This document shows positions 1 through 64,000 of a stretch of 64,000 bases of DNA, in pieces. The notes beneath the pieces are model-generated. The model was not told where the DNA came from. It made no database searches and was given only the letters and a program-made list of their open reading frames with translations. How positions within the stretch are numbered: position 1 is the first letter of the stretch; the number at the start of each line of letters is the position of its first letter. A program made the translations under genes and the position numbers. Source of the DNA: Antedon mediterranea (lineage: Eukaryota > Echinodermata > Crinoidea > Comatulida > Antedonidae); the NCBI RefSeq assembly GCF_964355755.1, contig NC_092672.1, positions 34,840,501-34,904,500 on the forward strand, read 5' to 3'.

Positions 1-395
1 AAAGGACTTGCATTGAAAATGTGAAACAGTACTGTAGGTATATAATAAAGGACTTGCACTGAAAATGTGAAACAGTACTGTAGGTATATAATAAAGGACT
101 TGCATTGAAAATGTGAAACAGTACTGTAGGTATATAATAAAGGACTTGCACTGAAAATGTGAAACAGTACTGTAGGTATATAATAAAGGACTTGCACTGA
201 AAATGTAAAACAGTACTGTAGGTATATAATAAAGGACTTGCATTGAAAATGTGAAACAGTACTGTAGGTATATAATAAAGGACTTGCACTGAAAATGTGA
301 AACAGTACTGTAGGTATATAATAAAGGACTTGCACTGAAAATGTGAAACAGTACTGTAGGTATATAATAAAGGATTTGCACTGAAAATGTGAAAC
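1..395. repeat. 46-bp tandem repeat array
   Basis: Eight full copies and a partial ninth of a 46-bp unit beginning AAAGGACTTGCAYTGAAAAT run head to tail from the first base of the window. Copies differ at only a few positions (C/T at one site, one G/A). The array probably continues to the left of the window. There are no unique spacers between units, so it is a minisatellite and not a CRISPR-like array. Confidence 0.95.
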
Positions 396-3300
396 TTTAT
401 CTAAATATCCTTGGTTCATTTTGTTCGGTTTCCCTTGCTTGACGTCATCTGGTTTTTTTTTGATACAGTATATTTCTGGTGTTGTTTATTGATGTACAGT
501 ATTTGTATGCTTTCTGTACCATTTTAAAATGTATTTTATGTATGAACCAAATAAATTCAATCAATCAATCAACAAAATACTGTACAGTTAAAGAGTTCAA
601 CTTTTGATAAAACTCTGTCTACACTATCAAACTAGTTGAAAAAAATTGTGATGTGCCCAAATATGGTAGTGATATGCTTAAATATAATGGTAGTGATATG
701 ACATCATCATGTCCGTACAGTACTCTACATGGGCACATCACATTTGTTGTCACATAAAATAGACAGAGCTTTAAACATACAGTAAAAAACTAAAACTCCA
801 CCAGTTGGGACCCCTGAATAAAATGTAAATTTTATAAAGTAATACTGTAAATTTGTATTTTATGTTATTGATATATGATAAACCAAGATTTCTATTAGAT
901 TAATATTTTCCAAGATGGAGATACTGTAAATTTTTATACAAACATTGATTTCAAAGCTAAAAATACTGTCAAACAGGTTAGACATGCAGACGTTCCAACC
1001 TAAATGAATTAAATGTGTGAAATCGGGAGATATATTTAAAATTCGGGAGACCAGGAGGTGATGTTAAAATTCGGGAGACTCCCGGATAAATCGGGAGGGT
1101 TGGAACGTCTGGACATGGAGAATAAAGCAGTCAAGTCAAAACAGAAGCAAAATGTGAAAAAACTATAAAGAGTGCTTTTTTTTATACCACTGTAATTATC
1201 ATACAGAATGAAAACAAACACAACATAATCTAGTAATTGCAAAACATCAAACAAAATGTCTGGTTTTTCATTCATAAAAAGTTTCTTCATTCACAAAGAC
1301 ATCAACAAACATTTTGTATCTCTTCGCACCATAATGTCTAAATGAAGTGTAAAAAATATCTGTATAATGTTTGCCATTAATTAACCTTCAGAATTGCTTT
1401 TCCAAATGTACATGAAAACAGAACAAAATGGACACTTGAATGAAATCGCTTTGCACTGAAACATCAAAGCGGAAATTTAAATTAACACCGGCTTTTAGCA
1501 TAAAAGGAATTATGGATTTGGTCTGTTTGTATGTGGTTCAAGCTCACATGAACTTAAATGTTTTGTTTAGATCGTTCTTTGATCCTTTTAAATCCGATAG
1601 TGGAACAGACACACTTTTTGATTTTTATTTTATAATGTACAGCGGCTTTTCAAAGAAAGACATTACCGATAGTGTTTTATTTTTAATAGTAAATACTTAT
1701 AGGAATATGATCATTTTATGATGTCATTGCTCCCCTAAAAATACTCATTCTAAATCTGTTCTGTATTGTCAATTATATGTAAAGTATGTTAATTTTTTCC
1801 TTGATTTGATTTTTTTGGGGTTTGAAATTTAAACGTCTATTCTTTAGTAAATGCATATGTTTTCATCTACATTTTATTTAAAAAAAAAAAGGATTTTAAA
1901 TGTTTTGCTTACTATTAAAAACCAAATGCTAATAATTTAAAAGAAAAATACTGTTCTTGCAAAACTTTTTTTTAAAACAAGCAATGATGGACAAATCATC
2001 TACTGTAGGGTAATTTTGTTAGTTAAAATTATAGTACTGTATAGTACTGTAGTGTAGTATATTAAATACAAGTGCCCTGAGTTGTTGATCAAGCACCTTA
2101 AAAAAATGATTTAGGCTGTGTACAAGAACTTTACAGTCGGCTGAGTATTAACATCAGCCAGCATAATTACTCACAGCCTTAGTGCAGAAAGATAAATAGT
2201 TTAAAAAAGGAAGTTACAAGAGCTAAAAACAATGGACATGCATAGGAATGGTTGGCCTTATACCTGCCAATGAACAATACAAAGTATGGACCTTTGTGGA
2301 CTATCTAATAGGATTAAAAAGGGCTTTTGTTTCCTCTATTAAAGAAGCTAGTAGAAATCATTAGAAATACAATAGAACAGTACAATCAATATACGCCCAA
2401 TTCACAACTTTAAATCCTTGTATTATCAACTTCTAAGAACTGTGCTTTAAAATGGTTTAAAGTAGTTAGCGATATTAAGAAAAATATACTATTAATTGCA
2501 TATCAATTTATACTACAAGAATTTTAAATTGTTTTTAAAGCCTAAAGGGGTAATCATATCATTCTACAAATTATAGAAGCTATTATAGCAAATAGGACAA
2601 AAAGAACATGAAATTTAATAGATTTAAAGAATTTGTGTTTGATAAAAAACTTTGATGTTTAAAACTGTATATTTGTAACAAAAACAGTTAAAAATTAAAT
2701 TAGCCTTGAAACTCAATTAATATTCATTGGAATTGAGTCAAAGTAGCATTATCGTAAATATATAAAAATATTCTGCATTTCAAATCAAAATATGTCAGAA
2801 TAATAATTAATATTATTTTAATAAAATATATTTAAGAGTATTGTGTGGACAAAACTCTATTTTAATTTTTGGCAAGTTATTATTAAACGATAAATAATAA
2901 AAATTAATTAAAATCTGAGAAATCATGTCAAAATTTAAAAAAGTTTTTTGGAAAGATATTAAATTTATCCACCACAGACACTAAAGTAGGCAAAGATCTG
3001 AAATTATTATTTAAAAATTAGATTTCAAGAAAAAAAAATATCAGACCAATTACTTAAATAACTGCATTATTAGTGCTAGTGTTTTACACATTATATAAAT
3101 AGTATTTGTATATAAATATTTACATTGGCTTATTTTTATAGTTTAGTTATTTTATTTTCAACCTGTTATTGGTGTTTTATTTTACACTGTTGGCTTGAAA
3201 TAAAGAATAAATAAAGAATTTCAACTTTAAAAAAAATAAATATAAAAAAGACACTCTCTTCTCAATTTTTACATTGTTGCTGGACACACAACTGTCAAAC

Positions 3301-3414
3301 TTTTATAATCCACAAAGAAAAGTATTAATCCAACGTGAATATGCACAATCCACGAAAATTCCACATCTTTATTAAATATTGCGGCGCCAACTTTTAAGCT
3401 AGGCCCCTCCTTAC
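396..3414. other. Non-coding stretch with repeat debris
   Basis: No convincing exon is seen here on either strand. The stretch follows the tandem array and presumably lies in the large first intron of the minus-strand RNF43/ZNRF3-like gene. Around 410-575 a segment ends in AAATAAATTCAATCAATCAA, the short-repeat tail typical of non-LTR retroelement 3' ends. A foldback element copy lies at 611-772. The remainder is AT-rich; the ORFs near 1036 and 1440 show no domain or splice support. Confidence 0.5.
611..772. mobile_element. Foldback MITE, copy 1
   Basis: Near-palindromic element of about 160 bp whose ends read (A)GCTCTGTCTACACTATC-like inward on both sides, with internal GATGTGCCCA and TGGGCACATC blocks. 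It is one of eleven loci of the same family in this window. The left end here is ACTCTGTC, slightly diverged. Confidence 0.8.
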
Positions 3415-3615
3415 CTGTAACAAATTTCCTTCAGCGGCCTTCTTCGGGCCAGCGGGAGAGAAATTCCCGTACAATTCGAGCGGTTTGTGGATAGCCTTCC
3501 CGTTATCGTCTGAATATTCCATCTTTAAAACCGCGTCTTCTTTACACAAAACGCCAATGACTGCTGACAAAAACAGCACATAAGATATAGCTACCATCTT
3601 GGTATCATTTCCCAC
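3415..3615 (-). CDS. RNF43/ZNRF3-type E3 ubiquitin ligase, first coding exon
   Basis: Sixty-seven codons starting at ATG 3615-3613 and ending at a good donor (CAG|GTAAGG, phase 0). The peptide opens with a hydrophobic signal sequence (about residues 8-24), followed by KEDAVLKMEYSDDNGK and LYGNFSPAGPKKAAEGNLLQ. This pattern (basic/acidic start, G-x-F, AEG-x-L-x-Q, exon break right after Q) matches the start of the luminal protease-associated domain of vertebrate ZNRF3 and RNF43, as I recall those proteins. Those are single-pass RING ligases that remove Frizzled from the cell surface and are inhibited by R-spondin. Domain exons 2 onward, including the RING, are not found in the 3.4 kb to the left, so the gene continues outside the window. 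A second in-frame Met is at residue 7. Other signal-peptide proteins cannot be excluded from one exon. Confidence 0.6.
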
Positions 3616-6600
3616 AAGATCCAGTTCATATTCAATCTCAAACTGTCCAAATAGTTTTAGGTTCTTTTGCTAGGCCTATACAGTCAAGCCGAAACAACAC
3701 CGCTCTGACACTTGTCTCCACCACCGGCCTACTCTATCGTATCGTGTGCAGTGTACTACACTGTGAGGAGTGTGATTGTTGTTGTGTGTGGTGGTTTGTA
3801 TGCGAACTGTTGAAGCGTAGCAGCTGAAATCCAGTCACGTGACGAAAACTTATTTTTTTTAAGTACAGGCAGCATGCAGCATAAGTATAGATTACAAATT
3901 TGGGACGGACTTGACATTTGACAACTACTAACCGTTTTTGTTTTCAATTTCCTATTAAATTAACCATCTCTTAGAACTTATTATAAACACTTTCCGCGTG
4001 GTACCGTTAAGATCTTTTGGCGTTAATAAACAACTTCCCTCGTTAAACATGAAAATATCTTGTCGGTAAGATCAAATGATAATGACAAGCAAGTTATAGA
4101 TGTCACAGGAAAAAAATGCCTCGGGTTTTTATCATATTTTCAAAAGGATACTTTATTTAACTGGTCGCTGACGCTTAGTCGCACCGAAATATAATTGATC
4201 GTGTGTGTGAATTGATGATAATTTTACCTGATATGTTTTCGAACAATATAATGTTTGTGAGGGATCTCCATAGAATTATCGAAATTACTAAATGTGGTGC
4301 GTGAGAGTAATTTGAGAGCGAGATGAGACTGGTTAATAGGCGCATTGATATCATTATCAAGATGTAATTGCCGGCGGTATATATTTGAATATCTTATAAA
4401 TGATCCATCATGGATATTATATTATACATAGTCTATACGCAATAATATTACAAACATGTTTTTATCAGATAACAAAATCTATATTGAAACAAACGTGCAT
4501 GTGTTTGTTTAAAAACCGAAAGGTGTTCTAGGCTTTTGTTATTTTGTGGGGGGGGGGGGGGGAGGGGGGGGGGGCGGTTAAAACGTGTCTCTCCATCACG
4601 TGACAATAACGTTACTTATTTTAGTTCTTTCTCACTTTCATTTTTTAGTTTTTCTTAATTTTAACTTCCAATTTGTAACCGCTTTTTATAACTTTTAAGT
4701 TTTTTTGCAACGTGTGAGTATTCTAAATTTAATTCTTTTTCAAAATATTTTATATATTTATATCTGTTGTTTGTTGTACTAATATCTGCCAATCTTTAAG
4801 AAGAATTTCTATTGTTATTTTATTATGATAATGGACAAATAAAGCTGGAGTATTCTTCATGGTGTATATGCCTAACTGGCACTATGGACATCTAGCCTAA
4901 GTACGGTCTTTTTATTATAACGAGGCCTACATTTTGTCAAGGACTTCCACTTCCATACCTCATCTACCAAATTGATGATATGATATATTGCAACCCAACG
5001 GGCATAGTATGGAATTCGATGGCAGGGCGCATGCATATACTAAAGTAGACTGAGTCCGAATCTTGTGAACGGATTTAAGTCTTCATTTGTCTTTCAATTT
5101 ATTTGTTTCTTGTTTTTTATTGTATCATTTTGTCATTATAGACCTACGCATCGTTATTTAGAATTATTCTATGAATTGTTAAATTTATAGATGGTGCCTT
5201 AATTCACCGGGCGTTTCGGGTACTCTTAAAAACCCCGAAATCGTCTAATTTAGTATCTGTTGATACATGCCCTGTTTAGAATTGGAAATGAAACCATCAA
5301 ATCATATTTAATATCTTGAAATAGCTGTGAGTAATTGAGAAACAATAACATTTTGACGAGAAGCGCGCATCAACCGTCATGTCGTCTGCTTTCTCAGAGT
5401 AGGCAAATGCCAACTATAAACATCGGTTCGCTTTCTATTGAATTCGGGTGTCAAAATTTACGCGCGAAAAGCACACGGTACTATTTTCAATTTCACTGTT
5501 CGATAACTCTGTACTTAAAAGAAACCGCCACCGAATGTTTGACACCTTCGTAAATATGATTCTTATATCAAACCTTTGATGTTATTGTTTGTTGTTTCTA
5601 AGGAGTTATTTCAAAATGTTTAGAAACATAATCAATTAAAAGTACAAGCATGAATTGACTTGGATTACCATTCATATCGTCTGATGATGCAGCATCCGTA
5701 GATTCAGCGATATTTTTATTCAATAATTGGTCTGAATACTGTACTTGTTGTTGAATTACAGGTGGTCCACGTCCATAAAATATTAAAAGAATTATTAAAA
5801 TCATCAAATGGACATCTATTGTGAGCATTTTGGGATATCGAACAACTGAAAACAATAGCTCACATTTTTCTAGTACGTAACCCCTTAGTAAATATACACG
5901 TATTATTATACACACGCATATCGTACATCAACACATGTCACATGCACTCGACACAAACTCATTTAAACTCATCTACTAATTTAATCTCGTTTTTAGGTTC
6001 ATAATACGTCATAAAGTTTTAGAAACCCAAATTATAGAGGGCGCTAGTGCTTATTTGACTTTTCTGTTGTTGGTGGACAGGGCATGAATTATTGAATAGG
6101 ACAGGGACTACACCTATTACAAAAATAAAATATAATACAGAAACTTTACAGCCTAGACTTTACATTAAATATGAAATAAAATATGAATAAACTTAATACC
6201 AAAAAAGGAACCTACAACATAATTATATACAGATACCTAAAACAAGCATGGCAATTTCGAAATGATTCACTGAATTCCATGACTCAATAACTATGTTATC
6301 TACATTGCTACATTAAGTAAATTGAAAAAGTGGGGGGGGGGGGGGGGGGAGGAGTTGGGGGTTTTTCGTAATAAGCTGTTTATCAGTTGATTTTATTTTA
6401 TTTTATACACTTTTACTATATCTTGTTTTGTATTCATTGTGTAAAGTAATGATCTACTGTATGTATCGATGTAAATTGGGGGGGGGGGGGGGTAGGATAG
6501 GGGTTGATAGTTGCTTTTGCCTTTTTTAACTTTTCTGTTAATTGTTATATTTTATATTGTGAAGGATGCACCTTTGTGCTAAGTGTGCCACCGATCTAAA

Positions 6601-7033
6601 GGTTTAATTCCAAATAAATAAATAAATAAATATACAACGTTGTTGCGTCTAGCTATATCTGTATGTAGGCCTTCTGTTTTTTTTTTTTTTGCCATTGCAG
6701 AAATTCTACTAAACCATTCATTCATATGACCAGTGATTACTTTCCGAAAGAAGCTTCTAAAATTATTTCAGAAAAAAAAATTACATTACCTAAAGATTAA
6801 TAAATAATTACTTAATGTGTGACACTAATTGGTTAGGCTTATCTCAATACATCCCGATTTCACATTATTAGTTTGTTCACTTTTAAAATCATAATTTTCA
6901 ATATCCGTTTAAAAAAACATACTGCACTGAATACTATTCTGTACTCAATATTGTCAACTGGTGGCGCTATTTATGTAAGCCGTTGAAGTAGTATTTACTT
7001 TTAAGTACTTACAAAATGATAATTGTCTTTTAG
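3616..7033. other. Intergenic stretch
   Basis: This is the upstream side of the RNF43/ZNRF3-like exon and of the plus-strand membrane-protein gene. It contains poly-G runs at about 4548-4574, 6333-6349 and 6479-6492, which look like assembly-fragile homopolymers. A retroelement-like 3' end closes with an AAATAAATAAATAAATA tail near 6605-6632. The missing 5' exons of the plus-strand gene may lie here, but none can be called with confidence. Confidence 0.4.
5598..5846 (-). CDS. Possible small secreted or signal-anchored peptide
   Basis: An open frame from an internal Met (MLTIDVHLMILIILLIFYGR) gives a strongly hydrophobic N-terminus followed by a Gln-rich and then Asp/Ser-rich segment, ending at TAG near 5598. 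About 75 residues remain after removal of an upstream, less likely Met. It could be a signal-peptide first exon or a small secreted protein. No family is recognised, there is no dibasic processing site, and no clear donor precedes the stop. Chance hydrophobic ORFs are common in AT-rich DNA, so this is weak. Confidence 0.2.
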   Translation of the reverse strand, partial: VVRYPKMLTIDVHLMILIILLIFYGRGPPVIQQQVQYSDQLLNKNIAESTDAASSDDMNGNPSQFMLVLLIDYVSKHFEITP

Positions 7034-10000
7034 TCGGACCTAAGTCCATGTTTGCAATCAGTGGTAGTAGTGACCATCATGATACAAGTTGTGGACACCG
7101 TTGCTAATTACACATCCGGGAAAAATAACGAGAAATACATTTTTGTAAGTATACTTCTATTTCTATCATTTTGAATAATTTCATTCAGTTGGTATTTAAG
7201 TATTTGATATGGGCTTATATTTGAGAAAATTAACAGATGTAATTTATCGCTCTTTTGTACAAGGACAACATATTTTACAAGCTTTAAATTATTAATTTAA
7301 GCCTATTATTATGTCTATTGCACTCAGTTACTGGAAGATGACATCTGTTCAAATTTGATTTTGTTTTTTTACTACTGTATATCTGTGTTTTTTTATAGAT
7401 ATTTCAAAGCATTGGCAAATCATCATTTTTACTATGATTAATGAGATAACGATTATACAGCTATCAGTGTTAGCTGTTCTATTTGTTGTCGTTACACTCC
7501 TATCATTGTTAGCGTAAGTAAATTGATACATTATCATAAAAAAATTAAGTCTTATCTACACTATCAAACTTTATGTGAAAAAAAAATGAGATGTGCCTAT
7601 ATATGGACATGATGATGTCATATCACTACCATATTTTGGCATCACATATTTTTTGTCAAACTAAATTGATAGTGTAGACAGCTTTATACATAAAATACGA
7701 TAGGATGACACAATTCTGATTCATTTGTCATTAAATGCATATGTATGTATTGTATTTGATGGAATTTGAATGCAAAAATATTGAATACACTTTTTTTTTA
7801 TAAATAAAATATTCTCAAGCGCATGCTGCATGACGAATATTATGTAACACGCGAGGTAATTAATACGAGGCCTCCGAGTATCTATACCATTACATTCACA
7901 CAGCATAACACGAGTGAAATTCGAGGGTAAAATTATTTAAATACTTTTGCTCCCTATAATGGTTTCATATAAAAGCCAAAAAAAAAATGCGTGTTGCGTG
8001 CACGGACGTCGGATCACACTCGAGTCATTGCTCATGTATAAAAAGCCGCGATCGCAAAGCCTCAAATAAAACAGTAAAAACCGACAGAATTAATATTTTC
8101 ACTTGAGATGTTATTTGATATTTTAAATTTAGTACCGTAAATTGTATACAAATTATGTTTTTTTTTCAGGAGGAAGAAGCCGTCAAAGAGAAAAAGACAA
8201 ATTGCACCCAGCAACACTGTCAATGCAGTTTCTAGCAACACTGGCAATGCAGTTGTACTTGTACCAATACCAGACAGGACCTCCCCACAGGCGTTCCTAA
8301 AAGACGAGGGAACACAATATGACAAAAACATACACACAGTGGTCACAATAGAACAGGAGAATGTTGACTCTACAACGAACAAACAGGATCATGATGTTGA
8401 ATGCGGTATTGTAGCCGTCCCGTTGCCCGGAACCTTAGCCGGAGGTGTCGATGAAATAGATGGTGGTTCTAATAATGGTAACGGGAAGGAACAGCCACCT
8501 CCAAATGGTCACACGACAAACGAAGAGATAATCAAACAGTAATTTTGTTTAAATATATTTTCTTGTAGTTTCATATGTTACAGCAATTTGTAGTCAGTAT
8601 AGTTGGTTTTAACTGTGTCATACCGTAGTTGTTCCATGTAAAATCATAATTGATATTCTTAGTAGTTCATGTAATCATTATCATCATCATTGTCGTCATC
8701 ATCATCATCATCATTGCTAGCAAGCTCAACCCACCGCAAGATGAAGGCCTTTCCATCGTGCCATCTCACTTTAGATCTTTATTGGCGCCTTTGTTTCTTT
8801 CTGTTGGTACTGTAGTTCATGTATAGACCTAACATTCATTCGACCACATCTTTAGTGTTTAGAGGGAACCTGTCATATTAGTACAGTAGTAGTATCATCT
8901 GTCTATCGACCGTGTCGCTGCCGTCTTCTTCAACTCTTCGTCTTCCATTACGCTCATCGCTGTCTCCATCACGACCAACATTATCTTCAGGCTTAGACAC
9001 GAGATATTAGTCACCGCCGTTCTTGCCATCATCCTAAGTACAGTCATAATCATCATTTTAGTCTGCTCTTTATCTTCACCTATTGGCAAAACGTGTCCTA
9101 CCATACGATTTACCAGAACTATCGTGTTTTTATCAATAGAAACGATGTTCAACCTCCTCCTCCAAACGCGTACCTGGCAGCATATAACTCAATAGATTCA
9201 CAGCAGCAGACGGCCGCGGCATCTACAGCAGCAGCATCTCCCCAGGATGGAAATAATGTTGTACTTGTTGTGAACACGCGAGAGGTCCAACCAAAACCAG
9301 AGTCACCAAAAAAAGATAAGAAAGAAAAAAAGAAGAAAGAAACCAAGACAAAGAATACGAAAGATAAAAAAAACAAGAAGGAACCAACTCAAGAAAATAA
9401 ACAAATTGATAATAAAATCCATAGTGAACAATCCAATGTTAACAATCAACAAACACAACCGAGTTACGCACAACCTTTGCCACAACCTTTGCAACATATG
9501 GTTACAAACCCTCAAGAACAAACGGCAGAACGCGTTATGAATCCCGTAATTGCGTCAAACAATACGAATAAAACGCAAAGTCAAGCACAGATGGCTGTAG
9601 TAGCAGAAAGAGATACGCCACAACGGTCTAATAATCAACAAACACAACGGAGTTACGCACAGCCTTTGCCACAACCTATGGTTACAAACCCTCAAGAACA
9701 AACGGTAGAACGAGTTACGAATCCCGTAGGCCTAACTGCGTCAAACAATACGAATGAAACGCAAATCCAAAATCAAACACAGATGGCTGTAGTAGCAGAA
9801 AGAGATACGCTACAACGGTCTAACAATCAACAAACACAACCGAGTTACGCACAACCTTTGCCACAACCTATGGTTACAAACCCTGAAGAACAAACGGTAG
9901 AACGAGTTACGAATCCTGTAATTGCGTCAAACAATACGAATGAAACGCAACCACAGATAGTAGCAGAAGGAGATACACCACAACGATCTAATAATGATGC

Positions 10001-11979
10001 TGCAGGTAACTACGCTGCTTTGGTCGTTGTCACCAGTAAGGAAATGACAGAGACACCAAATGTAAATATGAATAACAACATCTGTAGATCTACTGACATA
10101 GTCACTATAGAACCGGATCATACAGTTAAATTTGGTGCCATTGGTACAACTGATCTGGTTACCAGAGAGCAGGAAAATGTAGTTCCGTTGGATACCATTG
10201 GTGGTACAACTGACGTGGTTACCAGAGAACCGGAGCATACAGTTACATCTGGTGCCATTAGTACAACTGATGCGGTGACCAGAGAACCGAAGCATGGAGT
10301 TGTACTGGATGCCATTGGTGATACAACTGACGTGGTTATCAGAGAACCGGAGCATACAGTTGCATCTGGTGACATTAGTACAACTGATGCGGTGACCAGA
10401 GAACCGAAGCATGGAGTTGTACTGGATGCCATTGGTGCTACAACTGACGTGGTTGTCAGAGAACCGGAGCATGCAGTTGCATTTGAAGACTATTCTCCAC
10501 AATCCATTGATAACACTTCCGAGATTCTGCAAGCGACTGGAAACACGACTGACGTTTCAACAAGGTAATCATTTGTGCTGTTATATTTATATACAAATTC
10601 CAGATAACTTTGAGAGACAGTTTTTTGTATAGGTCTAGTTATATATTATTTGAATTCGTTTTCTAAATACTGTATAGACATTTGTTAAAACCCCTGACAT
10701 GTACAGTCAGACTTTTTCTATAAAAAGTATTTGTTTGCGCTTAGATTGACGTGTTGAACCTAAAACAGTTGGAGTGAAATTTAATGATTAACAATTTTGT
10801 ATGAAAAAAAAAATACAAAAAGCAGTAACTTCGATGTATTATGTCAAATATAAACCGTGTCAAACACATTAATTTAGCAAACGTGATCATTATGTATATA
10901 AAATGTTGTTTTCTTCACATAGTTTTGCGCCAACCGTCACATCAGCACACGACTCAGTCTCATCAGCGTCAATCAAGGAGAAGGGAGTGACGGAAGTCGG
11001 GGATGACAACTCTCTCGGGAATGACACGCCTACGATTGCCAGCACGAATAAGGAAACACATGCCAATCATACACCGATGGAACAAGACAGTGAAGATGCT
11101 AGTAATTTAAATACACAAGAAGTTAGTTCAAGTGGTAGGCCTACTGAGGTTAACAAGACCCTAAGGACCGAGGAAACACATATTGAGGAGGAAACAAGTG
11201 ATAGTTTATGTAATGATGAACCAAGTTCAAACATGACTGTAGATAATACAGATAGTAGTGATAACTATGAAGATGACAGTAAAAACGTAATTGCTCCCGA
11301 TTCGAAAAATGAGGGACCGACAGAAAATGAACGACCGATAGAAAATAAAGGACCGACGGAAAGTGACGAGAGGATGATGATAGATAACGAAAATGAAATA
11401 TCACCAGAGGGAGAACTAAATACAATAAAAGAAAATGAACAAAATGAAAATGCATTCGAAGAAAATGACGTCAGTCAAAATATAGAACGACTTGCAGAAG
11501 AAAATGACGTCATGCAAATATCAGAGCGTCATACGGAAGAAAACGACGTCAGTCAAAATACAGAACGACTTGCTGAAGAAAATTACGTCACGCAAAATAA
11601 TGCAGAACGACTTGCTGAAGAAAATGACGTCACGCAAATATCAGAACGACTTACAGAAGAAAATGACGTCAGTCAAAATAATACAGAAGAACGACTTACA
11701 GAAGAAAATGACGTCATTCAAAATACAGAAAGACTTGTAGAAAAAAATGACGTCACGCAAATAGAGCGGCTCACAGATGAAAATGATGTGAGTCAAAACA
11801 CAGAACGACTTACAGAAGAAAATGACGTCAGGCAAGATACGGAACGAGAAGAAAATGACGTCAGTCAAGATACAGAACGACTTAGAGAAGAAAACGAGAG
11901 TGCTCCTGCGATTGCAGATCATTTTGAAACTGGAAAAGACGACCCCGACGATAGCCAGAAGATTGATATCATTATTTAA
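7034..11979 (+). CDS. Single-pass membrane protein with long repetitive tail (5' incomplete)
   Basis: Predicted exons are 7034-7144, 7410-7513, 8170-8538, 9140-10564 and 10923-11979 (stop TAA). The last four join in phase 2 throughout (GC|G, CA|A, AG|T), which supports one transcript. Exon 1 is open from its acceptor and has an extracellular-looking NYTS sequon. Exon 2 encodes one transmembrane helix (IIQLSVLAVLFVVVTLLSLL), followed by RKKPSKRKR, so the roughly 900-residue remainder should be cytoplasmic. The tail holds a Lys-rich segment, three Gln/Pro-rich repeats of about 65 residues, a block of TREPEH-type repeats and eleven ENDVxQ-type repeats. No catalytic domain is recognised. Upstream extracellular exons and the signal peptide are missing. 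The exon 2 acceptor could instead be at 7398, and exon 3 could end at an in-frame TAA at 8540-8542, giving a short-tailed form. A poly(A) signal AATAAA lies at 12513-12518. Confidence 0.6.
7547..7686. mobile_element. Foldback MITE, copy 2
   Basis: Family of 611-772, with inverted ends (TCTACACTATCAAACTTTAT and its diverged complement). It lies inside the predicted intron between exons 2 and 3 of the membrane-protein gene. The right end is shortened to GTAGACAGCT. Confidence 0.75.
8685..8714. repeat. TCA-rich microsatellite
   Basis: Imperfect (TCATCATCA)n tract interrupted by a CGTCATCAT stretch, in the predicted intron between the third and fourth exons of the membrane-protein gene. Confidence 0.7.
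9440..9992 (+). repeat. Three coding repeats of about 193 bp
   Basis: Three head-to-tail copies start at about 9440, 9633 and 9827. Each encodes NNQQTQxSYAQPLPQP, then VTNPxEQTxERV, an ASNNTNxTQ segment and VAExDTxQRS. Differences are mostly short in-frame insertions and single substitutions, which suggests recent duplication or gene conversion within the tail exon. Such arrays tend to vary in copy number between alleles. Confidence 0.85.
10142..10492 (+). repeat. Coding repeats, higher-order 117-bp unit
   Basis: Six alternating units of about 19-20 residues (TTDVVTREPEHTV and TTDAVTREPKHGV types). The last four form two nearly identical 117-bp copies at about 10259-10375 and 10376-10492. 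The reverse strand of the same array is also open, which is a by-product of the repeat and not a gene. Confidence 0.85.
11462..11900 (+). repeat. Eleven coding repeats with a TGACGTCA core
   Basis: A Glu/Asn-rich repeat of roughly 12-20 residues (E-E-N-D-V-x-Q-x-x-E-R-L) is repeated eleven times in the last exon. Eight of the eleven copies carry the exact palindrome TGACGTCA across the Asp-Val codons; the others have one or two changes. Unit length varies by whole codons, so the frame is kept. Confidence 0.85.
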
Positions 11980-13243
11980 TGAAATCAAGAAATTTACAAA
12001 TTAAACAATCTTTAAGGAGGAGAATGGCAAACGAGGCATGAACTGACAACCAAAATGAACCGCCAACGAAATGATTCAGTCACCACGCGTCATAAAACAC
12101 AAAAAAAGTGGTGTTACACAGTAAAATTTAAAAAATAAAATTAAATATTTCTAACGATGATGAAAACTCAGGAGAACAAGATAATTTGTAAATATTTAAT
12201 TGCCTGTACATATTTTTGTAAAGATATATATATATATATATATCTAGTGTGTAAATAAATAGTATTTACATTATTTAAGTGCACTGTGTGTGTAAAAAAT
12301 AAGGGGAGTCCCCCGCGTGATTGATGGTAATTTAAGAACAAAGACAATATTACTTAATACACACGGTCAGTATTAACAACTCTTGTCAATATTTATTTTA
12401 ATTACATTTAAAAAAAACATTAATATACTGTATCTCAACATGTTAAAATACGGACTATGGAGTGTATATAACCAGGAAGTGATGATTGAATATCATTGTA
12501 CTTTATACCTGAAATAAAACTGTTTTAATAATTTCATTTTGGATCTAATTTCCAAAATAAAACAAATCAAAGAATGTATCGTGATGCCAAAGCTGTGATG
12601 CTGATTAAGATTTTTTAAATTATGATTTTATATCAAGGCCGAAAAATGTTTTTTTATTACCACTATGCTACAGGATTTATACCAAAATGACCCTTAAAAC
12701 CCTTTCTTGCAATTAGTTTGATCTAAGTGGGCCGGCAGTTGACTAATTATGATACACAATTCTGAATTGCACCAATCATATAAACAAAACACTATTTAAG
12801 TAATAGCAAACATTGTATGATCAATTGTATTATTTTAGCGGCCACTTTGAACACATGAAAAATTATCTAATTGATTTAATATTTAAATTTATACTATCAA
12901 AATTAGTGGACTATACTAATTCTAAAGATTTTTGGAAAAGATTTTATATTTATATTACAAAATTATGATATATTGATAAAAATACAATGATGTCTAAATA
13001 CAATAAGCGACTTACATTACATCACACACCAAATCTATACTATGTACAAATATATTAATGGTAAACACACACACATATTACAGTAAATATTAATATAATA
13101 TAAATATTCGGTCATATAATATACAGCTATGTTCAAATATACAGAAATAGAGAAACAAAATAAATTACTTTATAACGCAGGTATTAAGTTTTAAAAAACC
13201 GTTTTAAAGGTTTTATTTCTATTTTATAATCTTGATTTTGTTA

Positions 13244-13378
13244 AAGCTTTGTCTACAAACTAGTTTGACAAAAAAAGTGTGATGTGTCTAAATATGATAG
13301 TGATATGACATCATCAAGTCCATTATTATGGGTACATCACATTTTTTTTTGTCACATTGCTAGTGTAGACAGAGCTTT
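13244..13378. mobile_element. Foldback MITE, copy 3
   Basis: Family of 611-772. It starts AGCTTTGTCTAC and ends GTAGACAGAGCTTTA. About 135 bp remain, and the right arm lacks the TTTGAT block. Confidence 0.75.
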
Positions 13379-14619
13379 AGAGTTTCTAAAACTTCAAAAT
13401 CAATTCATGGTTTACTTTATATGTGGACATTTATGGGGAGAAATTGTTAGAGTATGTCTTAGACTGAGATTGTGATGTTTTCCCTTTTCGACACTCAACC
13501 AAAAAGAAAAACGCCCAAAATCAATCTGTATTCTGAGGTTTAATATTAGTAATCAAATTCCAAAACACTGAAAAATATTCAGATGAGATCGAATAGACTA
13601 TTGTAGCTTTGTTTATATACTTATAAGGTATTAGACTGTTAACCTGTTTAGTACTGTAAACAAACCAATTGTACACGTATTGGAAATCTGACTTGAAATG
13701 CTAATTTCAAGTGCTATCTAATGGTTGCCAGGTTTACATAACAAATTATACAAATAGTTTCCAAGGGCAAGTACACCAATGTTTAGTTTCTAAGTTTGCT
13801 CTCTGACGGTTTACAACAATCATGAATTGTTTAAGCATTTTAGTGTTTGTTTACATGGCAACGGATCTGTTAGTTACATCATACTCCATGGTTACATGAA
13901 AACTAAAGTAAAATACATTGAAATTGACCTCACTGGACATTGACTCGCCATAAATTGGACCATCGCAAATTCTTTTCTTTTATTGAAATTAATTCTAAAT
14001 CTTTCAGTTATGGGTCTACACCAATCTAGGTTGTAAGCAGTGATTTGGCTTGTTATTCATAAGAATAACTTTTTGGCACACATGGCGTGTCATAACTAAG
14101 CTTGAGCTGGAATCTAGTTCTGTAAAAAAAAGTCCCACTGGAAAAAAAAACACTAACAAGAACTTTTTAATACAAGCACTTCTGGCTTGTTTAGGTATTG
14201 CATAAAATGGGTGTTATGGACGGAGTTTGGTCATATAATATATATGTATAAAATTCACATTAAGATTCTACAAGTTTTTATAATGATGCCATATTTATAA
14301 ATAGGTTTAGAAAAGAATTTTTGTCAAAAAATAAAATTTGATCTTTTAGGATATTGCATTATATCAAGGTTAATATTTGTTTAGATTATACTCTAGATAC
14401 AGGGTTCTCAACAGGCGGCCAAGGGGTCAAATCCGGCCTGCATGTGTATTTTATGTAGGTTAAACAAATAAAGGTTAAACGAGGGACTTTGACCCGACCT
14501 GATAATAAGATGCTTCGATCGCTAAATTCTAGTGAGAATATTTCTCACATGAGACGACTGTTGAGAACCCATGATCTAAATGGTAAAAACAATACCTATC
14601 CCTGAGGTCAATCAACATG

Positions 14620-15131
14620 CAGTAGAATCTCCCCTTTGCAACTTTGAAAACCGAAAACTCTCCTAATACCAGACTTTTCTGTCCGAACAGTCCCAAATTA
14701 ATTTTTAATGGTAAAAATGCATTCGGAATACCAGACTTTCCGGAAAACCAGACATATTTGGCCAGCCCACGTAAATCTCTGAAAGATACGTGAAAGATAG
14801 CCAAACTACTTCCTAAATATAACTAAACCCAACCGTCTAAATAATCTCTCTCACTATAAACTAAAAAGAAGTTGGTCATAGGATACGAACCCCATACATC
14901 GACATGCAAATCCATAGTCTAATCCATTCGACTACACGACGGAAAGCGTATTAAAAAGTTCATTCAGAGGGCGAGCGCAGACCAGATAAAACATGATGCA
15001 TATTCATAATAATGCTCCCTAAAATGGGACGCCTTCTCTAGGATTTTCAGAGAAAGTCCTTGGGAAAAATATTTTCGCGGCCAGCCCAATGACCACCTAG
15101 TCAAGGACAGGCTCCAAAGGGGATTCTACTG
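14620..15131. mobile_element. Pogo/Tigger-like non-autonomous DNA element
   Basis: A 512-bp element bounded by inverted ends CAGTAGAATCTCCCCTTTG and its complement. Pogo/Tigger elements of the Tc1/mariner superfamily have CAGTAG-type ends and TA target duplications. Here the flanks are TG on the left and TA on the right, so one side is eroded. No transposase frame is present. A tRNA-like segment lies inside at about 14868-14943 on the minus strand. A related internal fragment occurs at 55463-55615. Confidence 0.65.
14868..14943 (-). repeat. tRNA-derived SINE head (fragment)
   Basis: Read on the minus strand, this holds a box-A-like TAGTCGAATGG and, about 40 bases later, a box-B-like GGTTCGTATCC. 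No clear acceptor-stem pairing is present, so it is a SINE-type pol III promoter relic and not a tRNA gene. Confidence 0.45.
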
Positions 15132-15222
15132 TATCTAAAACTATTTCCCAAATATTTGATATTGTTTACTCCACATGCACATTCTAAATGGAATGCTTAG
15201 AAAGTATTAAAACCTATCCAAC

Positions 15223-18200
15223 TTAAATTCCAAGTGGTCTGGGTCCAGGAGGCTGTGGCGCTGGCAACCCAGATGCTATGCCTCTATTTGCAGACTTCCT
15301 TGGTAATGCGTTACTCGACAAAGAGCGCCCCTTTGAGTTGAATGCTGATTGCACATCTTGTCTACGACCAGTGACGTCCTATGGCAATATGTGACATTTT
15401 GAAAAAAAAAAAAAAAATTATTTTGTTTTATTAGAAGTTATGCTTAATATTTTTACTAACTAATTGTAATATTTTCAAAATTTAAAAAAGCACTTACCTT
15501 ACTATTAAGGTCAATAGTTTGTTGTGAAGATACTTGCATCGTCTCAATCTCATTTGACTGTGACCGTGACCTACGACCTGAGTTAGAAATTAAATTAGGC
15601 ATTTCAGTTTGCCGTAAACTACTATCCCTGCTTTCTCGCGGTGTAAAGGGCGGAGTAGGTGGTGTTTGCCGTGCCTGGGGTTCCCAGCCTACCTCCCATG
15701 ATGTGTTGGCTCGCGGTGATATGTTGGACCTTGGGGAGTTGTCTTGGGAGCTTGATGGCCTGGACATTCCAGACTTCTGCTGATTCATCTTAGGCTGTAG
15801 ACGTGGTGAGGATGGTTGCAGAGGGCTGGATATTCCACTGAGGACTCTTCCTCCAAGACCTCCTATAAAAAAGTATTTTTCTTATAAATTCAATTTCTTG
15901 CTAGACCTACAACATACATAAAAATATAGTTCATCTACAGACATTAAACTAATTTTTCCCTTGTTCCCTTACCATTAATAGGCTCAATACCACTTGACTT
16001 CACTGGGCCTATAGCTAACCCGCCCTCACTGGATGAGCGTTTCTTTTTCTTCTTTTTTCCACTTTTAGCTGGCTTTACCACTGGCTGGCCATCGAGCGGT
16101 AACAGTTGGCGTTGTGCTAGCGGTTGTATTTTGGCTGGCATGAGTGGTGCACTAGGCGGAGGGAGCGGTGAGCCACTCGATATCAGGGTTCTAGGACTAG
16201 GTGTAGGCTTAACTTCAGTCGATTCCATCTACGAATAAAAAATATTTATTTATATTGATTTTAGCTAAGAAATTTACTAGGACAAACGTTGTTTTAACTT
16301 TATGTATAATATTCTAACCTAAAACATAAAACCCAAAATGAACAAAGTTCATGCAAAGTAACATAAAAAATCATTAATATTGTTATCATAGTTGCATTAA
16401 ATATAAACTCACATGCATTTGGTTAGATGGTTGTACTTGATGAGGGGATACCAATGAAGAATGTGTGACTGATGGCATAGCATGTGATAATGGTGAAATT
16501 GAATGTGGAGCTGGTGGCATCTGGTGAGATGCTGATGGTATCACATGTGGAGGTGATGGCACCACATGTGGAGATGTTGACATCTGCTGTGATTGGACAT
16601 CTGGTTGGTTCATGTTCTGTGATGGTAGAAGTCTGACAGGTGATATTGATGGGGGGTATGGTGGTTGAACTTGTATTGCTGGCGTCATGCGTGCATGCAC
16701 TATTTGACTGCCTGCCATGGGCTTTAATAAAAATAAGAGATTTTGTGTGTTATTCTGAGAAATACATTATCACACACTATTAAAGTTTCAGTGGCTAAGA
16801 CCAACCATTCCAGAGCTCTTTCTTTCCTAATACTGGCAGAGATTGGAATACCCTCCTATACTACACAACTGCGACCAAAACCTTTTTCAATCTCTAATTT
16901 TGACTAGCTCTCCACTCTTCAACCTCTTTCTACACATTGAGTGATGAGAGTTTTTCAATTACACAATCAAGATATTAATTATAACTTCTTGTGGCATCCA
17001 AACTGAACTTGAGTTTTGAAACTTGCAATGTCAATCGCCAGTTATTAGAATGGTTTACGTAAATGTAAACTTTACCTCTAAAGACCTTTCGGCATCATCA
17101 TATACAACCTCTTCTTCTATATCCGATACAACCATTTCAACTTCTATACTGCGGTCAGACATATCACTGTTGTAACTGTCGGAATGCGGGTTGCCATTTG
17201 ATAGCTCTTTGATAACAGAAGCAAGAAGATAATAAATATATAGGTACTGTAGTGTTACTGCGTCAATCAACATTTATTTCGACTGATTTAAAGTATTACA
17301 CTATGTTTATATACTATATATATAGTCATATCAAGAAGTACAATAGTACTTGTCATGAAATGACCCTATAAATGTGGGAAACCGGAAGTACCGATAGGGG
17401 ATCTATACTGTAACCATTCGGGGGTGACGGACATGCGCGGTAGAATAATTTAGACCGGAGTATATATAGCGGCCCGCACGTGGGTACAGGTGGTGCATAT
17501 CCATCGTGGCTGAGTAGAAGCAGTTACTATACCATGTAAATTGTCAGTTATTCGTTTTCAGGTACATTGTAATACTATATCACGGTAATGAATAGTAGTA
17601 TTGTATTAAACGTGTTATTTATGCTCATATATGTAATTGTAATTGATGGTAGAATGACTCGCCGATACACAGTGTGCGAGTTCGGATTACAATATGGCGA
17701 CCAATACAGTGGTTGTATGTAGTTGTGAATAGTATTATGTTAAGAATCTGGTTTACATGTTTATTAATAGATTGGGCTGAATGGAGATGAAGGTTTAGTA
17801 AAGATGTGATGCACCATTCCAAAATTAACATCGTTTAATCCAGGTATAGATGTGGTTATCACTTGTTATATATATAATTGATAATAATGTAACACTAATG
17901 TGATGTGTATGTATTGTACTAAAGATAACGTAATGAGTATAACAATGGTTTGTAATTGTTCGAATGTGGATTATTATGTATGTTTGTTTGTTGTATTTAT
18001 AGGGGTTTTTTTTCCAAGAGATGGCCGATTGTGGCTGATACTGTAGTTTATGCGATAAATGCCTGTGAATATGAATGTGAATAAATGAAATACTGATGGA
18101 AATCAATGCTGCCTTTATATGATTGTGTCCGACTGATCTCGAACTACCACATAAACAAACAAACATTTTTTATGTAGACATTAATGCCTTCCATAGACAT

Positions 18201-21200
18201 GGGCCAGAGACTGTGGAATAAGAATTGGTGAAAAGTATTAATAGGTAAAACCATTTTGAATTACCTTTACGGAACGCTGCATCTTCATCTTCATTTGCTG
18301 ACGTATGAAATTCACGGTCATCCTTAAAAATATAAATGTAATGAAGTTATATTGTATGTGCCAAATGTATATTGTAGGAGTAATCAGCTGCCAAGCATGG
18401 TGTAAAAATGAAAAAAAAGTCTGCCTAGAATTATGCTGCCTTCATAGGGTACTAGTGCCTCTGCATTGCTTGGGTATATAACTTGCAGTTTGGCCTCATA
18501 AGAGAATGTCTAGCTAATTATAATTTGAGTTGTATAAAAATTAAGATGTTATTTGCACCAAAGGCAAACATTTTCTTGCACCGGGTCGCTCATAAAAAAT
18601 TATTTTAAAAATTATTTTGATATTGAAAATGTTTGTAGTTGGTCGCTTTCTTGTAGATGCTTTAATTGTAGAATGTAATTATTTTGTTTATATCTGTGCA
18701 CTGTTCTGGGTTGACCACCTAGCATACAGAAGGTGTTTAGCACCTATTTAGTCTTTCCTAGCCTTTTATATTTCTTTGTGTCTTTTTCTTTGTATTGTAA
18801 TCTATATATAAATTTACGTAAGGGCAAAATTTGGTAAATCGCGCGTTATTTCTAGAATGTTTACTCGATGGTATATAAAGTTGGTTCGTACTTTCGGTAC
18901 TGATTTTAACCACCAGATGTAACCCTGTTTACTAATTAAATTGAGTTCGATAATTAGTTATTGACGATTAAAACGAATTTAGGTTCAACGATTTGCCCCA
19001 AATAGGGGTGTTTTTCGATCGCGGTATACACTGTCTAATGGATGTCCGTCTTGAAAAATACCCGCAGACAATAATACGAGGAGGCTTCGCATTTTCCTAT
19101 CTCCTCCTACGATAATTGTTTTTAATGGCTGAAAACCGGTTTAACAGCTCGAGTACAGCATCATAATGTTGAAGATTTAAAAAAAAAAATACTATTTTGA
19201 TTTATTTAATTAAGATTTAATATACGTTTATACAAATGTATTGATTTGCGATGAATGGAACATTCCAATCTCTGTTCCACAAGTGTCTATTCCCTCAGGC
19301 GTCGTAAAGGCAAGTACTGTATACTCATAACAGAAATTCGATCCATTTTTTTTTCAACCAACCCAACCATTTCAATCTGTGCTGCAGAGGTTGGATATAC
19401 ATTTTTCGCGCCGCAGCTCTAGCCAGCTATGTCCCAGGAGGACACATTCATTAATAAGCTGTTTCAAAGCGGTAGCTTTAGTATCTAAGGCTGACAGTTT
19501 TGTGAATTTGGAAACTCGACTATAATTTATAGGTAGCTGCTGGACCCAAAAAACGTCTGGGAGAAGAGAGTCTATATGAAAGCCTTTGCTGATAATACAG
19601 TATTATTGAGATGTAGACGGAAATCTGTAAAATCTTGTTCAATAAATAATAACTTCGTTTTTGCTGTCAACCAGGCCGGTATTATAATAAGTCACTGTCA
19701 AACAATCATTCGATAATGGTCAAAACTTTATTTTGGCTCTGTCAACATAAAGGGAGGTATTTACAATGACTTTCTTTTGACTTTCAATCTAGGCCAATGT
19801 TATAATAATACGCCGTCAGATATTAAATCATTGAAACAGTCCATGGTAAATTTTGTTTTGGTTATCAGATGCCGTGGGGGGCCCAATCAATTATCGTCAG
19901 AAGGTGAACAATCAGTCTAGGTAGCAGCAGCAGATTATTAGGAACGCCTGCTCCATTAATTAATCCAGAAAAAGGTTTGTACATTATCTATTTGTTTATT
20001 AGCCTTCTCCTAACACAATTATATTTTCTTTAAAAAAAGGTTTTATAAGTGGTTTCAACATTTATGATAGTAATGTCACAGTTCTGTGTCTGGACGCAAG
20101 TTCATAGACCTACTAGTTATATTATTCAAATTAACTGATACTTACTCTTCATTTACCGTAAAGTTCAGTTTTAATGAAATATATAATATAAATTGGCTTC
20201 GTAACAAGGTTAGTTTTTTGGTGATAGGTGAAAATGACATGTAACTTCGTAATCAATTTTTTTTTTTGTATAAAGGCCCAATTACACTATGACGATAACG
20301 ACGGACGATAAAGATATAGCATGCATTTTTTTTACATAAACCAAAAGAAATTAGAAAGGTTTTCGTTCTAGACCTATAGGATAATCATTTATGCTGTCTT
20401 TGATAAAATTAATGTTTTTCAAATTCCAATCAAATGACGTCAGTGAGTGAATGGCCGAGCGGTTAAGACAGTGGAACCGTAATCACGTAGCCATAACATC
20501 GGCAGGGGTTCGAGGCTCACTCACTCCATGGTTCTGGTGGTAGAACGAGTCTTCTCGGATAAGGACTATAAACCGTAGGTCCAGTGTACACATCTAGCTC
20601 GTGTGCACTTTAAAGAACCTAGTACATCTTTCGAGACGAGTAGGGGGTTACCCCGGTGTATTAGTACATCACAGCCACTGATCACCAACTGGGCCCTCTG
20701 GGAGACCAGTCTTTGACTGAAGAGGTTACCCAGTATAAATATATATTTCAATTCAATTCATGATAAATAAAAACAATAAAATCGCTGTATTGTCACGATA
20801 TTATTGGTCTTACTAATCATGACGTCATTTGATTGGCCGTGTGAAAATATAATTTTCATCAAAGGAATTGTTTATATTTCTTTTGGTTTATGTATTAAAA
20901 ATGCACATTTGTCTATTTATCGTCGATCGTTATCGTCCTAGTGTATGGGCCTTATGTTGTAAATGTTCAATTAATTGATCATTCCGATTTTATTAGTTGG
21001 ACTCTTGCACAGTTGCTGTCTAATCGTTGTTGTGTAATATCATTTCGAACCATATTAAAATCATACAGAGATTCATATTCCTTAACATGTGGCTGTGCAT
21101 GGAAGTCCGGTCTACAAAAACTCGGGCCCGGGATCATTGTTATTGGGCCTGAAAGTGTTGGTGAATTCATAATTATACTTAATATTATATATAATTATAT

Positions 21201-24200
21201 TATTATACAATTGAAAGCAAAACCCGTTGAATCTCAAATCATTAGGACTAGAAATTTGTCTTATCAATCAAATAAATACTTTCGTTCAAAATGAAACTCC
21301 AACCTCTCTAATCAACAGATTGAACTGGAAAACGGACCGTTTTTTTTAATTGGGTATGTTGAAACATTTCAATATTCATTTAAAAAAGTACATTAATTGT
21401 GGTATTGATCAGTGGCTATAGAGACGTAAAAACCCTCGGTCAATATCATGTAAAATGCACTGTGGAAGGGTCATTATTAAGACTGCAAAATTGGGCTTAT
21501 CAACAAATAAATACTTTCGTTCAAAATGTAAAATCAAGGCTGAAAAATTGGGCTTATCAACAACAAAATATTTTATTATTAGACGCGATAACATCAAGGA
21601 TAATCAGTATAATTATTAATATAGCCACTGTTACTAGTTTTATTCTACATGCTAAAGTAAATAAAAATCCACTAGAAAACAAACAAGTCTGAATGTTATG
21701 CTTATTAGCCATGTTTTGTTTGTTACTGTAGGCCTATGATTGTTTACAATGTTCACATATTATTTCCGTGGGCATATCCATAGTGTATCACTCACAAAAA
21801 AGATGTGTGAGGTTCTTTCTTTAGATTTTGAAGAATGATTTGTGTTACAGGTTGACACATGAGTCAAATGCTCAAGATATCGGTTAACGCCATGGGACCC
21901 TTGGCTTATCAATGAATAATAAATACAGTACTACTTTCGTTCAATTGAAATCGGAATCTGACCGTTTCATTAAATTGGGTGTGATTAGGCCTAAACATAT
22001 AATAATTTATTAAAAAGGTACAATAAAAACAAATGCATCAGAGGTGTAAAGAACCCACGGTCAATATCATGTAAAATTTATATGGTATAAGCACTGTGGA
22101 AGGGGTCATTATTATTAAACTGGAAATTCGGCTTATCAACAAATAAATACTTTCGTTTAAAATGTAAAATAAGACTGCACAATTGGGCTTATCAACAAAT
22201 AAAATACTTTTTTTTCAAAATGTAAAATTAAGACTGGAAAATTGGGCTTATAAACAAATAAATACTTTTTTTTAAAATGTAAGAAAACATTTTTTAAATA
22301 TAATCCTTAAGCTCTGTCTATACTATCAAACTAAATATGATGTGCCCATATTATATAGACATGACGATGTCCACTACGATATTCGGGCATATCACTACCA
22401 TATTTGGGCACATCACACTTTTTTTGTTAAACTAGTTGGGACAGTGTAGACACAGAACTATGTGATTGAAACATAAGTCGGAATTGGACTGACGCGATTG
22501 ATTTAATTGGGTATTTGTATTAATGTAATGATTAATTAAAAACTATAATACCGATAAGCGTTTGGTATTGATCAATGGTGCAAAAAACCCTGAGAAATAA
22601 TGGTATAACGCGATTTGGTGATAGCTTAGCAATAATACAACCCATATACTATTATTATAAATACCTATTACAAATCCATTCATATAACTTTTCATCGCGA
22701 ACCGAAAATGTATAAATGTTATTCTACAGACAGTAATTATATATTCAAAAGCCATATTATTATTATTATCAATACCTAAATGCGATAGTAATAACCACAT
22801 AAACATAAATTATTCCCAATACAAGTTTGTGCGTTTAATTCTAGAAAGAAACGACTGTGCTGACAGGCCAATGACATAAATCACAAGTAAAGTCCCAATT
22901 GTTCACTTGCGTTTTGATTTAGGGCGCGTTTATACAACACGCTATTACACGCATATTCTACACGCCTACGAGAAGTGTGTTGTATAACAATGAAGACTGT
23001 TCTTACAACTGTCCAGTCAAAAAGTTACGCGGCGTTTTTTGTAAGAAATATTTCTTGTTTAAACAGATAATGAGCTAGCGCTTTCACTCGCCGTATATTA
23101 TGTACACATCTTTATTATTGCAGTTAAACCACCCACATCACCACCCTTCCCTCACTGGCATGAGTAGCGTTGTAAAACCAGTAGAGGATGGGCCTACGGT
23201 ACATCACATGCCCTAACTAAACGCAGAACAACTTTGGAGGGTAGGGTAGGAACCAACTTAAGTATGAATTGGCTCTAAGAAACAATTGAAAACCATTATG
23301 CCTACTAATTAAGTTGAGTTAGATAATTTAATATTTATTGACCATTAAATCGAATTTATGATTTTGCCCGAATAGAGGTGGTTTTCACAAATTGTTTTAA
23401 ATTATATAAACATATACACGTCGTAGTGATGTATCGTTACATGTACTATACTATTTCAATCGACGGTGATAGTTTCAACAAAGTATTAAATCGCAATGTT
23501 TTATACAATTAATATTTTGTTATCTAAATGGATAAAGAATATATTTAAAAATTGTTCTTCTTTGCACCCATCCTCTTCCCCATCCCTCAACCCTAATGTT
23601 ACATACAAAACACAAATTAAGTTTGTTTAAATTTGACTTAAACAATGTGTCTCATTTTGTGACAAGTTTCTCTTTCGGAAGTAATTCCCAGGGTGCTAAT
23701 TTTAGTTGAGTACATAAATCAGTGTCTATTTATTCGTTCCTGTAAACGACATGTATTATTGTCCTGCGGTACGTACATTTGAAATCGCCAGTTCTTTAAC
23801 GCTGAAATTATTATGTATTCGAGAACCATCTGTGGGCACGACCTAGCGAGCGTACCATCCAGTATGGCAAAAATTAAATAAATAAAAAACGCATTTCTAC
23901 ATGTCAAAAAGTGAAGGCACATGATTCTGAAAATAAATGTATTCTACTAAAATACTTACAACTCCCATACCAGCATCACTTCTTCTATGAGTGTTCTCCT
24001 CCTCATCATTCTGATGTAAATTAAACTCATCATCCATCTCAATAGGAGGGGCAGATGGGGTCTCTGATGAGTCTAGTTGATGGTCATCACCTTCGCCAAC
24101 TATATGAGGTTCACCAAGGCTTGGTCTAGGTGGGGGCGGTGTTATTTTGCGACCCACTGGTCGAGGCTGCCCCGGCGGTTTTGGATGTTTCTCACCTAGC

Positions 24201-27200
24201 GTTGGTGAATCAGTTCGGGATACTATTGCACTATTGTTATTTATTTCAGGAATTTTATTCTAAAAAATTAATTAAAACGAAAAATGAATGAAGAAAAATA
24301 TAGCCAAGACAAGGGAACCGAAACCACAGCATTAATATTGGCACTGTAGATTTAAGTAACTCATCAGCCATAGTTATGGCAGTCAAAGAAATCTTTTAGG
24401 GTAAGAACTTTACAAGTGTAGAGGTCCAGTATACACATCTGGCATGTGTGTATAAGGTAATCCAAGTTTTCCAGTCTTCAAATTTTATCATTATTATATA
24501 ACAGCTAAATAAATTCCTGATTGGACGATTGTGGGTCACATGGCGTGCAATAGTATGCACTATTGAACAGTCGTATACCTACTAGTACAATCAATTCATT
24601 ATGGAGACCACAGGCCTTATATCGCAATGGGACGAAAGATGTTTACCAAATAATATTAGTTCATTCTTATAGAAGCTCTGCACATTATTACCCAGGTAAC
24701 TTTTTGGATCAACCACGTATGGAAATATACTCCCATAATGCAGCTAGTAATCAGTGCAAAATTGTGTTTTGATCTAACCGGGTACCCATTTAATCCATCT
24801 CGGTGGAAAGAGACAAATGTAAAGTGTCTGGCCTAAGGATACAAGTAGTGCAGCGAGAGTTTGCTTCGAACCACGATCAGTAATCCAACGTCCAACACAC
24901 TGCGTCACACGCCTTCATTAAATAATATAAAACTTACCGATGATTTTGGCTTTTTATGAATATCACCTGAATCATCAACTGATGTTTTTGTTTCAATTTT
25001 TCTATTATTTTGCCACTGGTTTTTCTCTGGTTTTTCTTTTGTTTTATGTTTGGAGAATGAATTTAAGATAAGTAAGCAGTAATGTAGGTTTTTATTGGTA
25101 GCATAGTCCATAGCAGTTGCATCAAATTTATCTTGTTCTTCCATATTTACTAGCAAAAATCAACATAAAAACATTTGTTATATAGATGTACATGTGTGCT
25201 AAAAAATAATTGTATTGGAATTTAAAATTAAAGGAAAAAATATATAAAAAATTGTAATCTTAGGCCCAAAAAATTTTTTCGAGCCTTGTGGTCGCAGCGC
25301 TTTACAGAAAAATAATTTTAGTTAGGCGCTATACAAAAGACAATTATTATTATACTTAAAAAAGAATTATGATGTTTGTTGCCCAAGTACAGCCTCTATT
25401 GAAAAACAGGGTAAGTAAGATTTTTCAAACAAAATTATTTTCAGCTGATTTTATGTTAATGACTATAGAAATATTAATTATTGCTGTAAAAAAAGATTGT
25501 GTAATTTTTCTTTTTTACGGCCTTGTCTCTAAATCACTAGACATACCTCCTTCTTCCAGCAGTAGGTTCACCACCTCTCCATGCCCATTAATTACCGCTA
25601 AATGTAGACATGTTCTACAAATGTTGTCTGTTTCTTTCAAACATTCATTGCCTACCATATTTAAAATTATTCTGCATGCTTCCATTGATCCTAAAAATCA
25701 CACAAAAATAGAAGTTTTCAAGTTTAAAATTATTTGTTAAAAATATGGTTAATATCTTTATTAACTTTCTACACTCTTAAGCTCTGTCAACACTATCCAA
25801 CTTTATGTGACAAAAAAATGTGATGTGCCCATATATGGACATGATGATGTCATAGCACTACCATATTTTCAAATATCACTACCATATTTGGGCACATCAA
25901 ACTTTTTTGTCAAACTAGTTTGATAGTGTAGACAGAGCTTAACATATAACATTCAGACCCAAGCTCCTGAAAATTGAGGAACTCCTTATGAAACAGCCTG
26001 TAGTGCATTCATTTATTCATTCATTTATTTATTTATTTTTTATTTATTTATTCATTCATTTATAACTAACACCTTTGTTGACTATTTCCATATCAATTAC
26101 TATTATTTTTAAGTTTAAAAAAACAATGGGTTACACAAAAAGGTTGTTTTGAAGCTAGGTTGGGGTTAAGCCAAGTGGAGGGCCAACAACTAACATCAGT
26201 CTGGGCATTAAGCCATAAAGGGACAGCAAGACCTTCAACTTTGGATGACCCAACCAACTCATGTGGCCTAGCAGAATAAACTGGTCCTGGGAGAAATGAA
26301 TGTTTTACAAGTCTACTTTTATTTTCAATCATATTTTCTAGAAAGAAAATAAATATTTATTTTGTTAACGTGACGTGTCAAGCCTACCTTGTTCTGCTGC
26401 CATGTGTAGTACTGTTTTACCTTCACTGTCCCTGATAGCCACTGTGTCTGGTGTTATTAATTTCTACAAAGAAAATATTGTAATAACATTCAGTAATTCA
26501 TCTTTTTATTTCTGAATACCAGAACATATTATATCCATAGCAAAAAAAAAGAAGCTTAATATAAGAAATTATTGTACAGATAACCAAAAAAAAAGAGTTG
26601 ATCAATTCATTTTTAATATTTTTCATTTGTTTCTATTGACAATAGAGACTTTGTGATAATAATTCATCTTATATAGCATTTAATTGAATTGAAATATTCT
26701 ATTTATACTGGGCGACGTCTTCAATCAAAGACTGGTCTCCTAGAGATCAGTGGCTGTGATGTACTAATACACCTGGGTAACCACCTACTTGTCTCAAAAG
26801 ATGTACTAGGTTCTTCAAAGTGCACATGTGTACACTGGACCTATTGTTTATAGTCTTTATCTGAGAAGACTTGTTCTACCACCAGAACCATGGAGTGAGT
26901 GAGCCTCAAACCCCTGCCGAGGTTATGGCTACGTAATTACGGTTCCACTGTCTTAACTGCTCGGCCAATCACTCATAATGCTGAAAGTTTCTCAGCTCTT
27001 CACATTATTACTCCGGCCATTTTGGAACCGAAATTCAACTGCCACACTGTTGCAGATAGTAATCAGCACAGCATCTTTCAACCAACTTAGCCACAAAGTT
27101 AAAAATATTGATTTAATTACCTTAAGACATTTCATTGGTTCCGTTCTTCTAACTGCCCAATGTATCCAAGTCCGTCCATTCATATCTCTCTCAATGCCAT

Positions 27201-30200
27201 CACTTTCTTGTACCTGATTATTTGGTGAATTTAGTATCAGCTCTAAATGTCTTGTGTTGTCCATACGACAGGCCCACATTGCAGGTGTCAAGCCATCTCT
27301 ATCACGTACACTTACGTTAACATTTGCCCTTAACAGGAGCTGTTGTCAAGTTAGGGAGAAATTGAATATGTTGTGTAACAAATTAAAAGCATCTTATATA
27401 TCGAATTAAGTGTACAAATAATGGTGAATTGTAATGCCTTCAACATATATTTTTTCAATCCAATTTTTGGTCAAAGTGATTAAAAATAGTATTATGTATG
27501 TGATATTCAACAACAAACATTTAAAAAATGTTTTTCAGGGAGACAATATATTTGTATAATGTATATTTGTGTACTGATTTGTGATTTTTCCATTTACTAT
27601 CATAAAGTGCATGTTGAAATCCTATTAACAGATACACTACTATTACTAGTATTAAGTAACAACTGAGAGGTGAGGCACATAAAGCAAGATTTTGAATGAA
27701 ATTGAAACAGCAATTTAAATCCTTTATTACTCACCTCCATGTTGGCACTAGAGCTAGCCATGGATGCCCAATGGATAGGTGCACGTCCATAGCAGTCCTG
27801 CAGGGTTACGTCTGGCTTGTATTGTAAGAGAATCTCTAAAGCTGTATAGTTGTTGTCATACACCGCACGATGTAAAACAGTTGAACCATCTATGAGAAGA
27901 AAAAAAGTAATTTAAGGCCAATACACAGTGATAACAGAAAGCGATAAACAATATCGTTTCGTTTAATTATTTAGCAAATCAATACAATATAAAAATATAC
28001 ATTTAAAAAAGTGCTGGGCAGGGGCAACTTAAGCTGTAGTTAACTCAAATGAGTCAGCTACTCCTCATGTAGCGAAAAACAAAATATTAGAATCGATGTT
28101 ATTTCTTATGCCCATTTACACACAACATGGAATGGCGGGCGGTTGAGCGGAAACCTGCTAAGGATAGATACAGATTCTATGTGGACAAGCTATGCGGTTT
28201 TCTCCTACCGTTATAGCTCAGTGGTGTAAATTGGCCTTTATAAATAAGTAGCTGTTACTATCATGATGATAGTGAATATTTATGATTATAATGATGTAGT
28301 TTATTATATGATAAATATGACGATTGGTTATAATGATTTTATTTATTATGATAAATATGATTCTTGATTTGAAAACAGGGTGTTTGAGGTTGCAAAGAAA
28401 GTTCATTATTTTATTAACCACTTACCGGTAACGACTATAGCCTGATGATGATGATAATGATGATGATGATGATGATAATGATGATGATGATAACGATGAT
28501 GATACCGATGATGATGATATGATATTACCATAGGTTATGATTCATTTTAAATAAAACTGCTTTCTCTGTGGCTTTGCTTTTTATTCATCAGTTTACAAAT
28601 TGCTGGTGGTATACATGATATATTTAATTTTTTTATTTTTATTTTATTAATTTCGGCAAACACAGTTATACAGACCTAAATACAAACAAAATAGCTAGAT
28701 TGCACCCAGGAGTGGCAAAAGAGGCCAATAGCTTCTGTCGCCAATTAGGCGTGTCACTCCAACAACAAAAACAACAAAAAAGGTAAAACGAAAAATAATC
28801 AATATAAATATATTATATTACACATTCCCAGTACAATACATGCAGTATAATGAACATTTTACCATTAGCTTGTATGTTAATGTTAGCATGAAGTTTTAGT
28901 AGAGTTGCTACGCATTCATTCTGATTGACATGCACTGCGTACATTAAAGCTGTCCTCCCTAAGGCATCCACATCATCTTTGCAATTTGTATCTTAAAAAA
29001 CAAAAAATTAAAATGTTATAAATGAAAAATAACCATAATTTATAGCATACATTTCTGCACATATATTTCTTATTTTTGCACTTATTATTACATGTGGCAT
29101 GTAACATTTAACTTGTCCTGATATTAAATTCTATATTTTTCTATTTCAGATGACTTTCAAAAAAATTCTCGACATTTTCTCCTAAAAAAAATAATGGTCT
29201 CTTCTTCACATATTCCTAATTCTTGTTTAATGGATTAAAATCTATTTTGTTGACTGTTGTGTAAAGAACAAAGTACTGTAGATAATTATATTAACAATAA
29301 GAATTGACTTTTAGTTCATTCATTGATTGTTAAGAACACTGGTATACATTGATGTGTCTAATTACACTCATTATTGTTTGACCCAGAATAAATTAGACAA
29401 TACACACACTTTAACTGTTAAAGGACAAACTACAATACTACAAATAAACACGGGTATGTGAGCTCTGTCTACACTATATCAAATTTTATGTGACAAAAAA
29501 AGTGTGATGTGCCCAAATATGGTAGTGATATTCTCAAATATGGTAGTGATATAATATCATCATGTCCTGGGTACATCACATTTTTTTGTCACCTAAACTT
29601 TGATAGTGTAGACAGAGCTTTAGGGTATGTTTAATCAAGTAAAAATGTTTTTAATGAATCTTTCATTACACAATACTGTAATAATTACTTTTTCAAAACA
29701 ATCGTTTTACCAGTAACTTGTTAATTAGATCCTACAAACATATCTATCATGTAATGTAATGGTATACTAATTTTATTTTATAGAATTACAATTTAATTTA
29801 ATTACTGTAATGTGAGACACCTGCTTAAAAAATGGAATATCCCACAAAAACTCTTGTGAATCTGACCTTGTGCATTGAACCTGATATGTTGCTATGGTAC
29901 CATAAACTAATTGTATAACCCTATTCATATGCGGCAACAATAAATAATATTGCGTCTTAAATTAATCAATAATTACAATGGCAAAGTGTGTTGACATTGT
30001 ACAGAATAATACAAAGCTTTTCGGAAAAATATGTAAATATTTGTAGAGGTTTTTCTTTTTTTTTCTTTTATGAAAACATTGAATAAATCAGGGAGGAGGA
30101 TCCAGGATTTCCTAAACGGGGAGGAGCCAACATTTATAATAATTAATAGTTTGCTAAAAATAGAAATTGAAAAGTAGTTCATAATTTTAGCTACCAAAAG

Positions 30201-33200
30201 GAGGGAAGAGTTAAAGCACACCCCTAGCATTCCTCCTTCCCTGTTTCTGTTACATTTAGATTTGAGCCCCAAAAAGTACTGTAGTGGGCACTACAAATAT
30301 TATATTTTACAGTGAGTGTGTGTGTGTGGAAAACCTATATAACCATGGAGTAAAGTTTACTCCATGCTATAACCAAAAAAATCTATAAATACCTGCTACA
30401 ACCTGCACAGTTAAATTTTGTAATTTTTTTTTCAAGTAAAAGTAATCAAATTGAATCAACTAGATGGCACGCTCGCTTCGCTCGCGTACCATCTAGGGGT
30501 GCTCACAGATGGTTCTCGAATACAGTAGAATCCACGGACGGGGACTTTTTTGGGACACTAAACAAAAACGGAAGTGTCCCCCTAATTGGGGTATTCAGAA
30601 ATAGAGACAACAAAACCAATACTGAATTCCATAAAGGACAATTAATTTATGTGGATTAAAGAAATTAGGGAGAAATGGAAATGTATGTACGGGAATTGGG
30701 CGACACGTGGTGGTGGTGATGGAACCGCAGTAATAAAGTTGATTGTATTTATATATTATAAGAACCAAACTAAATAAATAGACCTAGACATTCTGCGAAA
30801 TGAAAATCGGAAATGCAAGCTCCTATTCAGTGAAAAATTAAACTGTAGTCTACCTAAATATTTAGGGCAAATCATCGGTTGTGGTGTTGAAATTCCTGTA
30901 AACATTTGTGTGAACCAAACTGGGTCGAATTTCTGTCATGAGTACTGATTTGTTGGCCTGTGATTTATGACGCCTAAGGGATCTATCTAGACTTATTTTT
31001 TAGAATAATGTACGTACCTGTCAGATACAATTGTCTTGTGTCGTATAATAAATAAGTACTGTAATAGTTACTGAAGTTACTATTACAATCTCGTCAATGA
31101 AAACACGAAAATGTATATGCACTTACTTATGAAAACGTATACAGTATTATACTCAGTTATTGAAACAGTAGGTTTAAAAGTTTCGTTTGTCTGTAAAATG
31201 ATGTAATCAAGCTGTTTACATGAGTCTTAATTTATAAGCACATCAATAATAAAATAGTTTATCTATCCTGTAATTGGCGATATTATGGTCGCTGTTGAAT
31301 GAAATAAAGCCAATCGGTATCATATTTGTACAGAAACGTTTTCGCGGCCGAAGGGTGTAACCTAAATTCGTTGTATTATCGTCAAGAACTAACTGTAACT
31401 AAACTTACATAGAAAGTAGGGTATCATAAATTTGGCCTTAGCACTCGGGGGAGTGGCTAAGATGAAGTCCGTGGGACTACTAAATATAAATTGTAATGAA
31501 CCTCGAGGGACATAAATAGGAATATTTCATGTTTCATTATCAATGTATAATAAATGGAAACTGTTTACCGATTCAAATAATAGAAATTGGTTTTTAACAT
31601 TTTCCGAACCTATTGCAAGTTTATTCTCAAAGGGCCCATATATTTACCTACCGTATGTGTTAAACCAAGGGCTCATAAATTTACCTACAGTACTTGTGTT
31701 AAACCAAACTCTGGCAGACTGAGAGATTGGGATGTTCCATTCATCGGAAATCAATACATTTGTATAATCGTATATTAAATCTATCAAAATAGTATTTTTT
31801 AAAGAAAATCGGCCTGTCTTCAACATTATGATGGTGTACTCTAGCAATCTATCAAAATAGTATTTTTTAAATAAAATCGGCCTGTCTTCAACATTATGAT
31901 GGTGTACTCTAGCTGTTCAACCGGTTTTCAGCTATTAAAAACAATTATCGTAGGAGGAGATAGGAAAATGCGAAGCCTCCTCGCTATGTAACATTAGGGT
32001 TGAGGGATGGGAAAGCGGATAGGTACAAAGAGGAACAATTTTTAAATATATTCTTTATCCACTGAGTAACGAAATATTTTGTTCATGTTTTATAGGCCTA
32101 TAAATAATATACCTCTAAATACAGTAGGCCTAAAACATTTGCGATTTAATACTTTGTTAAAACTGTCACTGTCATAATCAATTGAAATATTAAAGTACAT
32201 GTCACGATACACCACTACGACGTTTATATTTTTGGTAATTATTAATTAATACAAACGTTGAGAAGGAACTGTCAGTATAAAGTTTATTTGTATATCTAAC
32301 AGTAGAGCCTATCCACAGTCTCAGTAATAAAGTTTATTTGTATATATTTTTATATTACATCTAACAGTACGAACATTCACAGTAAGAAATGTTCGATTCA
32401 AATGAAAAATAGTTAATAGGTATTTACAGTATTGTCAAAGTATTGCAAGTTTATTCTCAAAGGGCCCATATATTTACCTACCGTATGTGTTCAAGGGCTC
32501 ATAAATTTACCTACAGTACTTGTGTTAAACCAAACTCTGGCAGACTGAGAGATTGGGATGTTCCATTCATCGCAAATCAATACATTTGTATAATCGTATA
32601 TTAAATCTATCAAAATAGTATTTTTTAAAGAAAATCGGCCTGTCTTCAACATTATGATGGTGTACTCTAGCTGTTCAACCGGTTTTCAGCTATTAAAAAC
32701 AATTATCGTAGGAGGAGATAGAAAAATGCGAAGCCTCCTCGCATATTTTTGGCGGGTATTTTTCAAGACGGACATCCATTAGACAGTGTATACCACGATC
32801 GGAAAACACCCCTATTTGGGGCAAATCGTTTAACCTAAATTCGTTTTAATCGTCAATAACTAATTATTTAACTCAATTTAATTAGTAAACAGGGTTACAT
32901 CAGGCGGTTAAAATCAGTACCGAAAGTACGAACCAACTTTACATACAATCGAGTGAAAATTCTAGAAGTAAGGCGCGATTTACCAAATTTTGCCCTTACG
33001 TAAATTTATATATAGACTAGATGGCACGCTCGCTTCGCTCGCGTACCATCTAGGTCGTGCCCACAGATGGTTCTCGAATACACAGTGTTTTCCAGCGAGA
33101 AAAAAATGGAGATTTCAAATGTACGTACTGCAGGACTATAATACATTGTCGTTTACAGAAACGAATAAATATACACGATGATTTATGTAGTCAGCTAAAA

Positions 33201-36200
33201 TTAGCACCCTGGGAATTACTTCCGAGAGAGAAACAAAATGAGTCAAATTTTTTTATTTGGACTCATTTAAACAAACCCAATTTGTGTTTTGTATGTAACA
33301 TTAAGGGTTGAGGGATGGGGGAAGAAGATAGGTACAAAGAGGAAACATTTTAAAATATATTCTTATCCACTCAGTAACGAAATATTGTTTTTAATGTTTT
33401 ATAGGCCTATAAATAATATACCACTAAATACAGTAAAACATTTACGATTTAATACTTTGTTAAAACTCTCACTGTCATAGTCTATTGAAATAGTAAAGTA
33501 CATGTAACGATACACGTACCACTACGTACGTTTATATATTTTTAAATTATTAATTAATACAAACGTTGAGAAGCAACTGTCAGTAATAACGTTTATTTAT
33601 TTGTATATTATATGTTTATAATCTAACAATACCTTAACAGTATTGTACAGCATTGCAATACTATTTATGTTTATTCTCCAAGGGGGCCCATAAATCTAAA
33701 TCTATACCTCTATGGTTAAACCAAATAATTTGGAATGTTCCATTCATCACAAATCAATACATTTGTAAAAACGTATATTACATGTATCAAAATAGCATTT
33801 TTTAAAGAAAATCGGCCTGTCTTCAACATCATGATGCTGTACTCGAACTGTTCAACCGGTTTTCAGCTATTAAAAACAATTATCGTAGGAGGAGATAGGA
33901 AAATGCGAAGCGTCCTCGTATTATTGTGTGCGGGTATTTTTCAAATTGACATCCATTAGACAGTGTATACCACGATCGGAAAACACCCCTATTTGGGGCA
34001 AATCTTTGAACCTAAATTCGTTTTAATCGTCAATAACTAATTATCGAACTCAATTTAATTAGTAAACAGGGTTACATCAGGTGGTTAAAATTAGTACCGA
34101 AAGTACGAACCAACTTTATATACCATCGCGTAAACATTCTAGAAATAACGCACGATTTACCGATTTTTGCCCTTACGTAAATTTATATATAGATATGAAC
34201 CCTTATGTGCATAAAAAATCAAACCTAGAAATGAGAAACAAGAAAAACAGAATATCGACTAGGCCTAGTTATTTGTCAACCAATAAAGATTGATTTTTAA
34301 ACTCATTGTTGTGTAAGTCTCAATCACTCACTGTTCATATTCATCTGCATAAATTAGACTATCAGATAGAAAGCATTATCTGTACTGTTGGGTAAAAACG
34401 AGTTAATGATGGGTGACACATCTACAGTAGCCATGGATGGCTACCTGTTGTACAAGTGGGGTGGATGAGCCAGGTTTTAATAAACAAAGATCCTCTCTTG
34501 TTGAAATTGTTAGTATTTAAGCTGATTCAAATAAATAGCTAAATTACAATATCCAATTCTACTTTTTTTAAGTACACTCCTTTAATTTTTAAGTACTGTA
34601 CCTTTCCTTTTAATTGATTAATATGAGACAAATGGTACAGTATAACCAATGTTAATTTTTAAATGGGTAGTAGTAGTCGAAGTTTGCAGTTCGACTTTAT
34701 GAAGTCGAGCTTTTAGCCGAGTTGCACACGTCTGGGTAACAAAGGCTAAACATTGGCCAATGACAAGAGAGTATTTAAGGAGCAGACGAAATTTTGCGCA
34801 TTGATATCACTTTCCATTTTCTTACAAAACTTTTTACGCATCAGGACTATATACATGAAAAATAATTTTAATCGTTAATTATTAGAACAAGATCAGTATT
34901 AATTTAACAGTGAAGTACTTTTGATTAACAAACAAAATCTTCAAAATATATTTAGGAACCATTGGCGGTACGGTAACTTTCATATTTTATAGGCCTCCAA
35001 CAAAGTATGATCGCCACGAACCACGTACTTCCTAGCGTGACAAGAAAGCGCTAGGCCCCTAAAACATTCCATCGCGTGGTGAATTGCCGCATCTCCATTG
35101 TCGCTATGGCGTGACGTAGTTGAAGTCGGACTTGCGCGAAGAAAATAATGTAGTTTGTATACAGTTGTAAATAAAGATGATTTTCATTATTATAACTTAT
35201 ACCAATGTATTTAATTAAGCTAATATAAAAATAGATATTTCATTCTTCAATATCTGGCCAATATAACAACTCAATGACTGTTACGTTTTTTATAAACATC
35301 GTTTAAAAACCATTTAGTCGACCATTTAGCCTGCCCCCTCCAGGACTAAAAAAATCGATCAAAATCCGTCTCGATTTAGTCGAGGTTGGCCTGATTTAGT
35401 CGGTGATTTAGTTGAAGTTCGGTTTATGAATTAAAATGACGTCATTTTTTTAGTTTTAGCTCGAACTACGACTAAAGTCCGGTTTAAGAATACGGGCGTA
35501 AGTTATTTACTGTATTAGTAAATTTATTGTGTAGAACTAGAAGGTTATTGTTTGTTCTGTACTGCAGTCTACAGTACTACCACACAGGATGAAATATTGA
35601 CAGAATGGTTTAACTGCCAATCAAATCAATATTCAGTTTATTTAACACAACAAATTACACAAACTGTAATAAAGGCTGTGAATTTGCTATCTGACAATAA
35701 ATACTTACTATTTATTAATTTTATCCTTAAAAGAAAAAATATTATTTTATAAGATTCAATCAAGAAGTATCCATCTTAAAGATGTATTGTCCCCCAAAAA
35801 CATGAAAAATGAAGATTAATTAAATCAGACTTTGAATAGGTTATTTTGTAGTTTTAATCAAGTTAATCACTTGCGTAGAGGAAAAAAAAAATAATGTTTT
35901 CACTTATAAAATGACAAAATAAATGGTTAAATTCAACCAAAAATCCAATGGCTGACAGCCAATTTGACTATTTTTAAAATTTAAATTGCATTATTCAGGT
36001 AAATAATTTTTATTTTCAATCAAATTTTGGATGGAGTGGATAACTAATAATAATAATAAAATGGCATATTCAACAAAAAAAAATTAACAAAAAACAATAC
36101 ATCTTTAATGTTTACAATTTATATACAATTTCTATACTTAATTGATACAGTACATATTGTTGTTTATTATTATTTGTTTATTTAGGTAAATTAGAGGTGA

Positions 36201-39200
36201 CAATAATGCTTAAAAGACAAATATAATTATACAAGCAACAAAAAGTCTTAAAGTGAGTGGAATTTTTAACCTGCTACAGGATTTGAACCCCAGACCCTTA
36301 ATCACCAAGCTGCAACTAAAGATAAGACCACATAGATAATTATTTATATAATTTAATGCAACCACATCCAACAGCACAAAATCCGCTAATTATAGGATGC
36401 CTTAAAAATATTTATATATAAATATATACATAAAACCACAGAAAATACAATATGAAACATACAAAAAAAGGCAAAATTAAATAGATTTAGGAACTTTAAA
36501 CACTAACTCAAATTTGAGCATGCGACTGCAGCCATGTATATGGCCTTGTTTTTTATCCCACAACAAACTTACCTTTTTCAATCAGTTGTGTAATTAACGT
36601 TTCATCGCCTTCTTTAGCAGCTTGTAAAATTAAAGGCACCGTTTGTATACCATCTGACGGTAAACTCTTTGATAGTCCTTTCTGACTGTCCAAATCCACC
36701 CACTTCCACTGAAAGTGATCAGGAATATCTTGATATGGTGTCAGAGGGCTTAGACCTCTTGAGATGGAGACAGACGAGCGTAATTTGACACCGGACTGTC
36801 GTTCTTGCGTCCTAAGCCATACTGTTTTGAAGTATTTTTTCATGTGCAGTAAAACGAGGTTGAATCCATCTCGTAGTTCGGCACAGTCTTCATCTTCTGG
36901 TAATTTTACGAGGAACTCTTTGATAAATGTTACAGCTTTCTTAAAATCTAGGAAAAAATAGAAAAACATCAATACTAACTTAATAGACAAAATTAATTTG
37001 TACGTTCGTGGGAATTACAGTAACCAGTGGTGATAAACTATACAATGATGACATGTGAATTATACTAAAATAAATTTTCTTGTTAGAAACCCAGAAGAAA
37101 ATATTGATAATTATTGCTTTGGAACGGCTTTATTAAATATTATTATCAGAAATTATTATAATATTAACGCCGTGGTTAGGATTCCGGCACCGGAACTCAA
37201 CTGCCCACCGTTAGGGAATCCGACACGCTATTGCGCATGCCCAGAGCTATGGGAAGTGAATAGCTTGCACTAATAGCAAAGAACTTATAACACAAGAATC
37301 TCCTGTTCGTCCGAAGCGCGTAACAATTTTCGAAAGGCATTGTGGGATAGAATAGAGCTATGGGTGCCGCCATTGTGAGCCATGGAGTAGGGCGCCCGCA
37401 TCAAATTAGAAAGTCAAAATCATAGAGGGGATCTGCTAATGCTCTAGGGGGGATAGAGTAATTGACTGAGGAGTAGGGCGCCCGCATCAAATTAGAAAGT
37501 CAAAATCATAGAGGGGATCTGCTAATACTCTAGGGGGGTAGAGTAATTGACTTCCTAGTTTGGAGGGGGGCGCTGCTCCATGCTGTGAAATGGCGTCGCC
37601 CAGTTTGACCTTTTAACCCTGTACTTCCGATACTGTGTTTTGAATGCAAATTGAAGAACAGGAGATTCTTGTGTTATAAGTTCTTTGCTAATAGTGCCAC
37701 ACCACACCACCACACCACGGAGAGTCGAAGTGTTATAGGGATTTACTGTAGCCTAGATAGTCGTTGCACGAGCGAGAGAGCGATGGATGAAACTTGGCCT
37801 ATGCCATACAAGAATTAATAATTAAAATACGACTACGCCACGCGTTAAAATAATTATAATGATATTAATAAGTATCAGTATCTAAGATTAATCGTAATGC
37901 TGTTTTTAGCGTTGTGACCCTGACTTCCCGAACAGTTTTTTCACATCCACGCGGTGGCTGCAGTCAACAAATCAACTTGTGATTGCATGTTGTTATGTAC
38001 AGTATAATGCGTTATGAAAAATCATAAAACTAGTCATGTAATTATATAATTCATAATGATATGAAGTTTATATATGAATGAAGCAACCACTTTTTAATTA
38101 CAAAATCAATAGGCCCACTGGTCACGTCTAACTGGTAGCCCTAGCCTAGATTAGTGGATCCCGTATTAGTAGGCATCTAGGCTAGTTCGCCGTGTGGCGC
38201 AGCTATGAAATGATCCATCGTAATATTAATGCATTTATTTGTTATGACTATTAGTATGCCTATGAGATGTCACCTGCTCTGCTGATCTGCTTGAACACTA
38301 TTATCATTTTATTGTTGTTGTTATTGGTGAAAAAACCTTGCAAAATAGGGGAAATAATAAACGCCGTGGTTAGGATTCCGGCACCGGAACTCAACTGCCC
38401 ACCGTTAGGGAATCTAACACGATATTGCGCATGCCCAGAGCTCTGGGAAGTGAATTATAGCTTGCACTAATAATAGTGCCACACACCACACCACCGAGAG
38501 TCGGAGTGTTATAGGGATTTACTGTAGCCTAGATAGTCGAGTCGTTGCGCGAGCGAGAGATGGATGAAACTTGGCCTATGCCATACATGAATTAATAATT
38601 AAAATACGACTACGCCACGCGTTAAAATAATTATAATGATATTACAGTAGAACCTCCATTTTACGTACGGTACGGGACCGAAAGGCGTACGTAAAACAAA
38701 GGATTCGTAAAATCAAGGTTGACCTTAAATTGACCCCAAATACGTAGAGATCGTAGCTATAAAGGCTACCCTGTTTGTCTACTTTATTGAACAGCATGCA
38801 GGTTGTCACTAGCTAGGCCTTGCCTAGACTATTCAGGCCAGGCTAGCAGGCCTACTAGCAAGATGTGAGGCCTAACTAGAAAAGTACAGTACTGTACAGT
38901 ATATACAGGCTGTGAGATGTTTAAATAAAGTGTAAAATATCAATGTTCTTGTATTTTCTATCAATAGAAACAGTCGCTGCTTAAAATGCACGTGCGTAGC
39001 TTGACTCAAACACACAGCAGAATTCCACACACAGCCATGATTGTGGCTTTGTGTGCTTTGTTGTTGTTAAATTGCGCCCTCAATGTAAGAAAATGATGAC
39101 GTCGTCATCGGTTATTTTAAGCGTACGTAAAATCAAGGGAACGTAAAATCAGGGTACGTAAAACACAGGTTCTACTGTAATAAGAATCAGTAAGATTCTT

Positions 39201-39998
39201 TCTTTCTTTTCAATTAACGTTGCAACCCCGAATTCCCGAACAGTTTTTTCACATCCACGCGGTGGCTGCCGTCAACAAATCAACTTGTGATTGCATGTTA
39301 TGTACAGTATATTAAATGCGTTATGAAAAATCATAAAACTAGTCATGTAATTATATAATTCATAATGATATGAAGTTTATATATGAATGAAGCAACCATT
39401 TTTTAATTACAAAATAAATAGGCCCACTGGTCACGTCTAACTGGTAGCCCTAGCGTAGATTAGTGGATCCCGCATTAGTAGGCATCTAGGCTAGTTCGCC
39501 GTGTGGCGCAGCTATGAAATGATCCATCGCTGTATAGTCAAAACAAAGAATTGGTATAGTATAGAGTCGACGATTACCTCGCTCTGTGCATGCGCAATAG
39601 CGTGTCGGATTCCCTAACGCTGGGCAGTTGGGTTCCGGTGCCGGAATCCTAACCACGGCGAATAATAAACGCCTAGGCTAGGCATAAAGGGATTTATTTA
39701 ATATTATTGTTATTCTCTGGGGAGTCAAGGTCAGCTAGCTGTCCCTCATCCACTATCAGCTGCATCTAGTGTAGTAGGCCTAGTAGTAGTAGTAGCAGTC
39801 ACTAGGCCTACACTCTGGCCTCTATTATAGAAGTACTGTACAGTATGCCTAGGCTAGCCTTACTTTACTAACTAGCTAGGCCTAGGCTAGGCCTAGTAGT
39901 AGTAGGCCTACTAGGCCTAGTAGGCCTATCTATCAAACATAAACAACAAGGAAGACAATTACGACACCGTGCAAATTACCTTTTCCTTTTATTGCCAT
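15223..39998 (-). CDS. Ankyrin-repeat protein, 967 residues, 15 exons
   Basis: Exons, 5' to 3' on the minus strand: 39980-39998, 36573-36947, 28863-28991, 27735-27889, 27121-27339, 26388-26463, 25547-25690, 24938-25149, 23960-24259, 18265-18322, 17076-17206, 16413-16721, 15973-16228, 15498-15862, 15223-15378. All junctions keep frame and sum to 968 codons with the stop. Residues 1-107 form a conserved-looking helical N-terminus (MAIKGKDFKKAVTFIKEFL). About eight or nine ankyrin repeats span residues 108-395, with typical GRTALMYAV, GSTVLHRAV, GRAPIHWA and GKTVLHMAA cores. The rest is disordered: proline-rich (PPPPRPSLGEP), acidic, His/Pro/Ser-rich, and a lysine cluster GKKKKKKRSS that could be a nuclear signal. 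The function is probably scaffolding. The first repeats resemble inversin, but no IQ motif is seen, so orthology is not assigned. Confidence 0.85.
18801..19200 (+). mobile_element. Helitron-type element, 5' part
   Basis: Starts A|TCTATATATAAATTTACG, a 5'-TC end inserted after A, as expected for Helitrons. The following 350 bases match, in the opposite orientation, the 5' regions of the elements ending at 33016 and 34193. No intact 3' hairpin with CTAG follows, so this copy is truncated. Confidence 0.65.
20274..20953. mobile_element. Inverted-repeat element split by a SINE
   Basis: The outer ends read AAGGCCCAATTACACTATGA on the left and its close complement on the right (ending TAGTGTATGGGCCTTA). 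The inner arms are also complementary (ATCAAATGACGTCA versus TGACGTCATTTGAT), making a long foldback DNA element. A tRNA-derived SINE occupies 20443-20760, close to the centre of symmetry. Confidence 0.6.
20443..20760 (+). mobile_element. tRNA-derived SINE, family 1
   Basis: The head reads GAGTGAATGGCCGAGCGG (box A) and GGGGTTCGAGGCTCAC (box B), like a class II Leu/Ser tRNA. About 230 bases of unrelated body follow, with a tail TTTCAATTCAATTCAT. A second copy lies in reverse at 26681-26976. The long body and dispersed copies show that it is a SINE and not a tRNA gene. Confidence 0.8.
21235..22285 (+). repeat. Diverged tandem repeats with a TTGGGCTTATCAAC core
   Basis: At least six copies of a roughly 50-bp motif (TTGGGCTTATCAACAAATAA followed by TACTTTCGTTCAAAATG) occur, some adjacent and some spaced, within two larger blocks that also share TCAATATCATGTAAAATG. 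It looks like an old satellite-like expansion inside an intron. Confidence 0.7.
22309..22457. mobile_element. Foldback MITE, copy 4
   Basis: Family of 611-772. The left end TTAAGCTCTGTCTATACTATC is intact; the right end is worn (GTGTAGACACAGA). Confidence 0.75.
23259..23865 (+). mobile_element. Helitron-related fragment
   Basis: Reverse-orientation match to about 33060-33540, plus part of the 5' region of the same family. Near its end it keeps a damaged version of the terminal hairpin and CATCTAG motif (GCGAGCGTACCATCCAG). Confidence 0.55.
24672..24913 (-). mobile_element. tRNA-derived SINE, family 2
   Basis: Read on the minus strand, the head GCGTGTGACGCAGTGTGTTG and a box-B-like GTGGTTCGAAGC are followed by a body shared with 54090-54381 (CATACGTGGTTGATCCAAAA versus a near-identical stretch). 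It sits just downstream of ankyrin exon 8, inside the intron. Confidence 0.65.
25777..25942. mobile_element. Foldback MITE, copy 5 (best preserved)
   Basis: A 166-bp near-palindrome bounded by TTAA on both sides (25777-25780 and 25939-25942), with GCTCTGTC-type termini. The TTAA flanks are either the target duplication or part of the inverted repeat; other copies are AT-rich but not always TTAA. Confidence 0.85.
26681..26976 (-). mobile_element. tRNA-derived SINE, family 1 (reverse copy)
   Basis: Reverse complement of the SINE at 20443-20760, with the AATTGAATTGAAAT tail at the left and the tRNA-like head (AGTGATTGGCCGAGCAGTTA) at the right. It lies in the intron between ankyrin exons 5 and 6. 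Confidence 0.8.
28438..28525. repeat. GAT/TGA-type microsatellite
   Basis: Imperfect trinucleotide tract (GATGATGAT with occasional AAT, AAC and ACC interruptions) in intron 3 of the ankyrin gene. Confidence 0.85.
29461..29621. mobile_element. Foldback MITE, copy 6
   Basis: Family of 611-772, with both AGCTCTGTCTACAC-type ends intact and a two-base expansion in the left arm (ACTATATC). Confidence 0.8.
30460..33016 (-). mobile_element. Helitron-type element 1
   Basis: On the minus strand it begins TCTATATATAAATTTACG at 33016 and ends at 30460 with the hairpin GCGAGCGAAGCGAGC followed by GTGCCATCTAG, then T. A 5' TC, a 3' hairpin and a CTRR end between A and T are the hallmarks of Helitrons. 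No Rep/helicase frame is present, so it is non-autonomous. Internally it holds duplicated segments (31612-31920 versus 32443-32720) and a TACAGTAGAATCC end of a pogo-like insert near 30521. Confidence 0.7.
33017..34193 (-). mobile_element. Helitron-type element 2
   Basis: A 1177-bp copy with the same ends: the 5' TCTATATATAAATTTACG lies at 34193 and the 3' hairpin plus CTAG at 33017. The base before the TC end is A and the base after CTAG is T on the minus strand. That T is the first base of element 1, so this copy sits exactly at the 5' terminus of its neighbour. Confidence 0.75.
36266..36335 (-). repeat. tRNA-like fragment (probable SINE relic)
   Basis: The minus strand reads GCAGCTTGGTGATTAAGG and then GGGGTTCAAATCCTGTAGCA, a box-B-like motif with spacing like a tRNA. 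The rest of the cloverleaf is not convincing. Confidence 0.35.
37275..37689. mobile_element. 415-bp foldback element
   Basis: Inverted arms of about 34 bp begin AGCAAAGAACTTATAACACA on the left and end with its exact complement on the right. AAT flanks both sides (37272-37274 and 37690-37692). Inside are two tandem copies of a segment beginning GGAGTAGGGCGCCCGCATCA. The matching place in the neighbouring duplicate (about 38468) lacks it. Confidence 0.75.
38645..39177. mobile_element. Pogo/Tigger-like element with TA duplication
   Basis: A 533-bp element with ends CAGTAGAACCTCCATTTTAC and the complementary ending GTAAAACACAGGTTCTACTG, flanked by TA on both sides (38643-38644 and 39178-39179). 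The uninterrupted sister copy reads GATATTAATAAG at about 37860-37871, with a single TA. No transposase frame remains. Confidence 0.85.
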
Positions 39999-40707
39999 AA
40001 TGTCAAAAACTCAGTTCCATTGAGACTGAAATACAATGTTTTATTTTGATTATTCAGTTTGTGCATTCCAATTAAATTTGACGTCCAAATATTTTGTTTT
40101 TGTAGCATTCTTTTTCGGAAACTGAAAACCGCCATTTATTTTCTATTTCAGTGTTTGGACTCGTCGATTATTCGCCAGGGATGTAAATCATAATTCCTAA
40201 AGTGTCATTCTGTTGGTGGCGCTAACTAACGCGCGCGTTTAAATACTGTTACACGTCGACAACTTTGTATAAATACAATGCAAAATCAGTTATAATTATT
40301 ATGTTGACTTATTGGTTTATTATAGAATGATAGAAAATTACGAAAAGAGTGTTTGAAATTAACGTTTTTGTTTTACGGGCACCGGCAAGAACAGTTGTGG
40401 ACTATCATATATACATTTTATCGCTTCTCGTCACAAATTCGAGGCTACCACACCGTACAACATATGTTATTAAATCCCTTGCATATTGCACCGGATCTGA
40501 TAGACACAATTCACCGGTAGTTCTTCTGCCGATACCGTGGTATTGATTACATTGTTATTATATAAGTTAGTCAATGTTCACACTTAAAGCAAATCAACTA
40601 TTGTTCTGTATCAACAAAGGTGGTTCAAATACAAACACGTTTGCGCTCGGCGTTCAGATTATACTGTATCATTGAGGAAAGAGGTGATCAAAATAGACCT
40701 ACTCAAA
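39999..40707. promoter_or_regulatory. Divergent intergenic spacer
   Basis: About 0.7 kb separate the start codons of the ankyrin gene (minus) and the first MAPEG-like gene (plus), so it must hold both promoters. A TATAAATA at 40268-40275 is a possible core element for the plus strand; its distance to the ATG would imply a long 5' UTR. Nothing else is assignable by eye. Confidence 0.4.
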
Positions 40708-41271
40708 ATGTCTCCTAAAAAGGACACCCAATCTGGAATAATACAAGATGGCATCATAGCACTGATTCTGTTCTCCGTCTACTCATACATCGGGTGGAAT
40801 TACCTTCCTATTGAGACTACAGGCTTGGATTCTGTATTCGATCGTCTGATATTCACCGCGCGCTGGCAAGTATTGGAGGTAGTCCTTCTGTTTACGATGA
40901 TCATGGTAGTAGCCAACACCCGGTTTAGGAGTGTGGACAAAATTGGAGATCCGACTAAACCAATGCCACCATCCCATATCATTACCGTGCATATTCGAGT
41001 TCTCCAGAATACTGTGGAGCAGTTGGCTCTGAGAGCACCGTTTGAACTCATTCTCTCTACATATCTCGAGCAGACGTCAATGAAACTGATTCCGTTGTTG
41101 GTCACGTTTTTTGTGGTAGCAAGGATCATTTTCTGGGTTGGATACACCCGTGGTCCATTTCAAAGAGCTCTTGGATTTTCAATGACATTTATGCCGACGA
41201 TGTTGATGATGTTTTTCAATCTGTATTGCTTCTTCACCAAAGGAGCAACGTTCGGATTGTCTTCTGCTTAG
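40708..41271 (+). CDS. MAPEG/TMEM79-like four-helix membrane protein, copy 1
   Basis: An intronless frame of 187 residues from ATG 40708 (MSPKKDTQSG). An upstream in-frame TTG is not used. Four hydrophobic segments are seen: about residues 14-33, 52-72, 130-150 and 158-177. Between the second and third lies GDPTKPMPPSH, then RVLQNTVEQL, the N-T-x-E-Q signature of the MAPEG fold (the membrane family that includes glutathione-using enzymes and TMEM79/mattrin). The TMEM79-type order (an EQL motif, a loop LSTYLE, then LIPLL and WVGY) is kept. Enzymatic activity cannot be inferred. A tandem relative lies 1.15 kb downstream. The poly(A) signal AATAAA is at about 41598. Confidence 0.75.
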   Translation: MSPKKDTQSGIIQDGIIALILFSVYSYIGWNYLPIETTGLDSVFDRLIFTARWQVLEVVLLFTMIMVVANTRFRSVDKIGDPTKPMPPSHIITVHIRVLQNTVEQLALRAPFELILSTYLEQTSMKLIPLLVTFFVVARIIFWVGYTRGPFQRALGFSMTFMPTMLMMFFNLYCFFTKGATFGLSSA

Positions 41272-42420
41272 ATTAGACGTCGAGCACCATTTGACATGTC
41301 TAAGAAGACATGACGTCAACTTCTGTTCTGGTTATCGTTGTATTAGTATAGAAGAGACTCTAGGAACTCGCCATTAGAAACGATACCGTACGTCACTGAC
41401 TATAACTGTACTCTTTCTCTCTGTATGTTCTGGACAGCAAGCTCTTTTGCTTCTTTCGTCAAACTAGCTGTCGATTACAACTTTCAAAACATTTCTTAGA
41501 ATGCTTGAATATTATTTTTAAAGCAACATCGTCTCCTTTTATTACTTAAACGTCATTGGTAGCTGAATAATTATGAATATCACAGTAGTAAATCGAAAAT
41601 AAAAAACAATTTTGTCATTCATTTTTTAATAGAGTTGAATAAAAAAAACCAAGCGCAATTGATTTTACTTATTAGTAGGACCACAAAGGAGCGATACATG
41701 GCCGGAAGGGGATTACGATAGATGATATTGGCACAAACAGCGGATAAAGTACCCAGTGATAGGAAATAATGGAAGAGTATAATCTTTACTTTATTTCATT
41801 ATCCCATGGATGTATAGCCTTTGAATTTGTTTGATCTTGAACAGCTGCTTGAAAGAATCATTACCGTATTAAGAAAAATGCATTGAATTGCATGAAAATA
41901 ACTATATTGCATCGGCCTAATCGTTAATTTTGCAGCATAGCCGCCATACAACGGGTAATTTCAATGTATTGGTTAAACCATGGAGATCTTGATTAAATAT
42001 ATGCTGCCTCTTCGATAGTCCAAAAAAGATCTATTGATTCACGATCATACTCGACGATTTTAATCAATTGACGGAACGTGTATTGATTTATTCCAGGACC
42101 CTAATATCAGATTACACCATTGTGCTATTGTATGTTCAAATAGAGCAAAGAAAACAGTTCTTTGGTTCAACGGACTATTAAAGCAAAGAAAGGAACGAAA
42201 GCGGTTCGGAGTTCGAACATATTTGCAGCCAATTAAATCTGACCTTTTCCGTTGTATACCCGGTACAATTGTGTTGTTTTTTAAAGGCGTTGTCGTCTTG
42301 CAAAGACTAGTGTAACGGTTGTGCCAACTGTCTAAGCCTTCTCTTTGACGTGACACAGGACTTCATCGTGAATTCAACAGTACTATAAGGTGAATTACTC
42401 AATTACCAACTGACCTCAAA
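41272..42420. other. Spacer between the two MAPEG-like genes
   Basis: Holds the 3' UTR of copy 1 (AATAAA near 41598) and the promoter/5' UTR of copy 2. No further exon or recognisable element is seen. The minus-strand ORF at 42060-42356 has no support. Confidence 0.5.
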
Positions 42421-42957
42421 ATGACACTTAAATCTGAAATCGAATCCAGAATCAAGAGAGACAATGCAATTGGATTTCTCCTTCTGGCTGCATATTTTTA
42501 CGTCGGATGGAACTATATCAATTTCCAGACTTCTAATCTGAATGCTGTCCTGGATCGTCTGGTGTACACCGCTCAATGGCAGATACTGGATGTTGGCCTT
42601 TTGATTGTCATGATTTTGACGGTTGGTATGACTCGTGGAAGTGACCTTACAAAAGTTGGAGATCCCACTAAGCCTATGCCAGCATCACACGTCATCAACG
42701 TTCATTGCCGAGTTCTCCAGAATACTGTGGAGCAGTTTGTTATCAGAGCTCCTTCGGAACTCATTCTCTCCACATACTTGGACGCAGGTTGTATGAAGAT
42801 TATACCATTGCTGGTGATATTGTTTGTGGTTGGAAGGGTTGTTTATTGGATTGGATACGTCAAAGATCCTTTTAAGAGAGTTTTGGGATTTACATTGACA
42901 CAGATGCCAACCATCTTCATCGTGTTTTATTGTGTGTATTCTTTGATAGCAATGTGA
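42421..42957 (+). CDS. MAPEG/TMEM79-like four-helix membrane protein, copy 2
   Basis: An intronless frame of 178 residues from ATG 42421 (MTLKSEIESR) to TGA. It aligns end to end with copy 1, sharing GWNYxxFxT, VGDPTKPMPxSH, VLQNTVEQ, RAPxELILSTYL and IPLLV. Four membrane segments lie at corresponding positions. It differs mainly at the N-terminus and in having a shorter C-terminus ending in VYSLIAM. The same CTCAAA precedes both ATGs, so the duplication reached into the 5' UTR. A poly(A) signal lies at about 43119-43124. Role unknown; probably a lipid-environment membrane protein like TMEM79. Confidence 0.75.
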   Translation: MTLKSEIESRIKRDNAIGFLLLAAYFYVGWNYINFQTSNLNAVLDRLVYTAQWQILDVGLLIVMILTVGMTRGSDLTKVGDPTKPMPASHVINVHCRVLQNTVEQFVIRAPSELILSTYLDAGCMKIIPLLVILFVVGRVVYWIGYVKDPFKRVLGFTLTQMPTIFIVFYCVYSLIAM

Positions 42958-43598
42958 TTCTCTATCTATTATAGGCTATCTATACTATAGGCATTTAATA
43001 ACTATAACTTCGACATTTCTGTCAGCAACATTCTCGTTAAATGATCACAATCAGTTAACAGCTTTCTACAGTGTTACAACACATACCCGTATTTCTTCAT
43101 TTTACTCATCAAGAAAAAAATAAAACGAAATAACTGGTTGAAACGTCAGATAAACACCATTTTTATTGTGTTTATTATATCTTATAAAATATTCTGTATA
43201 ATTATGAAGAAATAAATAACATTTTGATCTAAAATATTAACAGCATTAACTATCTACAGTAAACTAAAGGAAAATGCGTCAATAGTAAAGCTCATGTTTA
43301 AAATGAATTAGAAACATTAAATAAAGTTTTCTTTCTAAACATTCTGTTTATATTATTATTTTGCTTTCTTTAAAAATGCTAAGTTATCATGTGATCTTCG
43401 GTTTTTACATTATTATTAGCGGTTTAGTTATTTTCTCTTTCGTTAAACATTTGATTATGTACAGAGTGAGGCCTAGATTAAACGCAAACAATAAAATAAA
43501 ATGTCACATTGTATTGAGGAAACTTCCTGGGTATGTCCAATTTCGTCCAAAATCGAACATCTCTATTGGCAATTGGTTGACCACCGGGTCAGTGTAAT
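42958..43598. other. Convergent 3' spacer
   Basis: Shared 3' region between MAPEG-like copy 2 (plus) and the class C receptor (minus). It contains AATAAA at about 43119 for the plus gene and several TTTATT motifs usable as minus-strand signals. No gene is seen. Confidence 0.5.
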
Positions 43599-46500
43599 TC
43601 ATAAATTCGTAAGCGCTTCTTCTTCGTTTGTATGAAGAGCTGAAAGAATAAGTGACAAAGTTTAATACTATTTGTTTTATTACGTAGGTCTAAAATTACT
43701 GCGCATGCCCTTGATGATGTCATTACCTACCTGTGTTTGCATAGGCTTGTCCCATCTTTGAATTCCTAACTGGTCTTTCATTTTTTGCTGAATACACGTT
43801 ACAAAGAACATTTACTTTTGGTACAAAAATGGCGATAAAAATAAGAGTTGAATTTAAAGTTAATCCGACACAAACACTTGCTACCTCATAATCCGTATCG
43901 TCTGATAAAACATAGACGCACGTCCACGCGATGACGCAACATATAGTTGAGACGCACGCAAGAAAAATGAATCTCGCCTCGCTATTTACACTTGATGAAC
44001 TTAAAGCTCCAAAAGATGATATTAATGAAAATAATACTAGAAAGCAAGCGTACGATAAAGATATAACTAAATCCAGTTTTTCGAAGGAGCACAGTGTCTC
44101 GTTATTTGAATTTAAAACAGTTGATGGATGTTCAAGAATCAGCCATTCGACAACCAACACAATTTCCGCCATTAAAAATACAAAGAAAAATAGAGTTTGT
44201 GATGAAGCACCAATAAATCCGATTGGTTCTTCCGGAACCAAACGACGACGTAGTCTATTAATCCGGATGATTTTAACTGATAGTGCAGAGAAGACGATGG
44301 CATACACAAAACTGACACCAACTCGTCTTATACCGCAAACGATTACTGTAGGTTTGACCATAAATGGTAAATTCATTACATACATCAATATCAATCCAAT
44401 AATTAGCCAGATACTCAGGTTAAGAGATGCTTCAATGACAACAGTGTGACGTCTGTAGTAAAATAAGTAACCAGCAACTAACAAAATCAATGCAGCAAAT
44501 GTTGCAGAAGCCGCCAAAACGATGGTTACCCAGTAGCCTTCAACATTCCAGACGATACTTTCACTGTCATCAGGTTCATTAGTTTCGCCGGTTGTTTCTG
44601 GTGATGACGTCTTGCAATTGCAGAGCGTACCAACAGGACATGTCGACGTTCTTACACCCTCTTGGAGATTGCCATTGATGTCGTACGACTTGATCTTGGT
44701 AACATCAATTAGTAGCGTTCCAGACAGTATACTTCCAACCTTAAAATGAAATGTCATTTGGTACGGTAATTAAACATACACAAAGGACGACAGTCATGAC
44801 CTTTGTTTCAGGGTAAGCTAGGCCTATATGGACTAATACTTGTTGATGCTATAATACTGTACCTGTATTTCTTTGGCATTCTGATCACCTATCTGATTAA
44901 AAATAACAATCTCGTCTTCAATCTCTCCCTCATTAAACTTGATAGATTCTTCGCTGATTGGTGGATGAATTTCAACATTTGCTAATGTATTGTATATACC
45001 CTTTGAATCAGGTTCCAAAAATTCCCTGCATATCGACATTGCATTCTCTTTACAAAGAGTAGAAAGTCTGTTGTGAGCTGCTTGCGCAATCATATATACA
45101 GATTTAATCGTTTCAGCAACCAGATCTGATATACGAAGAAGAGATTCATCAACGCTTGTTAAGGTCAAGCCTTTTTCACATATTGGGACGGGAGACGTAA
45201 ATTCATCTTCAAGTCTACAATTAGCTAGTATTTCAAAATACTCTCTAAACCAAGGATTTCCATGATCGTCAAGTGGATTGATGTTTTTCAGATACGTCTC
45301 AAATTCAGTAAGATCATACTTGTATTGTCTTCTTGTGGATAATGTTGCTATTGGTGAGTTCTTAAAAGCTGTGACGTCATGGATGCTTGGAAATGATCCT
45401 ACCCACATTACATTGGCTTCATTTGTTCCAAAGGTAGCTCTGCTTTCGAGCAGCATAGAAAAATGGCCGTCAGACAAGAACGCAACTGCCACGCCTACTT
45501 CTGATGTTGATATTTCTGAAATGATTCCATCAAACTGCAAACGACTTCCATCTTCTGGTATTCCCTTATTCACGGCTATACAAACACCAAGATATTCTAT
45601 TTCTTTTGTAAATTGCTCAGCTTGAAATCGTTCATAATCTGCGTCTGTGTATACAATTGCTATGTATGTCCAATTGAAGTAAATCACTAGCTCCTTTAGA
45701 GTAGAGAAAGTTGGTAGTTGGCTTTGTTTGGTAAAGATATGATACGGCGCTGATGATGTTGATGCACTTTCGTTATCAAACACAGACGGACTGATCTAAA
45801 ATGATAATATTTCGACGATAATCTATGTACAAACTATAACATTGGTTAAAATGTATGACCAATTACATATTTTATTTTGATACAACAGATATGAAATTTA
45901 AACGTTTTTAATTTTAGATCCTGATTAGTTCAGAACATAAGACATGAATTATAGGCATAAGAACGGAAATAATCAATTCTGTAGTAGGCCTAATGATTTT
46001 GTTAGTCTTTTTTTTAATAATATTTTACTCACGGCGGTAAAGCCCAGTATGTTTACAGCATTCGGAACTATAGCAGAAGCCACCACTGAATCAACAGGTC
46101 CAATGACAGCAAAGTCATGGCCGTACCGACTAGAATTACCAACAATATTCACGAACTGATCATACGCCATCAATGTGCTCCCGCAGTAATCAGCAACGGC
46201 TGCCCCAAGATTCAGCCCAGGCAATATGTTATTGTCTCCATTGATTTTATCCATTGCGTAAATCAAAGCCTGCACTGCTACAACTTCCTCTAGGTTCAAG
46301 CTGCCACACCTCAAAGCTGAGGAACCAGCAGTGTGTGTTGAAAATAAAGCGGGAATAACGATGTCTCCATCAATTATCGACAGCTTAGGGTTTTCGTTAG
46401 AGCATGGAAGAGTTTTGTAAGGACATTCTGATGCTACATTTTCAAACTCGGCAACGTTTAATCCTTCTAACCCGACACCATCTTTCCAGGATCCGATCTA

Positions 46501-49500
46501 AAAAGCAACATATGACAAAAGTTACACATTGGAACGAAATGAAGAGGAAAACTCTATGAGTTATTTTGAATTTCCGCTGACATCGAGTGTATTTAGTTTA
46601 ATAGTAAATAGCTTACAGTCTGGTAGCCGAATTCCGAATTAAGTTCCTCAAATTTGTTGACGTCATACACAGCCGAATTTACTTGTCCATTTTCATCAAA
46701 TGCGACATCTGACCCACTCAAACTTTCAACCATCGTTTCATTGATATGAGAGAGCCACTCATCCATTGATACCGATTGTAAATCTTTACAGATAGTACCC
46801 ACTTCAGGACACTTGTCGCGTATCAACATATCTAACGCTGTAGAAAGAACGTACACAGCATCTATAACACTGGAAATAGTGCGACTTTGGGCATCCGTTG
46901 CGCTTAAGACATCTGAATCTATGGAAAGTAGTAAAAGTATACATACATTATACGGCAACATATCATATATTGTTCTAAAATACAACTTACTACTACTGCC
47001 GGTATACTTCTTCTCTTAAAATGTACAGTTTAGAACGAAGTAAATACACCTTAAAATGTAAAACTGTAAATCACTTTTATAATTAGAATGTCATATTAAT
47101 TAATCTTATACCATACTTTACAATATTTTTATATTTACGCGGCTACTCAACATCTAATCCATGTAATAAATAAATCATTCGATTTGAGTGTATGAGTCAC
47201 AGAATGCGTCAAAATGTATGGAAGGCCAAACCTGTGCATAATTCGTCATAGAGGATTGGTTGACCCGGTAATTGGCAGTTGTAGCGTCCCATCCAGAATT
47301 CTGCGAACCACGGATCAGCAGAATTGTTTGGTTGTAATCCGGTAAAATAAGATTCAAATTCTGAATTGACCAGAGATTTTGGAGAGATGGTTATTGAATC
47401 TGAAAGTGACGAAAAACCAAAGATAAAATTGTATTTATGAAGTATGACTCATTGGAAAATCAAATCATAGTAAAAAATATATTTTCAGTTTCCATTTTAA
47501 ATCGGCGAATAATTATTTCTGTTTTAAATTAATATATTGTATTTACTCTTGGCGACTGATTTAACACCAACTACAGCTGATGAGTCTAAACCCCATTTGT
47601 CTGAAGCCAAAATCTGAAATGTCTGCTCTAGTCCGGCACGATCAATGGCTCTAAGGAACTGGTTTACTTCTTGAAACTCCAAAAAGACAACAATGACGTC
47701 GGATGTTGGATACGCCAGTAATTTGTATATTACGTCATCATCGAAAGAGGCGTCTTCGTCTACAACAATTGAGTTTGCAACAAAGATATCGGCCTGTTTG
47801 GAAAAAAATATTACTGAATTAATACTTCTTCAACTTCTTCGAACTTGGTGAAAGAGATCATAAATGGTGCTACGAAAATTTTACAATTTGATATGTTTAC
47901 TGTTTATTTAAGACTTATTTTACCTTAGCGGCAAGATCTTTCAAAGTTTTCACGGCTTCATTTGCATATTGACCTTCTAGAATTTGAATATATTTATATT
48001 CAGCTTGTAAAAGAACATCAACCAAAACTCTTGCTTGTTTTTGGTCAGTGCCAACAACATGATAGAAGTTAACAAGGTCAGCAGTAGATGCAGTTGAAAG
48101 TTGTCCAATCTGGACCATGTCAACTGCAGCTAGTTGCTGGTTGACCGATCTAGTGAGGTCATTCCTATCTGCGCCAATAGCCCCGATTGCATACTGTTGA
48201 TTTCCGCTTTGTTCTCTATTCATAAAAAGTTCTTCTGTTTGTTGGAACCCGGATGTGAACTGATACGTTTGAGAACCTGCTATTCTGCTATCGGAGCACG
48301 TGTCATACGCTTCCATACCAATTGTCACATTTGGAAGAATGTTCTCATTGTTATTTATCGTCTGGATAGCATACAACATCGCCTGCATTCGAACGTACCC
48401 GGATGTCTTGAAAACACTACAATTGACGTCATGAATGGAAAACATCCCTGCGAAAATGACATCACCATATATAATAAATGATTTAGCTGAGCTCGAAAGA
48501 CATATTGTGCAAGAGTCTGGACAAGTTGAAATTGAAATGTCTTCAAGCTGCGTGGATGAATTCCATAACTGTAGGTTATTGATATCAAGTGTTATTCCTG
48601 TATCTGTGTTCCATTCACCAACCTACAATATAACAAAATATATAACAATAGATATTAAAAGGACACCTTCTGGACCAACGTCTTAATAGGGGTAACTACT
48701 GAATAAAAAAGTTGGCTGTAGTACATGTACGTTACAACATCATATTGACATTCGTTCATTTTACGGGAAAGTATCCCCTGAATAGGAGTACCAAAAGAAG
48801 AGTAATCGAAGTACAGTAGTTCTGTACAGATCTTTATTAATAACAGTATTTCATTCATTTTCTTTATTTCGAATAGTACATCCGTATACAAATCATACAA
48901 AAGAACAAAAAGAGAAACAATTTCACCAGGAAATTGACAATATAAGCAACTTCCACAAAACCAACCAACAATAACCTAAAATACTAATTTGCACCAACGC
49001 TGATGTAGGTTGGATTGTGGAAGTACGTTAACTATGGTTTGAATTAGATAAAAACATAAATAGGTTAGGATACATAGGATATTTACTTTTATAAATCTAG
49101 ATTTTAATCAACCAACCTTAACTAAGGTACTATTTCCATTATTATCCAATTGTACATTGTGAATATCAAACTCGACATGCTTCGGTTCTCCATTATCTTT
49201 AAACACAATCGTCTGATTCAAGGCACCTGTAAAATCATCTGTCAAAAGTGTACTCAACAAACTTTGGCCAGCCGCTGAACCAAATCGTTCACATATTCCC
49301 ACGGTTTCGCCACACAATTCCTGGTGAAGTTTTGCTAACGCTTCAGCATATATAAACACAGCATCGATTATATTTGAAACGATGACGTCAACATTGTTAA
49401 ACGTCTCTGATGTAAACTCCGTTGATTTGTTACATGGTACACCATAGTCGCCATCTTGTGATAAATCACATTCATTCATATTTTCCCAAGCTCGCGCGAA

Positions 49501-51791
49501 CCAAGGGTTCTCCTCTTTCGACACCAAACTTGGGTTAAGTGAGCTTAAATATGTTTTGAAGTTTTCGTGAATCTGTCTGGTATATTTCATTGATACGAGT
49601 CCACGGATGACGTATTTATGAGTGGTTTGAAGTTGTAGTGTTGGTTCCACGTTAGATACCCACTGGAGGTAGGACGCAGAATCTCCGACACTTGAAATGG
49701 CTTCCATTGCACACGACAAGATGGACGTGTCTTCTAAAAGAAGAACCACCACTAAAACAAACCAAAAATAATCACATAATAATGGAATAAGGATCAGAAA
49801 ATTACTTTTGTGTCGATATTTTAATATAACCGTACTTGCCTTTAATATCAGAGTTTCTTAATATCTTCATAATTCCGTTTTCAAATGTGTCCTGGATCTG
49901 AGAAGTAACTCGCACTCTTTCAGCCAGGCATATTCCAGCGTCATTGGCGTTCGTCAGAAGTTTGTCAAATGTTGTCTCCATAGTTTCTGAATACATGACA
50001 GCAACATAGTTCCAATTCATGTTCCAAAGCAGATCGACTATAACCTGCAAAAGAAACTCAGCATATTCAATAGAAACATAGAAAAATAACTTCACTTTGT
50101 CTACACTATCAAGCTGGTGATGTGCTCAAATATGGTACTGATATGCCCAAATAGTGTAGTGATATGATATCATCATGTCCATAGGCACATTTTTTATCAC
50201 ATAACGTTTGATAGTGTAGAAACATAGCATTTTTAATAGAACTGAAGCTCCCTAAGGTGGTGCAGTATTATGAGTTTAAACTTTAACCTGTGTACTCTTC
50301 ATACCTGAACTTGTATCTTCTCTGATGGAGCAAGACTGAAGAACGAACTGTGAATATCTCTATTTTCCGTGAATTCAGATGACGTAGCTTCTCCATAGAC
50401 GATTAAAGGAATATTTTGATATGATAAGAGAGGAGATACATATTGAGTTACCTCATCAATCATGGGACCAATTATTCCTGAAATAAACATAATGATTGAA
50501 AAAGAACAAGCACGTTTGACATTTTAAATTACCTTTAAGGCTCTGTCTACACTATCAAACTTTATGTGACAACAAAATGTGATGTGCCCATATGTCATCA
50601 CTACCATATTTGGGCATATCACCAACACATTTGGACACATCACACTTTTTGGAAAACTAGTTTGATAGTGTAGACAGAGCTTTAGTTAGAGCGACATGCG
50701 GTAGGCTCGCACATAATTTGCCAGTAATAGTGGTTTAAAACGTGAATAATGTATTGTTAATATGTATACTTTTTAATTAAATTATAAGATTATTTTCTTT
50801 TTTTCTTTGTTCTATATATTTTGTATTACGATAGAAAACAAATGCTTCAAAATAAATAGCTGGATAACATGTTCTAATTTATATAACATAATGCGATTTA
50901 TTTTATAATCGCTTACCTGGTCGTAGTATTACGTCACTACATAATGACCCATTTATATTGTATAATTGATTATCGATGTAATTAAGGACATGTTGACCTC
51001 CTACTTTATGCGATGAGCAGGAATCAAACGCTTCCAAACCTGACAAAACAAAGAAAAATCCACTTTAAGAAACCATTATAACAATTATATAAGTACGACA
51101 TATGACAATCAATCAGTACTTTTGTTGAAGATCTTTCGACAACATATTGGACTGAATAGGCCTTAATGGAATACTGTATTGCATAATCAAATTCAGCAGA
51201 AGGCTTACCATTTTACAATATCTATAACTCATTTATTTTCAGTATTTGTTCGACAAAAACGTAGGTCTACTAAAGAGTAAATGAAGCTTATGACTCACAG
51301 CCAGAAGTATGGCTACAGACGTTGCAAAATAACCTTTGAACAACAAACAATAACATTCTCCAAACATTACTGTAGGCCTATTTTTGATGCGCTATTTCCT
51401 TATTTGATTCTAAAATGGGCCATTGATTTTGAAAATATATTGTTATCGTATCAATCAATATCAACCAATCCCTGAAATCACATACCCATCAACACATTAA
51501 ATGCATTTTATGCCCATTACATTGACACTTACCTATGCTAACTCCTGGGATTTTGGAGGCATCAGGTATATTCTTTACAGCGTAAATGGCAGCCTCCACA
51601 AGAGCGATGTTCTCCGCTATTGGTTCGCTGGAGCAGAAGTCACCATCTTTACCGAAAAATGGAAAGAGAAATCCTAGACGAACGTTACCATCTACAACAC
51701 CGACCAAAGGAGATGAACACGTCTGAGACGATGTAGAAGATGACACTAAAACGCTCGCAAACAGGCTTAGTATTAGTAAAACGATTTCCAT
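43599..51791 (-). CDS. Class C GPCR with three tandem ligand-binding domains, 1752 residues
   Basis: Thirteen exons on the minus strand: 51533-51791, 50917-51039, 50305-50477, 49840-50044, 49117-49751, 47924-48622, 47547-47793, 47232-47399, 46617-46918, 46033-46497, 44863-45795, 43731-44739, 43599-43639. All phases close, giving 1753 codons with the stop. The protein starts with a signal peptide (MEIVLLILSLFASV). Three consecutive receptor-family ligand-binding (periplasmic-binding-protein type) modules follow at about residues 20-465, 466-937 and 938-1403. Each ends before a VG/IG-(E/S)-W-like linker with a small Cys cluster. One seven-helix domain (residues about 1450-1700) has the class C marks EARFIFL before helix 6 and FVPK at the end of helix 7. 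The tail is short. No nine-Cys domain is seen. It most resembles metabotropic glutamate receptors. The ligand is unknown. Intron 4 uses a GC donor. Confidence 0.85.
43731..44739 (-). other. Seven-helix exon of the class C receptor
   Basis: Residues 1404 to about 1739. After a short linker with CPVGTLCNC, seven hydrophobic helices follow, starting WVTIVLAASATFAALILLV. Helix 3 begins CGIRRVGVSF, consistent with the conserved class C disulphide cysteine. ASSQ precedes helix 4. The third intracellular loop is short and Ser-rich (SSSSVNSEARF). The last helix ends IFVPKVNVL, matching the F-x-P-K motif. The whole heptahelical domain sits in one exon. Confidence 0.85.
44863..46497 (-). other. Ligand-binding module 3 of the class C receptor
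   Basis: Encoded by only two exons (10-11), residues 938-1403. It has the IGSWKDG linker, CPYKTLPC, IVIPALFSTHT, ALIYAMDKINGDNNILPG, DYCGSTLMAY, AVIGPVDS, LVIYFNWTYIAIVYTDADYE, and a late NPWFREYFE shared with module 1 (NPWFARAWE) and module 2 (DPWFAEFWM). It leads through VGSI directly to the membrane exon. Confidence 0.8.
46617..48622 (-). other. Ligand-binding module 2 of the class C receptor
   Basis: Encoded by exons 6-9, residues 466-937. It begins with the linker VGEWNTDTG and CPDSCTIC, then GDVIFAGMFSIHD, MLYAIQTINNNENILPN, GMEAYDTCSD and GAIGADRND. Its W-x-Y-V-type motif is replaced by EYKYIQILEG. The ATSS-type contact stretch reads QLSTASTADL. It ends GYQT before IGSW. Confidence 0.8.
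48655..49110. other. Intron between modules 1 and 2 with retroelement-like tail
   Basis: The 494-bp intron (48623-49116) contains a stretch (about 48810-49025) resembling a reversed retroelement 3' end. No exon is found, and the module 1 and module 2 exons join in phase 0 across it. Confidence 0.45.
50094..50226. mobile_element. Foldback MITE, copy 7
   Basis: Family of 611-772, about 133 bp, in the intron between receptor exons 3 and 4. The ends are worn (CTTTGTCTACACTATCAAGC and GTTTGATAGTGTAGA). Confidence 0.75.
50535..50684. mobile_element. Foldback MITE, copy 8
   Basis: Family of 611-772, about 150 bp, flanked by TTTAAG and CTTTAG. It lies in the intron between receptor exons 2 and 3, about 400 bp from copy 7. 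Confidence 0.8.
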
Positions 51792-54700
51792 CCCGTTCCT
51801 GTAATAATACGGTATAAAAGATTGTTTTTCAGAAAGAGAAGTTTTCTCGGGTTGTAGAGGTTAATGCTGATTTATACACAAACACAATTGTGTTTATACA
51901 AATTCAAAAGTCAATGTACTGTTTGTTGAACCTATTGAAATAATTCAAGCCTACAAACTGTAAACATTACAATCATCAAATACAAAGAATGTAGCTTGAT
52001 GCAGTAAGGTAGACAAGAGAACATTAATCACGCGGCTCATTTAAATAATTCGCATTCTCAAGCAAAGTTGTTTATAGATATGATTACTGAATGGTGGAAA
52101 TATTTCACAAGGGGGCCGCAAATAAAGACAATGACGACACGAGTTATTAAATTATTATATATCCTACATCTTAGGCTACAGTTGGAGCAGGGAGTTATTT
52201 CGACTCCCTGGTCGGAGCTATACTTCTTAATTTATCCAAGATCTAACCAATGAAAAAAATGATAAAAATGCTTCGCTCAGTTCAATATGCCTAGAAGTTT
52301 ATTGATAAAAATATAGGCTAAATGAATTGGGATACAAATGGAGTAGCCGGGAGTTGTTATTTATAACTCCCTGGTCGGAGCTACCTTAATACATGAGTAT
52401 CTATCTAACTATGGATACTATACTTATTTTATCCAAGATCTAACCAATGATAAAGACGCCTTGCTCAGTCCAATACTCCTAGGCCTAAACGTTTATTGAT
52501 AAATACTATAGGCTAAAATTGGGATATGGTAATAACAATAATATAGGAAATTCAGTTGAAGGTATGATTTAATTGTACAAACTCATTGATTCGTGAATAT
52601 ATTTATTGTGTGTAATAGATTCGGCTTGAAATAGCAAGGGTAAATCGTGATTTTGTTCTGTTAAATAAAGGAATTTCCAAGCTAATTCACTAGAGGTATA
52701 AATGCACTATTACATTGTGGCACTGTAGCTCCACTAACATTCAAATTATAAAGAACACATATAGGGCCTACTAAAAATGTTACAAGATCGCATTATGATC
52801 ATACCTATTAAAGAATACTATAAATAATTTGACACAACCAATACATTTGGAATGGATTTACTAGTGTAGCCTTCTACAAGATCCTCTTACAAGATCGTAT
52901 TATGATCATCCTTTAAATGAAGAATACAATAGATAATGTGAAACAACCAATAGATTGGAATGGATTTACTAGTGTAGCCCACATCTTCTTTCATAAACCA
53001 TTATGGGACTTCCACTCGGACACTATTTAACTATGCTTATACTGTAAACCTTAAAAATCACTTACATGAATGTAGTCTTACACATTAATTCATCCTGCCA
53101 AACTGTTCTTCTCAATCTCAACATTCAATAGGCTAAAAGCATATGGAACCGTTACAAGTCGGTGCGATGCAATAACACCGATATAAATAATAACACTTCT
53201 CTGTATCTTTTCATAGCTTTGTTTTGATTCGACAATACACAGCGTTGAGCACTTGTAGGGAAATTCTGAAGCCTGTGATTTCATTGTCTTTTATTGATCA
53301 ATCCGCGGAACTAAGTCCTTGTGTTGATCCTATCATAATTCAATATGCTCTTGTTTTTTTTATTACGGAATACTTAGATAAGTATATTAATACTATTAAT
53401 TCTCCAAAACAAACGTCGTTTATTTTACAAGAACCGTCTAATTTTTCGCTAGTATCTTTTTATTATTATCAATATTTTTAATGTACAGTATTATACGACA
53501 AATGTGGTGTTCATTTTTCGATTTTGCTTTGTGTTTTGATGTACAGTATGTGAAAAATAATATCATTTACTTATTTGCACAAATATTCATAAACAGTAAA
53601 TAAAGTACAATTATATTGCATTTATTAATAATAACTACAATCTATATATTACACATTTAATATAAAAAAATTCTTAAGTTGATATTAATAATATTTTTTT
53701 TTACTATGGAAATGAAACACTTCAATAACACACAGTGCAAAGTGCTACAATCTGTACAATTAGAACTAATTAATAAACTCCCAAAAAAGAAAAGAAATTA
53801 AAGTAAATATTTTATGAAAAAATAATATTAACGCTAGACCTAACCGTCAGTGTAAATATTAGCAATAGCAAAGGGTCAAGATAGCTAACTATAAAAAGTA
53901 AATCCATGACCTAGTTATGCAGCTCACAAATTCTAATGCATAAGTATAGTGTGCAGCATATTACTACAGATAACTCCCAGCAAGGATGGTACCCATTTAT
54001 ACACCTGGGTGAAGAGAAACACGGACACAAATAAACTGTATTGTAAAAAGATACAAAGGAAGTCCCATCACCATCCACTGCATCAATATAATACCACATT
54101 TATATAGCGTTCTTTTCATGAGTAATCATGCTCAAAGGCGCTGTACATTATTACCCCAGTCATTTTTTAGATCAAACACGTATGGAAACATACTCCCATA
54201 ATGCAGCCAGTAATCAGCGCAAAGTTGTGTCTTGATCGAACCCATTTAATACACCTGGATGAGGCAAATGTAAGTAAAGTGCCTTGACTAAGTATACAAG
54301 CAATGTGGCGAGAGTTGGATTCAAACAGCAACCTCACGATCGGTACTCCAGCGTCCAACACACTGCGCCACACGCTCTCACAACTGACGTCTTTATCATA
54401 ATAAAGATTGAAGAAAAACACTAAATCACTCTACGATAATAATTAATATGTGACCATAAATAGAAGTATGCTTTGAACTACTATAGTTTTTTCTTCAGCG
54501 AGTTCCCCTTTTTTCACTATCAACATCATACAGTAGAACAACACTAGGTTGCCAGCTTGTTCAACTCTTATCCAAAAGTTCTTTTTACATATTTATATTT
54601 ATCTGGTAATTTCCAAAAGTTTTAATAACCCATTCTTTGGTTTCTATGTAACTTTGTACAGCAATAATACAAAAAATATATACTTTTAAAATGCTTTCCT

Positions 54701-55341
54701 AAATCTACTATATTTTTTTTTACAGACAAGGTATTTTATTTTATGAATAAATGTTAAATATAATAGCAGATTTGTGTTCTACATTTACATGATTTTTAAT
54801 ACTTTCAATTTAAATTAGTGACAAAATTCATAAATGTTATAGAATTCTGATTTCCTACATAAAATATATTTTTTCGGCTTGAATTCATTTGACTAAATGT
54901 TAAATGTTATAACAGATTTGTGTTCTAAATTTACATGATTTTAATACTTTAAATTTAAATTAGTTGGCAAAATTCATAAAGAATTCTGATTTATCGTCTG
55001 TTGTTGTCATGTCTTTGACAGAATTAATTCAATGGACTACACATAAATACAGAAATACTATTGGTTACAACTTTATGAATATATTAATTGTAGAATATAT
55101 TTTATGCACATTTCAATAATGGAATGTTTGCAATCCTAATGTTTAATTCATTAGGGTAAATTATCTGCATATTACAGATTGTGTGATTGGGTAAAATACT
55201 AGTCCATCACTAGTTAATACAACTCATTTTATTGGTGAATTTATCTTACAATCTAAATTACTTACGACTCATACGATTGGTTATAAAAAAGATGAATGGA
55301 CAATTCTTAAAATTCAGCTTCATTAGACATCAATGTTAGGA
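51792..55341. other. Intergenic repeats upstream of the class C receptor
   Basis: Contains the receptor promoter, two direct copies of a segment with the hairpin GGGAGTTATTTCGACTCCC (about 52190-52260 and 52351-52450), a direct duplication of roughly 110 bp (about 52782-52880 and 52891-52990), and a SINE at 54090-54381. The rest is AT-rich without supported exons. It also covers the 3' side of the TRAFD1-like gene. Confidence 0.55.
54090..54381 (-). mobile_element. tRNA-derived SINE, family 2
   Basis: Same family as 24672-24913: head TGAGAGCGTGTGGCGCAGTG with GTTGGACGCTGG at the right end, read on the minus strand, a shared body, and a 3' end with CGCTATATAAATGTGGTAT. This copy is the fuller of the two. 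Confidence 0.75.
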
Positions 55342-58300
55342 TTAGTAATGGTCTGGATGAGGAGGCTACAATAAAACATACAGTTACTGTATTAAGATGT
55401 TTAAAAACTCTATTATTAGGATAAAACATCAGTACAAGTTGTACGAGTACAATAACTAAGTAATAAAGACTCTCCCAATACCAGACACCTTTGGGCTGGC
55501 CTAACATTGTCTAGTTTTCGAATATGTTTTTAATGGTAAAACTTAATTTGGGACCTTTTGGACCACCAGAAAAGTCTGGTTTTGGGAGAGTTTCTGAAAG
55601 TCAAGTATTGGGAGAATTGTGAATGTACTAGACTCACCTTTTTAACTCTTGAATGTGTCTTATTCGACGTCTGCCTTCTTCCGTTTACTGACAATGGCTC
55701 TTCATTTGTGTCAAGGGTCACCGATCTTGAGCTGACATGGTGGCTAAAAATTAGAAATAAAAATACATTTATTTTTGGTATTTTAAAAAAGAACTATTAA
55801 CTCATGGATATTCAAAACCAGATGAACATTTTTAATCACATTTATAGAATTTGCAATTGTCACTAAAATTATTTCTATGTTTTTTCTGTTAATTACTTTG
55901 AGACAGGAAAACAAATTGACTGCATATTCAAAAGATACCTCGTTCTCGCATTCCTTGCATGCTGGTCATGTGACCTATGACGAACTGGGTGGACATCACC
56001 ATCCTTTTGGGGCTTTGTTCCATTAGCTGTGTAATTGACCGTTTTTTGCCGCTGGGCCTTTTCAGTGAATCTCCTTACTTGGTCCGCATGATTTTCAGTT
56101 TTTTCACTGGGGCTGTATGGTTCTGAAGATATTTTTCTAGTTCTTGAAGGCTTCTTCTCAACTAAAAATTTAAAAATTTGTACTTGGATCAACAAAAAAT
56201 ACATTTATTAACATTATTTAACTAATAGATGCACTGATTATGTTTAACATAGCTGTTATTTAATTTCATCAATTTAAACATTTTCATATTTTTTCCTTAA
56301 TCTGGATGATGATGCATTGTGGGAAAATATGCACTCACCTTTTAGCTCTTTACCTGAATAGTTAGCAGGTATTTCGTTTCTGTTAGATCCATATATATTG
56401 ACTGATGCACCGTTCCGAATGCCTGCTCCTCCACTCCTATTGGCTGGTGCTCGCACTCTGTTAGCCGGGGCTGCAGTTCTGTTGGCTGGCACAGTACTTC
56501 TATTTTTTGGTTGATAAATCTGATCTTGTCGTCCATCTTGTGAGCCAAATGATTTATACAGATCTTTATTTCCGTGCGAAGTGTTTCTTGAAGATGAAAC
56601 TGTATAAACAAGTATAGTTATCATGTCAGTATAATATTTATCTTTCATTTATTTATTTTTTTAAAATTTAATCTTATTTATAGAGGACGATCTTAAAATG
56701 CTGAATATCAAGGGGCCCTCATATTAAACAAACATGGTAAATATAACACAAATCAAAGTTAAAGTTTAAGCAGTTTAATAATAGGCTTAGTCATGTTGGA
56801 ATATGAAAACAAAGTAATACACTTAAAATTAATCAATCTCTTCAAAAATAGGAAGGCCAAAGTTGTAAGATTTAGAGGGGACTACTCCTTTTGAATTCCT
56901 GCTCTAAGGCCAGACTAGTTAGGCCTGCATCCTAGCATACCCTGAATGGTACTTCAGATTCAGAGATTCAGATTCGATTTATTAAGTCATTCATACATAG
57001 CATAATGATAATTGTTTTCTTGGCAGAAAAACACAAACAAAACAATACACACATAATATTTACATTCATTATCAACATGGAACTAACAACAACAACTGAT
57101 CAAGCAAAATAAAATACAACAGACCTAATGACCTATCTTTGAAAATCATTGTTGTGTAGTCTAATAGCGCTAGGTAAGAATGAAAATTCATGTCTACTAG
57201 CCCATCTGACGAAAATGATTTGATAACATAGTGAACATAAGCTCTGTTTACACTATCGAACTAGTTTGACAAAAAAAAAGTGTGATGTGCCCAAATATGG
57301 TAGCGATATGCCCAAATATGGTAGTGATTGTCATCATCATGTCCATATATAGGCACATCACATAAAGTTTGATAGTGTAGACAGAGCTTAATAATCACAA
57401 GTTCGTTAGAAGTGTGATGAGGGCTACAGAACCCAAATTCCCAAACGTTGTGTAATGAGATACTTCTTACAATCATAATTACTTGTTTTCTTGTGTACAG
57501 GTGAAGGAAATGCTTCAGAATTAGTAAACGTATCAACATCATCATTAAACGATGGAATTTCAGAATTTATGTCATCATCATCATCAAGAAATGGTTGAAA
57601 TCTTCCCTGAGCTTGCATTGACGACTCTACACAGTGAAACACAAATTTGGGTTATTAGAACAATAATGAAATATATAGTAATTTTCATTCATTGTAAAAG
57701 AGACACGCCTTGGGGAGACACGCCCTTTTGCGATAGTTGTCTTTGACAGCTCTTGTCTCTCCTCAGTGTTCCCTTTTTATATTTCACTGAAAGGAATAAA
57801 TAAATAAACGTACTGTATATACTGTATACAGTACATTACAGTACATAGGCCTACTGCTCAGACAATCAACTTACTGAGACGTAATGTACACAAGATAAAC
57901 CTAAAATGGTTGCAACAATACTTACGACTAGATGACTGTTTCATTTCATGAGCTTTCCTGGTGGAATTTCCATAGGCGTGTGTTATATGGGAACCACTCA
58001 TGGACGAAAAGTTGGAAGAAGAATACTTGCTAACAGGCGAGGGCAGTAGACTGGCATCTTGTTGATATGGCAAATGATTACTTCTGGATCTGGTTGCCAC
58101 GCCTGCAAAAACAAAACAAAGTGTTTTCTTAACAGTTTATTTTCACGAAACTAAAGTGTGATGTGCTAAAATATGGTAGTGATATGGGAACATCACATTT
58201 TTTTTCCACATAAAGTTTGATAGTGTAGATAGAGCTTTAGATGTCATATCACTACCATATTTGGGCACATCACACTTTTTTTCGTCAAACTAGTTTGATA

Positions 58301-61300
58301 GTGTAGACAGAACTTAACACTCAATGGGATCGAAGAGGGTTGAGAGAGTAAAGTGATAAGTGTATGTGTACCATCAAACTTTATGAATAACCTCTTTATT
58401 ACTTTACAAGCTTACTTACTATCATATAACGGATTCTTCTTTGTGACCAGCTTCGGCCTACTGTTTGCCATCATGATGTTGCTAGGGTCAAGAGGGTGGT
58501 TGTTGTGTTCGGACGGTAACGGTGTTGTTGTCCTGTTCTTGTCACACGTAGGCTGGGGAAATATTATAACATTTAGTTTTAATGAATGTAACAAAAAACT
58601 ATTAGTTTAAAATGATGTTTTTTATGGTTTACAGTAAATACTTACCTGATGGAATGCTATACTATCAGCTGGTAACAATACATTACAAAATTCACAAGGT
58701 AACATTGCCACTTCTTCGTCGGCAAATCTAAATATAATACCAAATAGAGATTGGTGAACTTAAACATACTTAACAGGATTGACTTTAAGCTCTGTCTACA
58801 CTATCAAACTCTATGTGACCAAACATGTGATGTGCCCATATATGGACATGATGATGTCATATCACTACCATATTTTGGCATATCACTACCATATTTGAGT
58901 TCACCACACTTTTTGTAAAACTAGTTTGATAGTGTAGACAGAGCTTTAGAGAGAGATGGAATTGAATTCACACAAGCAGCTAGTTTCATTAGAGTAAACT
59001 CACCTATCAGGTTCAAAACTAACAGACGGTGGAGGGGATGGAATTCGTAAAGGAGGAGGCCCTCTACTGATCAATCTATCGCGACTCTGTCTTGACTCTC
59101 TTGGACGCTGGTCAAACTGACAACCAGACTGAAAGGAAGAAAATAGTGGTACATACAATTAATATTTGATGCATACATTTTTGTAAGTTAACAAGGTATA
59201 CTTTTTTTTTCATTTTATGTGTTTTAATTATTATTATTTGCACTTATTTATATGGTATATATTCACTTACTTGGTGTAATATTAGGTCTTGGGCTGGAAC
59301 TGGTTTACCACAAAACTCACATGGTAGCTTTGTACCATCATCCTGCTCTGAAATCGGAGTAAAATGTATTTTGATTGATTTGACTTTAATTTATTTGGAA
59401 ACTTATTATAAAAATGACATACAAAGTGAAAATACTGACATTACTAATAACTGCATTGATAAAAGATTTTCCAGAAAAAAAGCTTATTAGCTTATGTCCG
59501 TTGGGAAATGAACTTTTCAGAGTATAATGCATACCATTGGATAAATGACTCAATTAGATGGTTAGATCTAGAAGGTACTATGTATCATTAGTATGAAAGC
59601 CAAGAGATGCCACCATGATTGTGGCATGATAAAGTATAAAAGCTATGAGGTGCCACCATGATTGTGGCATGATAAAGTATAAAAGCTATGAGGTGCCACC
59701 ATGATTGTGGCATGATAAAGTATAAAAGCTATGAGGTGCCACCATGATTGTGGCATGATAAAGTATAAAAGCTATGAGGTGCAACTAACGTACCTGCTGA
59801 ATCATGTACATCTAAATATCTGGCTGCCGCAACAGGAGGGTCTGGAATGGTATAAGCTTCTTTTAACATAGTATCGATATCACTTTCAAATACTGCCGCT
59901 CCTCGGACATCCCTCTCTTTTGAAAGGTCCTGAGCAAGGTGTCTTGTTAAGAAATCCATCTCACTTGGGTTGGACAGTCTGTTCTGTGACCTATGACCTG
60001 CAACAAAATTGATTCATTAAGGAATGCACAAGGTGTAGAAAAAGATATAAGCTTGGTTTCCGCTAGGACACAACGCAAAGGCTTAAGAGCAACGGAAGTA
60101 ATTTTATTTAAACTATTGCGTGTCATTGGTCAATTTACTTGTGTTGTGCATACGTCCTTGCGTTGCATTCTAGTGGAAAGCAATCTTTAACTGGTAATGT
60201 TTGTGTATAATTAAAATTATAATTTATTCAACTTATAATTATCTATCAATGTTTTGATTTTTTTTTAAATATAAAATGCTTAGAATAACAATTTTAAAAA
60301 CCTTTTCTGTTGTCTGGCTTGCTTTTTTCTCCTAAAAGATTTTGCACACGTGACTTATTCTTTCCATGTTTCCGTTCATCAGTATTACGTGGAACATAAA
60401 CCGGAGGGGATACTGTTCGACTATCAAACATACCAAAGTTTTCGGTAATGTTAAACCCACTATCGAAATGCTGCGGTGCTCCAAATCGTCCATCTGCCTG
60501 GTAACCCAACAAGAACGCCTGATTGTCATGAAGTTTATTGTGCGTTGTTGACACTGGGGGCGCTTGCTCCGGAAGAGAACAAGCTGAGTTCTCATGAATC
60601 TCTCTGTCTTTAATGCAGATGTAGCGGCTGCATATTGGACATGGTTCCGTTCTGCTTCCACAGAAGTCTTCATGAGAGAATAAGTCTTTGACTGCCATGT
60701 CCATCTCACAGAATTTACACATTTTCATGCGTAGATTGCATTCATCTTTCTATTAAGAAAAAATAATGTAATTAAAACATGTAATAATTATTCTATACAC
60801 ATTTAATTCATATCTTAATAATGTTAATAATAATTATTTAAATATAATATATTTAGTTATGGCCAATTATATATTTTAAAATTGTGCATACCTTGTGGTC
60901 TTCTAGATTTTGTTTTTCAACTTTTTCGCCACACTCACAATTCACCTGAAAATATTCAACAAGATTATAGTCACAGTTGGGTTGTATGCGAAATAAAATA
61001 TTTCCCGAAACCAGAATAGCAGCTATAAGCAGGCCCGTATCCAGGGGGGGGGGGGTGCGTTGGGTGCAGACGCACCCCCCCCCCCAAGTCCCAAAAGGTC
61101 CACTATTTCCTCGATTGGTATTTTTTTTTGTCTTGTTTAACTAAAGACAATATCATTATATATATACAAAATTTACATTATCAATGGTATACAAACAAAA
61201 ATATGCTAATATAAAATGAAAAAATACCGGTAATTAAATTACGGAATCTGAACTGACTACAAACTCGATGTAAAACATGCGCAGTCGATCATGTGACGAC

Positions 61301-62022
61301 AAGCAATAGCTTAGCGCATCATGTACGCGGTACGCGGTAAAGTGTTTGCTGGAAATACAGACAACTTAACCGGCGGTAAAGACGTGTCTGGAAATACAGA
61401 CACTATCGACGCTGTCTGAGTTGGCCTCATCATGAAAGCGTTAAGTTTTGGTGTCCATCGTTCAACTAGCCCAAGCCACAACAGAGAGTCTTAAATCAGT
61501 CTTTAGAACGTCAAATAACGCAAATTTTGCCAGGGCCTTCGTCCCCTAGACCCTGACCGGGGGCCCTTGGCGGCCCCCTGGCCCCCAGCCATTGTTGCTC
61601 GCTTCGCTCGCACCCCCCCATTATAAATGCTGCATACGGGCCTGTATAAGATATACATATACATTACCTTGGCGTGAACCTCTTCAAAATGTTGTTCCAT
61701 TTGCCTGTGAGGTACAGTTTCACCGCAGTGTTTACAGAGCGAAATATTTCTGGAGCAGTGAGATTGGTGCATGATGAAATTTTTGGCTGGAATATCCCGC
61801 TTGCTGAAAAAAATACAGATTAGTAAATTGTTTAATGAAAATATGAGAAGATTGTTAACATTTTAATAATTCTACTGCATGATTGGATCTGGAAGATTTC
61901 AAAATATATAAAATCTTCATTCATTGAGTCAACTGCTACTGTTGAAATCCAATTTTACTACAAAATAATTGAACAAAAATACTATACCAGTTGCTGCAGT
62001 GTTTTGTTTCTTCTTCAGCCAT
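55342..62022 (-). CDS. TRAFD1: TRAFD1 (FLN29)-like TRAF-type zinc-finger protein, 15 exons
   Basis: Exons on the minus strand: 61988-62022, 61668-61803, 60892-60945, 60302-60749, 59794-59997, 59271-59347, 59004-59128, 58646-58727, 58420-58552, 57926-58102, 57471-57626, 56339-56599, 55939-56161, 55638-55743 and, tentatively, 55342-55365. All join in frame, giving 746 residues. Residues 1-130 carry a chain of Cys/His fingers (HCSNCKRDIPAKNF, LCKHCGETVPHRQMEQHFEE, CECGEKVEKQNLEDHK, MCKFCEMDMAVKDLFSHEDF, PCPICSRYICIKDREIHEN). Two later LPCEFC fingers each sit over an exon break (residues about 300-340 and 375-400). This order matches vertebrate TRAFD1, a cytoplasmic negative regulator of Toll-like-receptor and RIG-I-like signalling. 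The linker and C-terminus are Ser/Asn/basic-rich and longer than in the human protein. The exon 4 donor is weak (AAAG|GTTTTT) but phase-consistent. Confidence 0.85.
55463..55615. repeat. Internal fragment of the pogo-like element
   Basis: Matches the 14655-14775 part of the element at 14620-15131 (CTCCCAATACCAGAC, TTTTTAATGGTAAAA) and then its partial complement. It lies in the predicted last intron of the TRAFD1-like gene. Confidence 0.5.
57239..57390. mobile_element. Foldback MITE, copy 9
   Basis: Family of 611-772, about 152 bp, flanked by TAA and TTA. It lies in the intron between TRAFD1-like exons 11 and 12. Confidence 0.8.
58141..58317. mobile_element. Foldback MITE, copy 10 (rearranged)
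   Basis: Two right halves of the family of 611-772 lie in series: GATAGTGTAGATAGAGCTTT at about 58219-58238 and GATAGTGTAGACAGAACTTA at about 58297-58316. There is no intact left end, which suggests nested insertion or internal duplication. It lies in the intron between exons 9 and 10 of the TRAFD1-like gene. Confidence 0.65.
58785..58948. mobile_element. Foldback MITE, copy 11
   Basis: Family of 611-772, about 164 bp, with both ends intact (TTTAAGCTCTGTC and GACAGAGCTTTA). It lies in the intron between exons 7 and 8 of the TRAFD1-like gene. Confidence 0.8.
59606..59780. repeat. 43-bp minisatellite next to a splice donor
   Basis: Four near-identical copies of a 43-bp unit start at 59606, 59649, 59692 and 59735. 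Each contains the hairpin TGCCACCATGATTGTGGCA. The last partial copy runs to within about ten bases of the exon 5 donor of the TRAFD1-like gene (GTACGT at 59793-59788). Confidence 0.9.
61030..61644. mobile_element. 615-bp inverted-terminal-repeat element (hAT-like?)
   Basis: Ends CAGGCCCGTATCCAGG on the left and TGCATACGGGCCTG on the right form imperfect inverted repeats, flanked by the direct repeat TATAAG (61024-61029 and 61645-61650). The interior is G/C-rich at both ends with long G and C runs, and no transposase is seen. CAG...CTG ends would fit hAT, although the duplication is six rather than eight bases, so the superfamily is tentative. It lies in TRAFD1-like intron 2, starting 17 bases after the exon 2 donor. 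Confidence 0.7.
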
Positions 62023-63528
62023 CTTGTTTTGGAGACAACACTTCAATTCAATTATCTATCAAAAAGAGAGTAGAAATCCTTTTAGTTCTAGTCTAAGTCT
62101 CCAGTAGTAGGCATAACTTGAGACGACTATCCACCAACCGGATACAATGACAGGGACAAGCTGAAGTCGGCCTAGGCCTAGTACACAGTAGTAGGCTCTC
62201 TATACTATGTGTAGAGCCTAGCACTGTTAGTCGTCGGGGTATCACCTCTTCTTAAATAGTTAGTCCTAGCCTTGCTTGCCTACCTGACCTACCTACACAA
62301 TATTAACGATTTCGCTACCTTAAGATTCAAACAATCGCATTTACATTGAACAATAGTTAAAATCAGTTTTTGCAAACATTTATATACTTAAAAAATTAAT
62401 CATTTTCAATATAAATTACCTAATATAGGACAATTACAGAATACTGGAAAAACCAAAATTATGATCGCTTATCTCTGGTTTGTCTATTTTTGTGTTTTGT
62501 AGGCGTAGTGGAAAATACGAATAGAAACGGTTCAGACACATCATTGATGATGCTGCTAAGTTACTAATATGGATTCAAGACGGAGTTTTGACTTAATATT
62601 AGTAAATATGTCTAGCTAAGGTGTGTATTCTTTTTTAATAATGTTTAAACCAAAGAAATTAACATTTATTTTACCTATTTTCTTTAAAAATATAACAATA
62701 ATGAAAGTCAAATACTATGATATATGAGTCATGATTGGTTATTCATCTCATTTATAACAATTTTTGCGTCGGCGAAAAGTAGTGGGAAATTTCATAATAC
62801 GCATGCGCATTAGTCTACGCTGTTAATCCGCGCGAATAAATTCGCTTGATGAAAAACCAGCCTAATTTTACCGGTAAATAAAAAAACCAGGATTTTCATT
62901 GTTGATATTTTGTTTTCGTTGTGCCGGATGTTATTTATCGGATCGACAGTAACCGCCACGTATTGTTTTGTTGTTCATTACGTGCTGGCGTTGGCTAATT
63001 AATCTCTATTTTTTAATAAAAGATCATAATTTTAAAGCGCACATTACAAGTTGCGCCACTTTAGGCAAAAGTTCATGCTCTTCCATCAAGTGCTCTTGCG
63101 TGTTTGTGTGGTTTAAGCAATCAATGCGATATTTAGGTTAATTACCGTATTAAAACACGTCAGCTAATTTAGTGACTGTTGGTGCATTTTCTTTTAATTT
63201 ACCGGTAACACTTTTCTCTCATTGGTTTAACGTAACACAAGGAGGACGTACGCGCTACGCACGAAATTGACCAATCAGGGGCGACAATCTGATAATCCGT
63301 CCGACTCTCGACCTAACGTTATGACGTAATTTCACTTTAAATAGACCATGCCCCTACATGCAATTACGTGTAATAACCAACTTCAAATATCTTGCAATAT
63401 CATCAAATGAAGCGGTCTTCTCTAGTGACGTCATCGTTTTGGGTGTAGTCTGAATGGGAAACTTGCGTACACACGGACCGACAACATTTCTGATTCTGTA
63501 CAACTTTAGACTGCTTCAAAAAATAAAA
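62023..63528. promoter_or_regulatory. Divergent spacer between TRAFD1-like gene and GPCR
   Basis: A 1.5-kb region between two divergent start codons, so it should hold both promoters. A TGACGTCA palindrome lies at 63425-63432, about 100 bases upstream of the GPCR ATG, and is a possible CREB/ATF site. CG-containing stretches cluster at about 63240-63320. No exon is recognised. Confidence 0.4.
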
Positions 63529-64000
63529 ATGTCTTTAAATTCAACGTGTGATTACAATACTAACTTCCAACAAACCATTGTGAAAGGATTTATTTTTGTA
63601 ACTATTCTGTGTTGTTTAAATCTAACTTTCAATGGTTTAATCATCTTTGTTATTCTGAAATCGAAGGTGCTTCGAAAAAAACATAATTTTTACATCGTAT
63701 CATTAGCCTTGGCAGATTTCATAAATGGAGTGATTTATTTTACGTGTATAATAACGGTATATTCAAATACCGTTTTGTCTTTAATGCAACCTTCACTGAT
63801 GCTTACTTCGTTACTGAGTGTTGCGTGTGTTGCGCTGGACCGTTACATCGCGTTGGTTTTCGCTCCATTGCGTTACACCGTGATCGTCACCACAAAACGT
63901 CAACTGATCATCGGCGCTATAATTTGGCTTGTGCCGATTTTAATCGTTATTATGTTATTTCAAACCATGCAATCTTTTAATATCGCCTTGGCATTAGTCT
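63529..64000 (+). CDS. Class A (rhodopsin-like) GPCR, N-terminal part, truncated by window end
   Basis: Open from ATG 63529 (MSLNSTCDYNTN, with an N-glycosylation sequon) for 157 codons to the window edge. Helix 1 has NGLIIFVIL, helix 2 SLALADF, and helix 3 ACVALDRYIAL with the DRY motif and the usual PLRY in the loop. Helix 4 has the conserved Trp (IIWLVP). Counting back from the DRY Asp, the normal disulphide Cys at the top of helix 3 is Asn, and the first extracellular loop is very short. Loss of this Cys is known in the melanocortin/cannabinoid/lysophospholipid-type receptors, so membership in or near that group is possible. The ligand is not assignable. No intron is seen in the visible part. 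Confidence 0.85.
   Translation, partial: MSLNSTCDYNTNFQQTIVKGFIFVTILCCLNLTFNGLIIFVILKSKVLRKKHNFYIVSLALADFINGVIYFTCIITVYSNTVLSLMQPSLMLTSLLSVACVALDRYIALVFAPLRYTVIVTTKRQLIIGAIIWLVPILIVIMLFQTMQSFNIALALV

Follow-up and report, generated by a model that had tools for sequence, protein, structure and literature searches.

A predicted class C G protein-coupled receptor with three serial Venus-flytrap domains in the crinoid Antedon mediterranea

Related receptors and novelty

Metabotropic glutamate receptors (mGlu1-8) are the closest solved-structure relatives of each flytrap module and of the seven-helix domain (7TM) of the protein described here, which is predicted from a 64,000-nucleotide stretch of A. 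mediterranea DNA (the window). They share with it the disulphides within each module, the VGxW motif that ends the flytrap and the cysteines of TM3 and ECL2. However, mGlu receptors (mGluRs) carry one flytrap and the cysteine-rich domain NCD3G, whereas the window protein carries three flytraps without NCD3G, and its glutamate pocket is incomplete or lost; its 7TM also lacks the mGluR motif NFNEAKFI ahead of TM6. GABA-B receptors resemble the window protein as class C GPCRs devoid of a cysteine-rich domain, but they too have one flytrap per chain, and none occurs among the 45 chains that the 7TM matched or among the listed module matches. To our knowledge, the class C mechanisms solved to date involve a single flytrap in each chain acting on one 7TM. 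Venus kinase receptors are described in one account as invertebrate receptors bearing a class C-like flytrap (PMC3703292). In these, a receptor tyrosine kinase that crosses the membrane once carries the flytrap, whereas the window protein has a 7TM and gives no Pfam match to a kinase domain.

A 2025 survey in eLife of metazoan glutamate-family architectures lists a flytrap with a cysteine-rich domain, a flytrap alone, and Cache with EGF domains, and describes these architectures as constrained (PMC12716839). A literature search with few subscription journals in its reach found no account of tandem or multiple flytraps in a class C receptor. Predicted proteins in which ANF_receptor domains are repeated may exist in automated domain databases. 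The original prediction had suggested that the arrangement would be a new receptor architecture; the three- or four-flytrap design, as predicted from the genome, appears to be real, intact and old, and is apparently undescribed. With three or four flytraps in series and the cysteine-rich domain absent, a natural receptor of this kind would indicate that the architectural constraint can be broken, and would offer a natural test both of the route by which ligand closure acts on the membrane domain and of whether a flytrap can serve as a passive relay.

Gene structure

The window gene lies on the minus strand, from 51791 to 43599. Its 13 exons (Table 1) were rebuilt by script with every phase closing, yielding 5259 coding nucleotides, 1752 amino acids plus a stop, and no internal stop codons, so that the exon count, closing phases and coding length given by the original prediction were all reproduced from the sequence. 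Eleven introns are GT-AG and one is GC-AG (exon 4/5), with an otherwise good donor, AAAG/GCAAGT. Introns after residues 465, 937 and 1403 are consistent with module lengths of 465, 472 and 466 residues. Some splice donors are weak by consensus, the one at 47547 scoring -1.5, and an unaided dynamic-programming (DP) gene finder left out exons 7 and 9 and shifted the start of exon 8; the hand-built model was retained because it restores a complete module 2 flytrap.

Table 1. Exons of the window gene, with positions counted from the first letter of the window
Exon	Position	Strand	Content
1	51533..51791	-	start codon, signal peptide MEIVLLILSLFASVLVSSSTSS, start of flytrap module 1
2	50917..51039	-	module 1
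3	50305..50477	-	module 1
4	49840..50044	-	module 1; followed by the sole GC-AG intron
5	49117..49751	-	end of module 1, to the LVK/VGEW border
6	47924..48622	-	linker stub VGEW...STCPDSCTIC, then start of module 2; in-frame stop immediately upstream of the acceptor
7	47547..47793	-	module 2
8	47232..47399	-	module 2
9	46617..46918	-	end of module 2, YQT/IGSW border
10	46033..46497	-	linker stub IGSW...SECPYKTLPC, then start of module 3; preceding intron 119 nt
11	44863..45795	-	remainder of module 3, EIQ/VGSI border
12	43731..44739	-	linker stub including STCPVGTLCNC, then seven-helix domain (7tm_3)
13	43599..43639	-	short cytoplasmic tail, stop

Domain composition

A Pfam search of the spliced protein recovered the predicted composition of three ANF_receptor domains and one 7tm_3: ANF_receptor matches in three stretches (E 1.1e-94) and 7tm_3 matches at residues 1470-1711 (E 3.4e-31). 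A single hydrophobic N-terminus and a single 7TM bundle are present. Over nearly the whole flytrap length, the best solved-structure relatives are mGlu4/7 for module 1 (1.6e-37), mGlu7/5 for module 2 (mGlu7 at 7.7e-52) and mGlu3/2 for module 3 (mGlu3 at 7e-37). The 7TM is nearest to mGlu2/3 (1e-20), and all 45 solved-structure chains matched are mGlu receptors. An AlphaFold model of the 7TM exon alone, run on a single sequence, shows seven long helices at low confidence (mean pLDDT 46.5). NCD3G gives no Pfam match anywhere in the protein, and only 66 residues with three cysteines link the last flytrap to the 7TM. The protein therefore combines the two parts that characterize class C GPCRs, a 7tm_3 heptahelical domain and an extracellular Venus-flytrap domain, and departs from the mGluRs, which have one flytrap, in carrying three, in lacking NCD3G and in keeping less than the full set of glutamate contacts. 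The predicted chain is mGluR-like in sequence, with short cysteine-bearing stubs in place of the cysteine-rich domain. Its architecture is very probably a single chain in which a signal peptide is followed by three serial mGluR-type flytraps and then by a short linker to one 7TM.

A reading in which three adjacent genes, or an assembly or annotation artefact, have been joined in error conflicts with several features of the locus. Directly upstream of exons 6 and 10 a stop at the acceptor closes the reading frame, and the first in-frame ATG, at codon 60 in exon 6 and codon 82 in exon 10, lies within a flytrap, leaving modules 2 and 3 without a start codon or signal peptide of their own, as expected if exon 1 holds the sole signal peptide. 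Modules 1 and 2 likewise have no 7TM: the border introns measure merely 494 and 119 nt, too small for a 7TM of about 750 nt, and a genome-wide profile search found no further 7tm_3 exons near either module, the window's sole match being the last exon block. This bears out the claim that a membrane domain follows the last module only. ANF_receptor matches inside the window are restricted to 45043-50062. The three modules share 19-22% identity, which argues against a repeated assembly segment, and a locus on another contig follows the same plan. The missing starts, the short border introns and this second locus together make separate genes or an assembly artefact very unlikely, to the point of being scarcely credible, in agreement with the original argument against both. 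We infer that the window exons are transcribed and spliced as one transcript.

A four-flytrap paralogue

The assembly containing the window (354 Mb, 18 contigs) was scanned for further genes of this kind. On contig C6, an ANF_receptor profile search gave seven matches within 8.5 kb, followed by one 7tm_3. The gene at C6:28338331-28350186 comprises 17 exons, all with GT-AG introns, and encodes 2252 amino acids with one N-terminal signal peptide, four ANF_receptor domains and one 7tm_3. One of its exons, missed by the gene finder, was placed by hand (phase-0 junction ...DAYNM/IGSW..., donor GTAAGA). The modules of this paralogue are referred to as C6A to C6D and those of the window gene as W1 to W3. 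Both genes follow the module order A-B-D, have intron positions in common, carry truncated linkers and encode a single signal peptide and a single 7TM; they differ in an additional module C between B and D of the paralogue, and corresponding parts are only about 19-28% identical. The claim of consecutive flytraps on one seven-helix core per chain thus finds a second, independent instance with four modules.

Beyond these two loci, no multi-flytrap class C gene was detected among the genome-wide ANF_receptor and 7tm_3 matches, in a search that more divergent genes could escape. An ANF cluster at C7:23353230-23357191, considered as a third tandem gene, proved to be an ordinary single flytrap with a cysteine-rich region and a 7TM. 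The Hox cluster at C2:7.83-8.21 Mb contains twelve homeoboxes, among them a Hox9/10-like gene and three posterior genes of the Hox11/13 type, a complement that fits an ambulacrarian (echinoderm or hemichordate). A COX1 search of the assembly gave no match.

Linkers and cysteines

Each linker (40-66 residues) opens with VGxW or a variant and continues into a short cysteine cluster corresponding to just the opening part of the cysteine-rich domain of mGluRs; the remainder of that domain is absent. The linker motif claimed to recur at each border is best written as [VI]G-x-W: it holds at the first two borders as VGEW and IGSW, and the third, VGSI, matches weakly. All three window modules retain the three mGluR intra-module disulphide pairs. 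A further cysteine in lobe 2, by which mGluRs such as mGlu2/3 anchor the cysteine-rich domain, is present in six of the seven modules of the two genes, and the stubs that follow these six carry 3, 3, 3, 3, 3 and 1 cysteines. W2 lacks the lobe-2 cysteine and is followed by a stub with two. Its presence thereby tracks an odd cysteine count in the next stub in seven of seven modules, a parity spotted post hoc at n=7 and suggestive only, according to which each stub would be tied to its own flytrap. In W1 and C6A alone, a cysteine occurs in the variable loop that holds the inter-subunit disulphide of mGluRs; the loop aligns poorly, and the cysteine in module 1 hints at a dimer.

Ligand pockets and proposed working

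Seven pocket sites of mGlu1 (R78, S165, T188, D208, Y236, D318 and K409) were compared across modules. Module 2 has R, N, T, D, Y, D and E at these sites and so keeps five of seven, S165 being replaced by N and K409 by E; module 3 keeps two (the equivalents of S165 and Y236) and module 1 none. In the paralogue, C6C reads H, S, T, D, Y, E and A. Most of the amino-acid-binding signature is thus kept by module 2 only in the window gene and by module C in the paralogue, the penultimate module in both cases. Since module 2 lacks S165, a key contact for alpha-amino acids, its ligand class is unsure.

The original suggestion that the chain could bind several ligand molecules is weakened by this distribution. 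A receptor in which all three modules bind ligands, perhaps different ones, and the chain sums them would fit the finding that each of the three flytraps is complete, retains its disulphides and has stayed intact through a very long divergence (19-27% identity), as well as the two pocket equivalents retained in module 3. However, modules 1 and 3 have lost most alpha-amino-acid contacts, a loss that leaves room for other ligands, and most of the pocket signature persists solely in module 2 (module C in the paralogue); such an integrator is unlikely.

The other suggestion, a built-in oligomer, starts from the established pairing of class C flytraps via lobe 1. Several modules in one chain could pair internally by their first lobes, and the receptor would then work as a single chain with no partner. 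Against this, the number of modules is odd, the linkers, 40-66 residues long and bearing cysteine stubs, point to stacking over side-by-side pairing, and the loop cysteine of modules 1 and A would favour cross-linking between chains, which makes internal pairing distinctly improbable.

The preferred reading, on balance a likely one, is a bona fide class C GPCR with serial flytraps that combine a sensor with relays. The division of labour itself, one sensor module together with structural or relay modules, is put forward tentatively, at somewhat short of an even chance; one sensor per chain is proposed because pocket residues are kept mainly in module 2 and C6C, and the D-type module nearest the membrane would be the relay. 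Module 2 would be the main sensor of an amino-acid-like ligand. Module 1, with its cysteine in the mGluR dimer-cross-linking loop, probably maintains a covalent dimer, and module 3, its pocket decayed, probably relays the closing motion via its stub to the 7TM and the G protein. Dimerisation, ligand class, relay and coupling of the window receptor are inferred. As a more general and still more tentative proposal, these genes may represent an ancient, undescribed class C subfamily in which three or four serial flytraps per chain take over the signal path from the cysteine-rich domain, one liganded sensor module acting on the 7TM by way of a ligand-free flytrap that works as a mechanical relay.

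Module origin

Pairwise identities among the seven modules are merely 19-27%, which places the duplications far back. In a maximum-likelihood flytrap tree, W1 and C6A are joined (93/95), and W2, W3 and C6B-D are left without clear grouping; branches are long and the support is not starred. The 7TMs of the two genes are likewise joined (89/90), again with long branches and unstarred support. Since the flytrap tree is unclear beyond W1/C6A, module pairing depends mainly on introns, the positions of which were projected onto a module alignment built without knowledge of them. W1 and C6A have introns in common at columns 104 (phase 1), 154 (phase 1), 213 (phase 0) and at the border, 530 (phase 0); W2 and C6B at columns 255 (phase 0), 348 (phase 1) and 417 (phase 1); and W3 and C6D at column 180 (phase 0) and the border at 530, so that the pairing of these last two, which are 19% identical, depends on one internal intron. 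C6C has an intron pattern of its own.

At the module borders, a phase-0 intron lies just ahead of [VI]G-x-W, making each module a symmetric, duplicable cassette. In the single-flytrap receptors inspected in the same genome, VGxW lies uninterrupted inside one exon; among these, the border intron is therefore peculiar to the tandem genes. Symmetric phase-0 borders would also permit module skipping, and reading through intron 5 gives a stop immediately after VKVG, so that the locus might yield several products, namely secreted flytraps ending after module 1 or 2 or chains with a module skipped, the full-length chain being minor. Such a locus has little probability, given that the paralogue retains the module order, the single 7TM and the single signal peptide, a conservation pointing to the full-length chain as the product under selection.

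The shared intron columns and phases indicate that both genes derive from a multi-flytrap ancestor with at least modules A, B and D and a 7TM. The window gene and the C6 paralogue form a predicted ancient two-gene family of tandem-flytrap receptors, in which module C would represent a gain in one gene or a loss in the other. The modules probably multiplied via recombination between the phase-0 introns just before the VGxW module ends.

A four-flytrap receptor gene and possible flytrap receptors elsewhere in the genome

Contig C6 of the same genome carries a class C GPCR gene (28338331-28350186) that is paralogous to the three-flytrap receptor gene and encodes four flytrap modules and one 7TM domain. 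Within its second module (B), the intron at 28342194-28342609 harbors a short tandem repeat, one frame of which reads as repeated CSNMVVK. Two ANF_receptor exons on contig C3 possibly represent another kind of flytrap receptor, and no 7tm_3 match was found near either.

Other features

The related elements in introns 2 and 3 of the three-flytrap gene share inverted ends (TCTACACTATCAAAC ... TTGATAGTGTAGAC) and look like MITE-type transposons. The first of two adjacent membrane-protein frames matches MAPEG (E 2.2e-13). The zinc-finger exon and the frame at 61503-61862 look like parts of one gene. The low-complexity frames consist of acidic and Gln/Asn-rich sequence with repeats of EENDVSQNTERL. 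In the Hox cluster on contig C2, a posterior gene (7848416-7848592, minus strand) is oriented opposite to the other eleven.

Coordinates of features in the window and on contig C3
Feature	Location	Strand	Remark
Membrane-protein reading frame	window 40588-41271	+	similar, adjacent to next
Membrane-protein reading frame	window 42394-42957	+	
Two long open frames	window 8997-11979	+	low-complexity repeated sequence
TRAFD1/XAF1-type zinc-finger exon	window 60294-60749	-	E 2.7e-10
Short element, intron 2	window 50539-50680		inverted ends
Short element, intron 3	window 50095-50224		inverted ends
ANF_receptor exon	C3:32333748-32334622		
ANF_receptor exon	C3:33180976-33181610
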